Source: Phoenix dactylifera
Taxonomy: Eukaryota > Streptophyta > Magnoliopsida > Arecales > Arecaceae
Reading direction: 5' to 3'
Assembly (NCBI RefSeq): GCF_009389715.1
Contig: NC_052399.1
Span: 19,099,646-19,163,645 of the forward strand
DNA length: 64,000 nt
The position numbers were made by a program, and so were the translations under genes. This document shows, in pieces, positions 1 through 64,000 of the stretch. Below the pieces are notes generated by a model. It did no database searches and was not told the DNA's origin. It worked only from the letters and a program-made list of their open reading frames with translations. Every line of letters begins with the position of its first letter. Positions within the stretch are counted from its first letter, which is position 1.

Positions 1-2200
1 ATTGGCAAGGCGTTTACCAGAAAACAGAATAATATCATTGGAACGGTTCGTTCAGGATCTAGTCGTTTTCTCCGTGCGTAATGGTAAAATGCTATGCGCA
101 ACTTAATCCCCGTGTTCTAAAAGTTTCGTCATTCTTATTAAGTCCATTAGAGGTTTAGCCAGTTTGCAGTGTGGTGTATGAGGTTTGCAGTGATTAGTAA
201 GGCTCGAGACACATCGAAAATAGGCTGTACGGTCTAGGGATAAAAGCGCTTGACGTGGGGAGGCGATAGAAGTAATATAAATGGCCAAGATTGATTTATA
301 TGCTTGGTGGGTTGTGTAGGGGGTTAAGAGACCGTCTTGCCTTTACGGAATCATATTGCAAGGTTTGAGTTGATTTCAAGTAATGTTAATGTAGCCAAGC
401 TTCCTGTTCAGCTCATATGGAATTTCCAGTTCTCCAGCAAGAGTCGAGCCTTGTAATTAATTATCCGGCCCGTCTCATCATGAAAGCTATTGCGCCTTGA
501 GCCACCGCTGTCGACACGATATGCCTCTTTGCTGTTATCGAGAAAGCATGGCTTACATGGTCGTAATCTGATCATTTCTATAATTGCTTTAACGGGCAGA
601 TCCTAAATAGCTTCTGTTCGAAAAATCATGAAAGAAATCAGTCTCATTTGCCAGTTTATCTAATCACAATATGAAAGTGAGAACCAAAAGTTGTCAAACG
701 TCTTAAAATTACATGGCAGTGTTATCTAGAGTGATTATGACACGAATTCCCCATGCAATTCAGTATCAGAAATTGTGCGTTCAAATACTTCATAATTTGT
801 GAGTTGAGGGAAGAATTCTCAAGAAGGGATATACTTGCAGAACTTGGGAAGAGGAATAAAATCTCTCCATATTTGTCAACTGCAAAGACAAAGTCCCAGA
901 CCTAGCCCATGAAGTTAGGCATTGAACTTATGGGCTCGAGAATTGGTTCTCTGTTATTTTAAAATTTTGCACCTCTAATTGGCGAATACATGTCAAATAT
1001 TTTGGACAACTGCATAGTGCATCTTACTCGGACGTGATGCAGCAATGCATATTTTAGTATATATTTATATGGAATGCTCATATAAAATTATTGGTTGCAA
1101 GGGTCTTAGAGAGCTACAAAAGCTCTCCCGTCTGACTTTCAAATAATATATATAAAAAAATATTTTGTTTGATGACTTCTTAGATGAGGAAAAAATGTCT
1201 ATGATTGATCCTATACTTGACAAACTCCAAGGGATGAAAGTGATCCCAGGCGAATGAACCTCATGATGTAAATCCGCCCATGAAACTGATCTTAAATGAC
1301 TTCAAAAACTTGTGGCTCTCCAAGAGGCGGATGGATTTATCTCGCTCTATAACTACACCATCACATATCTATGTCCTTCTCAACTATTGGTCCCTCCCTA
1401 GAATTAGTTGCTATTTCAACAAAGCCATCTTTGTATTTCCTATAAAATAAGCTAATGCTATCACCTTTTCGCATTTCAAAAGTTCTCAACTTGAGAACCA
1501 CCACCCGACTGAATAAAAAGCGGGCTGCTTGTGTAAGATCGCACGTAATGCCCTCTTATCTAGATTAATAAAATTGGCTGCTGAGGTCACCTCCAAAATT
1601 TTCATTTTAAAATGTAGACAAATGTGGATAGAGTTCCAACTCCATATAAGGTAGCAAAATATACAAAAAAAAGAGATAAGGAGACTCTCTAAAACAAAAT
1701 AAAAAAAGAGATAAGCAGAGTCAATTATTGAGGCTGATCTACGTGCCAAGCACCCACTTGCTATTAGTTAAATTAATTTATGGACAAGTGCTTATTATTA
1801 TTTATTACTCTCCCTTTATAGGATGCCACCTGCTTCTCTCTTCTCTAATCATCTCTCTCCCCGTGTATTTTGTAAGCATGATTTCAGAATCATAAATAAT
1901 ATCTAAGCTGAAGGTCAATGCATTTTCATGTCAATGTTTTTGCACAATTAACAAGGATATTTCCTTGTCTCTCATGCGAAAAAGGAGGGGTTAGCTGCTA
2001 AGATGAGAGTGTGAAGTTTAGCTAATATGGTCGGTAGGCACTATATAATGTACCATTCTTCTACGTAGCATACTAACGATAGCTATTGGCTGAAGTACTA
2101 CTGGCCGACTAGATGTCAACTTCCATAGTCATGATTTGTGATATTTTAGTTTATTTTTATGTGGCTATGGCTATTGATTTCCACTAACTAATCGTTCTTG
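1..2200. other. Intergenic, nothing recognised
   Basis: AT-rich sequence with stops in all frames. The only open frames are short (under 90 codons) and show no domain, splice-site or codon pattern. I see no RNA gene or element termini here. Confidence 0.5.
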
Positions 2201-2210
2201 TTCCTTCTAG

Positions 2211-2513
2211 GACTTGTTTGTTCGCTGGAAGAGAGGGGAAAAGTATGATCAAGAGAAAATGAAGAAATGACTCATGTTTGGTTGGAGTTTTTACATAGAG
2301 AGATATGAAAATATGATTTCTATATTTTGTAGAAAGAAAAATTCATGAGAGATATGGAAAAGTCCAATTTTCACCGGTTGGAATTTAGGATAATTCATTT
2401 TTTCAAAAATTCTCTGAAATTTTTAGATATAATAGAGTAAGATTTTTTCCGGGTATAATAGATATTTTATATAATTTTTTCAGCAAAATAGACACTTGAC
2501 CAAACATAAGTCA
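2211..2513. mobile_element. Possible Harbinger-like MITE
   Basis: The stretch opens with GACTTGTTTGTTCGCTGG and closes with GACCAAACATAAGTC, an imperfect terminal inverted repeat. The interior shares short blocks (a TTCGCTGGAAG-type block and CATGTTTGGTTG) with the better-defined MITE at 61337-61790. I cannot show a clean 3-bp target duplication, so the ends are approximate and the family assignment is tentative. Confidence 0.35.
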
Positions 2514-2559
2514 TTTTGGAATGCGTGGTTTTCATATGATCTATGATGGCTCAGTCCAC

Positions 2560-4793
2560 TGGACCGACCCATCTTTGAGGCAGGCCCAACCCCCTCAGTG
2601 GGGAAAAAAGATCAAAACAGAGGATCACAATCCCCTGCTCGATCGGCCCGAACGACCACCGTTGAGGTGCAGCCAAAGGAGCGCGGCCGGTGCGAACTCC
2701 TTGGGGTCAGTGCTAATGGGTGGCAGGCGTTAGGAGTTGTTGCAACCGGCGAACGGCCGGCCAGTGCCATCGTTCATCCGAGTTTATCCCTATCTCCCAC
2801 AACATCTCTTTAAACCCCTCTTCTCCTCGATCGACCCATCGCCGCCCAACTCCCCACCTCCTTTCTCCTTTATCTCTAGTGGCCGACGTGCCACCTCGAC
2901 CAAGCACCACCGCCCAAAGCCCTCCATTCTCTCTCTAGTTCATGTGCCTTGTTTGGAGAGCCATTCCTCCTCCTCTCACTCGGTTCCATCGGAAAATGCT
3001 ACTGCTGACCGAAGAGCATCGCCTCCATCCCTCACCGATGAGTTCCCCACCACTTCCTTGGGCCTTGTGGGCTACCATCAAGGGCAGCTAAGGGGCACCG
3101 CCCCTCTTCTTTTCTTTCTCCATTTTGGCCAAGCTCGGTTAGCCATCGTTGGCCGCTCTCCCCCACCTGCCACCGCCTCCAGCTACTGTCTCGCCTAATC
3201 ACCATGGTCAGCCACTAGCCGCCTCCTTCCTCACCTGTTTTCCGAAGAAAAAAGAAAAGGAGAAAAGAAGAGAGCGAATGCTTTGCTTTCTCTTTCTCTC
3301 TCTTATTTTCTCTCTCTTCTCTTCTCTCTAATCTTTCTTTTTTCTCTTTCTAAAAGACCTATGAACCCAATAAAAGGGTCCTAATTGCCTATCCTATGGA
3401 CCCCAGGTTGACTCCTATAAAAAAACTCTAAACTGCCCTGGTGCCCGGTCCACCTACTGGACCAATCATCTCGGCCCGTTGAATGTCCTTGAAACCCCCA
3501 TTAATGAATCTTCTTGAATGAATCTTCGCCCCAATTGAGTTCATACCCTTTGATTTATTGAGCAAATCGTCTAGATCTGATCCATCTGAAACCACCAGGT
3601 CAAGTCTTCTTTTATTATTTTTTAATTTTATTAAAGTTATCAAAAAGAAGTTAACTTTGCCATTAATATTTTAAATAGGTCTAGCGGGGTCACCTAGTGA
3701 AATCTAACAATTTAAGATGAAAGAGGAAAGTAAATCTTGCGCTCCTTATTATTTCAAATTATCATGTCTTTCATGCATAAATTGCCAATAATAAAGTTAT
3801 ATTTTTCTTAAACTTATGGATCAATTTATATGTTATAAAAATTATGCTATATTATGAAAAATAGTTTCGTGAATGCTTTTAATGGAAATAGCTTTGTTAT
3901 GAAATATAAATCCGATCATGTCATTTAGTATTTTTCATCTATTTATGTGCATGTTTTAAAAAAGGATATAAGTATTTAAAAGGCTTAGATAGCTATGTAT
4001 GATTTCTAGAATTAGGAAGATCAACACCCGGAGCTAGCATCCATTCAAATAGAGACTCTGATAGTGGATATAAAGTTGGCATACGAAATATGAATCTATA
4101 TCGATTACGAACACAGGCTTTGTCACGAGTATAAATTGACTGTAGCACAAATATCTGTGAGCAATGTTTTGAACTATGATGTGAGTAAATGACAAAAAAA
4201 TGAACTATGAATTTATTTATAATATGAACTTGGAACTATATTTATGAAATATTGAAGATTTATGTATACATGATTGTTTTTATTACTTGTTTTGATATAT
4301 CGTACTATGAAATACTTTGTTTTTGCAAGAACTATTATTTTTTTTATAAATGATGCATTGATATGAAAAACTTATGCTTGATCTGATAGAATAGTGTAAG
4401 TTTTACTTACTGAGCTGTATCGCTCACATATCTTTTTTTCTCTCTCTCCAAACGAACAGAATCAGTAGGGATGAAAGATAGTCCAGGCTTAGTAGTTCAC
4501 ACTAGCAAGCTTGGCGATCTATGTAGGAGAATTTTAATTATTTAGTTGGTCATCGATTTATAGCTTAGTAATTTTTAAATATTGAAGATTATAGGTTTAG
4601 TATTTAAGTTTAAATTTAGATGCTCTGAACTATGTTTACTTTGTTATCTAATGGACGATGAAATTGGATATTTATTTATTTTATTTCATTGGAAATGAAT
4701 TTGGAAGCTAAATATAATGGTTGGCTCCATATTATCATGAGTGATACCCTTCGGTAGTATGACCGTATTATGTCCTTGATTTGGGGCATGTCA
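2560..4793 (+). mobile_element. LTR-retrotransposon LTR fragment (Ty3-type by appearance)
   Basis: A GC-rich, pyrimidine-rich first half (2560-3450) is followed by an AT-rich half. Near 4400 lies a 'TTACTTACTGAGCTGTAT' block of the kind common late in plant Ty3 LTRs. The right end, GGGGCATGTCA, is LTR-like. The left boundary is unclear, no target duplication was found and no gag or pol coding region is visible, so this is an old LTR fossil. Open frames in the GC-rich half are composition artefacts. Confidence 0.45.
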
Positions 4794-5015
4794 TAATTAA
4801 CTAAAAACTATTTTTGTAGACATTAGCTTGTCAACTAAAATGTTCTAGCCAAAGATAATTTTTTCAACGAACCAAATGAGATCTTAATATTTGACCGGCC
4901 CCTAGTTTTTCATCAAGTTGGAAGGGGTTTGGGAGGGGGAGGTACTAACCGATCATCCTTTTTATTATAATGCAAAAACTTTATTTTGAGGCGGAGGGTC
5001 TCCGCATCCCTATCT

Positions 5016-5018
<3 letters not shown>

Positions 5019-5086
<68 letters not shown>
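5019..5086. repeat. (TA)n microsatellite
   Basis: About 34 uninterrupted TA units. It is one of three long TA tracts in the window (also at 32309 and 56679). Confidence 0.95.
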
Positions 5087-5088
<2 letters not shown>

Positions 5089-5099
5089 CACACTCCATG

Positions 5100-6204
5100 G
5101 CTGATGACCAACTGTTCGACTTTTTTAAATCAATAATAAATTTCAACATATCTTTTAAAATTACAAACTAATTGGATGAGAAGACAAAAGGATTTCTCTG
5201 TTTCTGTAAATCTTCTTCGGGGAGCCCTAGAATGTCAGTGGTTCTTCTAAGAAACTTTTTATTTGCCCTTCCAATATATATATATATTGATGAAAATGGA
5301 GGTAGGTAGGAGCTGACACCAGAAATATTATTAAGAAAATAAATGTTTACAAATGGAAAAAATGGAAAGAATGTACGAGGGGAAGCAGAGAGGAAGAAGG
5401 AAGAGTTACAAAGCTGATGTTAATGATCTAATGTTTCTCTATAACTGCTGATGGTTCTTCTTTGTTTTTGCTGAGCATAAGCACTCTAGCTAAGTTGAGT
5501 ATGAAGCGCCTTCCAATAATCTTCTTTTTGATTTTGTTTCTTAAAGTCCATCATAGCTCTTTTTTTCTTTTGTAATTATTTATAATTATAACCATAAACA
5601 TTATTATTATAAACAATTATAATCATCCTCGCCTAAATCAAATTTCATCCAATCATTGGATTATAATTGTTTATTGCTCGTCCTCTATAATCAGCAGCAT
5701 GCACAATGCATGCCAAAGTTATAATTTCTTTAGACAAAAACAAGCCTACCCCTAGAGCTCTCCTCAAATGCAGGCAAAAGAAAGAACATCTTTTATGTAA
5801 CAAGTAGGTTTCATCAAATAAACTTCCAGCTTCCCTATGATCAATGCATCCTGTTGCACACTATAACAAAATTGAATAAGGGTTTGTGGATGTCGGACAA
5901 GATCATATTAAAAACTATGAGAACCTCAGGTCTGCTGAAATTATTTAAGTTTCCTCTCAACATTTTCAAAAATTTTACAAAATTGGAGGTCAATGAGTTG
6001 TTGGGCGGAACTCATTGGCCAAAATGAGTTCTTCTCAACCAAAACGTCATCTGGTGTATTTTCAATTTGAGTTGGCTCTTGACGTCTATCGAGGAGAGGC
6101 AGAAATTCCTGAGGCGATTGGAGACAAGGGAGAGAGTTAAGGTGGCCACATCAAGTGTTTTGATGTCATATAATGGGAGAACCTTTCCATTTGGATGGGT
6201 CCAT
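5100..6204. other. Intergenic, nothing recognised
   Basis: AT-rich with short poly-A/T runs and a small TA run near 5275. No gene or element ends are visible. Confidence 0.45.
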
Positions 6205-6212
6205 ATTTTGAG

Positions 6213-6631
6213 TAGGGGCGGCAATCAATTAGATATGAATTAGGTCAAAAATTCATCAAGCCAAATTCGATCTTTTTATTAAAGTGATAAAAAATTCAGA
6301 TATGAGCTGTTTATTTAATAGATAACCTGACCAATCTGTATAACTCATTTATCAAACAAGTCAGGTTAGGTTAAACAGATTAAGTAGATTTTTAATAAAT
6401 TAAATAAATTTAAACTGGTTAAACAAGTTAAGCCGATTGGCTTAAACTAAATAGAAACATGTTAAATAGATTTTAAATAGGTTAGATAGATTTTAATCGA
6501 TTTAAATGGATCCGGTTATGACCCAATTCAATTATTAAATAGATTAAAATAGGTTAAATAGTCCATTTAAATAGATCCGCTTTGATCGTTTACGGATCAA
6601 ATTGATGGTTGGCCCAAAATTGCCCCCACTA
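6213..6631. mobile_element. hAT-type non-autonomous element (MITE)
   Basis: The element starts TAGGGGCGGCAAT and ends ATTGCCCCCACTA, an imperfect inverted terminal repeat of hAT form. It is flanked by 8-bp near-duplicates, ATTTTGAG at 6205-6212 and ATCTTGAG at 6632-6639 (7 of 8 match), the target-site length of the hAT superfamily. The interior is low-complexity, with repeated AAATAGGTTAAATAGATT-like words and no transposase. It is related in plan to the 571-bp element at 42349-42919. Confidence 0.75.
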
Positions 6632-6869
6632 ATCTTGAGCCATCAAATGATGTTAAAAGATGGGTCGTGGCAAGAGTTGAAGTCCCCACAATCTGTGGTG
6701 GGCCTTTGGATAGCTCCATTGCATAAGATGAAAACAAGGAAAAGCGAAACATAAATCGACAACAATGTTGTTTTGACTGGAATCATCATTTTTTTTTTTT
6801 AGTTAAAAGGAAGAGGAGCAATACACTCCGGTCCAGCTTTCATTTAAAGAGCATATTATATACAGGAAG

Positions 6870-7100
6870 AGTTCAAGAGATGCTTTTATAGCAAGGGCAT
6901 AAGACGCCACCTTGAGTAACGAAGTTGTAGTAAGATTTGACACAGAAATTTTTACCCAGTAAGAGCTGCCAAACCGTTCGATCTTTGACTGGAATCAACG
7001 GACAGCTGAAACTAGAGATAGGACGATCCGGGGGCTTCATCAATAGATTCAGTGTAATGTGAATCATATAACAAATCTCAAAGTTGCAGTGGTATCGCAT
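6870..7100 (-). mobile_element. LINE fragment (zf-RVT-like piece)
   Basis: The minus strand encodes about 75 residues containing WQLLLGKNFCVKSYYNF and GGVLCP. This fits the end of a plant non-LTR reverse-transcriptase ORF entering the zf-RVT region (W..L..G.FSVKS.Y...GG..CP). A T-run at about 6788-6800 lies where a poly(A) tail would be on the minus strand. The fragment is short and isolated. The family call rests on motif memory only. Confidence 0.4.
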
Positions 7101-7217
7101 TCAATTCATAAGAAGAAGCTTTGTTTTGCTTAATTGAAGAGACAACCTGTAGCCTTTGGAAAAAAAAATAAAACCATACATGTGTTTAGCAAAATATTTA
7201 TTCATTATTTTTTTTTT

Positions 7218-7373
7218 TTATGGCATGGATGTCTCGAAGCAAGGGTAGCATCCTCCCACGCCGTTAGTACCGTTCCACATCCAGCCAATTACTGTAGCTG
7301 AACCGTCCTCAAACATAACTGCAGTGGCAAAACTTTCAGCCATGACTTTGTTATACTGGATGGAGGCTTCACA
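7218..7373 (-). pseudogene. Isolated terminal-exon-like fragment, unidentified
   Basis: On the minus strand a good splice acceptor (TTTACAG) is followed by 51 open codons and a TAA stop, then an A-rich run. The peptide has a well-mixed globular composition (it includes MAESFATAVMFEDGSATVIG and two Cys near the end), unlike the low-complexity frames around it. I do not recognise the family. No matching upstream exon is visible on this strand up to the bHLH gene 1.1 kb away. It could be a captured exon, a decayed gene end, or a real last exon whose partners I missed. Confidence 0.3.
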
Positions 7374-7379
7374 CTGTAA

Positions 7380-8090
7380 ATGATATGCACATTTCAGTAA
7401 ATTGACCGTTCATTTCAAAGTTTCCATATCGGCTATATTTTGTTATGAAGGAATTCTATTGATTATTACAAAGTTTTTGCTCTACCTTTTATAATTTGAA
7501 ATTATTTAATATTAAAATAGTAATAGTTATAGTTATCCAAAAGCCAGCAGCGTTATTTTCCAAACCTAACCCCATAACTTGACGACCATTTCCAATCTCT
7601 CCATCATTGGATATTAATTACTAGGAATTGTGCGTCAGACCTGAACATCAACAACTACCTGCACTTCTCTACGTTAGATTTTATCAATAATATCTTTCCT
7701 TCTCTCTCATATGTGATGAATAAAAACGGATGAACACTGGATTAAACCTTGCTCATTTTAATGAATTAGAATTATGTAGACTTGAATCATTTACTTCCTT
7801 CTCTCAAATAAAATAATTTAAATCAAAATCCACAGATATAAATCAAGCTAACCACGAAGTTGCTGAACTAATACCAGTCATTTGTCCAAAATAAGCATCC
7901 CACCAATGGATATAAAAACAAAACAAAGGCAAATAAAGTAAGCAAATTGCTCCTTGTCTTTCCAAATATTTTATTCAAAAAATCAAATATAAATCATAAA
8001 CTCTGTTTCTTCTTCTTTCCATCCTCCAAATCAACTTTTCTTCACCCCTCCTCTGTCCGGCAAAGATTCCTTCCGCGCATCCAGAGATTC
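7380..8090. other. Intergenic, upstream of the bHLH gene
   Basis: AT-rich sequence becoming pyrimidine-rich toward 8000. The stretch 8090-8468, GC-richer and directly upstream of the bHLH start, probably holds its promoter and 5' UTR. I could not fix a TATA box or transcription start. Confidence 0.4.
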
Positions 8091-8468
8091 TCTCCTCTCC
8101 TGCTGTTCCAGAACCCCCGTGCTACATAGAGAAAAGTGTGGTAAAAGGGAGAGATGGTGGAGTTTTCTAAACAGAGGTCCAAGATGAAACCGTTCTCCGA
8201 GTGATCTCTCCCGCCAAATCTCTCGTTTCCCGCGTAATGGAAGCAGTCGATTATAGTGGAAGAGGACGACCACGGCTTCATGATTCCACCGGTGACCGAG
8301 TAGAAGGCGAGGCGAGGAAGCTCCGGCGCCACAGGCTCCCCTTCTGGTTCTGCCCCCCGAGCCGCCCCCCGGGCTCCTGAGTTCCTTGCGTTTGTTCCTT
8401 GTCCATCTTCTTCTATCTCTTGAGCTGGTTAATTTTCTTGTCGTTTGCGATCCGTTTGGAGGGGATAA

Positions 8469-11400
8469 ATGGGTTCGATTCCGCTGGGGGATTACGGAGT
8501 TCTGAGAGGGTTTCGTGAGGCTCCTGGGTTCGCTGCGGGGACGTCAGCGACGCTGGTGTTGGATGGGGAGAGAGGGGAGCTGGTGAGGACGCCCGCCCGG
8601 GTGGGGAAGAAGGGGAAAGGTGGCGTCTTGGACGCGAGAGTGGCGATGGCTTTGAAGAGCCACAGCGAGGCCGAGAGGAGGCGGAGGCAGAGGATTAATG
8701 GTCACCTCACCACGCTCCGGAGCATGATTCCGTGTACCGACAAGGTTGGTGGTTCCCCGCTTCCTCTTTGTCTCTTCTTCCGTGGTTCTGTTCATCTTTT
8801 GTGCCCGCCTTGCTATTGGTTAACCTGTTTTCGTTAATTGGAATGGTTGTCCTTTTTCTTCTGTGGTTTTGATTCTTCTGGTCGATTGACGTGTTTCTTT
8901 TTTTTTTTCCTTGTTTCCTATTTGTGTTTTTTCTATTTTACTGTGTGTGTTCGTTAAGAAAAAAAAACATTTTTTTCTGTTAATTTTCTTATCATCTGAG
9001 CTATGTGATACCTTTTTAAGAAGAGAAAAGGAGGAAGCAAGCGAAGGAGAGTGTAAAATCCGTTCCATGATTCGAAAAAAAAGAGAGAAAAAACTACATA
9101 ATGGGGAAAAGGTCAAAAAGAAACTACATCTCCTTCTCATGAACAAATTGAAGACCTTGCCTTTAGTTTCCTTCTAAACAATTTGATCAGTAAAGAGCTC
9201 GCTCTTTTGAGGCCTATTTTTTTAAATGGATTTTCTAATCTACTTTGTAAGGAAGTTCTGCCATTAAACTGAGAGCATCAATTTCTACTTGCAAGATTTA
9301 TGTTTGAATTCGAATTGTGGTGAATGCGTCGAACTAGTAGACAAAAGCTGTAGATACTCTAAGAACAGTAGACTGATGTTCCTTGGCCCTCAGATATAGT
9401 CTTTTCATAGTATAGAAGTATGTTTGTATGCTTTCTTTAATTTGAGCTACAATCTTCTTCTTTTATAGCTACAATCTTCTTTTAAGGTTCTCAGCTACTA
9501 CTTTCGATCTGAAGTTATAATTTCTTTAGGGTTTAGTGTGCGGTTTTGATCATAATTTTTGCTCACTTATTCTTTGTTATATTTCATCAACGCCCCCCCC
9601 CCCCCTACCACCACCACCAAACCAAAAAAAATAAACAAAAAACAAAAAGCTCACACCTTCATCTGGAAGATGGAAGATGGAAAAGATCTTAAATGTTCTG
9701 GATTTTTGTTTGATCACATACCTATATCTGGTTTCTAGGACTTTAGACTTTGAAGGTTATATGAGAGAACACATGAATGTGGTAGATTTTTTATTATGAG
9801 AAATCTTATTTCCAGGACAATCCTCTGAGTCCACTGTCCTAGTGAAGGATACTAGAGTCCCATTAAGTTTATCTCCTCTACAAATTTCAGGCACTTTGCA
9901 ACAGTTTGCGTGGCAGCTGCAAATGAACTGGTGAAGATGAAAGGAGTGGATATCAAGTTACAGTATATTACCATTACAGTCTTTTCGCCACTCTTTTAGT
10001 CCTCTTTGTCTTGAATAATCATAATAAACCTTAAATTTGAAAAATAATTATCGTTTTTGTTATCTTGGTGATTAAATGTCAATTTGTTTCATATTTGTTA
10101 GATGATTCACACCCCTAACTATATAATCTTTCGTTCTTTATCACAGGCTAAGTTCATGGATTTGCTTTATATAAATCTATTCATTCGCTTTCTATTATGA
10201 GTGTTGATAAAATGGAGATTTGCTTCTTTGGTGCCCTGACAGTGAATTGGTCAGATTGTTGGATGGCAGAGTATGCACTCGCGTAAGCTGGCCTTTCTAA
10301 GATGAGGATGTCAAGGTAGGTGTTCGGTAATGTGAGGTTGGGCAGTGAGGTTGGGCAGAATTAAAACTGAACATACTAGAAGTGTATTAAGAGTCACAGA
10401 AATTGAGGATAACATGATAGAAACCCAATGATGCACTGAGGTGTAAAGAAGGTTTTAACAAAGAGAGATCCTCAGATCTGCTGTGTTCTTGTGATACTTA
10501 GACTTTAGCTGGCCTCACATCCTTTGCTATATTATGACGCTATTGCATGATGAGACAAAATTTTGGATCTAATCTGTATCGCCATTCTGCCTGCACGTTA
10601 CTGCTCAATATTCATGGTTAAGTTGTGTTCTCTCAAGCCTTTATTTGCTTGCTAATTCTCAACTCTTGATGACCAACTTCCAAGAAACAATACCTATGGC
10701 ATTTGTCCCTTCATCAGTTTTTACCGTACGGGCAGTATAATATTTTTCATCATGTATTTGGTAAATTATGTTTTATCTGTTGCCAATATATCTGGGTAGT
10801 AATTCCTCATGCAGACCGCATCATCCTAGTTGATCGAGTACACTGAATCTCTGAAAGGCACCAGTATGTTATATATAATATTTTTTAAGGACCTTTTAAA
10901 TACTTTATTTGTTTGGAAATTATTTTTGACCACTGTCCGTTCTCTATTGTGAAAAGTTAGGTATTCGATACATATTAAAGTGAAGATTCAATATGTTTGT
11001 AAATAGAGAAAAGGATAAAACAAATAAACTGGCTACCTTGCAGTTGGATAAAGCTGCACTGCTTGCAGAAGTGATCAATCACGTAAAGAGACTGAAGAGC
11101 AACGCAGTGGAGATTAGCAAGGGTTGCACCCTTCCATCGGATGTTGATGAAGTGAGAGTTGAAGTTGAAGGAGATGAAATGAATGGCGGGAGCTTTATAA
11201 TAAAGGCATCACTTTGCTGCGAGGACCGGCCGGATCTCCTCGCCGATATAAGACAAACACTCCAAACTCTGCAGCTGAAAACTATCAGGGCAGAAATTTC
11301 AACACTTGGTGGCAGAGTCAAGAATGCTGTTGTCGTGATGTGTGAAGGAAATGCCAGTGATATTGAAAAGAATCTTTACGCCTCGTCCGTTCACCAGGCC

Positions 11401-11514
11401 CTGAAGTCCATTCTTGACAGGGTCAATTCATCAGCTGACCTTCTGCCAAGGACTGCATTCTCTAACAAAAGACTAAGGATCTCACCATACGCATCCTCAA
11501 GCTCCTCCTCGTGA
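8469..11514 (+). CDS. bHLH51: bHLH51-like transcription factor (bHLH plus C-terminal ACT-like domain)
   Basis: Two exons, 8469-8744 and 11044-11514, separated by a 2.3-kb GT-AG intron in phase 0, give 248 aa. The basic region (about residues 63-77, KSHSEAERRRRQRIN) carries the H65-E69-R73 triad expected of E-box/G-box binding. The loop reads IPCTDK at the exon 1 end and LDKAALLAEVINHVKRLK at the exon 2 start, so the intron falls inside the loop. Residues about 143-205 (KASLCCEDRPDLLADI onward) form the ACT-like domain of this subgroup. The tail is Ser-rich. From memory the closest Arabidopsis relative is bHLH51, in the group that also holds bHLH30/32/106/107. It would act as a nuclear dimer. 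Its target genes cannot be read from sequence. It looks intact. The exact symbol is less certain than the family. Confidence 0.88.
8745..11043 (+). other. Long intron of the bHLH gene
   Basis: Donor GTTGGT after the DK codons and acceptor TTGCAG before LDK. It contains a C-run followed by an A-rich stretch (9593-9655) and otherwise unremarkable AT-rich sequence. I find no clear nested gene. Confidence 0.8.
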
Positions 11515-11861
11515 AACTTTTGCATGCTAAGGAATGATACAGCTGCTGCTCAACGGCACACACATTTATGGTGCTGCTGTAGTTTGTTAGTTTATGTTCA
11601 TATTGTGGTGGAAGATTTCCTATGGATATATAGGTGCTTGTGCTCGATATATAACTATTAGCCACGAATATTTGGGGAAAGGCCTGGTTTGAGCTATATT
11701 AAGAATCACCATGACCGCCAGCAGATTTTTGTTAAAATGCTGTGTAGCTTCTTGACCTTTCCTCGAAAAGCACATTGTTGCTTATTTACTGATGTGAGTG
11801 CATGTATATCACTTTAATTTTAGAAAGCAGGTCCTGGACTACGTGGGTCTTTTATAATTGA

Positions 11862-11867
11862 AATAAA
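11862..11867 (+). terminator. Candidate poly(A) signal of the bHLH gene
   Basis: AATAAA about 350 bp after the stop codon, in AT-rich sequence. It is a plausible near-upstream element only; plant poly(A) signals are loose. Confidence 0.35.
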
Positions 11868-12254
11868 GCAATATATGCAAACTTTTCTTTTGTTGCATGG
11901 AATGATATGTATTACTTTGTGCTGCAATTTTTATACAGATATGTTATATACGCTTTAGATGTTATTCTCATTTATTTTACTTGAATTCAGACTGTTGATA
12001 TAAATCATAGTTGAAGGTAAAGGAACTTAAGAGATAAGGCCAGTTGTATTCATAGGCCACTTCTTACTATCTCATCAACCCCTCCAGACCTTCAGCACCT
12101 TTTGTGGAGAGACATGTATTCATAGGTCACTTCTTACCTTTTGCAATTTCTGGCTTATGCCCGGTTTGTTTCAAGAAAAAAAAACAAGTTGCTTGCTGTT
12201 GGTAACTTGAGGAGAAGTGAGTAGGAGGATAGCTTTATTCTTTGTGTAAGCTGG

Positions 12255-12858
12255 TCCCTGAATGGTAGTGAACCATTTGTTCTTGAGATGCAGATCCTTA
12301 AGGGCCTCATGGCTCTTTTTGGTATTCCAAAATGTTGGCACAAGAGAGAGGAGCAGCACAGGTGAGAGAGGAGAGGGATTGAAGCATTTATGCATTGTGT
12401 TGGGCTATATGGCTTCAATACAATGCAAGAATTCTCAAGTAGTCCTCGGATATTTCATTCGATTAATAGGTTGGGATCGAGCTGCCGGCAAGAGGTGCGC
12501 CGGAGACGCCGAACATGTTAATGATGAAACTGGCGTGTTGGCTGGGCCGCTGGCAGACTCGATGCTGCAGTGTGGGGTTCATATCTTGCTACAAGGTTTA
12601 GGCTTCTTGGGTTTTCAATGACCTCCACTGCCTGAATATTGGGGTATAGTTTTGGTGGGTCATGATTTTTTTTTTTTTTTTTTGAGACGTACGTGACTTG
12701 TTCTTGGGAACCAATCTAAGATTTGGAGGCTGTAGGTTCCTTTTTTTTCGGTGTTTCTAGGGATCTTGGGTCACCTTGATCTTTCCTTGGACTTTTTGTT
12801 CCCGTTTCATTACTCAATGAAGCGAAGTGATACTATTCCACCATTTTGAAAAAAAAAA
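12255..12858 (+). mobile_element. 5'-truncated LINE, 3' end with poly(A)
   Basis: The frame near 12262 reads VNHLFLRCRSLRASWLF, which matches the H...C part of the zf-RVT motif found at the end of plant LINE ORF2 (VNHLFL.C..A...W). Downstream, the sequence around 12800-12858 (CATTACTCAATGAAGCGAAG, then an A-run) resembles the usual 3' tail of plant LINEs. The 5' limit is uncertain. No target duplication was found. Confidence 0.5.
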
Positions 12859-12954
12859 CATAATCTTACCTAATATAAATATATATATATACTAAGCCAA
12901 ACAATAACGAAATTTTCAACAGTGTCCGTTCTTCCTATCCTTTGGACACTTCTA

Positions 12955-15545
12955 TGCAACTTCTTTTTAAGAAAAGCAAAATCCTGGAAAGCATCCTTGG
13001 GTGGCATGCATCTGCGTGAGTCCAAGTTGCTGGGCCCATGGGAGGATACAATCGAGATTAGGGTTAAAAATGGGCCTGGTCTAGCCCAGAGACTTTTCGG
13101 CCGGGTCGACTTCAGTTCGGGCCTTCGGTCAAGTCCGAAATTGAACATGTCGGGTTAGGACCTAAAAATAGGGATCATATGAATTTTGGGCTGGGCTAGA
13201 GTCTTTGCTTGCCCTGCGCAGACCTGGATATGTCTTACAGCCCAAGCCAGACTCGGATCAAAGCCCGATCTTCTGCCGGGACTTTTGGGTTTAGCAGAGC
13301 ATTTGAACCAATTGGGCCAAGAACATCAGGTTAGTCGGGCTAATTACGCCCAATCAACTTAATCAGATCAGGCCTAATTAGGCTTCGAGTCGGGCCAGGA
13401 CTTGGGCTCGGGCTCTTCGGAAACAGTTTCTAGGCCCAATCTCGACGTGCAGCTCCAGCAAAGCAGTTCTGAGCCAATCTAGGCAGGGAGTGTGGCCCAT
13501 CCTGGCCCAATTCAGTTCTAATCAACGTGTTCGCATGCTTCGTTACCTTTAGTCGTGACGTGCCCTTAATTGCATTGACCATAATACCCTTTATAAAAGT
13601 ATAGCCTGCGAGAATGTCTTTATGTTTCCATTTTCCATTTTGTAACATAAATACCGTTGTTTTTCCCCCTAAAAATCACCCTTGAATTTGGTCTTAGGAA
13701 ATTTTGTAACATAATAGTGGTTATAATAGTTTGACAACCCGACATGATTATTGTGCGAAAATAAGAAACAAAGAAATATCATTTTAATATAATTATTTTT
13801 TTCATTAGTCAATGGTTTTTATAGTCCATCTATTATCTAGTATACATATCTAAAATGGAAGCGCTTGTTTTTAGCCCTCCATTTTTGCCTCGTGAATATA
13901 ATATTAATGTCTTGGATATTAATGATTTCAATTAGCATTAAAGTATATTGCTTAATATATGACATATATTAATGAATCACTATTAATGCTCATTATTCCT
14001 ATACAATAAAAATTTGTTCTATTTATTATAATTTATTATATTTTTATATTATAATTCAAAAAAAATTGGTAAAGGCCCGTGCATTGCATTGGGCTAGTAA
14101 TAATATAGCATTCTATTGCATTCTTATATCATATTTCAAAAATATTTTTTTTAAAAAAATTATATATTACATGGAGTGGTATTATTAATACTGATCTTAA
14201 TAGTGAAAGTTTCTACGTGCAGGTTTAGCTTGTGCAAAGTGTCTCATGTGATCTCGGTGTTAGTGATGGAAGTTTCTATTCGGCCATAATATATAATATA
14301 TAAAAAAATGGCTATTAAAATTTTATATTTATTGTAATTTATTATATTACTATATTTTTTTAAATAAAAGTTGGAAAAAAAATTATACCTTGCAAAAAAA
14401 GTATTGGGGGAATTATATGCTAGTAATAAATTATTTCTCAAACTTTTTGAAAGCAAATGCTTTCACCACAAAATAAATGCTATTTTCCAATCCTCCTCGA
14501 CCCGTCCTTTTTGTTTTTATGCAATGCCAAATGTGCACAGCTTTGTTTTTCAAAAAAAGATATCTAGCAAGTTTTTTTTTTTTTTTTTTGTACATACCTA
14601 GAAAGCATTCTTGGGTGGCACAGAGCATTGGCTCTATATATGTCCAAGCCGCAGGGAGAAGACAACCGAGTTAATTGTCTGTTTTGCTCTATTCTATCTC
14701 TCTCAGGTATCTTAATTATTTAAAGCTTTGTAAAATTACATCGTTACTACTGCCAGCAATAATATATATCCTTTTTCTAAAATACCCCTTATTCATGTTG
14801 ACTACACACAACTTTAGAAAGATGATGTCTGTATGTTCCCATTTTTTCCGACATAAATGCCTTTTTTTCTCTCCTTTTGTCGAGTCTCTTGGCTTTAAAG
14901 GCAGCAAGAATTCCAACATACGGTGGTATACAACAATTTTAAAAGCCCGACATGATTAATGTATAAAAATAAGATAAAAAAGGATAGAAAAAAAAAATCA
15001 AAAATTATGATCATGAATTGTGATAGATGCTATAATCAATTTTACAACTAGTGACCAGTTTTGTAGTAGACATCAAACTATCTTCTCAACTAAACACTGC
15101 TACGTACTGCTCCCTACCTTTAGAAAAATTTGATGCTCTAAAATTGAATTCGGCTCTTTATCTATTTCTATGTGCAACTATGTGTACAAGAAAAGAAAAG
15201 CGTCCTTCAGTAGCACATTGCATAAGCCCTAACGTAAAGCAGTTGGAATCAGTTTGGACCGAAACTTTTCCTCTCAATCTTCCTTGACTTATTACAGTAT
15301 ATGTTTGCCGCATCTTCTTCATTGGAATGTAGTGTTTTTTTATTCCCTGTTACCCCATTTATCATAAAACCATTCAATTGTCGTAGCCTTTGTTTTTCCA
15401 AAAAAAAAAAAAAAATCTGATCTTTTGATTTTTGAGTCAGCAAGGTGTTGAAAAAAAAAATGGTAGTTATGACATTTTAAAAGCCTGGCATGATTAACGC
15501 GTAAACATAAAATTAAATAAGATAAGAATGGAAGAAACAACAACT
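12955..15545. repeat. Three degenerate copies of a local repeat
   Basis: Similar blocks recur three times. A 'GAAAGCATCCTTGGGTGGCA' type block followed by 'GTCCAAG' occurs at about 12985-13030 and 14598-14650, with a weaker copy near 15195. A 'CCCGACATGATTA' type block occurs at about 13738, 14946 and, as CCTGGCATGATTAA, 15483. Between them a 'TATGTTTCCATTTT' block at about 13620 matches TATGTTCCCATTTT at about 14832. The copies are strongly diverged and differ in length. No coding content is seen. Confidence 0.45.
13059..13520. repeat. GGGCC-rich insertion in the first local repeat copy
   Basis: The stretch begins TAGGGTTAAAAATGGGCC and is full of GGGCC/GGGCT words. The second local repeat copy (about 14650) lacks it at the equivalent place, so it looks inserted. 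The start is hAT-like, but I cannot find the matching right end or an 8-bp duplication. Confidence 0.35.
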
Positions 15546-15824
15546 AGCACCTTGAATTGTGATGGCCCTCGATTTTTTTTTCATATATACAACGACGACT
15601 CACTTGTGCATGAGTACAATCAATAAAGTAAAAAAAAAGGAAGTTCTTTATCCAGGTAATATCTTCAAATGCCACCATCCTGCCTGTGCATTTTTATTTT
15701 TCTGCTCATATCTGCATAGTTCTTTCTTTAGGATCAAGAATTTAGTGGCAGTATATGCATAATTATCATTCCAGATTTTGTCGACCTCTTTGGTCATCAA
15801 GGCAAATGTTTGGGGAGGGGGGGG

Positions 15825-16040
15825 GATTGAATTTAGTCCCACATCGGCTAGTAGCGGAAAGGTTCCGTGCCTTAAATGGGGGTGGAAATTCTTTCCTCTC
15901 GAGGGCCCTTTTGTGGGACAAAACTGTGAGGAGGGCTCCGGGAACGCTCGACCCCCAAAGCGGACAATACCTCGGGAGGAATGCGGTCCTCTTTCTCTAC
16001 TAGCTTAATGTGGGCTAGGCTGTTATGTGAGGCTCCGGCA
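15825..16040 (+). mobile_element. TRIM/SMART-like LTR remnant
   Basis: The words TAGTCCCACATCGG, GGGACAAAACTGTGAGG, CCCAAAGCGGACAATA and GTGGGCTAGGCTGTTA occur in the order typical of LTRs of a widespread plant TRIM group. No partner LTR or internal region is visible, so this is a solo LTR or fragment. The ends are approximate. It is a fossil. Confidence 0.55.
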
Positions 16041-16089
16041 GAATGCCGTCCCCGCAACAGCAAATATTCATTAACCCTCAAATATGAGC

Positions 16090-17450
16090 TGCAGGTGTGT
16101 TACTAATTTTCTTCTAAATTTCTAATAGATAGTCGAAGGGCCAACACTGCATCACTTCCAAATCCTCATCGCCTTACGTATCTTCAGGCAGCTGCAATGT
16201 TTCCTGCATCTGAGGTTCTCCAGAGTTTGAAGCCTTGGGTCAACACATTACAATTTTTTGGTGATTGTTGCGTCCATTTTGATTGCATGTGAGTTGGAAT
16301 TTTGACCTTATAAACTGTATTAACTATCGGGTTACTAAGCTTGTGGTTGTATGTAACTTACTGCAATGGCTATAACCCATCCTTGAATGTTGAGATCAAA
16401 TGAGATTAGTGTTTTTTTTTTTCCAGGTGCAAATTTTTGTATAGGGATCATGCATCCTTATGAGAAAGAAATCAAGTCTTTATCATTTCTTTAACTGGAA
16501 CAATGCTCAGGAAAATTATCATTTTGTAGAATGATATACCAAGTGGCATAATATTTTGAGTGAAGCAAAACCTGGATTCAAGATATTAGTTAAGAGCAAA
16601 GCCTATTTATATATTCATTTTATGAAGGTGAGATTGTTGGGAGCCAGCAGTCTTGTCCTGCTAACGGGGCAGTGTTGCTTGAATGTTTTGGTAGGTGATC
16701 TGTTACATAGGACATGTGGACTGATGGATGGTCCCTCTGCCTTCCTGCTTGCATGTCATCTTAGAATGGAATATGATCCATGAATTAGGCTCATAAGCCC
16801 CAAAAGAGGGCCCTGTCACTGACTATGAGATATTTCCGGCAGGTGATTGATGCCGGCAGCCTCACTTGTTTGTAGGCCTCTGCTTTATGGATCTTTGCTG
16901 GTGTCTAGGGCATTTCTGCATGTAGAAGTTCTTGGAGAGATGTATTAATGAGCTGGGGTCAAATCCGCTGTATTTGATTTGTCTTTATTTGCTGTATGTA
17001 CCCCACTATCTAAGTCAAGACTTGTCTTACTCTTAAAATAATTTTTTTTAATGATCAAGTAATTCTAATTTAGAGTGTCTCTCATTCAGGTGTCATCTAA
17101 GCTTGAAATGAGCATATGGAGAGCTCACACATTTACGCGGGGTCATGCAAGCATCTGCAAATTTGCTAGTAATTGGTGGCTCGTGTGTTCATTGAAGAAA
17201 ATCAAACGTGGACTTGGATATGGGATTAAGGCAGCGTTTTGGGTGCTGGATAGCTAACCCAGGGATGGATACTTTTAAATCCATGCAATCACTTTTAATC
17301 ACTTATTTTTGGATTAGTAAAGCATGAGAGTTAGTGGGATAAGTTGGGGGAAGAAAACAAAAAGAAAACAGTAAGACCAGGACCACCAGGTTGAGAGACT
17401 TTTGTGGGTCAAATTGTTAATTTTATCCTTGGGAGGGGGTTAAGGCCTAA
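16090..17450. other. Intergenic, nothing recognised
   Basis: AT-rich with short open frames of no recognisable content. Confidence 0.45.
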
Positions 17451-17454
17451 GGGA

Positions 17455-17770
17455 TAGGGCTGCGAATGGGCTGGGTCGGGCGTAGCCCCTAAACAAGCGC
17501 TGATTTTAGAGCTCTGGCCCAAGCATAACGCGGCCCTAATCAACCCCAGGTTCCGAGGCTCCGTCCCGACCCAACTTGGGTTCATATTTCAATCTGGGCC
17601 GGCCCAAGTTTGGCCCCTCTGTATATGTCAGCTGAAAAGTAGCCTGGGCCTGCTCGGACTAAATCAGTGTCTCTTCAATGTAGGTCGAACTGGGCATTCG
17701 GCTTTAAGTTCTGAACTTGAACTGATTTTTCCTGGGCGACCCCAGCCTGGCCATTTTTTGGCGAGGGTAA
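17455..17770. repeat. GGGCC/GGGTC-rich repeat fragment
   Basis: The stretch opens TAGGGCTGCGAATGGGCTGG and continues with GGGCC-type words like those at 13059-13520 and about 24455-24520. A hAT-like left end is possible. The right end was not found. Confidence 0.3.
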
Positions 17771-18480
17771 AATTTTTATTAATATCCCATTTTTGGGCGA
17801 TGTTTGGCTGGTTCAATCGGTAACGGTTCGCCGGGTCCTAACTTAGCAAGCAACAAACAAGCTTAAATAGTTTCCTCTGCTTAGAAGGCCGCATCAGCGC
17901 AAGAGGACTATGGCCGTTACCTACCTGACAAAAGCTGAAAGCGATGACGCTAAATCAAGAGAAGAAAGTTCAAGTTGGACTGTGAAGAACAGTGCCTTCT
18001 GATACTAAACTATTATGAGTAACATGACAAAATAATAACTATATTGCTTACAAAAATTACATGTAAATGAATACTCTAGACCTTATCTCATGTTACTGAA
18101 ATGATGGACTACATGTTGATAGTTCAGTCTGTAGATTTTGAATGTGTGCATGGCGAATGGCAGGCGGTCGCCGAAAATGCCTCCCTTCCCAACTCAGGCT
18201 TTCACCAGCTCACTTGCACGGTATATTTATGAAACTATGGTGCTGGCTCATGGACGCTCCCACTGCTCATTAATCTAAGGAGGCATCTTATGTGACATGA
18301 GATGCAGATCGAGAAGAACCCATGCCGAAGTCTTCATAACTTCTTGTCTTTTATCTAGTATACTTCAAAAAAAAATATGTATAAGAATCATCCAAGCCAC
18401 TCCTGTAGCCATCAGCCCCGAATGAAGATAGAGAGCTCTGGAGCCCCCACAGAACCAAGCCCTGCTGCACTTGGGATCCA
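17771..18480. other. Intergenic, nothing recognised
   Basis: Mixed composition with no convincing coding or RNA features. Confidence 0.4.
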
Positions 18481-19360
18481 CCAACTAGAGTAGCCGCTAA
18501 AAGAGGTAATCCCTCTCAATCCATCATGCAGAGAGCTAGGAAACTAGGACTACAAGCGGAGGCCGAGATTGCCGGACTCACGGACATTAGCACACTCTTC
18601 GGCGTCCGGCTGCTAACCCTGGACTTCAACTGGCAGGCAGTGGGCGCAGCATCTCCAGTGCCAGGGGTCCGTCACTTTCCGCTGCTTCCCATTGATGGCG
18701 AGCTTGAAAACTATCTGATGCCCGTCCAATATGGTCTTGACGACGGGATTCACGAGTGCGGCCCTGGCCATCTCTGCCGTCTTGTACCCTCTCCTTCTAG
18801 ACTTTCCTGTATCCCGCCGTAGGAGAAGTGGGCGAGTCAGCATCCATGTCGGCGGGTACGCTGCCGACATAGATCTTGCAGAAGGCATGCAACACCGACG
18901 GCAGGCTGGACGGCGGCGGGTGTCCGGCTGGGCAATTGTCATCCGGCCGTGGAGGAAGGACGTAGGGGACGAAATCGTACCCCTTTCTCCGCCGGTGGCC
19001 TCCTCTTGGATCACGACGGCCTCCTTGACGTCGCCGTCCGAGGCGTGGACAGAGCGGAGGTGGTCTCCCATTCGAGCTGCGGACGAAGAGCTTCCCCTTG
19101 GTCCGGCATGGCGTCACCTACGATGTCCTGGGTGAACGGCTTTAGGATCTTGCGGGCGTCCTCCGTGGTCAGCCCAGGCGGCAGCGCTGCCTTCCCGATC
19201 TCTATGTAGTCGGACTTCGCTTCATGGAGGCTGAAGCGCAGCCGCGCCGATCCCGTTGTCGTCAGACTTCCGCTTATTGGAGGGCGGTTCCCAGAGTCGG
19301 AGAAAGGAACGGAGAAACCCGTACTTTCCGTTGTTTTTTTTATGTTGCGTGCTAATAAAT
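18480..19360 (-). other. GC-rich island with unassigned coding-like frames
   Basis: GC content rises sharply against the AT-rich surroundings. Several minus-strand frames of 75-152 codons overlap. One (19011-19445) includes EAKSDYIEIGKAALPPGLTT; another (18613-19071) includes NPVVKTILDGHQIVFKLAIN. The non-repetitive composition hints at coding ancestry in shifted frames, but no frame stays open and I recognise no family. It may be a decayed gene, a GC-rich exon cluster or part of a repeat. A long A-run at 19420-19440 borders it. Confidence 0.3.
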
Positions 19361-19449
19361 CGGGAAGCCAACTGGAGACGGCTTCCAGAAACGAAAGAAT
19401 GATGTACCTCCTCCGGTTCAAAAAAAAAAAAAAAAAAAAAATCATCCAT

Positions 19450-20040
19450 TTACGTCGATTTCTTCTATATATTTTTCATATAACGTCTCTTCTCTATATC
19501 GAGTAATCTTTTTTTTTTTTTGTTGAATTATATCGGGTAATTATTTTTTTGGCTGCGAGTAATCTTTATTGGCACTGTTTTACCTCCGTCTTCATGTATC
19601 GATCATCGATGGCATAAGCGCCAACTATTCTGTTTTAACCATGGCTTGGTGCCAGCTTTTGAGCTCGCTTTTGCACTCGTTTTTCTAAGCGTGGTGTCCG
19701 GGGGCAAAAAGCCATATCGCAGTGGGATTGATATCCCTTAAAAAAAGGAATGTGACTCGTACGGACTCTTTCTCGTCAAAGGGAGTACATTATCAATAGT
19801 TCGGGTGTGACCATATCAATCTTTAATATTTTTATAGCCCTTAAAACTCTAAACCCTAATAAGATTCCGTTTCACGAAACTTATCTATTTAAAACAGGTG
19901 TTCCAAGTTAAGTAAACGGGAATCTTTATAGAATTTGAAAATAAATAAAAGATTGCCTCTTCGACGCATCTATGTGCGTGGGTCCCGCCACCACTCCAAT
20001 TCCGAAGCTGTCTCTCCTTAATTAGGTTTTCTTGCTTTCC
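19450..20040. other. Intergenic, nothing recognised
   Basis: AT-rich spacer between the GC-rich island and the probable leader of the next gene. Confidence 0.4.
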
Positions 20041-20049
20041 CAACTTCAT

Positions 20050-20165
20050 TTTACTCGAGCGTCTCTCTCCTCCGCCTTCGTTTCATGGCCCCTCTCGTTC
20101 TAGTTCGAGAAATTCTCGAGTTCGTGTTCGCTTTGCTCTTCGCTTAAAGTCGACTAATCTTTTCG
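20050..20165 (+). other. Possible 5' leader exon of the gene at 22306
   Basis: A pyrimidine-rich leader-like stretch (CTCTCTCCTCCGCC) ends near a possible donor (TTTTCG|GTATTT). The coding start at 22306 follows a good acceptor (TCTTCCAG|GAAGC at 22286), so a non-coding first exon must lie upstream. This is the best candidate by eye. Confidence 0.3.
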
Positions 20166-20702
20166 GTATTTTTCCTGGGCTTTGTTTTTGATCGCAACCT
20201 CTTGACCTTGGCGCGCTTTTTTAGCGGTATATGATGCATGCCCTTTGGATTTTTCTGCTCTTTTTCGTTGTTGTCGTCGTCGTTGTTTTCCGAGTTATTC
20301 TACTTCTTGGTGTTGGTAATAAATTCCCTACTTTACTTTTATTTTACAGTCTAATTGACGATAAAAGGGAGATTTTTTTTTATTTGTTCTAATGTAATTC
20401 TCCTGATGCTGAATTAATAGTTGTTAAGATTATGTATGTGACGTTGTATGAAACGACATCTTGTATGCACTACTGTTCACAAATTACATTGTGGGAGATG
20501 TTCCAGAAGGGGATTTCTAATCTATTTTGCATATGTGGTAGTGTTTCTGCTTACCGTAGCAATAGGGTTTTGAACAATCGGTTGGCCTATTATTTCGTTC
20601 TCGCTATTTGCTATTTCTTGACAAGAATTCGAAATCATGGTGGAAATAAATTTTTTTGTCCTTTCTGTTGAGATCATCTGTGTTTTAAGTTGATGTGGTT
20701 TT

Positions 20703-20729
20703 AGGTATCCAGCAATAGGCTGGATACCT
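20703..20729. repeat. Perfect short hairpin
   Basis: AGGTATCCAGC, a 5-nt loop, then GCTGGATACCT: an 11-bp perfect stem, lying in the presumed first intron. No role is evident. Confidence 0.6.
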
Positions 20730-22305
20730 TTCAGTTACAGATCCTTGTTCATCTCTGTGACTGGAGTCCATCATGCGAATATATGTTGGAGTTCATAGTT
20801 TCCTTCTTTCTTTTGTTTCTCTGTTTCATGAACTTCTTTGAAGGAGGAGTTTGTAGCGTATTTCAGGTTCTATTTGTTAGCTGTTTAGTAGTAACATGCT
20901 CCCGTGTTTTTTGGAGTCCTGTGGTTTAATTTTTTCTTGGTGTGACAAATTCTATGCTAAAAGGATGTAGCTGTGCGGGAGGTGATTTTTATAACGGCCT
21001 CCTGTAGAAACGCCGTTTGGACCAACCCTGATTTTCAACTTAAAAATCTCTTAAAGCAAATATTTTGGCAATGCCTAGTGTAGGATATGAACATTCGAAT
21101 ATTTTTATTATCCCAATTTAAACACCAGAAGTATAAACAACTACTCATAGTTGATAACTTCGCATCAATGTTTTTAAGGGGAAGAAAACAGGATAGCTAT
21201 GTTTGAATGGAGAAATATCTCTGTGCTTGTGTGTGCATGTGCATATATGTTTGTGTGCGTGGGATGAGGGCAATGATGCAGCGGGAAGTGGCTGTCATAT
21301 GATCTACCCCTGTGTGACTGCACAGTTTCCCTTCTATTTGATCTCTCTTCTATTCATTGTCACCTTCGATGTTATAAGCCACACAGAAAGTTTAAAATTT
21401 ATTAATGAATCATACTTCCAAGCTTAGTCCATCATGGATACAGAGGCATAGGGAGATGTTCTAAAGCTTTGTGATTTTGGGAAAGAAAGGAAAGCTGTTA
21501 TATTACAAATTATGAGTAGTTCTTCAATCAACATAGGAGGGCATGCTATGTAATGGACCCCATTCAGTTCTATTTAGGGATATCAAGTAAATTTATAGTA
21601 TTGAGGCCAACAATATTGTAGTTTGCAACGTGATCTTGATGCTAAATAGATTTGTACCATCAACTGTAAGGATAACTGTCACAAACTTTAATAGGAAATC
21701 AGCAGAAGATAAGTCCTTGCTGATAAGCTGCAGTCAAATCTTCATTAGTCCTCTTCCTATGGCTGATTTTCAATCTCAGTATAATATTATATCACATGTT
21801 GTAAATGCTACGTGAGATGCATTGGGAATTATAGCAGCAGAACCTACAATCTCCTTTAGGTTAATCGAAAATGTGTGATCAATGGGCCTTAAAGCAGGTG
21901 ACTTAAATTGCAAACTTTTATTGGGACCAATGCCATCATCCTTGAAGGAAGCCTAGCCTAATTGTTTTTGTGTAGCGGTTATTGAGTAATTTCATGCTAA
22001 TCCATTTATACAATTGTTTCTTCTGCTTTCTTATCATAGAATTGGACTGATATTTTCATCCTTAGGAGTAAACAAATGAATGCCTTATCTCACCTTGAAT
22101 GTTTAATTGTGTGTGCATGTGCGTTTGTGTTCTTTTAATGTGCAGTTGGTTTATACATATTGTGTTGGTAAACATAATGTCAACGCCCAATGAGTATGAA
22201 AATTAAAATTTGAAAAAGTTTGATCAATAAAACTTCCATGATAAGGGAGGGTGATGAATTTTTGTTGATTCTTTTTCTCTTCCAGGAAGCTTATCTTTGA
22301 TCAGT

Positions 22306-25300
22306 ATGGATTTTACATGTGAAAATCGAGGGTGGGCTTTCTCTCAAAAAGAAAATCCATCTTGGGCTGACAACATATATCAGAAGGTAGAAAAAATGTG
22401 CACCAATAAAATGGTTCAGGTTGGCATCTTTTATCTTGAGCAGAATAAGTAGTTTATTAAGTGATTTGCCTAGTAATATAAGATCCTTATCTTTTTCCCC
22501 TCATCAATCCGTTATTTTCTTTTTTATTCTTTCTTATAAAAAATAATATATTATTTTGTTGGACAGGTTCCTCGCAAATATGTTAATGTAGTGGGTGAAC
22601 ATGTTAAAAAGTTCCTTGACGAGGTTGATGAATGGCTCGACCCTTCTAGTAATTGTGCTAAGGAGATAGATTTTGATAAATCTATTGATAATGATTATAA
22701 GAAATCAAGTGAAAGAGTTGATGAAAACCACTTAAATGAATTAGCAACTTCTGCCATAGAGGAGCCTATCATTTCTTCAATGGAAGATATGAAACTTGTC
22801 ACACTCCCTGATATAACCCAAGATACTCCAAGCAATGAACATGAAAAGGAACAAATTCCAGCTGAAACTACAGATTCTAGTTGCACAGGTGTAGATGGAA
22901 ATTATAGAAAAACTGCAGATGCATTCACATCTTCTGACGTCACAAGTGCTCTGTCAGCTGATGAAGTCCTTCCATCAGAGTCCCATAACAATATGGTGCT
23001 TGAAGAAAGGTTCATTGTGTCGGGCAATAATACATCAACTGAAATATGTGGTATGCATTTTCTGATCAACCACGTACAGTATTTGCTTATTTGGTTGTTT
23101 GCATTGCAGGTGTTATGTACCATTTATAAATTTTCCTAAATAGATGTCATTGCAGGCACCTCTACATCTAAGGACACAGCATCTCTTGTGCAGTCTCTTG
23201 GAAACGAACTTGAGCAAAAAATTGGAACTAATAGATCAGAGGCTGATGTGCAATTACCCGAATCAGGTATGCGCTTAACTTCCCAATTGTTTTCTTCCTT
23301 GTACTGGCTGTTCCATTTTATCACATGTGTACTATAAAGTATGACTTTGATTCTAATATCTTCTAGTGGCTCATGCACTTTTCTGCATATTAACTATAAA
23401 AAGATTTGCCAGATCCTTGGTCATTAGTCTGCCTAAATTGGCTTGATAAGTGGAATGTAGGCCTCATCCATGTGTTTTCATTGACTGGCAGTTTTCCATT
23501 AGGAATATTAGTAATGCTTCTTATGAGTCAACCTAGGTGTGACCACATCTACTATCTACTATATCCTTATGCCAAAATTTTAGTTTCCTAAGTATTGGTT
23601 TTCCAGTAATGTTTTTTGGACATACTTTGAGGTTATAATATAATCCACCAAGCTTTTTTAGGGATTGAATTGAATCTCTCTGCCACTGTAAATTGCCATT
23701 GTAAAGTGTCAGAATTTAAAAATCATCAGTATTATGTCTCTATTCTTGTAGTGGTTTCCCCGAACTCCCTTTTGGGCCTCTTTGGACATGCGAGTACCTA
23801 ATTCCTGAATATAATATGCTGGCAGGAAAGGGGTGTTGGGAAATAACTTAAAATGGGCAAGAATTTTGAGGGGAGTGGAGGTGCTCAGAATCAGTAATCT
23901 TGACTTGATTTCGTAGAAATAATAGAAACCGATTGAAAGAAGATTCCATCTCTCTAAAATTGGAATAATGGAATGCCAGACTCCTCTGATCTCTAGATTT
24001 TCTCAATCATGGTTTTAGCTTCTTGAGAGTTTTTATGAGAGAGTACATAATCCACGGATTACTGGCTCGGGTTCCAAACAGGCCCTTAGTGTCAAAAAGT
24101 TGTGCTTAAGATTTGATGTGATACATCACTTGTAAAATTACAAAGTCAGATTTAGATTCCTTTTGTCATTTTCTTCTGATATATCTTCATTTTTCTAGTT
24201 CAACAACGGTTTCCTTCTGCTGAGCAATTTTTGCTTTTTTCCTCTACCATTCCTTACCCTTTCTGCACCATTGTAGTATTAGAACTGAAAGCTTTTAAGA
24301 TTAGAGGACGTTCTTTCATAACTCAGAACCTATATCGAGGTTTTGTTTTGATGGATAAAAGGGAAATGAAAAGCTGCTATCAAAACTGCAAGATGGTAAA
24401 TGCAGGGTTGGCTTGAAGACTGAAAATACTGGTCTTTTGGCTAAGAAATCAGGCTGTTGGGCTGGGCTGGGAATTGGCACGAGAGCTTCAGGTTGAACAA
24501 GTTTGGGCCAGGATCGGACTTAGGATTTTTAAATTGGAAAAAAGGCTTCACTCCCTGAAATTCTCAGGGCCATTTGTGCTTCACTGAGCACCTCCTGTTT
24601 AAACATACCATACCTTCTTGTTGCAAGGGACATATAACAAGTTATGTTTTGGATTTTGTTATGTCATGTTTCATTTTCAAATGTTCACCCATATGTGTTC
24701 TGACATTTACTGCTACATGCAAAATTAACTACAATGAACTTCAGTTGACCACTTCCCCTCAAAAATGAAAAAAGGGAAATCAGTTTATCATTGCTGATCT
24801 TGCATCTGGGCAGACCCACTTTGTTGAATTGTTGATTCTTATAGATTTTAATTCCCCAAATACTTGATTAGTGGTTTTGTAAGTTCAGCCGTTTCAGAAA
24901 TTTCAGACTTCTCTGGTAGGGAAGACTTGTTCAGCAGTACTGATCTAGCTGAACTGAGTGCAGAACTCGAAGAATTTGAGGATGTAGATCTTCAGGATAG
25001 CTGGGATGATGATGATGAAGACTATGAACTTGCTTCAGTCTCGTATCAAGAATTCAAGAATAGGTCATACAAGGTAACTTGCAATTCATAGATATTATAC
25101 TTTCATATTAAACAAAACTAGCACCAACACTTGTGTGTGTTTATCTAAAATGTCTACACTTGCTTATACATGACTGAGCGATATTGGCCATGATGTGCTC
25201 TGCAAATCATGTGATTATACACTTAAGGTTGATTTTCTATGTTCATTGTCATGAGAAGGTGCAGCTGCCTCACATATTAGTCTTGTTGTGCATGACAAAT

Positions 25301-27446
25301 CATGCCATCCATTTTGTATGATGCAGTCATCCAGATTTACCAGGATTTTCCATTAGTTGTTTGCTATTTGATTATCATTCATTATATACCATGATGGTGC
25401 ACTTCTATACTACTATTTAAATGATAGTTTCAAAATTATAATATGCTTTTTGATTCTGTCAATTTTCATTCAAAAAGTACACTTCCACTTATCCTAAAAA
25501 TGCTTTAATTACTCCAATTGCTCGCTCTCCCATCTCAGTGATCACATTGTGTTCTCTCTCTCTCTCTGCCCCTCCCTCCCTCCCTTTTTTGATTCAGATG
25601 GGTCCCCTTCCTCCTCCCCCTATCTAACTCCATTAGTTACTTCTTTCTCACTTCCCCTTCCCTGAATGGACCACACTAAGTCAAGAACATATACATGCAA
25701 AACTTCCAAACATATTGGACTATCCATCCTTGCTCTCTCTCACCTTTAATTCACTTAAAATATGTACACTCCCCCACAACCTGCTTCCCTCTTTTCGCTC
25801 CCACCAGCATATCCTCCCTCAATTTCTCCTCTTTCCCCAGCCTGTGTGCAAACAATTATAAGGAAAAACAAATGCAGTGACCATATGAACAACCAAACAA
25901 GTAAGGAAAACAATTAGAAAAATAAATAAAATTCATTAGACATGATTTAATAAAATATTTGAAAGATAATTATTTGATAGAAAAAAAATAAGAAAAATTG
26001 GAGATACCGGCTAGAAACAAATAATCATAATAAAAAGATTATGAGAGTAAACAAATTAGGAAAAAATAAATAAACAGCTGCAAACAAATAAAGAAATATT
26101 TTTATTCTTATTATTGTTTTGATTTATAACTGTAAAATTTTATAATGTTTTTTCTTGAAATGTGCATTGCACATGCTGATTGCTAGTATCCCATAGATAC
26201 ATGACATGCTTTTTGTTATTATTATAATTTACGTCATATCAACTTCCTTACTATATGGCATTAGTTTCTACTTGTCTCGCCTTGTTCAAATATCATTATT
26301 AATCACTTGAAGATAGTTTTGCAGTTCTAAATATACGTAGCAGTCCGATCATTTTATTAGGTGCATCAAATTTATAGCCATGTACATGCTCATGTGCATA
26401 TAGTACGAATGTATTCTCATGTCAGGTTAGGTTAGGCAGCTACCTAATTCATTTTGGTCTATGTATTAAAGGAACCCAATTGGAACATCAGATATTAGTG
26501 GGGTCTACATTTAGACCAAATCAGATGCATTGTTTCATGTTGGTTTGGGTTGGGTAGGGTCCTGTTGGGTGTTTGGATCTAGTCCTGTTGGGTTTGGATC
26601 TGGGTTGGATCTTGGGGAGACCATATTCTTTTGCAGCCCTAGGTGGATCTTAGTGCAAGTTCTTGTTTCACAGACATTTGTCTGGTCAGATATAAGTGCT
26701 GAACAGCCATTAGATCTTTATTGGAATCATGTACTTCAGTGTATTTCTCCCCGACTGCACCTAGTGAACATTGGAAACCCTGTTGTTAGTATCCTACCAA
26801 GATTGCATAGCTAAATCTTAGACCCTGATTTTCTTGATCGGAACATGGGTCCACCTATCCACTTTAATCTCCTTTCTGGCAGATGGAATCTATTGTTTAC
26901 CATCCCCTACTGGATCTTATGTAGAAATTGTGCTGATCATCTCTCTCGCGCTCTCTCTACCCTTGACTTGTTGATGCAAATAAAACATGATCTGCAAGCA
27001 TTAATATGCTGACATCGTAATAGTCGATCGATTTCTTATTATCGAAGTAGTTAGACCAACACTCAGCCAACTCTTGCTTGATTTCATTTCTTATAGGAGG
27101 GTAATCACTTCCTCCTGTTGAGTTTTAGTTCCTGTAGTTTTCTATTTGCCATTCTTTATGATGCATCTGCATCTGGAGTTTTGGAATAACCACATTGTGC
27201 AAGTATTTTATGAACTTTGCTCTTTGTGAGCCAAAATTGCCGGCTGACAATTGTTTTCTTCATTAGAAAAAACTCAAGGCTGCTATAACTTCAAAACTGC
27301 GGCTGTCGAAGAATTATGGGCAGGTAGCATATTGGCACCAGGATACCAGCAAGCCAATGCAGGACAGACAAGGAATTACTGCTTCGTCGTTTTCGAAGTC
27401 ATCCTCTATTCACGATACCATGGAGTCTGATTGGGAATTCCTGTAA
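22306..27446 (+). CDS. Acidic plant protein of unknown function, five coding exons
   Basis: Coding exons are 22306-22419, 22567-23050, 23156-23266, 24889-25073 and 27267-27446. All introns are GT-AG, the phases (0,1,1,0) keep the frame open, and the product is 357 aa. The ATG is the first one after the acceptor at 22286. Visible features are an N-terminal segment with three Trp (MDFTCENRGWAFSQ onward), a KFLDEVDEWLDP motif, a long Ser/Thr/Glu-rich and probably disordered middle, an Asp/Glu cluster near residues 265-290 (SWDDDDEDYE), a basic segment (KKLKAAITSKLRLSK) and a C-terminus ending ESDWEFL. There is no signal peptide or membrane segment. I do not recognise a named family. The acid-then-basic C-terminal layout suggests a conserved plant protein, but no role can be assigned. 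Confidence 0.75.
23774..24085. mobile_element. Harbinger/Tourist-like MITE in intron
   Basis: Starts GGGCCTCTTTGGACAT and ends GGTTCCAAACAGGCCC, imperfect terminal inverted repeats of the GGGCCTGTTTGG type. It is flanked by TTT and TTA, close to the 3-bp target duplication of this superfamily. It lies in the intron between the third and fourth coding exons of the unknown-function gene and carries no coding sequence. Confidence 0.65.
25550..25835. repeat. Pyrimidine-rich low-complexity tract in intron
   Basis: CT runs (CTCTCTCTCT, CCCTCCCTCCC) within the 2.2-kb last intron of the unknown-function gene. The rest of that intron is AT-rich, with a TTGGGTT/TTGGATCT word repeat near 26540-26610. 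Confidence 0.6.
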
Positions 27447-29590
27447 GGTTGTGCGAAGCTGCTAAATAGTCATTCCAGCTAAGCTAGCTCTTTCTCTGCC
27501 AAGCCATGAAGAAGGAACACTATGATGCTGGCCCAAATAGGCTATGCAGTCTGATAAATTAATAATAGGTCATGCTTCATTCATTATACGAGCCAATTTG
27601 CTAAATTACTCACTACACATTTGTGCTTCCCTTTCTGTGGGCGAAGAAAAAGAATAGTGCTTTCATTAGGAACTTTATTGCAACTAGAGGTTTTGTTCAT
27701 ATATATATATATATATTAGCGTGGCATTTTGTGTAACCATCATTTTTGTAGTTTTTGGTTATGCAATCAGAGTTCTCAGTATTACAAATTTAAAGCTAAT
27801 TCTGGTTCATGCTTAAAAGAAAATCTGGTCCTTGCCCAGGAGGTTTAATTTCCTCAGCTGCTGCCGCATGCTCCAGTTCTCTGAGGAGTGTATTTGATGA
27901 ATGCTCATGTACATAACTGGTTCTATTGTCCCTCATATGGTTCCCTTCTCTAGAGTGCCATGACAAAGAAAAAATAGCTTTTTTCCCTCCATTTGAATGA
28001 TGGGAAGAGCTTGGTAGCCGGGCACGGTTTAGTTCTGCAATATTCTGGCTGCAACCTGGATTAAGCGGGCAGTGATCTTTCCGTGATAACTTCCCAATGT
28101 ATTGCAAGGCATGTGAGAGAGATGAATCTTATAGGGATCTCAGCCAAAGAGATTAACTTGAAAGCTCTACAGGTATCCAAGATGTTTGCCTTGTGGTCTG
28201 GTGCAAATGTAGTTATGCTGTAGTGCAGTATTTCTTAGCCTATATGGATCATGAGTTGGGTCATTCTGATGCTAAAAGGCTAGCTGAAAGATACTATTTG
28301 AATTTTTTGGTTCTATACAAATATCGAAGATATGTTTGTTGCATAACTGATATGAGATTAAATATATATCCCTATCATGCAATTTGGCTGAAGTGATGAA
28401 GCCTCTCTTCTTTTTTTTTAGGGTTACAGGTGCAAATGTTGGTTCTTTTGCAATTTATGAGGATGTGTGGGGTGGAATCCTTATGGGCCTTTGATGATGG
28501 GTCAAACATTGAGGACCTCTGACATTCCTACCCTTTTAAGACTGGGATGGTTTAATCCCCATCTCTTCTATCCTATATTCATCCCATTTGCACGGTCTAG
28601 CATCTGGCCCACCTTCGCTTCCAACATGGTCATGGTGGCGTTGTGAAACTCTGTCCATAAGACTTCCAAAAGAGCAAGTTTTTCTTCGATGAGGAGCAGT
28701 GCATCTGCGTATGCACGTAGGTGAAATCTTTTAAGAGCCCAGCTCATCACATTAGTGCACTTAGCATTTGATATGAGGCCCATACATAAGTGGGAATAGG
28801 CTGATACAGTGATTTCAATTTCTCTTCCAATTTGGACTGCCCACTCTTCGTCGAGTTAAATGAGGTCAGGTTTTGCACAGCCAATGAAATTGTGCAATGT
28901 TCCCCAGCTATTGAAATCTTACAGTCAGGATTGCAAACAATCCAGACTCTATCATGCATCAAGATTATCGCACTGTACAAGTATTTAATAAATGCATCTT
29001 TTATTTCATTAAACAGCAATGCTACAAATATGAAATGCAATATAACTTTCATTCTCTCCTAGACATGTAACCCTTCCAACTTCTATATAACCAGTACTCG
29101 GCAAAGTCGAATTTGAACATTTCATTCCTCTGAACGAAACCTGTGTTTATATTAACAAATATCTTGACCCGTATTGACTGCAAAGTGGGCCCACAGTGGT
29201 ACATGATGCCCATGGGCTGCCTTAGTCGAGGGAATGACTTCGTATCAAAAGACTGAGACCGAGAAATTGGAATTTCATTCTAAAAATTGGTAGGAAGATG
29301 AACCTAGCATTGATTAATAGACAGAAATCAAAAGTGAAGCACAAATTAACTTAATTTTAGATCAAAGCACAGATAACTTAATCTTTTATGATAAGGAAAA
29401 TCCAGGAACCTAATTATTGTATTTATCGTTGTCCCGGCTCCAAAAAAATAATTATAGTGGGGTTGAAGGGCTGTATGATGTTTTGCCGAGCAAGCCATTT
29501 CCCTCAGGGTTCTTCCCTACCCTCTTTTTTTTTTTTTGGCATTCTTTTACCACGGTTCCCACCTACATTTTATATTTCAAGCGTGCTCGG
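27447..29590. other. Intergenic between the unknown-function gene and the minus-strand TBL gene
   Basis: A TA run near 27701 and two modest minus-strand open frames (27796-28107 and 28568-28783) without recognisable domains. The TRIM LTR remnant at 28265-28385 is the only element I can identify. Confidence 0.45.
28265..28385 (-). mobile_element. TRIM LTR remnant
   Basis: The stretch GGCTAGCTGAAAGATACTA and, further on, ATAACTGATATGAGATTAAA matches the reverse complement of the LTR of the TRIM at 51771-52282, in the same order. It is diverged, with no partner LTR seen. Fossil fragment. Confidence 0.55.
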
Positions 29591-29593
29591 TAG

Positions 29594-31334
29594 CTACGAC
29601 TTTCTATTTAACAAATGTGCATACAATATTTCGTTCCAGGTATCTGGAACGCCAGGCAGGCACCAATGGATGCAATCGGCATAAACGTTGGGCTCCGATC
29701 TCTGCTCACTTGTTAAAAGCTTGCCTCTTCTCTCGGTGTAAACCGATGTGTGTCCGTCCTTGCGGAACTCTGACAACTGGGTGATGTTCAGCAGCGTCAC
29801 TTTTACCTTGAGCCCTCGCAAGGCATCTCTCACTGCCCCCATGATATCCAAGCTAGATCCTGTCCCCCAGTATGGACCTTCGATCGGATACGTCTCGTTG
29901 AAGCAGTTCCCACTGCTTCCAGCTTTCCATTCCCAGCTCCTGGACAATTGTAGCACCATGTAACATCAACAAAGTTCATATTACTAGTTCCGAATTAAAC
30001 ACGATGGTCTTCTGATGTTTTTTTTTTTTTTGGAACTTACCATAGATGGGTTGGTGATGAGCTCATGAAGAAGAGCTTCTGGTTCTGAGGATTGACGGTG
30101 GATTCAATCCATTTAGCCCAAGTTTGTAGAGCCATTCTATATGCAGTGGGGACACCGTACTGCCAGATGTCAAGAGTGCCAATTCTGTTTCAGGTTCGAA
30201 AGGATTATAAGTTGCATGGTTTCGGATCTTCTTCAAGAGTGAGTTTTGAGGTTTATAGAAACCATATGTCAACTGAAAAGTTAAAGAATATTTGTCTCCA
30301 TGCTATCTATCTGTGAATCACTAATCAGTATAGAATTGTGACTCCATGGAATGGAGAAGCGGGGAGGGAAAAGGAGCTACTCACGTGGCGTTGATGAGAG
30401 GTTTGTACATCCACCACACATAGCTATTGAAAACCATGACATCGACTCCCTTCCAATTCCGGCCATGCTTGGCAATAGAGTCTAAATGGACCAGCCTCTT
30501 CTGCACCGTGTGCTTCGTAGCATGGTCGGAATTTGACTCCACGATAAAGGGAGCCCAGTAGAACTCGATTGATGCATTGAACTCCTAATAACCAAATTAA
30601 AACAAGCGGAGTGAGTGAAGCATAACGTAGGTTTGAGCTTTGAATTCATGATTCGCATTGAAACTTTGGTGCTCGCAAACTAGGCTAGTCCTACCTCTGC
30701 TACAAAAATTTTCCTTGGAGGATCCTTGTGCAGGTACTTCTTGTTGTCAGCCGCACCAGATTGGAGGAGGCACACCATGGACTCCCACTGCGTTCTCTGA
30801 ATCGAGTCCCCTATGAACATGAGCCTCTTGTTCCTCAGGCTCTCCAATAGCTTCACAGCATCAAACCTGAAGGAAACCAGTCCAGCACGCATTGTACTCC
30901 CAAAGCCCAGAAGTCAGAGCTCTAAATTAAGGTTTAATACACAAAGATAAGGGTGATGCTGACCTTGGCAAGTCACATGAATGAGGTTTCCACCTCCACT
31001 TCTGATACAGGGAGTCGGGCCTCCCATTTCTCTGGCAAGTCAGTTGCCTGGTCAAGTAGGGGCAGCTGTCTTCAGTATAGAGAGGGCGAGAATTATGCTC
31101 ATCCAACACCCACTTTCCCTCAAAGAGATTGCATCTGCGGTCGAGAACATGGTCCAGTTCTGCGGCATTTCTTCTTGCAGAGCTGAAGATGGCCGGAAAT
31201 GACCGACGGAGGGCACGACTCCAGCTAGCACTCGATGTCTCTGTGACTAATCTCGTGGTTCCGAAGATCAAAACCGAAGCCAAAATGAAGGGGAAGAGGG
31301 TCAGGACACGGCGATCGGTGGGTGGCGACTTCAT
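29594..31334 (-). CDS. TBL: TRICHOME BIREFRINGENCE-LIKE protein, xylan O-acetyltransferase-type clade
   Basis: Five minus-strand exons: 31334-30964, 30866-30695, 30584-30385, 30184-30041 and 29939-29594. All splice sites are GT-AG and the product is 410 aa. An N-terminal hydrophobic stretch (about residues 10-25) suggests a Golgi signal anchor. The TBL domain starts at [12 protein letters not shown]. The esterase-type GDS motif is at about 143-145 ([14 protein letters not shown]), and the C-terminal DxxH is at 384-387 ([16 protein letters not shown]). The pairing of [15 protein letters not shown] with [10 protein letters not shown] resembles TBL28-35 (ESK1-like xylan acetyltransferases) more than the tandem array 7.5 kb away. 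Known members transfer acetyl to xylan; substrate here is inferred. The exon 3/4 boundary was chosen because it keeps the frame and gives [20 protein letters not shown]. It looks intact. Confidence 0.85.
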
Positions 31335-31585
31335 TTAGGCAGGCATGTAGATACTCGAACGCGTCGTGGATTTGAATCTTCTCTTTTGTTTTCCGGTGGG
31401 GGGTTGCTTCCTCTTGAAGTGTTTCGAGAACACTCATGCAACCACTCCTCGCAGCAGTTGCTACGCGAGACACGCTTTCCGGATTGCTTGTTCCGAAGGA
31501 AATCACCGGAGGTGATGGATGAGCTAATTTTGTCAAACAGGTTGTAGGCTACGTAGCTGAAGCGGTGAAGCCCCGCCGATTTCAT
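31331..31585 (-). other. Open frame overlapping the TBL start codon
   Basis: An 84-codon minus-strand frame ends in TGA sharing the ATGA with the TBL start codon. If the 5' UTR reaches 31585 it would act as an overlapping upstream ORF. No domain is seen, and it may be chance. Confidence 0.2.
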
Positions 31586-32306
31586 AAATGGTCTTAGGCT
31601 GGCTAACCTAATACCACCAATGGGTCCGCCGGCCTCATGAACGACCTTGCTGGTGAGAAAATAATTGGAAATGCAGGTGGTGGAAAACGGTGGTTAAGCT
31701 GCATCCATCAACTCTTTGTGGCTACATCATAGAAATAGCTCAGGTCTTCATGTAAGTCGTCATCATGAAGCAATTTAGTTCGGTAGAAATTTTCTTCGAT
31801 CTAAATCCAATCCATATTTGAATAGCTAAATTTATATCTAAATTTAACCTATTTTTATTTTCAACAACTGAAGTTTATTTATGGAAACTTTTTAATAATT
31901 AGTTTCAAAAAAGCTGCAACCACAATTGATAGAGAATTGATTCTGATGGTAAAACATTAATCATGTACTTAAAAGCAGTCACCGGTTGATGAGCATGAGG
32001 GTCCATGATATAAGAAACTCTTTTGTTCCTCAGGAAGGTGGTGTTGCAGGTGCTCCAACAGAAATCATGAAGATGATCTGCACTCATATAAAAAAAGATA
32101 TATGCACCGAACCCTACAAACTTATGGTCTTAATAGTTTTCTACCTCCAAAACATCTTTCTATCTCGCTTCATTTACAAGGCAACAAAGCTAGCCCAGGA
32201 ATTACAACATCATGCTAACATTTTGTTTAGAGTCAATATACAGAACATAGATTGCTAATACGAAAGGCAATCGTGAGATTCACAAGTAAGGGTACAATAT
32301 GAGAAC

Positions 32307-32308
<2 letters not shown>

Positions 32309-32383
<75 letters not shown>
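32309..32383. repeat. (TA)n microsatellite
   Basis: About 37 uninterrupted TA units. Confidence 0.95.
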
Positions 32384-32385
<2 letters not shown>

Positions 32386-33680
32386 AATGGAGGTCGAGAC
32401 ATGAAGGGCTTGCCATATAAGAACTTGGAAAGCCTATTTTCAAGAGCCTATTTGCCAATCACGACCATTCGGATATGGCATGATGGCAATGATAGGCCAG
32501 GGCCCATATTTTGAAATGGATGTTCTGCTGTGGGCTTTGCTCCATTATGGCCATTTGCCATACATAAAAGTCCGTGAATAGCGAGCAGAACGGCTGAGCC
32601 TGGCCCAGTCCAATTGGTACTTGCCAATTTGCACCCTTCTCCTACTGAGAAAAGCTTCCCGCGAAAAGCTGAAGGCTATAGATGGATGGTGATTTCTTCA
32701 TAGCTACTTTATTGAGGAAGGCTTCCATAGGTGCTTCAAATCAGCACTACTTCCACGTCAAAACATTCAATTTACCATATTGGTACCCTTTCTCAGCTTT
32801 TCTCATAGCAAGGGCTGCAGTTTATTTCCTTCTTCGTCGCCCAATTGCTCAAATTGGCTGTGAGATGAGGGAGATGAGGTGGTTTTCTTCTCCGTAGAGT
32901 ATGATGTCCTTTTCCATGTTTTAAATTTCCCTGCATCGTTTCCATTTATAGATTTCATGCTATTTTATGATTTTTGGTTTCATGCCTATTCATATCTTCT
33001 TTTTTCCTGCAATGTTTCAATTTTTAGATTTCTTGCTATTTTATGAGTTTAGGAATCCATGCCTATTTCTTACCAAGGGACCAAAGGAAACTTTTCTCAG
33101 TTATTATGTCTTCACAGCAAATGTCAATTATATTTAGTCTTAAATTATTATATAAAAGCTCTGATGCAAAGAATATGCCAGATTTTTAGCTTCTAAGTTT
33201 CTTAAATAATTATAGATTATAAATTCTAAAAAATGATATCTTTGAAGAGTGCTTATTTCCTAGAATTGTATGCATTCCCTTCTGGTTTGTCTATTGGTTA
33301 TAGACACACATAGTCATGGTAGAAACAAAAAGAGAAATTTAGTTATGTACATGAAAGAATCAGAAGTATAAATGCTTATCACTGTCCTATTTCCTCTTTA
33401 TAAGAAGCAGAAATAACAGACTTTCACTTTGTTGGCTTTCCTTTTTCAATTTCTTCTTTTCAGTGTAAATTTTCATTGATTGGTCTTGATACTATGATAA
33501 TCACTTGGTACATTGCTAATTTATCTCTGACTAGTCTACCAACTGCTATCTGAAAGTAAACAATTTTAGAGATACTAATGTAAGATGCTTACTAGAAATG
33601 TGCCTGTTCTGCTGCTGAGACTATCTAATGAGGCCTCAAATTTTTGGTACGTTATTTAGCTGTTTCAGGTTTGTGTTCTT

Positions 33681-33850
33681 AGAGGGTGAGCCTTGGCTTG
33701 ATGATAAGTTTGCTCCATTATGACTTGGAGGTTATGGGTACGAAACATGAAATAGCCTTTCCACATTTAAGTTATAAAGATGCGTACATCTGACCCTTCC
33801 TAAACCCTGCAATGGTGGGAGACTCGTGCATTAGGCTGTCTTTTTTCACG
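33681..33850 (+). mobile_element. Au-type SINE
   Basis: The head GAGCCTTGGCTTGATGATAA corresponds to the tRNA-derived A-box region of Au SINEs, and GGTTATGGGTACGAAAC to the B box. The body has GATGCGTACATCTGACCCTT and CCCTGCAATGGTGGGAG, and it ends in a T-run as Au elements do. Near-perfect flanking duplicates TTTGTGTTCTT (33670-33680) and TTTGTGATCTT (33851-33861), 10 of 11 matching, mark the insertion. It is full length in outline but diverged. Confidence 0.85.
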
Positions 33851-36435
33851 TTTGTGATCTTCTCATTCGAATTATTTTGTATCAATAGTTACTTTATTTC
33901 ATTTTGCTTGATATAATTATGTGTAGCTTGGCTAGAATTTCCTTGATACTCGGATAAAGGTAGAAAAGTAATATGTTGACTGTTAGATAGAACTAGAAGG
34001 AAGCAATGTGAAATTGGAACGATTGCTCTGATGGGATGTTGAATTGCTTTAACTTGTGTTCTCTTCATTCTAACAATTTTTTCGTTAGTAATTTATCTCT
34101 GATTATTTTGCTTTTGCTTAACTAAACTTGACTAGAACTACCTCCTTGGATAAATATTTATATGCAAACATGGCTGGTGGAGAAAGGAGGAAGGAAGCAC
34201 TTGAGCTACTGGACATGCACTAGATGAAGGTAAAGCTATAAACCTTTTCATGCTCCTTGTGGTGTTATTCCTGTAAACAGAAAATGAAGTGCAATGATAT
34301 ATCTTAATAGTCAAGTATTTTTTTTTTTCAATGTTGATGTTCCCAGTTTCATGCGCTATGATTTGAATGTCTCTTTAGGTAATCCAAAAGGCAACCATGT
34401 GAGTTTGCTATAAAGAAAATCATGTGTATAGTTATATTTTTTAATTAATATATGTGATGGTTCAAATGTCTTGCACATTATCCTAGAAAAGGTGATGTGA
34501 AGCAGGCAGTATGTTCTTTGAACTTTGCAATAGACTGCAATTTTCAGAGCTAACCTACTTACTACTATTTTCAAATGTTTCCTACATAAATTTCGTTATT
34601 GCTAAGCTCAGTCATCAAAGATATGCTTTTGTAATAGATTTTAGAAAAGCAAGGAAATAAAAAGAAAACTTAATTTGATGTCCTTTTCAAACCAAAATTT
34701 GATGTCGAGGACAACTTCAGCACTTGATACAAGAAGAGATGCACATTCGTCCACCTTCGAGATAGGAAATTGCAGATACATGTGAAGTTGAAAAAATTCA
34801 TGACAGAGAAACTGTTTCTGCTATTTTGCTTTCTGTTCCAAGCAGAATGTGCGCGATTTTAAGTATTGAAATTCATGCACTATCTCTAAAGTTGAATATA
34901 TTTTGATCTTTAGGTCATTGCTTCCTACGAACTATACTTCAACTTTGTATTATCAGCTTACTGGTTGGATAAGGTAGCCTCACCTACCCATATATCAGCC
35001 AGTCAGAGCCCTACCTGGCTACTTGGTTTAGCTTGTTCTATTCTTTTTTATATTATTTTCTTTTTCTCCCTGACTAAGACTAAGGTGTGGGAATTGCCCT
35101 TTTCCTCATTGTACTTTCTTCTCCACCACCAATCGCCCATCTTATAAGGTCTCCATATGAGATAATTGTTTTATTCTAATCCATCTACTGTTTCACAGAT
35201 AAAAGTGTGGAGGGTTGGAAACGGTGATCTTTCTTGTCCATGTTGTTGTTACAAAGGAGCAACAAGGCTCTGCTCTGTCCTTCTAAATTTTGTGACATCA
35301 TGTTCACTTTTGCTCTTTGTTGTCATGGTTGAAAGCTCCTGAAATTACAATATTGTCTAATAATTATGAAAAGAATATTGGTCAACTATAGCGTTTTCCC
35401 ATGACTAAAGATATTCCTTTTGTTTTTTAACTTGACGATCTAAGACGTACACGCTCGTCGAGTTATGGAACCTCATGGAAGCACAGATGGTTGCTGATAG
35501 ACTCCTTTTTGGTATATTCCTGGTATAGGTAAAAGCAAAAGCACTTATCCTTTAAATGATACTTTCAATTTGTATACATTCATTTATATATTGTTTTATG
35601 CCACAGGAGTTGGAGCTCATTATCTATGCTTTGCTTTTTGACGCATTGTTGCTTTGTTATCTCTTATATGTCAGAGCAAACCATCTATAGATATATGCTT
35701 CAGTTCCAAGTGGAGACTACAGGCAAATATTGGACGTAACTTGAAGATTTTCATCTGGCAACACAGCCAGTTATTGATTTCCGACATGCCTGATGCATGA
35801 GGTGGAAATATAGAAATTTGGATGAATTCTTTGCATAGGATTTCAATACTTGCTATGTTTAATGGAGATAAGCTTGTTTGGAAGGAAAAACTTGAGAGAT
35901 TGATCTACTGAGCATCTCAAGCAAGAGTTGTCATTCATGTTCTGAAAACTCCAAGGCAATATCTCTGGCACTGGAATTGTGCCGGTCGCATGCCAATGAT
36001 TGGCAGGCTGCAGTGCCATTTTAATTCCTTCCATTTGTTTCTGCTTGGAAAATGAAAATTCTTGAATGCCTGTAATTTATCTGGTGGATGTCAATTAGCT
36101 ACAGTTGGATATGATGTATTTTATTTGAATTTTTTGTTGGCTATGAACAAATTAATATTATACTAAAATGAGAAATAAATTCTGCTTGGTCATTGGTTCA
36201 GGAATTTCAACTATTCAATGTCAAATAAAGGTTGACAACTGGAAGTTTTTTTTTTTTTTTTTATAAATATGAGTGAGATGATAAATCAATTTATGGATCG
36301 TCAACGGTTGCTTTTGTAATCAATTTATGGATCGTCAAGTCAACTCATTCAATGAATGTTGTTTCATTCACCACGCGGCTGCACTAGTTTTTCTATCTAT
36401 CTATACCCGCTCTTGTGCTGGTTGTTAAATACTCC

Positions 36436-36443
36436 TATAAATA
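36436..36443 (+). promoter_or_regulatory. Candidate TATA box
   Basis: TATAAATA, 35 bp upstream of a small open frame at 36478. Confidence 0.35.
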
Positions 36444-36477
36444 AATCTCGTTCAACCCATCCTTTATATTTTCCGGC

Positions 36478-36669
36478 ATGCTCAAATATTTACGGAGGGC
36501 ATCAGTTGTATTGAGCACCAATTCCTCGAGTCCCAGTGAAAAGAAATGTTTAAAGAAAGCTGTCGGAAAGTCTTTAAAGATTGCACCCATGAAAAGGCTA
36601 ATTACAAAATTGCCTTGTAAAAGTTGGGCTAGCTGTTGGAAGATGTCAAAAAAGGAGTTTGATAATTAA
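36478..36669 (+). CDS. Possible small basic protein, 63 aa
   Basis: An open frame from ATG to TAA with a Lys-rich, Ser-rich, Cys-containing product (three Cys; MLKYLRRASVVLSTN at the N-terminus, then a PSEKKCLKKAVGKSLK stretch). A good TATA box sits just upstream, though closer than usual. No family is recognised and there is no signal peptide. The composition is more protein-like than other short frames nearby, but it may be chance. Confidence 0.25.
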   Translation: MLKYLRRASVVLSTNSSSPSEKKCLKKAVGKSLKIAPMKRLITKLPCKSWASCWKMSKKEFDN

Positions 36670-36939
36670 AATTATAAAAATTGAATACGTAATTATTAGA
36701 AGAGCGACTTATTTCTAATAATAGAGTTTATGGCATTTTATTTGTTGCAAGAACTGGGATGAGAGGGTGAAAGCCCACCTTAAATTAGGGTGAAGTAGGA
36801 TCGGACCTGAATCACCAGTATTTGGCATGCAGTAACTTTGCCAGCTCAACCAGGGCACAAATATTACTATAATACTTCATAATTCAAATGACAGCAAAAG
36901 AACTTCTACAATACAATACGTGCAATTCCTTTTATGTGG

Positions 36940-37510
36940 TTCACATAAGTTTAAATACAACACTTGTTTGTGGAAAAACGTTATAGATCTCTCTCTTTCA
37001 TGATAATACGAAAATTAAATTCACAATAAATTGTGTCACGAGAGACCTTCTGCATTCTTTGATTTCAGAACTGTGACTCTATTTGAAAGGAAGAATTGTG
37101 AAATGAAACTTAAAGTTGGAATTAGTCACCAAATAAATAGACTTTAAAGCTGACCAAAGAATAATTTGTCGGCTGTCATAAATTCCCATAAATGTCAAAC
37201 AATTTATTTTATCTCGTAGATACACAGAAACAATTGAGATTCCATCCATGGACATATCTGCAATTGATTAAAAAAATTAATGCAGTGGTTCCTCAACGAA
37301 AGAAAGAAATTAAGGTATAAAATAATAATATCTTCGGTTACCTATCTCCAGATATCTTATCTAGTCATTCTATGAAAGAAGGAAGAAAGTTACTGCCCCC
37401 GCGGTTATTAAATAATCTGATAACTAATTCGCTAACCACTTCACGTCCTTTGCCTTTCCTCCCTGCGGTCCTTCTCTGTTTCTCTCCATGGGGTCCAAAG
37501 AGAGGATAGG
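36940..37510 (+). pseudogene. Ghost TBL copy: promoter, 5' UTR and first 23 coding bases only
   Basis: From about 36985 the sequence tracks the promoter of gene B (46391-46923) almost base for base, including TAGATCTCTCTCTTTCATG, the 'GACCAAAGAATAATTT' block, GGTTATTAAATAATCTG and the CTCTGTTTCTCTCC leader. At 37488 it enters the TBL coding start (MGSKERIG, compare MGSKARIG in A). After the GGATAGG at 37504-37510 the match jumps to sequence found downstream of gene C (from about 55978). The body of this gene is therefore gone. A short shared ATAGG lies at the join. It implies a former B-like copy here. Confidence 0.8.
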
Positions 37511-37574
37511 TGGGGAAAGGAATTCATTTATTGAAAAGAATAATGGTACAAATTATATTTCTCAAATAGAATAA
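37488..37574 (+). other. Chimeric 28-codon open frame across the deletion join
   Basis: The TBL start codon runs through the join into former 3'-flank sequence and stops after 28 codons. It keeps a TBL promoter, so a transcript is possible. Function is doubtful. Confidence 0.4.
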
Positions 37575-37780
37575 TGGATCAATTTGTGTCCTTTATATGT
37601 ATCAGCTCGCTCTTCCTTGAAATTGCTAATGAAGTCTTGACTTCTTAGCATGATTTAATAATCACTAATTTGTAATGGGGCTGTACATTGTCCCTCATGA
37701 TTTCTTAGCATGATTTAATAATCACTAATTTGTAATGGGGCTGGAAAATTATGAGGAATCCCCGAAGGCATGTGATTAAG
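37506..37780 (+). repeat. Copy of gene C 3' flank, with a 60-bp tandem duplication
   Basis: 37506-37620 matches 55978-56100 (TGGGGAAAGGAATTCATTTA and onward). Within it, TTCTTAGCATGATTTAATAA and the following bases occur twice (37641-37682 and 37701-37742, period 60). The equivalent stretch after gene C has one copy. Confidence 0.8.
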
Positions 37781-38780
37781 GGGTTTGGGTCGTATCTTCT
37801 GCACAAAAGAATGATTCATCTTCTTTCGTAACTTTAACTGTTGGATGCGAGCCAAGGTTGAATTTAGAAAAGATACAACCCAAACTCATGATTAAGTTGG
37901 TTGTACGCTGAAAGAAAAATCATGTTAATAGACAAATAATAGCAAAAAAATTCTCTCAAAATATACTCAAAGGATTGGAGACGAAAAGTGCCGCCTCATC
38001 AAGCTAGTAAAGTTTTTAATAGTTGGATTGGTAACCTCGGACTAAATTTTAAAGAGATATACATACATTTAGAGGCTAGTTTATATATATAAAAAGAATA
38101 ATTTACAAGAATATACATATAAATAGTAAATTTACAAGAATATCCATATAAGTTTAGATATTTATTAGAATATATATATATATGCAAAAAGAATGATTTA
38201 TAAGAGTAAATGCACAAATAATAAATTTGGAAAGATATATATATAATTTGAGATATTTGTAAAGATATACATGCACAAAATTCTTCCACTTATTTGATGT
38301 CGAGCTTATAGAGAGAGAGATAAACACAACATTTGTTTGTGAAAAGAAAATTATAGATATCTCTACAATAAAAACATGTAAATAAATTCACAATAAATCA
38401 TGACCATATCTAAAGGAAAAATTGTGAAATAAAACTTAAAGTAGGGTTAAGTCTCCAAATAAATAGACCTGAAAGCTGACCGGAGAAGATTTTATCGACT
38501 TCTATAAATTTTCATAAATGTTCAATCAATCTTTATTCTTCTAGATCTTATGGAAATTCCTCGTAGATGCAAAAAATTGAGAGTCCATGCAAATTTGCTC
38601 GAAAGTATACTGCATCCATGGACATATCTGCAATTGATGGAAAAAAGATGGAGTTCTTGCTCGACAAAAGAAAGGAATTAATGCATAAATTATATATTTC
38701 CTGTTACCTGTCTCCGGCCATCTTTAACTGAATCCAGTCATGCTATAGAAACAAAGGAAGAGAGTTACTGCCCTCGTGGT

Positions 38781-38788
38781 TATAAATA
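38781..38788 (+). promoter_or_regulatory. Candidate TATA box of TBL gene A
   Basis: TATAAATA 79 bp before the ATG. Gene D has TATAAAT at 57267-57273, 88 bp before its ATG. A second AT element (CTATAGAAAC in A, CTATAAAAAC in D) lies about 40 bp further upstream, so which one is used is open. Both promoters also share the distal AT-rich block 38040-38290 / 56480-56770. Confidence 0.5.
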
Positions 38789-38859
38789 ACCTGATAGCTA
38801 ATTCATCAACAACCTCACGTTCTTTGCCTTTCCTCCCTGCGGTCCTTCTCTCTCTCTCT

Positions 38860-40926
38860 ATGGGGTCCAAAGCGAGGATAGGCTTCGGTCCTCTCCTATT
38901 CCACTGCGTTCTTTTAGCACTCCTTGTGGCCTCCTCGCATGGTGTAATAGTGGGGAGTTCGAACGGGGGAGGGAGCTTGGCCCAATGCAACCTGTTCCAA
39001 GGGAGCTGGGTCTACGACGAGTCATACCCTCTGTACGACTCGGCGAGTTGTCCGTTAATTAGTACAATCGATTTCGATTGCCAGAAGAGTGGCCGGCCGG
39101 ATACGAAGTACCTCAAGTACAGGTGGAAGCCCGATGGCTGTGAGCTCCCGAGGTTGGTTCGTAACCTTTTATGCTATCTCAATCAATCTTCTTTGAAATA
39201 AATTGTTGATGCCTGATATAATATATTTGTTTAGATATCATACATGAAATATACAATTGAGTGTTGTTGCTTATGCTGTGTTTAGCTTACCTTTTAGTTA
39301 AAAGTAAATCATAGATTAGATTTCAGAAATTGATATCTAATTTTCTTGCGTCGAATTGAGTGACTTGGGATGGATCTAAACGTTCATTGGTGCAATGGTT
39401 GTGTAGATTCAATGGCAAGGATTTCTTGGAGAGAATGCGGGGGAAGACGATAATGTTCGTGGGGGATTCAATAAGTTTGAATCAGCGGGACTCGCTCCTC
39501 TGTTTGCTGCATGCGGCAGCACCCAATGCTAAGTTTAAAAGGTCCTATAAAAACCCGGTCACTAGTTATAGAATTGAGGTTCGTATCCCAGTTTTTTTTT
39601 TTGCCCTTTTGTTTTAAATTAAAGATTCACTTGACTTTAATTTAATTCTTGAGAAAGAAAAGGACATGCCACGTAAAATAAATTCTTCATGTCTTGATAT
39701 CTATAGATAAACCATTCTCTCTGAAGGGAGGAGTGACACCCTGTTGCCCCGCCTAATTTACACTCATCGAAGATATACTGCATGTCATTATGGTGCAATA
39801 TACCCAAAATACTTAATCCAAAATTCTGGCAGAGCCGAAACATGGTACAAAAAGAAGTTCCAAGACCGCATGTCACCAAGAATTACTGCTGTACACCAAT
39901 ATACTTTGGATTGGGATCGCAGGCATTAAGTTGACTGCAGAATTTTGTACCATCATGAATAGTCGCCATATCATTCATCTTAGAGACAGATAGCTTTTAT
40001 TTATCCCGGTGTCACGGAGATAAGAGAGCTGCCTACTGTTCGATCTGACTCGTTTTTCACGCCCTTTTGTCTGCTAAATAGATTTATGGTTACAGGACTA
40101 CAACATCACGGTGTCACGTTGCCTCGCACAGTATCTGGTGGACATTGTCCCTGAGAAGATAGGGAATGTCATGAGGCTGGACTCCGTGCAACAAAATGGG
40201 CAAATCTGGCTTGGCGCAGATGTTCTCATCTTCAACTCGTTCCTCTGGTGGAACCGCACCAATCCCGGCCGACCGTGAGATCCCACCATCCTGATCCCGT
40301 ACGTTCCATCACTCTCAGATCTGTTTCAGCAATTTTTGACCCTAGGATTGCATGGTGCAGATGGGACTATATTCAGGATGGCAACGAGATACTTAAAGAC
40401 ATGAACCACACGGAGGCTATGGCGAAGGCTCTGAACACATGGGCCAGATGGGTGGATTCCAACATTGATCCAAAGACAAAGAAGGTCTTCTACTTCGGAC
40501 TTCCCCCAATCCACCTGTTGTAAGTTATGGCACCATATCCATTTGGAAGTTGTCTACGAAGAAGCATAGCATGGTTCATACTGAATATAATTAAGTTCTT
40601 GTTTGCTTTCGTCTTTTACTTGTGGTTTTAATTGGGACAGTGGAGAGAACTGGGGCCAGCCAGGGAAGACTTGCGTCGGACAAACAGAGCCACTGATGGC
40701 GAGGACGTACCCGGGAGGTCCAATTCCGCAGGAAAGCATAGTGCGAGGCGTCTTAGGAAGTATGGCGAAGCCAGTCTACTTGCTTGACATAACTTTCCTC
40801 ACGCAACTCAGAAAAGATGGTCACCCGGGACGGTACAGCGGGGGTGATTGCACGCACTGGTGTTTAGCTGGAGTTCCGGATACGTGGAACCTATTGCTGA
40901 ATGCCGCCCTTCTTGAATGGAACTGA
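38860..40926 (+). CDS. TBL: TBL37-43/PMR5-like protein, tandem copy A
   Basis: Exons 38860-39152, 39407-39578, 40096-40274, 40361-40519 and 40641-40926 are joined by GT-AG introns with phases 2,0,2,2, giving 362 aa. A hydrophobic N-terminus ([17 protein letters not shown]) suggests a signal peptide or Golgi anchor. The TBL domain begins [21 protein letters not shown] is at 117-119 ([14 protein letters not shown]) and DxxH at 337-340 ([15 protein letters not shown]). Sequences such as [17 protein letters not shown] and the [11 protein letters not shown] block place it near TBL37-43. Members of that clade act on acetyl groups of pectin (TBL38 is reported as a homogalacturonan acetylesterase, PMR5 as a pectin acetyltransferase), so pectin is the likely but unproven substrate. 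Exons 1-4 and introns are nearly identical to D; the 3' flank is nearly identical to B. Confidence 0.92.
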
Positions 40927-41457
40927 ATTTCCTTTTTTTCCCTCTGGAAATATATGAAAGCGTCGCAAATGAGAAGATTTTCATGTAAAATGGGGGAGAA
41001 AAAGTGTAATTACTAGAATCAGTTGCATGGGTTGTTTGCTATTTTCTTTTCTCACTAATAATTATCGTGGAATGCAAAAGTGAGACAATGAGGACATCTT
41101 AATGGGAATGTAAGTGTTTCTCAGTGCACAAATTGGTTTGCTCTTATTTTCTTCATAAAAAAAATGTTATTGTTTGAAAAAGAGAAGGTTCCATACTAAT
41201 ACAATAATAATATAAGTTTGAAAACTGCAAGAAATCATTACACATATCACGAAATTACAAACCGACTATCGATAATGCTTGAACAATCGGTATAAATATA
41301 TACATCAAATATTAATAGAAATCCAGCCACTTAAAAGTGATATAGTATATGATATCTCATAAATCTTTATTAATATTTTCAATGCTTTCCATTCCAATTC
41401 TTTTTAGCTTGATCCGGATTAATTATCTTTTCGACTTTGGACTAAATTTCGGTCACG

Positions 41458-41745
41458 TTTTCGGCTTGTGATGGAGAAATCAATAATATCACATTTTTCG
41501 CTTGTGCATGACGGGTCAATCAATAGTATCACATTTCTAACCTATTATGGGGCTACCGATAGTTTTACATTTTTGGTCTGTGATGGGGCAACCAGTGGTT
41601 TCACATTTTCGGCCTGTAACGGAGCAATCAATAGTATTACATTTCCAGCCTGTGATAGGGCAAACCGTTGTTTCACATTTTCGGCTTGTGACGGGGTAAT
41701 CAATAATATCACATTTTCAGCCTATGATGGGGCAACCAGTAACGA
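41458..41745. repeat. Minisatellite, about 8 x 36 bp
   Basis: Units of the form TTTTCGGCCTGTGATGGGGC followed by AACCAGTGGTTTCACA, about 36 bp long and diverged from one another, with another partial copy near 41838. The period of 12 codons makes a 98-codon repetitive open frame that I do not regard as a gene. Confidence 0.85.
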
Positions 41746-42348
41746 GATAAGCCCAAAGTCCTAATTCATTTAATCAGCTCACATTCACACATCAATTCCT
41801 TTTAAAACTTTATTTTTGGCTTAAATTAACCATGGTCACATTTCCAGCTCGTGATGGAGCAACCAATATAATATGGTTAGTTCAGAGCACCATATCCATT
41901 AGTCTGATTATGTAAGTGTAATTTATGCTCATATATGCATTTATCATACTATCAATCAAAAGCAAAAAATTATCAAAATATGATTTAATACTAAAATCAT
42001 CATAAAATCATTCTTGCTTCTTACTTATCTGAATCATATCATATCATTCATATATAGGTACAAAAAATTTGGATCATAATATATTATACATATATAGGTA
42101 CAAAAATATTTATATCATGCAGGTTAGTATACAAAGATTCTCACATCTTTGCTGCCAACCCAGACAGACTACCGCAATCTATGGACTGGGGTGCGCAGAA
42201 CTCTACTCAATATCCTCTTGTCCAAAAGATTGTTCTCTTACAAAACCAGGTCAACATCAAAAATTATCCGAAGTATCCAATAACCTAAAACCCTCTACTG
42301 ATCCACTAAAGGGGTCCATCATCATGTAGCAACCCAGAACTATCCAGC

Positions 42349-42919
42349 TAGGGGTGGCAATCGGGTCGGGTCAGATCATAAACGGGTCGGGTCACATGCA
42401 GGTTGGGTTAGAAAATCATAAACCTGAACCCGACCTGTTTATTAAACAGGTCAGAAATTACAATCTGAACCTGATCTGTTTATTAAACAGATAACCCGAC
42501 CCGACCCGTTTAACTTGTTTAATAAACAAGTAACCTATTTACCCAACCCGACCCGACCTGTTTAACCTGTTTGCCTAACCTGACCCGTTTAACCTGTTTA
42601 GACTTGCCCAACCCAACCTGTTTAACCTGCCCAACCCAACCTGTTTAAACCTGTTTAGACCCGTTTAACCTGTTTAGACCTGTTTAACCTGTTTAACCCC
42701 GTTTAAACTATTTAGACCTATTTAACCTGCCCAACAGTTAAACGGGTTAAATGGTTTAAATGGGTCAGCATCTAAAATCCGTATCCGACCCAATTAATAA
42801 ACAGGTTAAATGGGTCGACCTGTTTACAACCCAAACCTGTTTAGGCCAAACCCAAACCTGTTTATGGCGGGTCGAACATGGGTCGGGTTGGCGGGTCGGA
42901 TCATATTTTGCCACCCCTA
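42349..42919. mobile_element. hAT-type non-autonomous element, 571 bp
   Basis: Starts TAGGGGTGGCAA and ends with its exact inverse TTGCCACCCCTA, flanked by perfect 8-bp target duplications TATCCAGC (42341-42348 and 42920-42927). The interior consists almost wholly of degenerate short repeats built on AACCTGTTTA and CCCGACC words and has no coding capacity. It is inserted in the LTR sequence around it, so it is the younger of the two. Confidence 0.92.
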
Positions 42920-43552
42920 TATCCAGCGATCCTCACAACTAATGATCTCTCCGGATTGAGCTAGAGAGAGAAAGTACTAATAAAATGAGAGAAAAACTAT
43001 AGTACAAGATTTCGTTGGGCTTCTCCCTGCCCGGATGAATGTATCCCCATACAAAATTAGGGCCGACCATGAAAATAGATTTATATAGGAAGATATATGA
43101 GGCAAACTAAATAACAATGCCCAATTATTCGAATTAGTCAGCACAATATAATTTAATTCATCCGATCAAGAATCATATATCAAATCAAGGGAACAGATCA
43201 GGAGTTATCAATTATAGGTCCGATGGTGGCTGACAACAGTCGGGTGCAGGATCGACAAGGTCGACTAGGCAACAGTGTCCGGCGATCCAGATCAGTCCGC
43301 TCTAGCCAATCAAGCTAGTCAAATCATGAAATGAGAATCAAATCATGGTACAGGTAACACATTAGAGATTCATAATGAAATAGTTCAATGGTATTCGACA
43401 ATGGTCAAGGTAAGGCTAATGCGATAGGTGGTCGTAACGACATTAATCTAGGATCCTCTATTGGGATCGATTCGGACCCACCATGAAAACATCTAGGACC
43501 CTCCTACTGGGTCCACAGAAACACACAAAGAAAGGAAAACAATCTAGGTAGA

Positions 43553-43672
43553 GAGAGAAAGTCAATAGAGAAAAAAGTCCTAGTAGAGAGAATTCCATAA
43601 AGAGAGAGAGAGCGAAAGAGAGAGAGGAGAGAGGAGAGAGAAAGAGAGAGGGGAGAGAGGAAGAAGAGAGGC
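43553..43672. repeat. GA-rich tract
   Basis: Long purine run of GAGAGA/GGAGAGA words inside the minus-oriented LTR. Confidence 0.85.
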
Positions 43673-44486
43673 GTTCTCTTCTTCTACTCCAAAATAGGGG
43701 AGAGCCCATCTCTCATTTTCTTCTTTAGATCAGAGGGGGTGACAGCCATGATGGCCAGCCTCGATGATGGTGGCCATTAGCGGCCCGTCGGCCGCGGTCC
43801 TGCTGGCAATGGTGGTTGGCCAGCACAAGAAAGAAGGGTGAAGAACCCGAAGAAGGTGGAAGGCAACTCGGTCTAGATCTTGGCCAGCCCACTAATCAAC
43901 AGCTACATTTTATTAGGGTCCTAGATGACGATGAAAAATGGCCGAATTTCGGCTACCGACGATGATGAACAAGGAAGAAAAGGGGCCAGGACAGAATGCT
44001 CTATCTTTGGATAAAATTTTGGTGATTTGTCAGCTTAATTCAAAGAAAGTCGATGGCTAGATAAATAGAAGAAGAAGAGAGGAGGGTGGCTTGGGTCTTA
44101 CCTCAGTCCGGCGACGATCTGGCGAGGTTTCCGATGAGGAATCAAGGAGAAGACTCGGAGAGGAGGACTTGAAATCGGCGGCAGTTTCTGATGATTTTGG
44201 CGGTGGAAATCTGAGGAGAAGGAGAGATATATAGGCAAGTTCTCCAAGTTTGATTTGAACTCGATCTGCCCTCGGTTAGCCACCTTTTCTGTCGGAATTG
44301 GAGAGGAAGAAGACTCTGATGGGAGTCTTTTTCCCCACCTGGACCGTGCCACAGTGCACGATCGGGCGGGCCTAGCCCCTTTCAGGCCGGCCCACAAACC
44401 TACGGGACCGGGCTGGTAACAAGTTGGGTTGGGCCTGGCCCCTTCGGGCTGGCCCATGAGCCCTTTTATTTTTCTAGGGTATTACA

Positions 44487-45194
44487 GTAGCCATTCATCT
44501 GGATCCTCTCATGCATCAAATGTGTTTGATGCCAGTTTACCTAACTAACAGCTCTTCATTTTGTGAGGTTCGGTTTTGTCCATGACCATAATTAGATGTA
44601 TGGGTCTGTCTCAATTATTTAGAACCGGCTTTACATATCCTTATTTATCAAATAGAGCAAATTTGGATCCATTTTATAGTTTTCAATATATTCTCTGATC
44701 AACTACGTATCAACATGATATGTATCCATTTTGCTCCGATCATATTAACATGGTATAGGTATGTATTATGTGCGCATAACAAAGCCTATGATTTTATGAT
44801 ACATGGGACTGAGGCCTACTGAGAGTGAATCCATTCTTCTACATTTGTTTTGGCATTCTTAGTATTTTTTAGAAACTAGCCAATTGGGTTCTTAATGAAA
44901 CGGCAGAATTTGAATGTGTTGATAAGTTACCTTTTATTTTAAAAAAAGAACTTAAAACAAAAGCTCCTTAATATATTTAAACTAAAGTTGATTTATTGTT
45001 TATGAGCTTCACAATCATCTTTTATTTTATTATTAACTATATATGGCCGATAAGTTAAAATTTAAATGGTTTGGGACGAAAAGGACGATAATTTCCGACA
45101 CGACCCATTTACTTGACCCATCTGGTCCAACCTGTCAGATTTAAAGTCGAGCAAGAGTCGGCCAATTGCGACTTGCTAATAGGTCGAGTCAACT
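44487..45194 (+). repeat. Second copy of gene B 3' flank
   Basis: GTAGCCATTCATCTGGATCC and onward through CATCAAATGTGTTTGATGCC, TATGGGTCTGTCTCAATTAT and GCTTGCTAATAGGTCGAGTC matches 49180-49810 downstream of gene B in the same order and orientation. Together with 40940-41165 (which matches 48720-48945) it shows that gene A is followed by B-type flank, interrupted by the LTR insertion. Confidence 0.85.
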
Positions 45195-46375
45195 TATGGA
45201 TGCAAGTATAATAGGATCATATATTTCTATTTCAATTGTCTCTCCTTTTATTCTGTTTCCTGTGTTGCTATTTGTTTCTGGGACGAGACTCTGGCTGGGT
45301 TCATCCTTGGAATTAGATAGCTGGGTTTTTCCCTCGGAAAAAGTCCGATCATGTGTTCGGTTGGCTGGCTCGACCCTTCGCAACCGTCAATTTTTTCTCC
45401 CTTTTCTTTGTCTCTTTTCTCCCTTCAGTTTTTCTTCTTGTTGTCTTCTCTTTCCCTTGTGAATGTTATATGTCTGGCGAACCATTTGTAAGGCAAATCT
45501 CATAAATATTTAATTTGTCATATGCTTTTCGTCGCCGCAAGATTCGCTAAGCCCATAAGAGATTTCTAGGGTTTTAATTAAAACAAAACCAATTAATATA
45601 ATACTCGTAAAAACTGTATGACATTTCAATTATGCCATGGAATTTGTCCATACAGCGGGCTTTCCTTTTGGAGGGGGGAAACGTGCGGTGAAATAGTATA
45701 CCATATATTATACAACTAAAAGGATCACATGTCACTAGTGGACAACATCCTCCTTCCGTCTAAAAGGACTAGTGCATTTATATTTGGAAAGGAAATTAGC
45801 TTCCAGGTGGCAGGCAATGCAAAACTTATTTGTCCTAGTTACCAAACTTTGGAAATGAATCTGAGTGCATTTATTGACAAATTAAGTGGTATAGAAACTT
45901 TTTTTTATCATTCTAATACTGAATAGGAATGGTCTAACAGGCCAATCTTGTGAATTCTACCTCAAGTTGTTTAACTAAGTTAGTATTTGACAAATTTTGC
46001 TCAGAGGAAGAAGAGTAGTATCAGAATTGTCGAGCTGGCTACACCAAGTTTAATGAATTGCGATCCACTCTTGTGCGTACGGATGCACTAGCGAATTATT
46101 ATACCTGATTTCACATTTTCCAAAATTTAAAGAACAAGTCAGTCATAAAAAAATATATACTCAAATCATGCGCCAATCCGGTAATAAGGATCAAATATTG
46201 TGCCATTATGTTTTGATGGCATTAATGATTTCATTTTTATTGGATATAGTAAACAGAAGAGATATTATTTTATTTATCTTTAAAAGAAAGCTTTAAGAAT
46301 TCCTTCATGTTTTGAGTACCGAACGCAAGACTTTGCATAGCTTTTTCAGACTTTAAGGGCGTCCTAAAATTTTTT
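45195..46375 (+). pseudogene. Relic of a second gene C copy: intron 2 sequence only
   Basis: 45195-45430 matches gene C intron 2 at 51470-51690 (TTATGGATGCAA, AGCTGGGTTTTTCCC, AAAAAGTCCGATCATGTGT, CTGGCTCGACCCTTCGCA). 45470-46320 matches 52745-53615 of the same intron (CGAACCATTTGTAAGGCAAA type block; GACAACATCCTCCTTC; TTGCGATCCACT). The TRIM found in C's intron is absent here. A short final match (GACTTTGCATAGCTTTTTCA) skips about 300 bp of C. None of C's exons remain on either side: the left join meets B-type 3' flank and the right join meets the promoter of B. Confidence 0.8.
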
Positions 46376-46388
46376 TATTGTTCCCATT

Positions 46389-46923
46389 ATAGATCTCTCT
46401 CTTTCATGATAATACAAAAATTAAATTCACAATAAATTGTGGCATGAGAGACCTTCTGTATTCTTAGATTTCAGAACTGTGACTCTATTTGAAAGGAAGA
46501 ATTGTGAAATGAAACTTAAAGTTGGAATTAGTCACCAAATAAATAGACTTTAAAGCTGACCAAAGAATAATTTATCGACTGTCATAAATTCCCATAAATG
46601 TTCAAACAGTTTTATTTTTTCTCGTAGACACACAGAAAAAATTGAGATTCCATTCATGGACATATCTGCAATTGATGAAAAAAAAGATGCAGTGCTTTGA
46701 AAGAAAGAAAAGCAACGGTAATGTATTAAAAAAAAGAAAGAAATTAATGTATTAAAAAATATTATCTTCCGTTACCTGTCTCCAGATATCTTATCGAGTC
46801 GTTCTATAAAAGAAGGAAGAAAGTTACTGCCCTCGCGGTTATTAAATAATCTGAAAACTAATTCGCTAACCACCCCCCGTCCTCTGCCTTTCCTCCCTGC
46901 AGTTCTTCTCTCTCTCTCTCTCC
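46389..46923 (+). promoter_or_regulatory. Promoter and 5' UTR of TBL gene B
   Basis: Upstream sequence shared with the ghost copy at 36985-37487. TATAAAAG at 46805-46812 is a possible TATA box 119 bp before the ATG; a weaker TTATTAAATAAT sits nearer. A CT-rich leader (CTCTCTCTCTCTCC) precedes the ATG in all array copies except C. Confidence 0.5.
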
Positions 46924-48704
46924 ATGGGGTCGAAAGCGAGGATGGGCTTCGGTCCTCTCCTATTCCACTGCGTTCTTTTAGCACTCCTTGTGGCCTCCTC
47001 GCATGGCGTAATAGTGGGGAGTTCGAACGGGGGAGGGAGCTTGGCCGAATGCAACCTGTTCCAAGGGAGCTGGGTCTACGACGAGTCATACCCTCTCTAC
47101 GACTCGGCGAGCTGTCCGTTTATCAGTAGTATCGGGTTTGACTGCCTGAAGAGCGGCCGGCCTGATAGGAAGTACCTCCAGTACAGGTGGAAGCCCGATG
47201 GTTGCGATCTCCCAAGGTTGGTTCTTACTCTTATGGTGCTATCTCTATTAATCTTGTATGAAATAAGACAATCGAGACATGGATCCGCCTTGCGTCATGT
47301 CAAAAGTTTGATAAAATCTAACCTTCTTGCATCCTACTACGCCATTTGCTTTGAACATGGGATCGTCATGCGACTTGGGATGGATCTCAATGTTCATTGC
47401 TGTGCAGATTTGATGGCGAGGATTTCTTGCAGAGAATGAGGGGAAAGACGATAACGTTCGTGGGGGATTCAATAAGTAAGAACCAGCGGGACTCGCTCGC
47501 CTGCTTGCTACATGCGGCAGTACCTAATACTTCCGTTTCTTACAGTGACCCGTCCGGTAGTGTTCACTTTAAGGTTGGTATCCCAATCTTTTTCTCTTCT
47601 TTTTTTTTTCAATTGAAGCGAGTTAATTGACTTTAATTTTTAAGAAATCATCTTTTTCTTGGGAAAGAAAGGAAGGGACATGCCACGTGAGATAAATTTT
47701 CCTAGTACTAAATATGGTACCAAACTAAATGTTCAGGACCACATGCCAGATATGGAGGAAATTTAGTGGGTGCCATGATTGGGCTCCGTAGCATTACCGA
47801 CGAGCGCTAACCCCTCTGACACCAATATCTCTCACCCTTTCACTCTCTAATCAGCGGTCTTGCTGCAGGACTACAACGTCACGGTGACTCGCTTCCTCGC
47901 ACAGTATCTGGTGGACATTGTCCCTGAGAAGATAGGGAGAGTCCTGAAGCTCGACTCCGTGCAACAAAATGGGCAGGACTGGCTGGGCGCAGATGTTCTC
48001 ATCTTCAACTCGTTTCTTTGGTGGAACCGCAGCAATCCCGGCCGACCGTGAGATCTCACCGTCCTGATTCCTTGCGTTCCATTACCCTCAGATCAACTTC
48101 AGCAATTTTTGACGGTAGGATTTTATGGTGCAGATGGGATTATATTCAGGATGGCAACAACATACTTAATGACATGAACCGCACGGAGGCTATGGCGAAG
48201 GCTTTGAACACATGGGCCAGATGGGTGGACTCGAACATTGATCCAAACATTAAGAAGGTCTTCTACTTCGGAATTCCCCCAATCCACATGCAGTAAGTTG
48301 AGGCACCATATCCATTTGGAAGTTATCTACGAAGAAGCATAGCGTGGTTCATACTGAATATAATTAAGTTCTTGCTTGCCTTCGTCTTTTCCTTTTATTG
48401 TGTTTTTAATTGGGACAGTGGAGAGGACTGGGGCGAGCGAGGGAAGACTTGCGTCGGACAAACAGAGCCACTGATGGCGACGACGTACCCCGGAGGTCCA
48501 ATTCCGCAGGAAAGCATCGTGCGGGGCGTCTTGGGAAGTATGGCGAAGCCAGTCTACTTGCTTGACATAACTTTCCTCACGCAACTCAGAAAAGATGGTC
48601 ACCCGGGACGGTACAGCGGGGGTGATTGCACGCACTGGTGTCTGGCTGGAGTTCCGGATACATGGAACCTATTGCTGAATGCTGCCCTTCTTGAATGGAA
48701 CTGA
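46924..48704 (+). CDS. TBL: TBL37-43/PMR5-like protein, tandem copy B
   Basis: Exons 46924-47216, 47408-47573, 47869-48047, 48134-48292 and 48419-48704 give 360 aa with the same splice phases as A. Signal-peptide-like N-terminus as in A. GDS is at 117-119 ([14 protein letters not shown]) and DxxH at 335-338 ([15 protein letters not shown]). Exon 2 is 6 bp shorter than in A, C and D, and its last about 18 codons ([15 protein letters not shown]) are quite different from the other copies, while the flanking blocks are conserved. Introns are short. Predicted role as for the other array members: acetylation state of a wall polysaccharide, probably pectin. It looks intact. Confidence 0.92.
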
Positions 48705-50501
48705 TCAATTTCTTTTTTTTTTTTCCTCGGCAAATATATGAAAGCGGGGCAAATGAGAAGATTTTCATGTAAAATGGGGAAGAAGAAGTTTAATAACTAG
48801 AATCAGTTGCATGGGTTGTTTGCTATTTTCTTTTCTCACTAATAATTATCGTGGAATGCAAAAGTGAGACAATAAGGGCACCTTAATGGGAATATAAGTG
48901 TTTCTCAGTGCACGAATTGGTTTGCTCTTATTTTGTTCAGAAAAAAAAAGTTTGAGATGGATCGTTCATTAACAGGGCCCGACGAGAAGGACTTTTTTAT
49001 CTGCCTGAATCAGCGGTCTTTAAGTTACAATCGTGGATTTTCAAAACTCGTGCTAAAATGGAGCTGATGAGATATTTATTTTTATTTTTTCTTTTATAAC
49101 AAAGATGGCGCGTTAGGTATGAAGACCGGTGGGACAGATATCAATATGTGAACTTGTGGTCGCCATTCTTTCGAGCATCTGTAGCCATTCATCTGGATCC
49201 TCACGTGCATCAAATGTGTTTGATGCCAGTTTACCTAACTGACAGCCCTTCATTTTGTCAGGTTTGATTTTGTCCACAACCATAGTTAGATATATGGGTC
49301 TGTCTCAATTATTTGGAACCTGCTTTACATATCCTTATTTATCAAATGGAGCAAATTTGGATCCTCAACTGCATATCAACATCATATGTATCCATTTTGC
49401 TCTGATTATATTAAAATGGTATAAGTATGTATTATACGCGCTGCACAAAGCCTATGATTTTATGATACATGGGTCCGAGGCCTATTGAGAATGAATCCAT
49501 TCTCCTACATTTTCTTGGCATTCTTAGTATTTTTTAGAAACCAGCCAAATTGGTTCTTTTCTACTTTTTATATAAAAAAAGAATATCAAACAAAAGCCCC
49601 TTAATATATTTAAACTAAAATCGATTTATTGTTTATGAGCTTCACAAATCATCTTTTATTTTATTATTAATCATATATATGGCCGATAAGTTAAGATTTA
49701 AATGGTTTGGGACAGTGAGGACGATAATTTCTGACCTGACCCATTTACTCGGCCCATATGGTCCAACTTGTCAGGCTCAGCCAATTGCGGCTTGCTAATA
49801 GGTCGAGTCAACTTTGAGTTAGAGCCCCTAAACCCATTGGATCATATCACCATTGAAGGATGGTTGCGGTCGCCATCGGTGCTGACCCAAACCGCTTTCT
49901 CCCAAGATTCCATGCCAACGTTATGCGCGGTTAAGAAATTCTATAGGAAGACTGGTTTCAAGTCACCGTACCTGATGACCCAAACCGCTTCCTACCGAGT
50001 TTCCATGCCAACGTTATGCAGGGTTAAGAACTTCTAGGCACCCTCAAAGTATCTTTCTTTTCTTGAAAAAATTGAGATTGTTCTAAAACTATCGATTTCT
50101 TTTCTCATAGGAGTTTGAAAATAAGAAGAAGAAGAAGAACTATTGGTAACTATTGAAGGCAAAATTTGTCTCAAAAATTCAATGCGCGTAGGTTAAAGGA
50201 AGAAAACGCAGCAGTTTTATGAACGCCTCCTGACTTCCACCAAAAGAAGCTCGAGATGAAGCCATTCTTTTACGTCAAACTTGACGTTCACATTCCGCAA
50301 CTTACCTTCTCTTGCGAAACTCAGGTCAGGCCAAAAATGAGAAACCAACACGAGACAGACAGGCGTCTACATAAGCAACTGGTGAATGTATCCCTTTAAG
50401 GCCCCAAGACTCATCCCCGTCGCTTTTCGTCAGAAATCTCTTCCTTCCTTCGTTTCTTTCCTTGGCCTCTCCTCTCCAGTCTCTCCTCGTGCTCTCCCTC
50501 C
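48705..50501. other. Spacer between TBL genes B and C
   Basis: B's 3' flank (to about 49810) is the version also copied at 40940-41165 and 44487-45194. A pair of diverged tandem repeats with period about 86 bp (GACCCAAACCGCTTTCTCCC type units at about 49890 and 49978) follows at 49888-50036. C's promoter is not shared with A, B or D, and no TATA box is obvious. Confidence 0.6.
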
Positions 50502-53500
50502 ATGGGATCCAAGGCGCAAATGCGCTGTGTTCCTCTCCTACTCCGCTGCGTTTCTTTCGCCCTCGTGGCCTCTTCGTGGGGCGCGACGGTGGCCAGATTG
50601 AACCCGCCCGCGTGCGATCTGTTCGATGGGAGCTGGGTCTACGACTCGTCCTACCCTCTCTACGACTCAGCGAGTTGTCCCTTCATCCGCCGCGAGTTCG
50701 ATTGCCTCAAGTATGGCCGCCCCGATATGATGTACCTCAAGTACAGGTGGAATCCCAATGGCTGCGACCTCCCAAGGTGAGTCACCAATCCTTTCTCCCC
50801 CCTTCCTTCTCACATCTCTCCTTCCAATACGGGAGTCTGAGGATGGTGTCTTAGATTTGATGGTCGAGACTTATTGAGGAGGTGGAGAGGAAAGAAGATA
50901 ATGTTCGTGGGTGACTCGTTAAGCTTGAATCAGTTCGACTCGCTCCTGTGCCTTCTTCACGCGGCCGTGCCCAATGGCAGGACAAGATCTAACAGAACCG
51001 ACGCCCTCACCACCGTCACATTTGAGGTTGGTATTTCTGTCTCTGCTCCAGTCTAAGATTCATGCCACTTTATTTGTTAATAAATGTTGCCAGAGGTCCC
51101 ACATGTAGTGCCGGGATTAATCATTAGGTTTATTGTGGGATGGTAACGCTAGCTGGACTCGATTCTCGAACAGGGATCCCAATCATGGGATTGGCAAATA
51201 TTGACCCAACTTACCCTTGTTCTTTTTGATGTCCCCGCCTTATTCCGAGTGCTGTGATATATTCTTTTGCTTGTGAATTGTTATGATGGTATTGTTTATT
51301 AAGGGCCCCTATGGTATCATGTGGCCCGGCCTCAACCGATTCTAGAGAAAGAGATCCATCCATGTTCGCCGTCCTATTGTTGAAGAATACTTCCAAGCCA
51401 CGGGGCTCTATCATTTGTGAGGAAATAAGCTTCGTTGTCTTCGTTTCATGTTGAATTTAGCTTGCTAGCTTATGGATGCAACTTCTATTTCTATCGTCTC
51501 TCCTTCTCTTTTTTTCTGTGCCGTTATTCTGTGGCTGGGACCATCCTTGTAATTAGCTAGCTGGGTTTTTCCCATGGAAAAAGTCCGATCATGTGTCGAG
51601 TTGGCTGGCTCGACCCTTCGCACCCGTCAATTTTTTCGCTCTTTTCTTTGTCTCTTCCTCCCTTCAGTTTTTTCTTCTTGTGGTCTTCCCTTTTACACTT
51701 TTTTTCTTTTTTCTTCCATGCTTTGCATCCATCAAAGCTGGTGAAAACAAATTAGAAAAACATTACATGGTGTGAGAATCCGTGCGGGCGTGTGTTTAGT
51801 CCTACATCAGTTATTTGCTGGATAGATTTTGGGTACTTATACAGAATCAATGAATCCAAATAATAACTTCCGGCTAGCCATTTTGGGTGAGATTATAGGT
51901 TGTTACAAATGGTATCAGAGCGGATCCGGCCAATAACCTATGTGGACTAGGGGACACTGCAGCACGGATCCATTGGGGCTGACCACGGACCAATCGTGAT
52001 GTGTGTGATTAGATATGAATGGATTTGAACCCTTAGTCTGACGAGGACATCAGGGCTTGAACGAGGGGAGTATGTGAGGACCCGTGCGGGCGTGTGTTTA
52101 GTCCCACATCAGTTATTCGCTGGGTAGATCTTAGGTAGGGGAGTATGTGAGGACCCGTGCGGGCGTGTGTTTAGTCCCACATCAGTTATTCGCTGGGTAG
52201 ATCTTGGGTACTTATACAGGATCAAGGAATCCAAATAATAACTTCCAGCTAGCCATTTTGGGTGAGGTCCTAGGTTGTTACACATGGTCAATCTAACAAA
52301 AACTAAATCGTATTCAACAAGCCACTCCCATAAATTTAGGTCCCTAAATGCTTCATCCTAGTGATGTTTCTAGAGAAATTAATTTACGACGTTTCCTTTC
52401 ATAATAAACAGTAGTTACAAGTTTGAGAATGCAATACACTGAATCTTATTTTCACTGCTTTAGCCTATATTAGCCGAGCAGTCAAGATTAACCAATAATT
52501 ATAAGTTTTGAAAATGTGATATACTAGAAGAATCTTATTTTAATTGTTTTCGCCTATATCAGCAATCAGAACTAAACTATAAAGTGTTCCATAAGTTTGC
52601 ATGTTCTGATTTATAGCTTCTACTAAATTTCGCCTTCTAAGCATGTAATTTGCATGGACAAGATCAAGAACCTCGACAAATTCTTTTTGAGTTGAAGCTC
52701 TACCGTATGCATTGATGTGTTGCTAGAGTTTTAGAGAGAATGTTATATGTTTAGCGAACCATTTTGTAAGGCAAATCTCATAAATAATTAATTTGTCACA
52801 TGCTTTTTGTTGCCGCAAGATTCGCTAAGCCCATTAGAGATTTCTAGAATTTTTTTTTTAAAAAAAAGCAATTGATATAATACTCGTAAAAACTGTGTGA
52901 CACTTCAATTATGCCATGGAATTTGTCCATATATTGGGCTTTGCTTTTGGGGAGGGAAAGGTGTGGTGAAATAGTATACTATATATGATACAACTAAAAA
53001 GATCACATGTTACTAGTGGACAACATCCTCCTTCAGTCTAAAAGGATGAGTACGTTTATGTTTGGAAAAGAAATCAGCTTCTAGGTGGCAATGCAAAACT
53101 TATTTGTCCTAGTTACCAAACTTTGGAAATGAAACTGAATGTATTTATTTACAAATTAAGTGGCATAGAATCTTTTTTTTATCATTCTAATACTGAATAC
53201 GAATAGTCTAGCATGCCAATCTCGTGAATTCTACCTCAAATTGTTCAACTAAGTTAGCCTTTGACAAATTTTGCTCAGAGGAAGAAAAGTAGTATCAGAA
53301 ATGTCGAGCTGACCACACCAAGTTTAATGAATTGCGATCCACTGTTGTGCGTACGGATGCACCAGCGAGTTATTATACCTGATTTCACATTTTCCACAAT
53401 TTAAAACACACACACCTTGCTATCATTATCCTACTGCAAGTCGGTCATAAAAAATATATACTCAAATCATGCACCAATCCGGAACTAATGATAAAATATC

Positions 53501-55945
53501 GAGCCATCATGTGTTGATGGCATGAATGATTTCATTTTTATTGGATATAATAAACAGAAGAGATATTATTTTATTTATCTTTGAAAGAAAGCTTTAAGTA
53601 CTCCTTCATGTTTTGAGTACGGAAATTTGATCATTAGTTTGAACTAGTTTTCTGCTCTCTTTTTTCTCCCACGGAAAGGGAATGTTAATGGTTACCATCC
53701 CTTATTTGATTAACTTAATAAATGTAATCATATTTTTAAAATATATTTTTAACAATAAAAGAAGAACCTTCCTAGGCATGCTTTTTCATCTTTCTAGAAA
53801 AATGATACAGACTGCTGCCAACCTTGGGACCTAATTTTAGATGAATTTGTATATGGAAAAAAAAAGGGACTTGGAGCTAAATTTTTTTACAAAAGTGCAT
53901 TGATTTGCATTTATTTTTTTTACAAAAATGTCGCAACGATCTACTGATATCTTTGATTTTTAGAACCCAAGACTTCGCATAGCTTTTTCAGACTTCAAGA
54001 GCGTCCTATTTAAAACAAATAAAAGAAAAGATAAAGGACTTTGAAATGCTTAATGCAAAGCACCCAAGTCAGCATCTGTTGCCTGGTGCGATAATTCAGG
54101 TCTTTAAATATACCTTCTAAATTTAATAGTTAAGAGCAATACTTAATGTGCCTTCTCTTCAGAACAACCACCAGTTCCAATTGGCTATGGTAGGTTAGGG
54201 CTCATTATAAATACTCAAGATTTATGGAGCAAATAACTGATATGGGACTAAATATACATCCATACGGGTCATTATAAGATCCGATTAAATTTGAAACTAT
54301 TCTTGATTTGGAAGTGGATCAATTCAGTCCATTTAGAGCTCGAAGTAGAGGGGGCCCAGATTAATATTCTGTTAATTTTCTAACATTGGCTTTTGCCCAG
54401 AGAATCAGCTAACATTGGGATGGTTGCAGGACTATAAGGTGACGGTGATGTACTACATCACCCATTATCTGGTGGACGTTGTGAGAGAGAAGATTGGACG
54501 GGTTCTTAAGCTCGACTCCATCGAAGGTGGTCGAGTGTGGCTCCGCGCCGACGTGCTCATCTTCAACACATGGCATTGGTGGCCTACCAGGGGACCCGCC
54601 CAGGCGTGAGAACGCCATCCAATCCCCCCATTAATTTCTTTCACTTTGCTTACAATTAACCATAAGATTTTCACTCTTTTTTTTGGAGCTAAACCATGGG
54701 AGGACTTCGTGGCGGTGCAGATGGGATTTTATTCAGGACGGCCGCAAGATAGTTAAAGACATGGACCGCACAGTGGCTTTCTCCAAGGCACTCGCCACAT
54801 GGGCCAGATGGGTGGACTCCAGCATCATTCCAGCCACAACCAAAGTCTTCTACCAGGGAATCTCTCCATCCCATTACCAGTAAGTCACAGCAGAATTTTG
54901 CTTGTTAATTATCCATAATTAAAGACATAGTTAAATATCCTTTTAGTTTTATAGATTTTTTTTTTTTTTTTGGCATGAATATCCTTCTAAAACATCAAAC
55001 TCGCATGAATACCCTCTCCAAATTTATATTTCTTTCTCTATCTTATAAAATACTAGTTTTGCACAAATGCTCCTAATATAATAGTTCTTCTTACACTGTT
55101 GATAAAAACTATATTTATTTTAATTATAAATAAAATAGATTTTTAAAATTATTTTTGCTTGCATAAATGTTTCTCTTTAAACACATACCAATTAATAATA
55201 TTTTAATCATTTTAATTTGAAACCGTTAATTTTTTAACGGAGTTAGATGGTATGCGTATATATAAAAAATAAAAATAACAAAACAAATATTTTACGAGGG
55301 TATATATATAAATATTTATTTTTAAGAGATATATATCTAAAATTTGATATTTAGCCGGATATTTATGTAAAAAAAACTTTAGTTTTGTTCTTTCTATCCA
55401 TGTCCCTGCTCCTAATAATTAATACCTCATTCACATTTTAACCCCCAACCCCCCCCCCCCCCCCAAAAAAAAAAAAAACTTCGCTCATATTGAATGAGAA
55501 TGATGGGAATGTGGCTGAGGGTACGCGATAGTGTACTTTTTTTTATTTTTTGGCTGTGATGTTGATTAACTTTAATTACCAGCTTTTGTTGCAAGCCAAT
55601 CTTTATATTTATTGTCTTTAACAACTAGCGTGTGATTATTTGGGAACTAGTGGAGAGGATTGGGGGGCGTCGTACAAGGAAAGTTGTTCGAGGCAATCAG
55701 AGCCATTGAACGCATCAACTTATCCCGGAGGTCCAGCGCCACAAGAAGCAATCGTGAAGAATGTTTTGAGCACCATCTCGAAGCCAGTGTATTTGCTGGA
55801 CATAACCTTCCTCTCACAGCTCAGGAAAGATGCTCACCCGTCAAAGTATGATGGAGTCGGCTTCCAAAATGACTGCAGCCATTGGTGTCTTCCGGGCCTT
55901 CCGGACACGTGGAACCAGCTCATGTATGCAGCTGTTATGAGATAA
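50502..55945 (+). CDS. TBL: TBL37-43/PMR5-like protein, tandem copy C with 3.4-kb intron
   Basis: Exons 50502-50776, 50855-51026, 54430-54605, 54721-54879 and 55651-55945 give 358 aa, with the same phases as A, B and D. The N-terminus is hydrophobic ([16 protein letters not shown]). GDS is at 111-113 ([14 protein letters not shown]) and DxxH at 335-338 ([16 protein letters not shown]). It is the most divergent array member: it has TWHWW rather than SFLWW in exon 3 and an extra GVGFQN segment before DCSHW, which is nearer to typical TBL38-41 proteins. Intron 2 (51027-54429) holds a TRIM and another LTR scrap. Intron 4 (54880-55650) holds a Mutator-type MITE and a C/A homopolymer run. All splice sites look usable. 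Confidence 0.9.
51771..52282 (+). mobile_element. TRIM element, complete in outline, with an extra partial LTR
   Basis: Two 137-bp LTRs (51771-51907 and 52146-52282) run from TGTGAG to GTTGTTACA. The primer-binding site TGGTATCAGAGC (51910-51921, complementary to initiator-Met tRNA) follows the 5' LTR, and a purine-rich GAGGGGAGTA precedes the 3' LTR. Flanking 5-bp duplicates CATGG (51766-51770 and 52283-52287) are perfect. An additional partial LTR start lies at 52073-52145. The two LTRs differ at roughly 12 of 137 sites by eye, mostly transitions, so the insertion is old (millions of years). It lies in intron 2 of gene C. Confidence 0.93.
54205..54285 (-). mobile_element. TRIM LTR fragment
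   Basis: TATAAATACTCAAGATTTAT and ATAACTGATATGGGACTAAA match the reverse complement of part of the TRIM LTR. Fossil scrap in intron 2 of gene C. Confidence 0.6.
54951..55377. mobile_element. Mutator-type foldback MITE in gene C intron 4
   Basis: Long inverted arms carry GCATGAATATCCTTCT-type words on the left and their reverse forms on the right. Perfect 9-bp target duplicates TTTAGTTTT lie at 54942-54950 and 55378-55386, the length expected of Mutator-like elements. It is the same family as 62670-63110. There is no coding sequence. Confidence 0.75.
55449..55478. repeat. Homopolymer C-run then A-run
   Basis: 16 C followed by 14 A in gene C intron 4. Run lengths here may be unreliable for sequencing reasons. 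Confidence 0.8.
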
Positions 55946-55977
55946 GAGTTAGGTAGCATTTAGGACTTTCTTGAGAT

Positions 55978-56674
55978 TAAATAGGTGGGGAAAGGAATTC
56001 ATTTATTGAAAAGAATAATGGTACAAATTATATTTCTCAAATAGAATAATGGATCAATTTGTGTCATTTATATGTATCCGCTCGCTCTTCCTTGAAATTG
56101 CTAATAAAGTATTTGAACATGAAATTGATGTACATTGTCCCTCATGACTTCATTAGTGTGATTTAATAATCGCTAATTTGTAATGGGGCTGGAAAATTAT
56201 GAGGAATCCCCAAAGGCATGTGATTAAGAGGTTTGGGTCGTATCTTCTGCACAGAAGAATGATTCACCTTCTTTTGTAACTTTAATAGTTGGATGCGAAC
56301 CAACGTTAAATTCATGAAAGATACAACCCGAACCCATGATTTAGTTGGTTGTACGCTGAAAAGAAAAATCATGTTAACAGACCAATAATAGCAAAAAGAT
56401 TCTCTCAAAATATACTCAATGAATAGGAGACAAAATGTGCCACCTCATGAAGCTAGTAAAGTTTTTAATAGTTGGATGTGGTAACCTCGGACTAAATTTC
56501 AGAGAGACATACATACATTTAGAGAATAGTTTATATATATAAAAAAGAATAATTTACAAAAATATACATACAAATAGTAAATTTACAAGAATATCCATAT
56601 AAGTTTAGATATTTATAAGAATATATATGCAAAAAGAATAATTTATAAGAGTAAATGCATAAATAATAAATTTG

Positions 56675-56736
<62 letters not shown>

Positions 56737-57354
56737 GAGATATTTGTAAAAATATACATGCACAAAATTCTTCCACTTATTTGATGTCGAGCTTATTGAG
56801 AGATAAACACAACATTTGTTTCTTGAAAGAAAATTATAGATATCTCTATCATAAAAACATGAAATAAATTCACAATAAATCATGACCATATCTAAAAGGA
56901 CAAATTGTGAAATAAAACTTAAAGTAGGGGTAAGTCTCCAAATAAATAGACCTGAAAGCTGATCGGAGAAGATTTTATCGGCTTCTATAAATTTCCATAA
57001 ATGTTCAATCAATCTTTATTCTTCTAGATCTTATGGAAATTCCTCGTAGATACAAAAAATTGAGAGTCCATGCAGATTTGCTCGAAAGTATACTGCATCC
57101 ATGGACATATCTGCAATTGATGAAAAAAAGATGTAGTTCTTGCACGACAAAAGAAAGGAATTATTAAGGCATAAATTATATATTTCCTGTTACCTGTCTC
57201 CGGCTATCTTTAACTGAATCCAGTCATGCTATAAAAACAAAGGAAGAGAGTTACCGCCCTCGTGGTTATAAATGACCTGATACCTGATAGCTAATTCATC
57301 AACAACCTCACGTTCTTTGCCTTTCCTCCCTGCGGTCTTTCTCTCTTTCTCTCT
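55978..57354 (+). promoter_or_regulatory. Gene C 3' flank and gene D promoter, duplicated block shared with gene A
   Basis: This block matches 37506-38859 upstream of A over its whole length, apart from the extra 60-bp tandem copy in A and the TA tract in D. A TATA box (TATAAAT at 57267-57273) lies 88 bp before D's ATG. D also has a short ACCTGAT duplication just after it. Confidence 0.75.
56679..56732. repeat. (TA)n microsatellite in the gene D upstream region
   Basis: About 27 TA units. The homologous site upstream of gene A (about 38236-38246) has only about five, so the tract has grown or shrunk since duplication. Confidence 0.9.
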
Positions 57355-59447
57355 ATGGGGTCCAAAGCGAGGATAGGCTTCGGTCCTCTCCTATTCCACT
57401 GCGTTCTTTTAGCACTCCTTGTGGCCTCCTCGCATGGCGTAATAGTGGGGAGTTCGAAAGGGGGATCAGGGAGCTTGGCCCGGTGCAACCTGTTCCAAGG
57501 GAGCTGGGTCTACGACGAGTCATACCCTCTTTACGACTCGGCGAGTTGTCCGTTAATTAGTGCAACCTATTTCGATTGCCGGAAGAGTGGCCGGCCCGAT
57601 ACGAAGTACCTCAAGTACAGGTGGAAGCCCGATGGCTGTGAGCTCCCGAGGTTGGCTCGTAACCTTTTATGCTATCTCAATCAATCTTCTTTGAAATAAA
57701 TTGTTAATGCCTAATATAATATATTTGTTTGGATATCATGCATGAAATATACAATTGAGTGTTGTTGCTTATGCTGTGTGTTTAGCTTACCTTTTAGTTA
57801 AAAGTAAATCATAGATTAGATTTTAGAAATTGATATCTAATCTTCTTGCGTTGAATTGAGTTACTTGGGATGGATCTAAATGTTCATTGGTGCAATGTTT
57901 GTGTAGATTCAATGGCAAGGATTTCATGGAGAGAATGCGGGGGAAGACGATAATGTTCGTGGGGGATTCAATAAGTTTGAATCAGCGGGACTCGCTCCTC
58001 TGTTTGCTGCATGCGGCAGCACCCAATGCTAAGTTTAAAAGGTCCTATAAAAGCCCGGTCACTAGTTATAGAATTGAGGTTCGTATCCCAGTTTTTTTTT
58101 GCACTTTTGTTTTAAATCAAAGATTCACTTGACTTTAATTTAGAAGAATCTTTCTTTTCTTGAGAAAGAAAAGGACATGCCACGTAAAATAAATTCTCCA
58201 TGTCTTGACATCTATAGATAAACCATTCTCTCTGAAGGGAGGAGTGTCACCCTGTTGCACTGCCTAATTTACGCTCATCGAAGATATACTGCATGTCATT
58301 ATGGTGCAACATACCCAAAATACTTAATCCAAAATTCTGGCAGAGCCGAAACATGGTACAACAAAAAAGTTCCAAGACCGCATGTCACCAAGAATTACTG
58401 CTGTACACCAATATACTTTGAATTGGGATTGCGGGCATTAAGTTGACAGCAGAATTTTGTACCATCATAAATAGTTGCCATATCATTCATCTTAGAGACA
58501 GATAGCTTTAATTTATCCCGGCGTCACGGAGACAAGTGAGCTGCCTACCGTTCGATATGACTCGTTTTTCACACCCTTTTGTCTGCTAAATAGATTTATG
58601 GTTACAGGACTACAACATCACAGTGTCACGTTGCCTCGCACAGTATCTGGTGGACATTGTCCCTGGGAAGATAGGGAATGTCCTGAGGCTGGACTCCGTG
58701 CAACAAAATGGGCAAATATGGCTTGGCGCAGATGTTCTCATCTTCAACTCGTTCCTCTGGTGGAACCGCACCAATCCCGGCCGACCGTGAGATCCCACCA
58801 TCCTGATCTCGTACGTTCCATCACTCTCAGATCTGCTTCAGCAATTTTTGACCCTAGGATTGCATGGTGCAGATGGGACTATATTCAGGATGGCAACGAG
58901 ATACTTAAAGACATGAACCACACGGAGGCTATGGCGAAGGCTTTGAACACATGGGCCAGATGGGTGGATTCCAACATTGATCCAAAGACAAAGAAGGTCT
59001 TCTACTTCGGACTTCCCCCAAGACACATGTCGTAAGTTACGGCCCCATATCCATTTGGAAGTTGTCTACGAAGAAGCATAGCATGGTTCATACCGAATAT
59101 AATTAAGTTCTTGCTTTCCTTAATTCGTCTTTTCCTTTTATTGTGGTTTTAATTGGGACAGCGGAGAGAACTGGGGCGAGCGAGGGAAGACTTGCGTCGG
59201 ACAAACAGAGCCACTGATGGCGAGGACGTACCCGGGAGGTCCAATTCCGCAGGAAAGCATGGTGCGGAGCGTCTTGGGAAGTATGGCGAAGCCAGTCTAC
59301 TTGCTTGACATAACTTTCCTCACGCAACTCAGAAAAGATGGTCACCCGGGACGGTACAGCGGGGGTGATTGCACGCACTGGTGTTTAGCTGGAGTTCCGG
59401 ATACATGGAACCTATTGCTGAATGCCGCCCTTCTTGAATGGAACTGA
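57355..59447 (+). CDS. TBL: TBL37-43/PMR5-like protein, tandem copy D
   Basis: Exons 57355-57650, 57907-58078, 58608-58786, 58873-59031 and 59162-59447 give 363 aa with the array's common phases. GDS is at 118-120 and DxxH at 338-341 ([15 protein letters not shown]). It differs from A at about 2 of 172 sites in exon 2 and 4 of 179 in exon 3 by eye, and the introns also match closely, so the A/D duplication is recent. It has one extra Ser codon near residue 38 and [11 protein letters not shown] where A has [11 protein letters not shown]. Its 3' flank is a diverged homologue of the A/B type and then runs into LTR sequence at about 59590. It looks intact. Confidence 0.92.
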
Positions 59448-60524
59448 GATTATTCCCTCAAGAAAGAATGTAAATGGGATGTTTTTTCTTCCTTAGAAAT
59501 AATTAGAGTGACATGAATAAGTGGTGTCATGTTAGAATGGGGGGTTAAAGTTTAATTATTAGAATCAGCTACATTTGGTTAATTATACATTGTACCGTTG
59601 AACTCTATCATCATGAATTCCTATTGTGTTAATTGTACCATGGTCTGATTCTTGTTTTATGAGTTGACTGGCTTGATGGGCCAAAGTAGATTGACTCGAA
59701 TCGTCGGATGCTGTTATTTAGTCGACTCTGTCTGTCTTGCACACGACTGTTGTCAGCTACCATTGGACCCATAATTGATAACCCCTGATCTATTAATTTT
59801 TTTTTATTGGATATATATATTTTAATCTGATGGATTGAGTTGTGTTGTGCTAATCGATTCGAACAATTGGACGTTGTCATCTAGCTGGTCTCGTATATTT
59901 TTCTATATGAATCTATTTTCATAGTTGGCCCTGGTTTTGTATGGGCTGCAGCATCTGGGCAGGAAGAAGTCCAACAAAATCTTACACTCTAATTTGTAAA
60001 TTGAGATAAGACCCTGACCTTTTATTTTTAATTTTTAATTAAAAATATAGAGAATATAGGTAATTCAAATAATAGAACTCTAAAATTTGGTAATTACAGG
60101 ATAATTGATTTGTTAATATGGCAAGTGATTGATAGGAGATAAGTTGGTGTTATATTGATATCAAATTGACTGAACATGTTAGGTGTGGATTGGTAGCGTT
60201 GTAGCTGTGTTGGATTCCGATAGAGGTAACAATTCTTGTACCTGGTCACCAGTTATATATATATAGGTGCGCATGCGTGTTTATTGGTTTGTACCATTGG
60301 ATTTGCATTATGAGATTTAAATCGATAAATTTGGTTTGGCCTATGATGACATATTTTCTATGATTCCAATATAAATATATTTGTATAGTTATTATATGTG
60401 TCAAATATTAGAAACATGAATATGTGAACAAAGATATCTTGAATTTGAAAAGAATTCCTTGTATAAAGTGGTTTGGTAAGAGTGATATATAAATCTGACA
60501 AACAAAATATGGTTTGGACTAATC

Positions 60525-60665
60525 TCATCATGGGATAGTATTTACGAGCTTATGCATAGGATAGTCTCCACGAGCTTATGTATGGGACAACACCCATGGT
60601 CTTGACGCATGGGGATAGCCTCCACGATCTTATGCGTATGGTAGCATCGATGGGCTGACGTGTGG
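60525..60665. repeat. Minisatellite, about 4-5 x 30-35 bp
   Basis: Units such as GGATAGTCTCCACGAGCTTA followed by TGTATG recur with drift inside the LTR fragment. Unit sequence differs from the minisatellite at 41458. Confidence 0.7.
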
Positions 60666-60807
60666 AATTTTGGCAGTCTTGGACTGGGTTATAATCTTAG
60701 TTAGTCCAAAGCCGAAAGATAGTTGATAAGAAACTTGAAAATCAAGTTAACGAGAAACAGATGACATGATATAAGAAACTATTATTGAACAATTGGTTAC
60801 ATTCGAA

Positions 60808-60920
60808 ATGTATGTATGTATGTATGTATGTATGTATGTATGTATGCATGCATGCATGCATGCATGTATGTATGTGTGTGTGTTTGTTTGTGGGTGTTTG
60901 TATATATATGTATGTATGTG
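60808..60920. repeat. Compound ATGT/ATGC/TG tetranucleotide repeat
   Basis: (ATGT)n then (ATGC)n, (ATGT)n, (TG)n and TA-rich runs. Confidence 0.9.
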
Positions 60921-61156
60921 ATTCTTTGAATAGATGATAATGAGAATCTATATGCATATTATTTATATTTGCTTTCTGAGTATTAATAGATATTCATTTT
61001 ATTAGGTATTACTAATTGATTATTTTTTTATTATTTATGGTGTAGCGGTTTGGGATTTTTACAGGGCTGTAAAGCTCACAACCCCTTTCCTCTTTTTCTT
61101 TTTCAGAGTTGCAGGTTGCATAGTATATGGCTATGGTTGAGATCACAGGTGGAGGG

Positions 61157-61247
61157 GATAATTAGATAAAGCATCACTGATACTGGTTGGATAATTAAAT
61201 TTTGTAATTAGATAAAGCATCACTGATACTGGTTGGATAATTAAATT
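61157..61247. repeat. Tandem duplication, period about 49 bp
   Basis: AATTAGATAAAGCATCACTG and the next about 20 bases, ending GGATAATTAAATT, occur twice in direct order. Confidence 0.85.
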
Positions 61248-61336
61248 AGTTATAAATTGAGATCATTGTTGATTACTGATATTGAGGTTGTATTAAATTT
61301 TCATGTCTAGTATATTCTTTAGGGCTTTGTCCTAAA

Positions 61337-61790
61337 GGGCTCGTTTGGTTCGCGGGAAGCATTTTTCCTCATAGGAATATGATTTCTAGAAAACAAATTT
61401 CTAGGAAGATGATACCTAGGAAAGTATTTTTGGCATGTTTGGTTGATTATGAAAGTGACAAATTTTCAAAGTGCTTATGTTTGGTTGGCCATCCACCTTC
61501 CTGAGAAAGTTATGTATAATTTCTATTATGCCCTTAATTAAAAATTAGGTCTTTAATGCCTCTTTAATGCTGAAGGGCCTTTTTGGGAAAAAGTAAAAAT
61601 GGAGTGATTCCTGTCTCATGCCATGTTTCTCATGGAAAAGAATTTTCCATGAAATGTGGGAATTATATTCCCATGGGAATACAACTTTTCCGTCTCTCTC
61701 CTTTGGAACTCTAACCAAATAAGAGGTATCTCATTACTTTTTCGTTGACCACACTTTCTCCCCTTATTTTTCCATGAACCAAACGAGCCC
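61337..61790. mobile_element. Harbinger/Tourist-like MITE, 454 bp
   Basis: Starts GGGCTCGTTTGGTTC and ends with its exact inverse GAACCAAACGAGCCC, flanked by AAA on both sides (61334-61336 and 61791-61793), compatible with a 3-bp target duplication. No transposase. It sits in the LTR fragment and is younger than it. Confidence 0.8.
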
Positions 61791-61860
61791 AAAGAGTGTG
61801 CGGTCATGTCATGTGTCTGGATTAAGGTGCTGGGTTCAGAGCATGACAATGGGTGTGTCC

Positions 61861-62660
61861 CAGCTTAAATTTGAAGGAAAGCATTATAAGGATAGCAATT
61901 GAAGTGATGAACAATAGCACAATGAACAAGCTCCTCCTAAGTGAAAGAGATTTGTTTCCTCTTTTCAGTCAAATGGGTTAGTTTGATGTACTACTGAAAA
62001 TATATAGGGGTTTTATGCAAAATTTTCAGGAATAATTTCAGTCAACATAATGATCGGTAAATATACATACAGTTAATAAATACCCCAAACAACAAGAGAT
62101 AAACAAGTAATATTCATCCAATCAAAGAAAATTAGATTTTTTCAATCTCTAAAAAAGAGACAAAATAAAGTTCTTTAGTTTCAGTAGATATAACAATTTC
62201 TTAGTTTTGAGAAATTCTGAGTCACAAAGGATATAAAGTTTACTCTTGACTTGTTATCCTATCCTAATACAATCAGAAAAAAAATATTCCTACAAAGAAA
62301 CTCATGTAGCCAGAAAAATTCACCCTGTCGTGCCAACGAAAATAGAAGTTTCTTCATCAACATTTTTGATTTGGTTATTCATTTGAAGTGAGCAATTTAT
62401 TAATGAGATGGTAGAGTTTTAAAACAGCAAGGGAAAATATTTCTTGAGGATGTTTAAAAGAATTTTGTGAGCAAAGATGGCTCTTCACCGTCGGTGGACA
62501 AACGCCTACGGCCGCATGCTGGACCAGAGCCAACCTTTAGAAAGCCTTGCCTGTGGATGGACTGCGAGGCCATGTTCCAAGCAATAAATGGGCCGAGCCC
62601 ACCTTAGCCACTGTCTGGGCTGTGCAAGTGTGGCGGATAAGGAGGCCTAGTTTTCTGATT
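61861..62660. other. Intergenic, nothing recognised
   Basis: AT-rich, with a short GC-richer stretch near 62480-62640 that shows no domain or open frame of note. Confidence 0.4.
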
Positions 62661-62669
62661 TTTGTAATT

Positions 62670-63110
62670 AGATTTTTTGCATGGATACCTTTCTAAATAT
62701 CGAATTTTACATGAATACCCTTCCAAAATTGATATTTGCATGTATACCCTCATAAAACACTTGTTTTGCCATTTTATTTTTTTTTATTTTTGTTTTTGCA
62801 TTTGTACCCACGCCATCTAACGCCGTCAAAAAATTAAAGGTTTCAAATTAAAATGATTAAAATACTCTTAATAAGTAGATGTGTAAAAAAAATATTTATA
62901 AGGCAATCACGATGAAACAAAAAAGTAATTTTAAAATTTTATTTTTTAATTAAAATAAATATAGTTTTTATTAACGGTGTTAGAAGAACCGTTATATTAG
63001 AGACATTTGTGCAAAAATAGTGTTTTATAAGGGTAGAGAAATAAATATAAATTTTAATGGGGTATTTACGCAAATTTGAATTTTTAGAAGGGTATTCATG
63101 CAAAAAACTC
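62670..63110. mobile_element. Mutator-type foldback MITE
   Basis: The left end, AGATTTTTTGCATGGATACC, and the reverse complement of the right end, GAGTTTTTTGCATGAATACC, pair over long arms (more than 100 bp, with drift). It is flanked by 9-bp duplicates TTTGTAATT (62661-62669) and TTTGCAATT (63111-63119), 8 of 9 matching. Same family as 54951-55377. Confidence 0.8.
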
Positions 63111-63605
63111 TTTGCAATTTTGTTTGATCTCTACATTGCAACCTGATCAACCCAAGAGTATCAGTGTTTAGAAAACTTCTCATAAATGGTATCAAATTTT
63201 GATGCATAAAAAAACATCTTCTTATTCTATCGAGTTGGATTTGGATCTAATTCCTTTGTTAATGTAATAGTGTTATGGTTTAATACATGCATATCATGAT
63301 ATTGCTGCCGAATGCAGCAGATGATTGAGCTATAAATTGCTAAATAGGAATATTTAAATAATTATTAAATATTTTTTTGGTACATAATAATTAGATAACT
63401 TTTTGAGAAATATAATATATAACATTAAGCAAGAAAATATTTAAGTCATACAAGTGTTCATTAACATGAATATCCAACTTTGCTTTATCTCAATATTTAC
63501 TAGAAGGTTAATTAGCAATAATGCTGGCTTGCTGAGCTGACTAGTAGTTGTATCCAAAACTTGGTTTGATCCTACCTTCATTTGGATTGTGAAATTAGGA
63601 TGTTC

Positions 63606-64000
63606 TGCAGCAACACAGGATCTCACAATAAAAAGACTAGTTGGAAGGTATTATTTGAATTCTTTGATTTTGTATAAGTACCCAAAATCTATCCAGTGCA
63701 TAGCCGATACGGACTAAATATCTCCATCGTTTGAGCCCTAGTGTTCTCGCCAGACTAAGAGTTCAAATCAAACCACAAATAATGTTATATACCCATGGTC
63801 GGTTAGTTCCAGTAGATTGATGCTGTAGTATCTCCTAGTCTGCATAGGCTATGGATCGGGTTTACCCTGATACTATTTATAACAACCTAGGATTTTATCC
63901 AAAAAGGTTAGCTAGGAGGTATTATTTAATTTTTTTGATCTTGTATAAGTATCTAAAATCTCTCTAGTGCAAAGCTGATGTGAGACTAGACACACGTATG
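63606..64000 (-). mobile_element. TRIM element, minus orientation, cut by the window edge
   Basis: The 3' LTR (about 63606-63720), an internal region matching the TRIM at 51771-52282 in reverse, the complement of the primer-binding site at about 63864-63877, and the start of the 5' LTR from about 63880 are present in the expected order. The rest of the 5' LTR lies beyond 64000. It is diverged from the intron copy and old. Confidence 0.75.

Follow-up and report, generated by a model that had tools for sequence, protein, structure and literature searches.

A chimeric TBL gene and a stranded promoter in a tandem array of Phoenix dactylifera, possibly left by one-sided repair

In a tandem array of TBL genes of Phoenix dactylifera, the promoter, ATG and seven codons of one gene lie stranded about 1.37 kb upstream of the ATG of another, gene A. 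Judged from sequence, this locus is best read as a gene of the type of its neighbour B (here B1) whose body has been replaced by about 3.4 kb of sequence of the type of gene E, and the unit at 36991-46323 that contains it as a tandem sister copy (B1-C1) of the gene pair B-C. We tentatively take gain of the B1-C1 copy, followed by a one-sided repair that replaced the B1 body, as the best explanation.

The window referred to throughout is the whole 64,000-nucleotide stretch analysed, C8:19099646-19163645 of a 773-Mb assembly of 2391 contigs, and positions are counted from its first letter. It holds four TBL genes, all on the + strand, for which exon ends were placed by hand on homology, without transcripts:

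38860-40926, + strand: gene A, an open five-exon TBL gene with an E-type body (homology-based model without transcripts; exons 38860-39152, 39407-39578, 40096-40274, 40361-40519 and 40641-40926)
46924-48704, + strand: gene B, an open TBL gene and the closest relative of the sequence to the left of the join described below (the left arm)
50502-55945, + strand: gene C, an open TBL gene whose 3' flank is of the type found to the right of that join (the right arm)
57355-59447, + strand: gene E, an open TBL gene, of whose type the body of gene A is

Each of the four has a five-exon open frame with GT-AG introns. A domain scan of genes A and C found the two TBL family domains, PMR5N (PF14416) and PC-Esterase (PF13839), in both (79 and 272.5 bits in A, 84.7 and 301.4 bits in C), and gene A matches the solved chain of ESKIMO 1 (PDB 6cci, E 3.4e-61). 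Identity to gene A is 95.3% for E and 86.9% for B, and A and E differ by a dN of 0.021 and a dS of 0.049. The next TBL gene behind E lies beyond the window (C8:19166635-19171645) and is a diverged paralogue. A tendency of TBL genes to cluster is described for Eucalyptus grandis in the available portion of PMC11337025.

Upstream of gene A and behind it, the array is made up as follows:

36991-37487, + strand: B1 promoter and leader, a sister of those of gene B by alignment and K2P distance
37488-37507, + strand: B1 start codon and first codons (MGSKER and part of codon 7), by alignment to B
37506-37510, + strand: the join, with an overlap of AT (2 bp) with the B type, and of ATAGG (5 bp) only with the state of A and E
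37488-37574, + strand: chimeric open frame of 28 codons plus stop (TAA at 37572-37574), identical in a second contig, C597
37506-38245, + strand: copy of the 3' flank of gene C, far upstream of E (55981-56690), by alignment
38270-38859, + strand: E-type promoter of gene A (K2P 0.039 to E)
40905-40941, + strand: second edge, at the stop codon of A, where E-type sites give way to B-type sites, with mixed patches from about 40500
40927-41168, + strand: B-type 3' flank behind gene A, by K2P and local alignment
44487-46323, + strand: remnant of a C-type sister copy (C1), with pieces of the C 5' flank and intron 2
46324-46396, + strand: border between the C1 intron piece and the gene B promoter, containing sequence that matches neither side

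The left arm (36991-37487) differs from the B promoter (46397-46923) by 33 substitutions over 493 aligned sites with 38 gap columns, a K2P of 0.070 that divides into 0.055 in the distal and 0.108 in the proximal part; the proximal part stands at 0.175 from A. The match to B continues to 37507/46943, and a fainter homology to the A/E-type promoters extends back to about 36952. The right arm begins at 37506/55981, 35 bases separating 55981 from the TAA of gene C (55943-55945), and its first 95 bases are 99% identical to 55981-56075. The switch from the B promoter and first codons to the C 3' flank, reported in a first-pass annotation of this DNA, is real: the two alignments meet at 37506/37507. 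Two repeats lie nearby: a dispersed A+T-rich repeat at about 38082-38280, in the C-flank copy, and a stretch of about 42 bases at 37640-37740 that is present twice in the window, once in C597 and once upstream of E.

The parents share no extended homology at the left breakpoint, as in joins of the end-joining type; template switching would leave the same homology-free breakpoint. The motif ATAGG, placed in both parents by the first-pass annotation, is absent from gene B. In the overlap region A and E read GAGGATAGGC, but gene B reads GAGGATGGGC both in the window and in C597, with ATGGG in the place of ATAGG, and gene C reads CAAATGCGC at the corresponding place. The overlap with B is 2 bp, an unremarkable length, and a five-base microhomology is not upheld for gene B as proof of mechanism. 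Because the left arm is a sister of B, an overlap of 2 bp is the likelier reading of the alignment, although the lost left parent may have had the A/E state. By a simple random-base formula, the chance of an overlap of at least 2 bp is 0.17 and that of at least 5 bp is 0.006.

From 37506 to the stop codon of A the order of C 3' flank, E promoter and E body is kept. The promoter and introns 1-4 of gene A stand at a K2P of 0.024-0.048 from E, compared with 0.18-0.25 from B in the promoter and introns 1-3 and 0.070 in intron 4. Where A, B and E can be compared between 38640 and 40479, 21 of 23 bins of 80 bases have more A/E-shared than A/B-shared sites, the exceptions being the bins at 38960 (1 A/E against 3 A/B) and 39760 (none). 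The following stretch, 40480-40879, is mixed (11 A/E-shared and 7 A/B-shared sites), and from 40927 the pattern is reversed (8 A/E-shared and 56 A/B-shared sites), with the E flank fitting the alignment poorly. Past its stop codon, A is at a K2P of 0.079 from B over 242 sites and of 0.241 from E over 99 sites with 39 gap columns. Local alignment of the 3' flanks scores 405 for A-B. The A-E score is 73, against a maximum of 61 in 200 shuffles, and the B-E score is 63, against a maximum of 60. Homology was available for this right edge because A, B and E are 96-99% alike over their final 250 coding bases (40680-40926, 48458-48704 and 59201-59447); given the K2P of 0.18-0.25 between A and B in the promoter and introns 1-3, the last exon of the three genes has likely undergone gene conversion. 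The second edge thus lies in homologous sequence and the block it closes is of the type of another array member, E, as in repair by one-sided invasion.

The C1 remnant further downstream is at a K2P of 0.096-0.105 from pieces of 49181-53624. No exon was found in 44487-46323, nor any TBL protein match there among the matches listed (113 of the 220 candidates scored). We read 46324-46396 as a probable tandem-duplication border. The remnant carries a second loss scar near 45195, where the counterpart of about 49814 is followed directly by that of about 51480, with the loss of C exons 1 and 2. An inverted repeat of 77% identity is found at 43006-43393, behind A, and at 59593-59983, behind E.

Contig C597 (193,612 bases, of which 1-30000 were compared) is collinear with window positions 20356-51013, its main blocks being 97.3-99.5% identical to the window and one 258-base block 87%. 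It is probably the other haplotype, the alternative being a recent duplicate elsewhere; it ends inside gene C and covers neither the C 3' flank nor E. The join and the 28-codon frame are identical in C597 and the window. A 25-base string across the join, allowing up to 2 mismatches, occurs at two places in the assembly, in C8 and in C597, and a reversed control pattern at none. Arrays of similar genes are hard to assemble, and C8 and C597 belong to the same assembly. C597 is nevertheless collinear with scattered differences and lacks a 571-base repeat of the window, yet has the identical join, and we consider an assembly artefact or collapse extremely improbable. Collapse had been raised in the first-pass annotation as a ground for doubting the join, and the second contig, with its identical join and frame, speaks against it.

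The repeat of about 571 bases, at 42349-42919 between A and the C1 remnant, is of a dispersed kind that recurs at 90-92% identity in at least 38 other places among 40 of 2922 candidates scored, and is probably a young insertion differing between haplotypes. The copy of gene A in C597 is also open. The two copies of A show 58 differences, at 37 of which the C597 copy agrees with E and at 17 the window copy; 12 of the 37 agreements of C597 with E lie within 37500-37799, a stretch in which the window copy carries a small local change.

The two edges of the replaced segment, the parental type on each side of them and the presence of the arrangement in two contigs are observed. From these we infer the order of events, the repair route and the origin in a single event as follows. 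An array with B, C and E would first have acquired a tandem copy, B1-C1, that began at the B promoter and ended within C intron 2. Later the B1 body, from codon 7/8 to about the stop codon, would have been replaced by about 3.4 kb comprising C 3' flank, E promoter and E body. A single repair of a break in B1 may have sufficed: the downstream end would have entered the last exon of E, which is nearly identical, and been extended to the left by copying E and then part of the C 3' flank. Once released, it would have been joined without homology to the other break end at codon 7/8. The product would be gene A, with an E-type promoter and body and a B1-type 3' flank. A repair in one event is supported by the sharp left edge without extended homology and by the change in A from E type in the promoter and introns 1-4 to B type past the stop codon. 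According to the accessible portion of a study of targeted integration in Arabidopsis cells (PMC9369344), homologous recombination may mend just one end of a break, and the discussion cites cases with end joining at the other end. The reciprocal join, searched for in one assumed form with up to 2 mismatches, had no match in the assembly, which says little because such a product need not be inherited.

Divergence bears on the relative age of the two steps. Non-coding differences number 98 of 2046 between the E-type block and E and 201 of 2374 between the rest of the unit and B/C (p 1.6e-6), counted over segments whose borders were chosen by the analyst and which leave out exons, 37641-37709 (the local haplotype change), 38081-38269 (the dispersed A+T-rich repeat) and 41169-44486, 45196-45288 and 45454-45469 (no clean counterpart). 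The lower divergence of the E-type block is as expected for a replacement that would be younger than the tandem copy. The left arm alone (33/493) does not differ significantly from either the E-type block (p 0.09) or the rest of the unit (p 0.12), and the C-flank part of the block is uneven, with a K2P of 0.025 and then of 0.092. Conversion between A and E could also have lowered their divergence, mimicking a younger replacement; the mixed patches at 40500-40755 and the agreements of the C597 and window copies of A with E make such conversion possible.

Other routes to this arrangement need to be weighed. The last exons of E and B1 could have undergone unequal crossover, which would have expanded the array and made the chimeric gene A. 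End joining could later have deleted an upstream B-type gene from its codon 8 onwards, together with all that followed as far as the end of a C-type gene. The reverse sequence of these two steps, on different haplotypes, is a variant of this route. The outcome would be identical and does not separate the two routes, and the two-step route draws on the same close similarity of the final 250 coding bases; according to the part of PMC3789795 available, unequal crossover and conversion readily affect tandem genes, and other array material, the C1 exons, has been lost nearby. It requires two events where one suffices, and no intermediate was found in this one genome. We regard it as nearly as likely as a single one-sided repair, which stays slightly ahead by parsimony only.

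The first-pass annotation had instead proposed one end-joining or microhomology event, in which a B-like gene from its codon 8 onwards and all that followed, up to the end of a C-like gene, were deleted; we take this as an in-place deletion within a copied B-C-E block. Its account of the join holds, in that B start and C flank are joined without extended homology; taken alone the left join is exactly such a deletion, and the divergences of the left arm and the E-type block, as given above, are not significantly different. The proposal fits poorly with what lies behind gene A, where the 3' flank and the C1 remnant are of B and C type and not of E type; the TBL gene that follows E, beyond the window, is the diverged paralogue. 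Because B-like sequence sets in immediately after the A stop codon, a plain B-C-E copy would need a further exchange, and we consider this version unlikely.

As noted at first pass, promoter, leader and ATG survive and head a 28-codon chimeric frame (37488-37574), present in both contigs. The further suggestion that this is a micro-gene or regulatory transcript, with the B1 promoter and the C-type 3' end acting as a small transcription unit, found no support. When the same start was joined to random places in the window (n=20,000), 33% of the simulated joins reached at least 28 codons, with a median of 19, and we reject the length of the frame as a signal. Lineage changes, counted against A and E, number 17 in the stranded promoter and 17 in the B promoter, with 13 unresolved, and give no signal of promoter decay or constraint either way. 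The intact promoter, leader and ATG, the identity of the frame in two contigs and a number of promoter changes no higher than in B would favour a functional unit, whereas frames of this length are common in simulated joins. On these grounds we think a functional micro-gene or regulatory transcript very improbable. Most probably the stranded piece is inert, or gives no more than a short transcript ending in the C-type 3' flank; such a transcript is possible because an intact promoter, leader and ATG precede that flank. Equally remote is a combined reading in which a single one-sided conversion would have replaced the gene body and stranded the promoter, and the locus would now make a short transcript modulating A; if true, it would be a birth route for tiny genes in tandem arrays.

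We see in this locus a clear but ordinary trace of gene-cluster reshuffling, of modest interest and known kind. It offers a clear natural example of tandem arrays making chimeric genes: a single 23-kb stretch shows the two edges of a 3.4-kb replacement and the types of its donor and recipient. What looks like a simple deletion can mark one end of a replaced gene, so that the opposite end needs to be examined before deletion is inferred. Were the stranded promoter active, the locus would be a modest instance of a new transcript being born. A topic search without the species name found no description of this locus in the portions of the TBL, tandem-array and break-repair literature that it covered, which is not proof of absence from print.

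Set against the TBL family, the stranded piece comprises seven N-terminal codons only, without any domain. Repair by one-sided homologous invasion in plants was reportedly described by Puchta in 1998. The locus resembles such repair in having one edge in homologous sequence and the other joined without homology, and differs in that the process is read from an old natural locus rather than observed as a repair. In Arabidopsis tandem arrays cut by nucleases, deletions and hybrid genes were obtained, and one large-deletion product was attributed to a microhomology of 1 bp (PMC3789795, in the part available). As far as that part of the study goes, the likeness is that array material was lost and hybrid genes were joined; the difference is that the event described here is natural and that its hybrid frame enters a 3' flank and not the frame of another gene.
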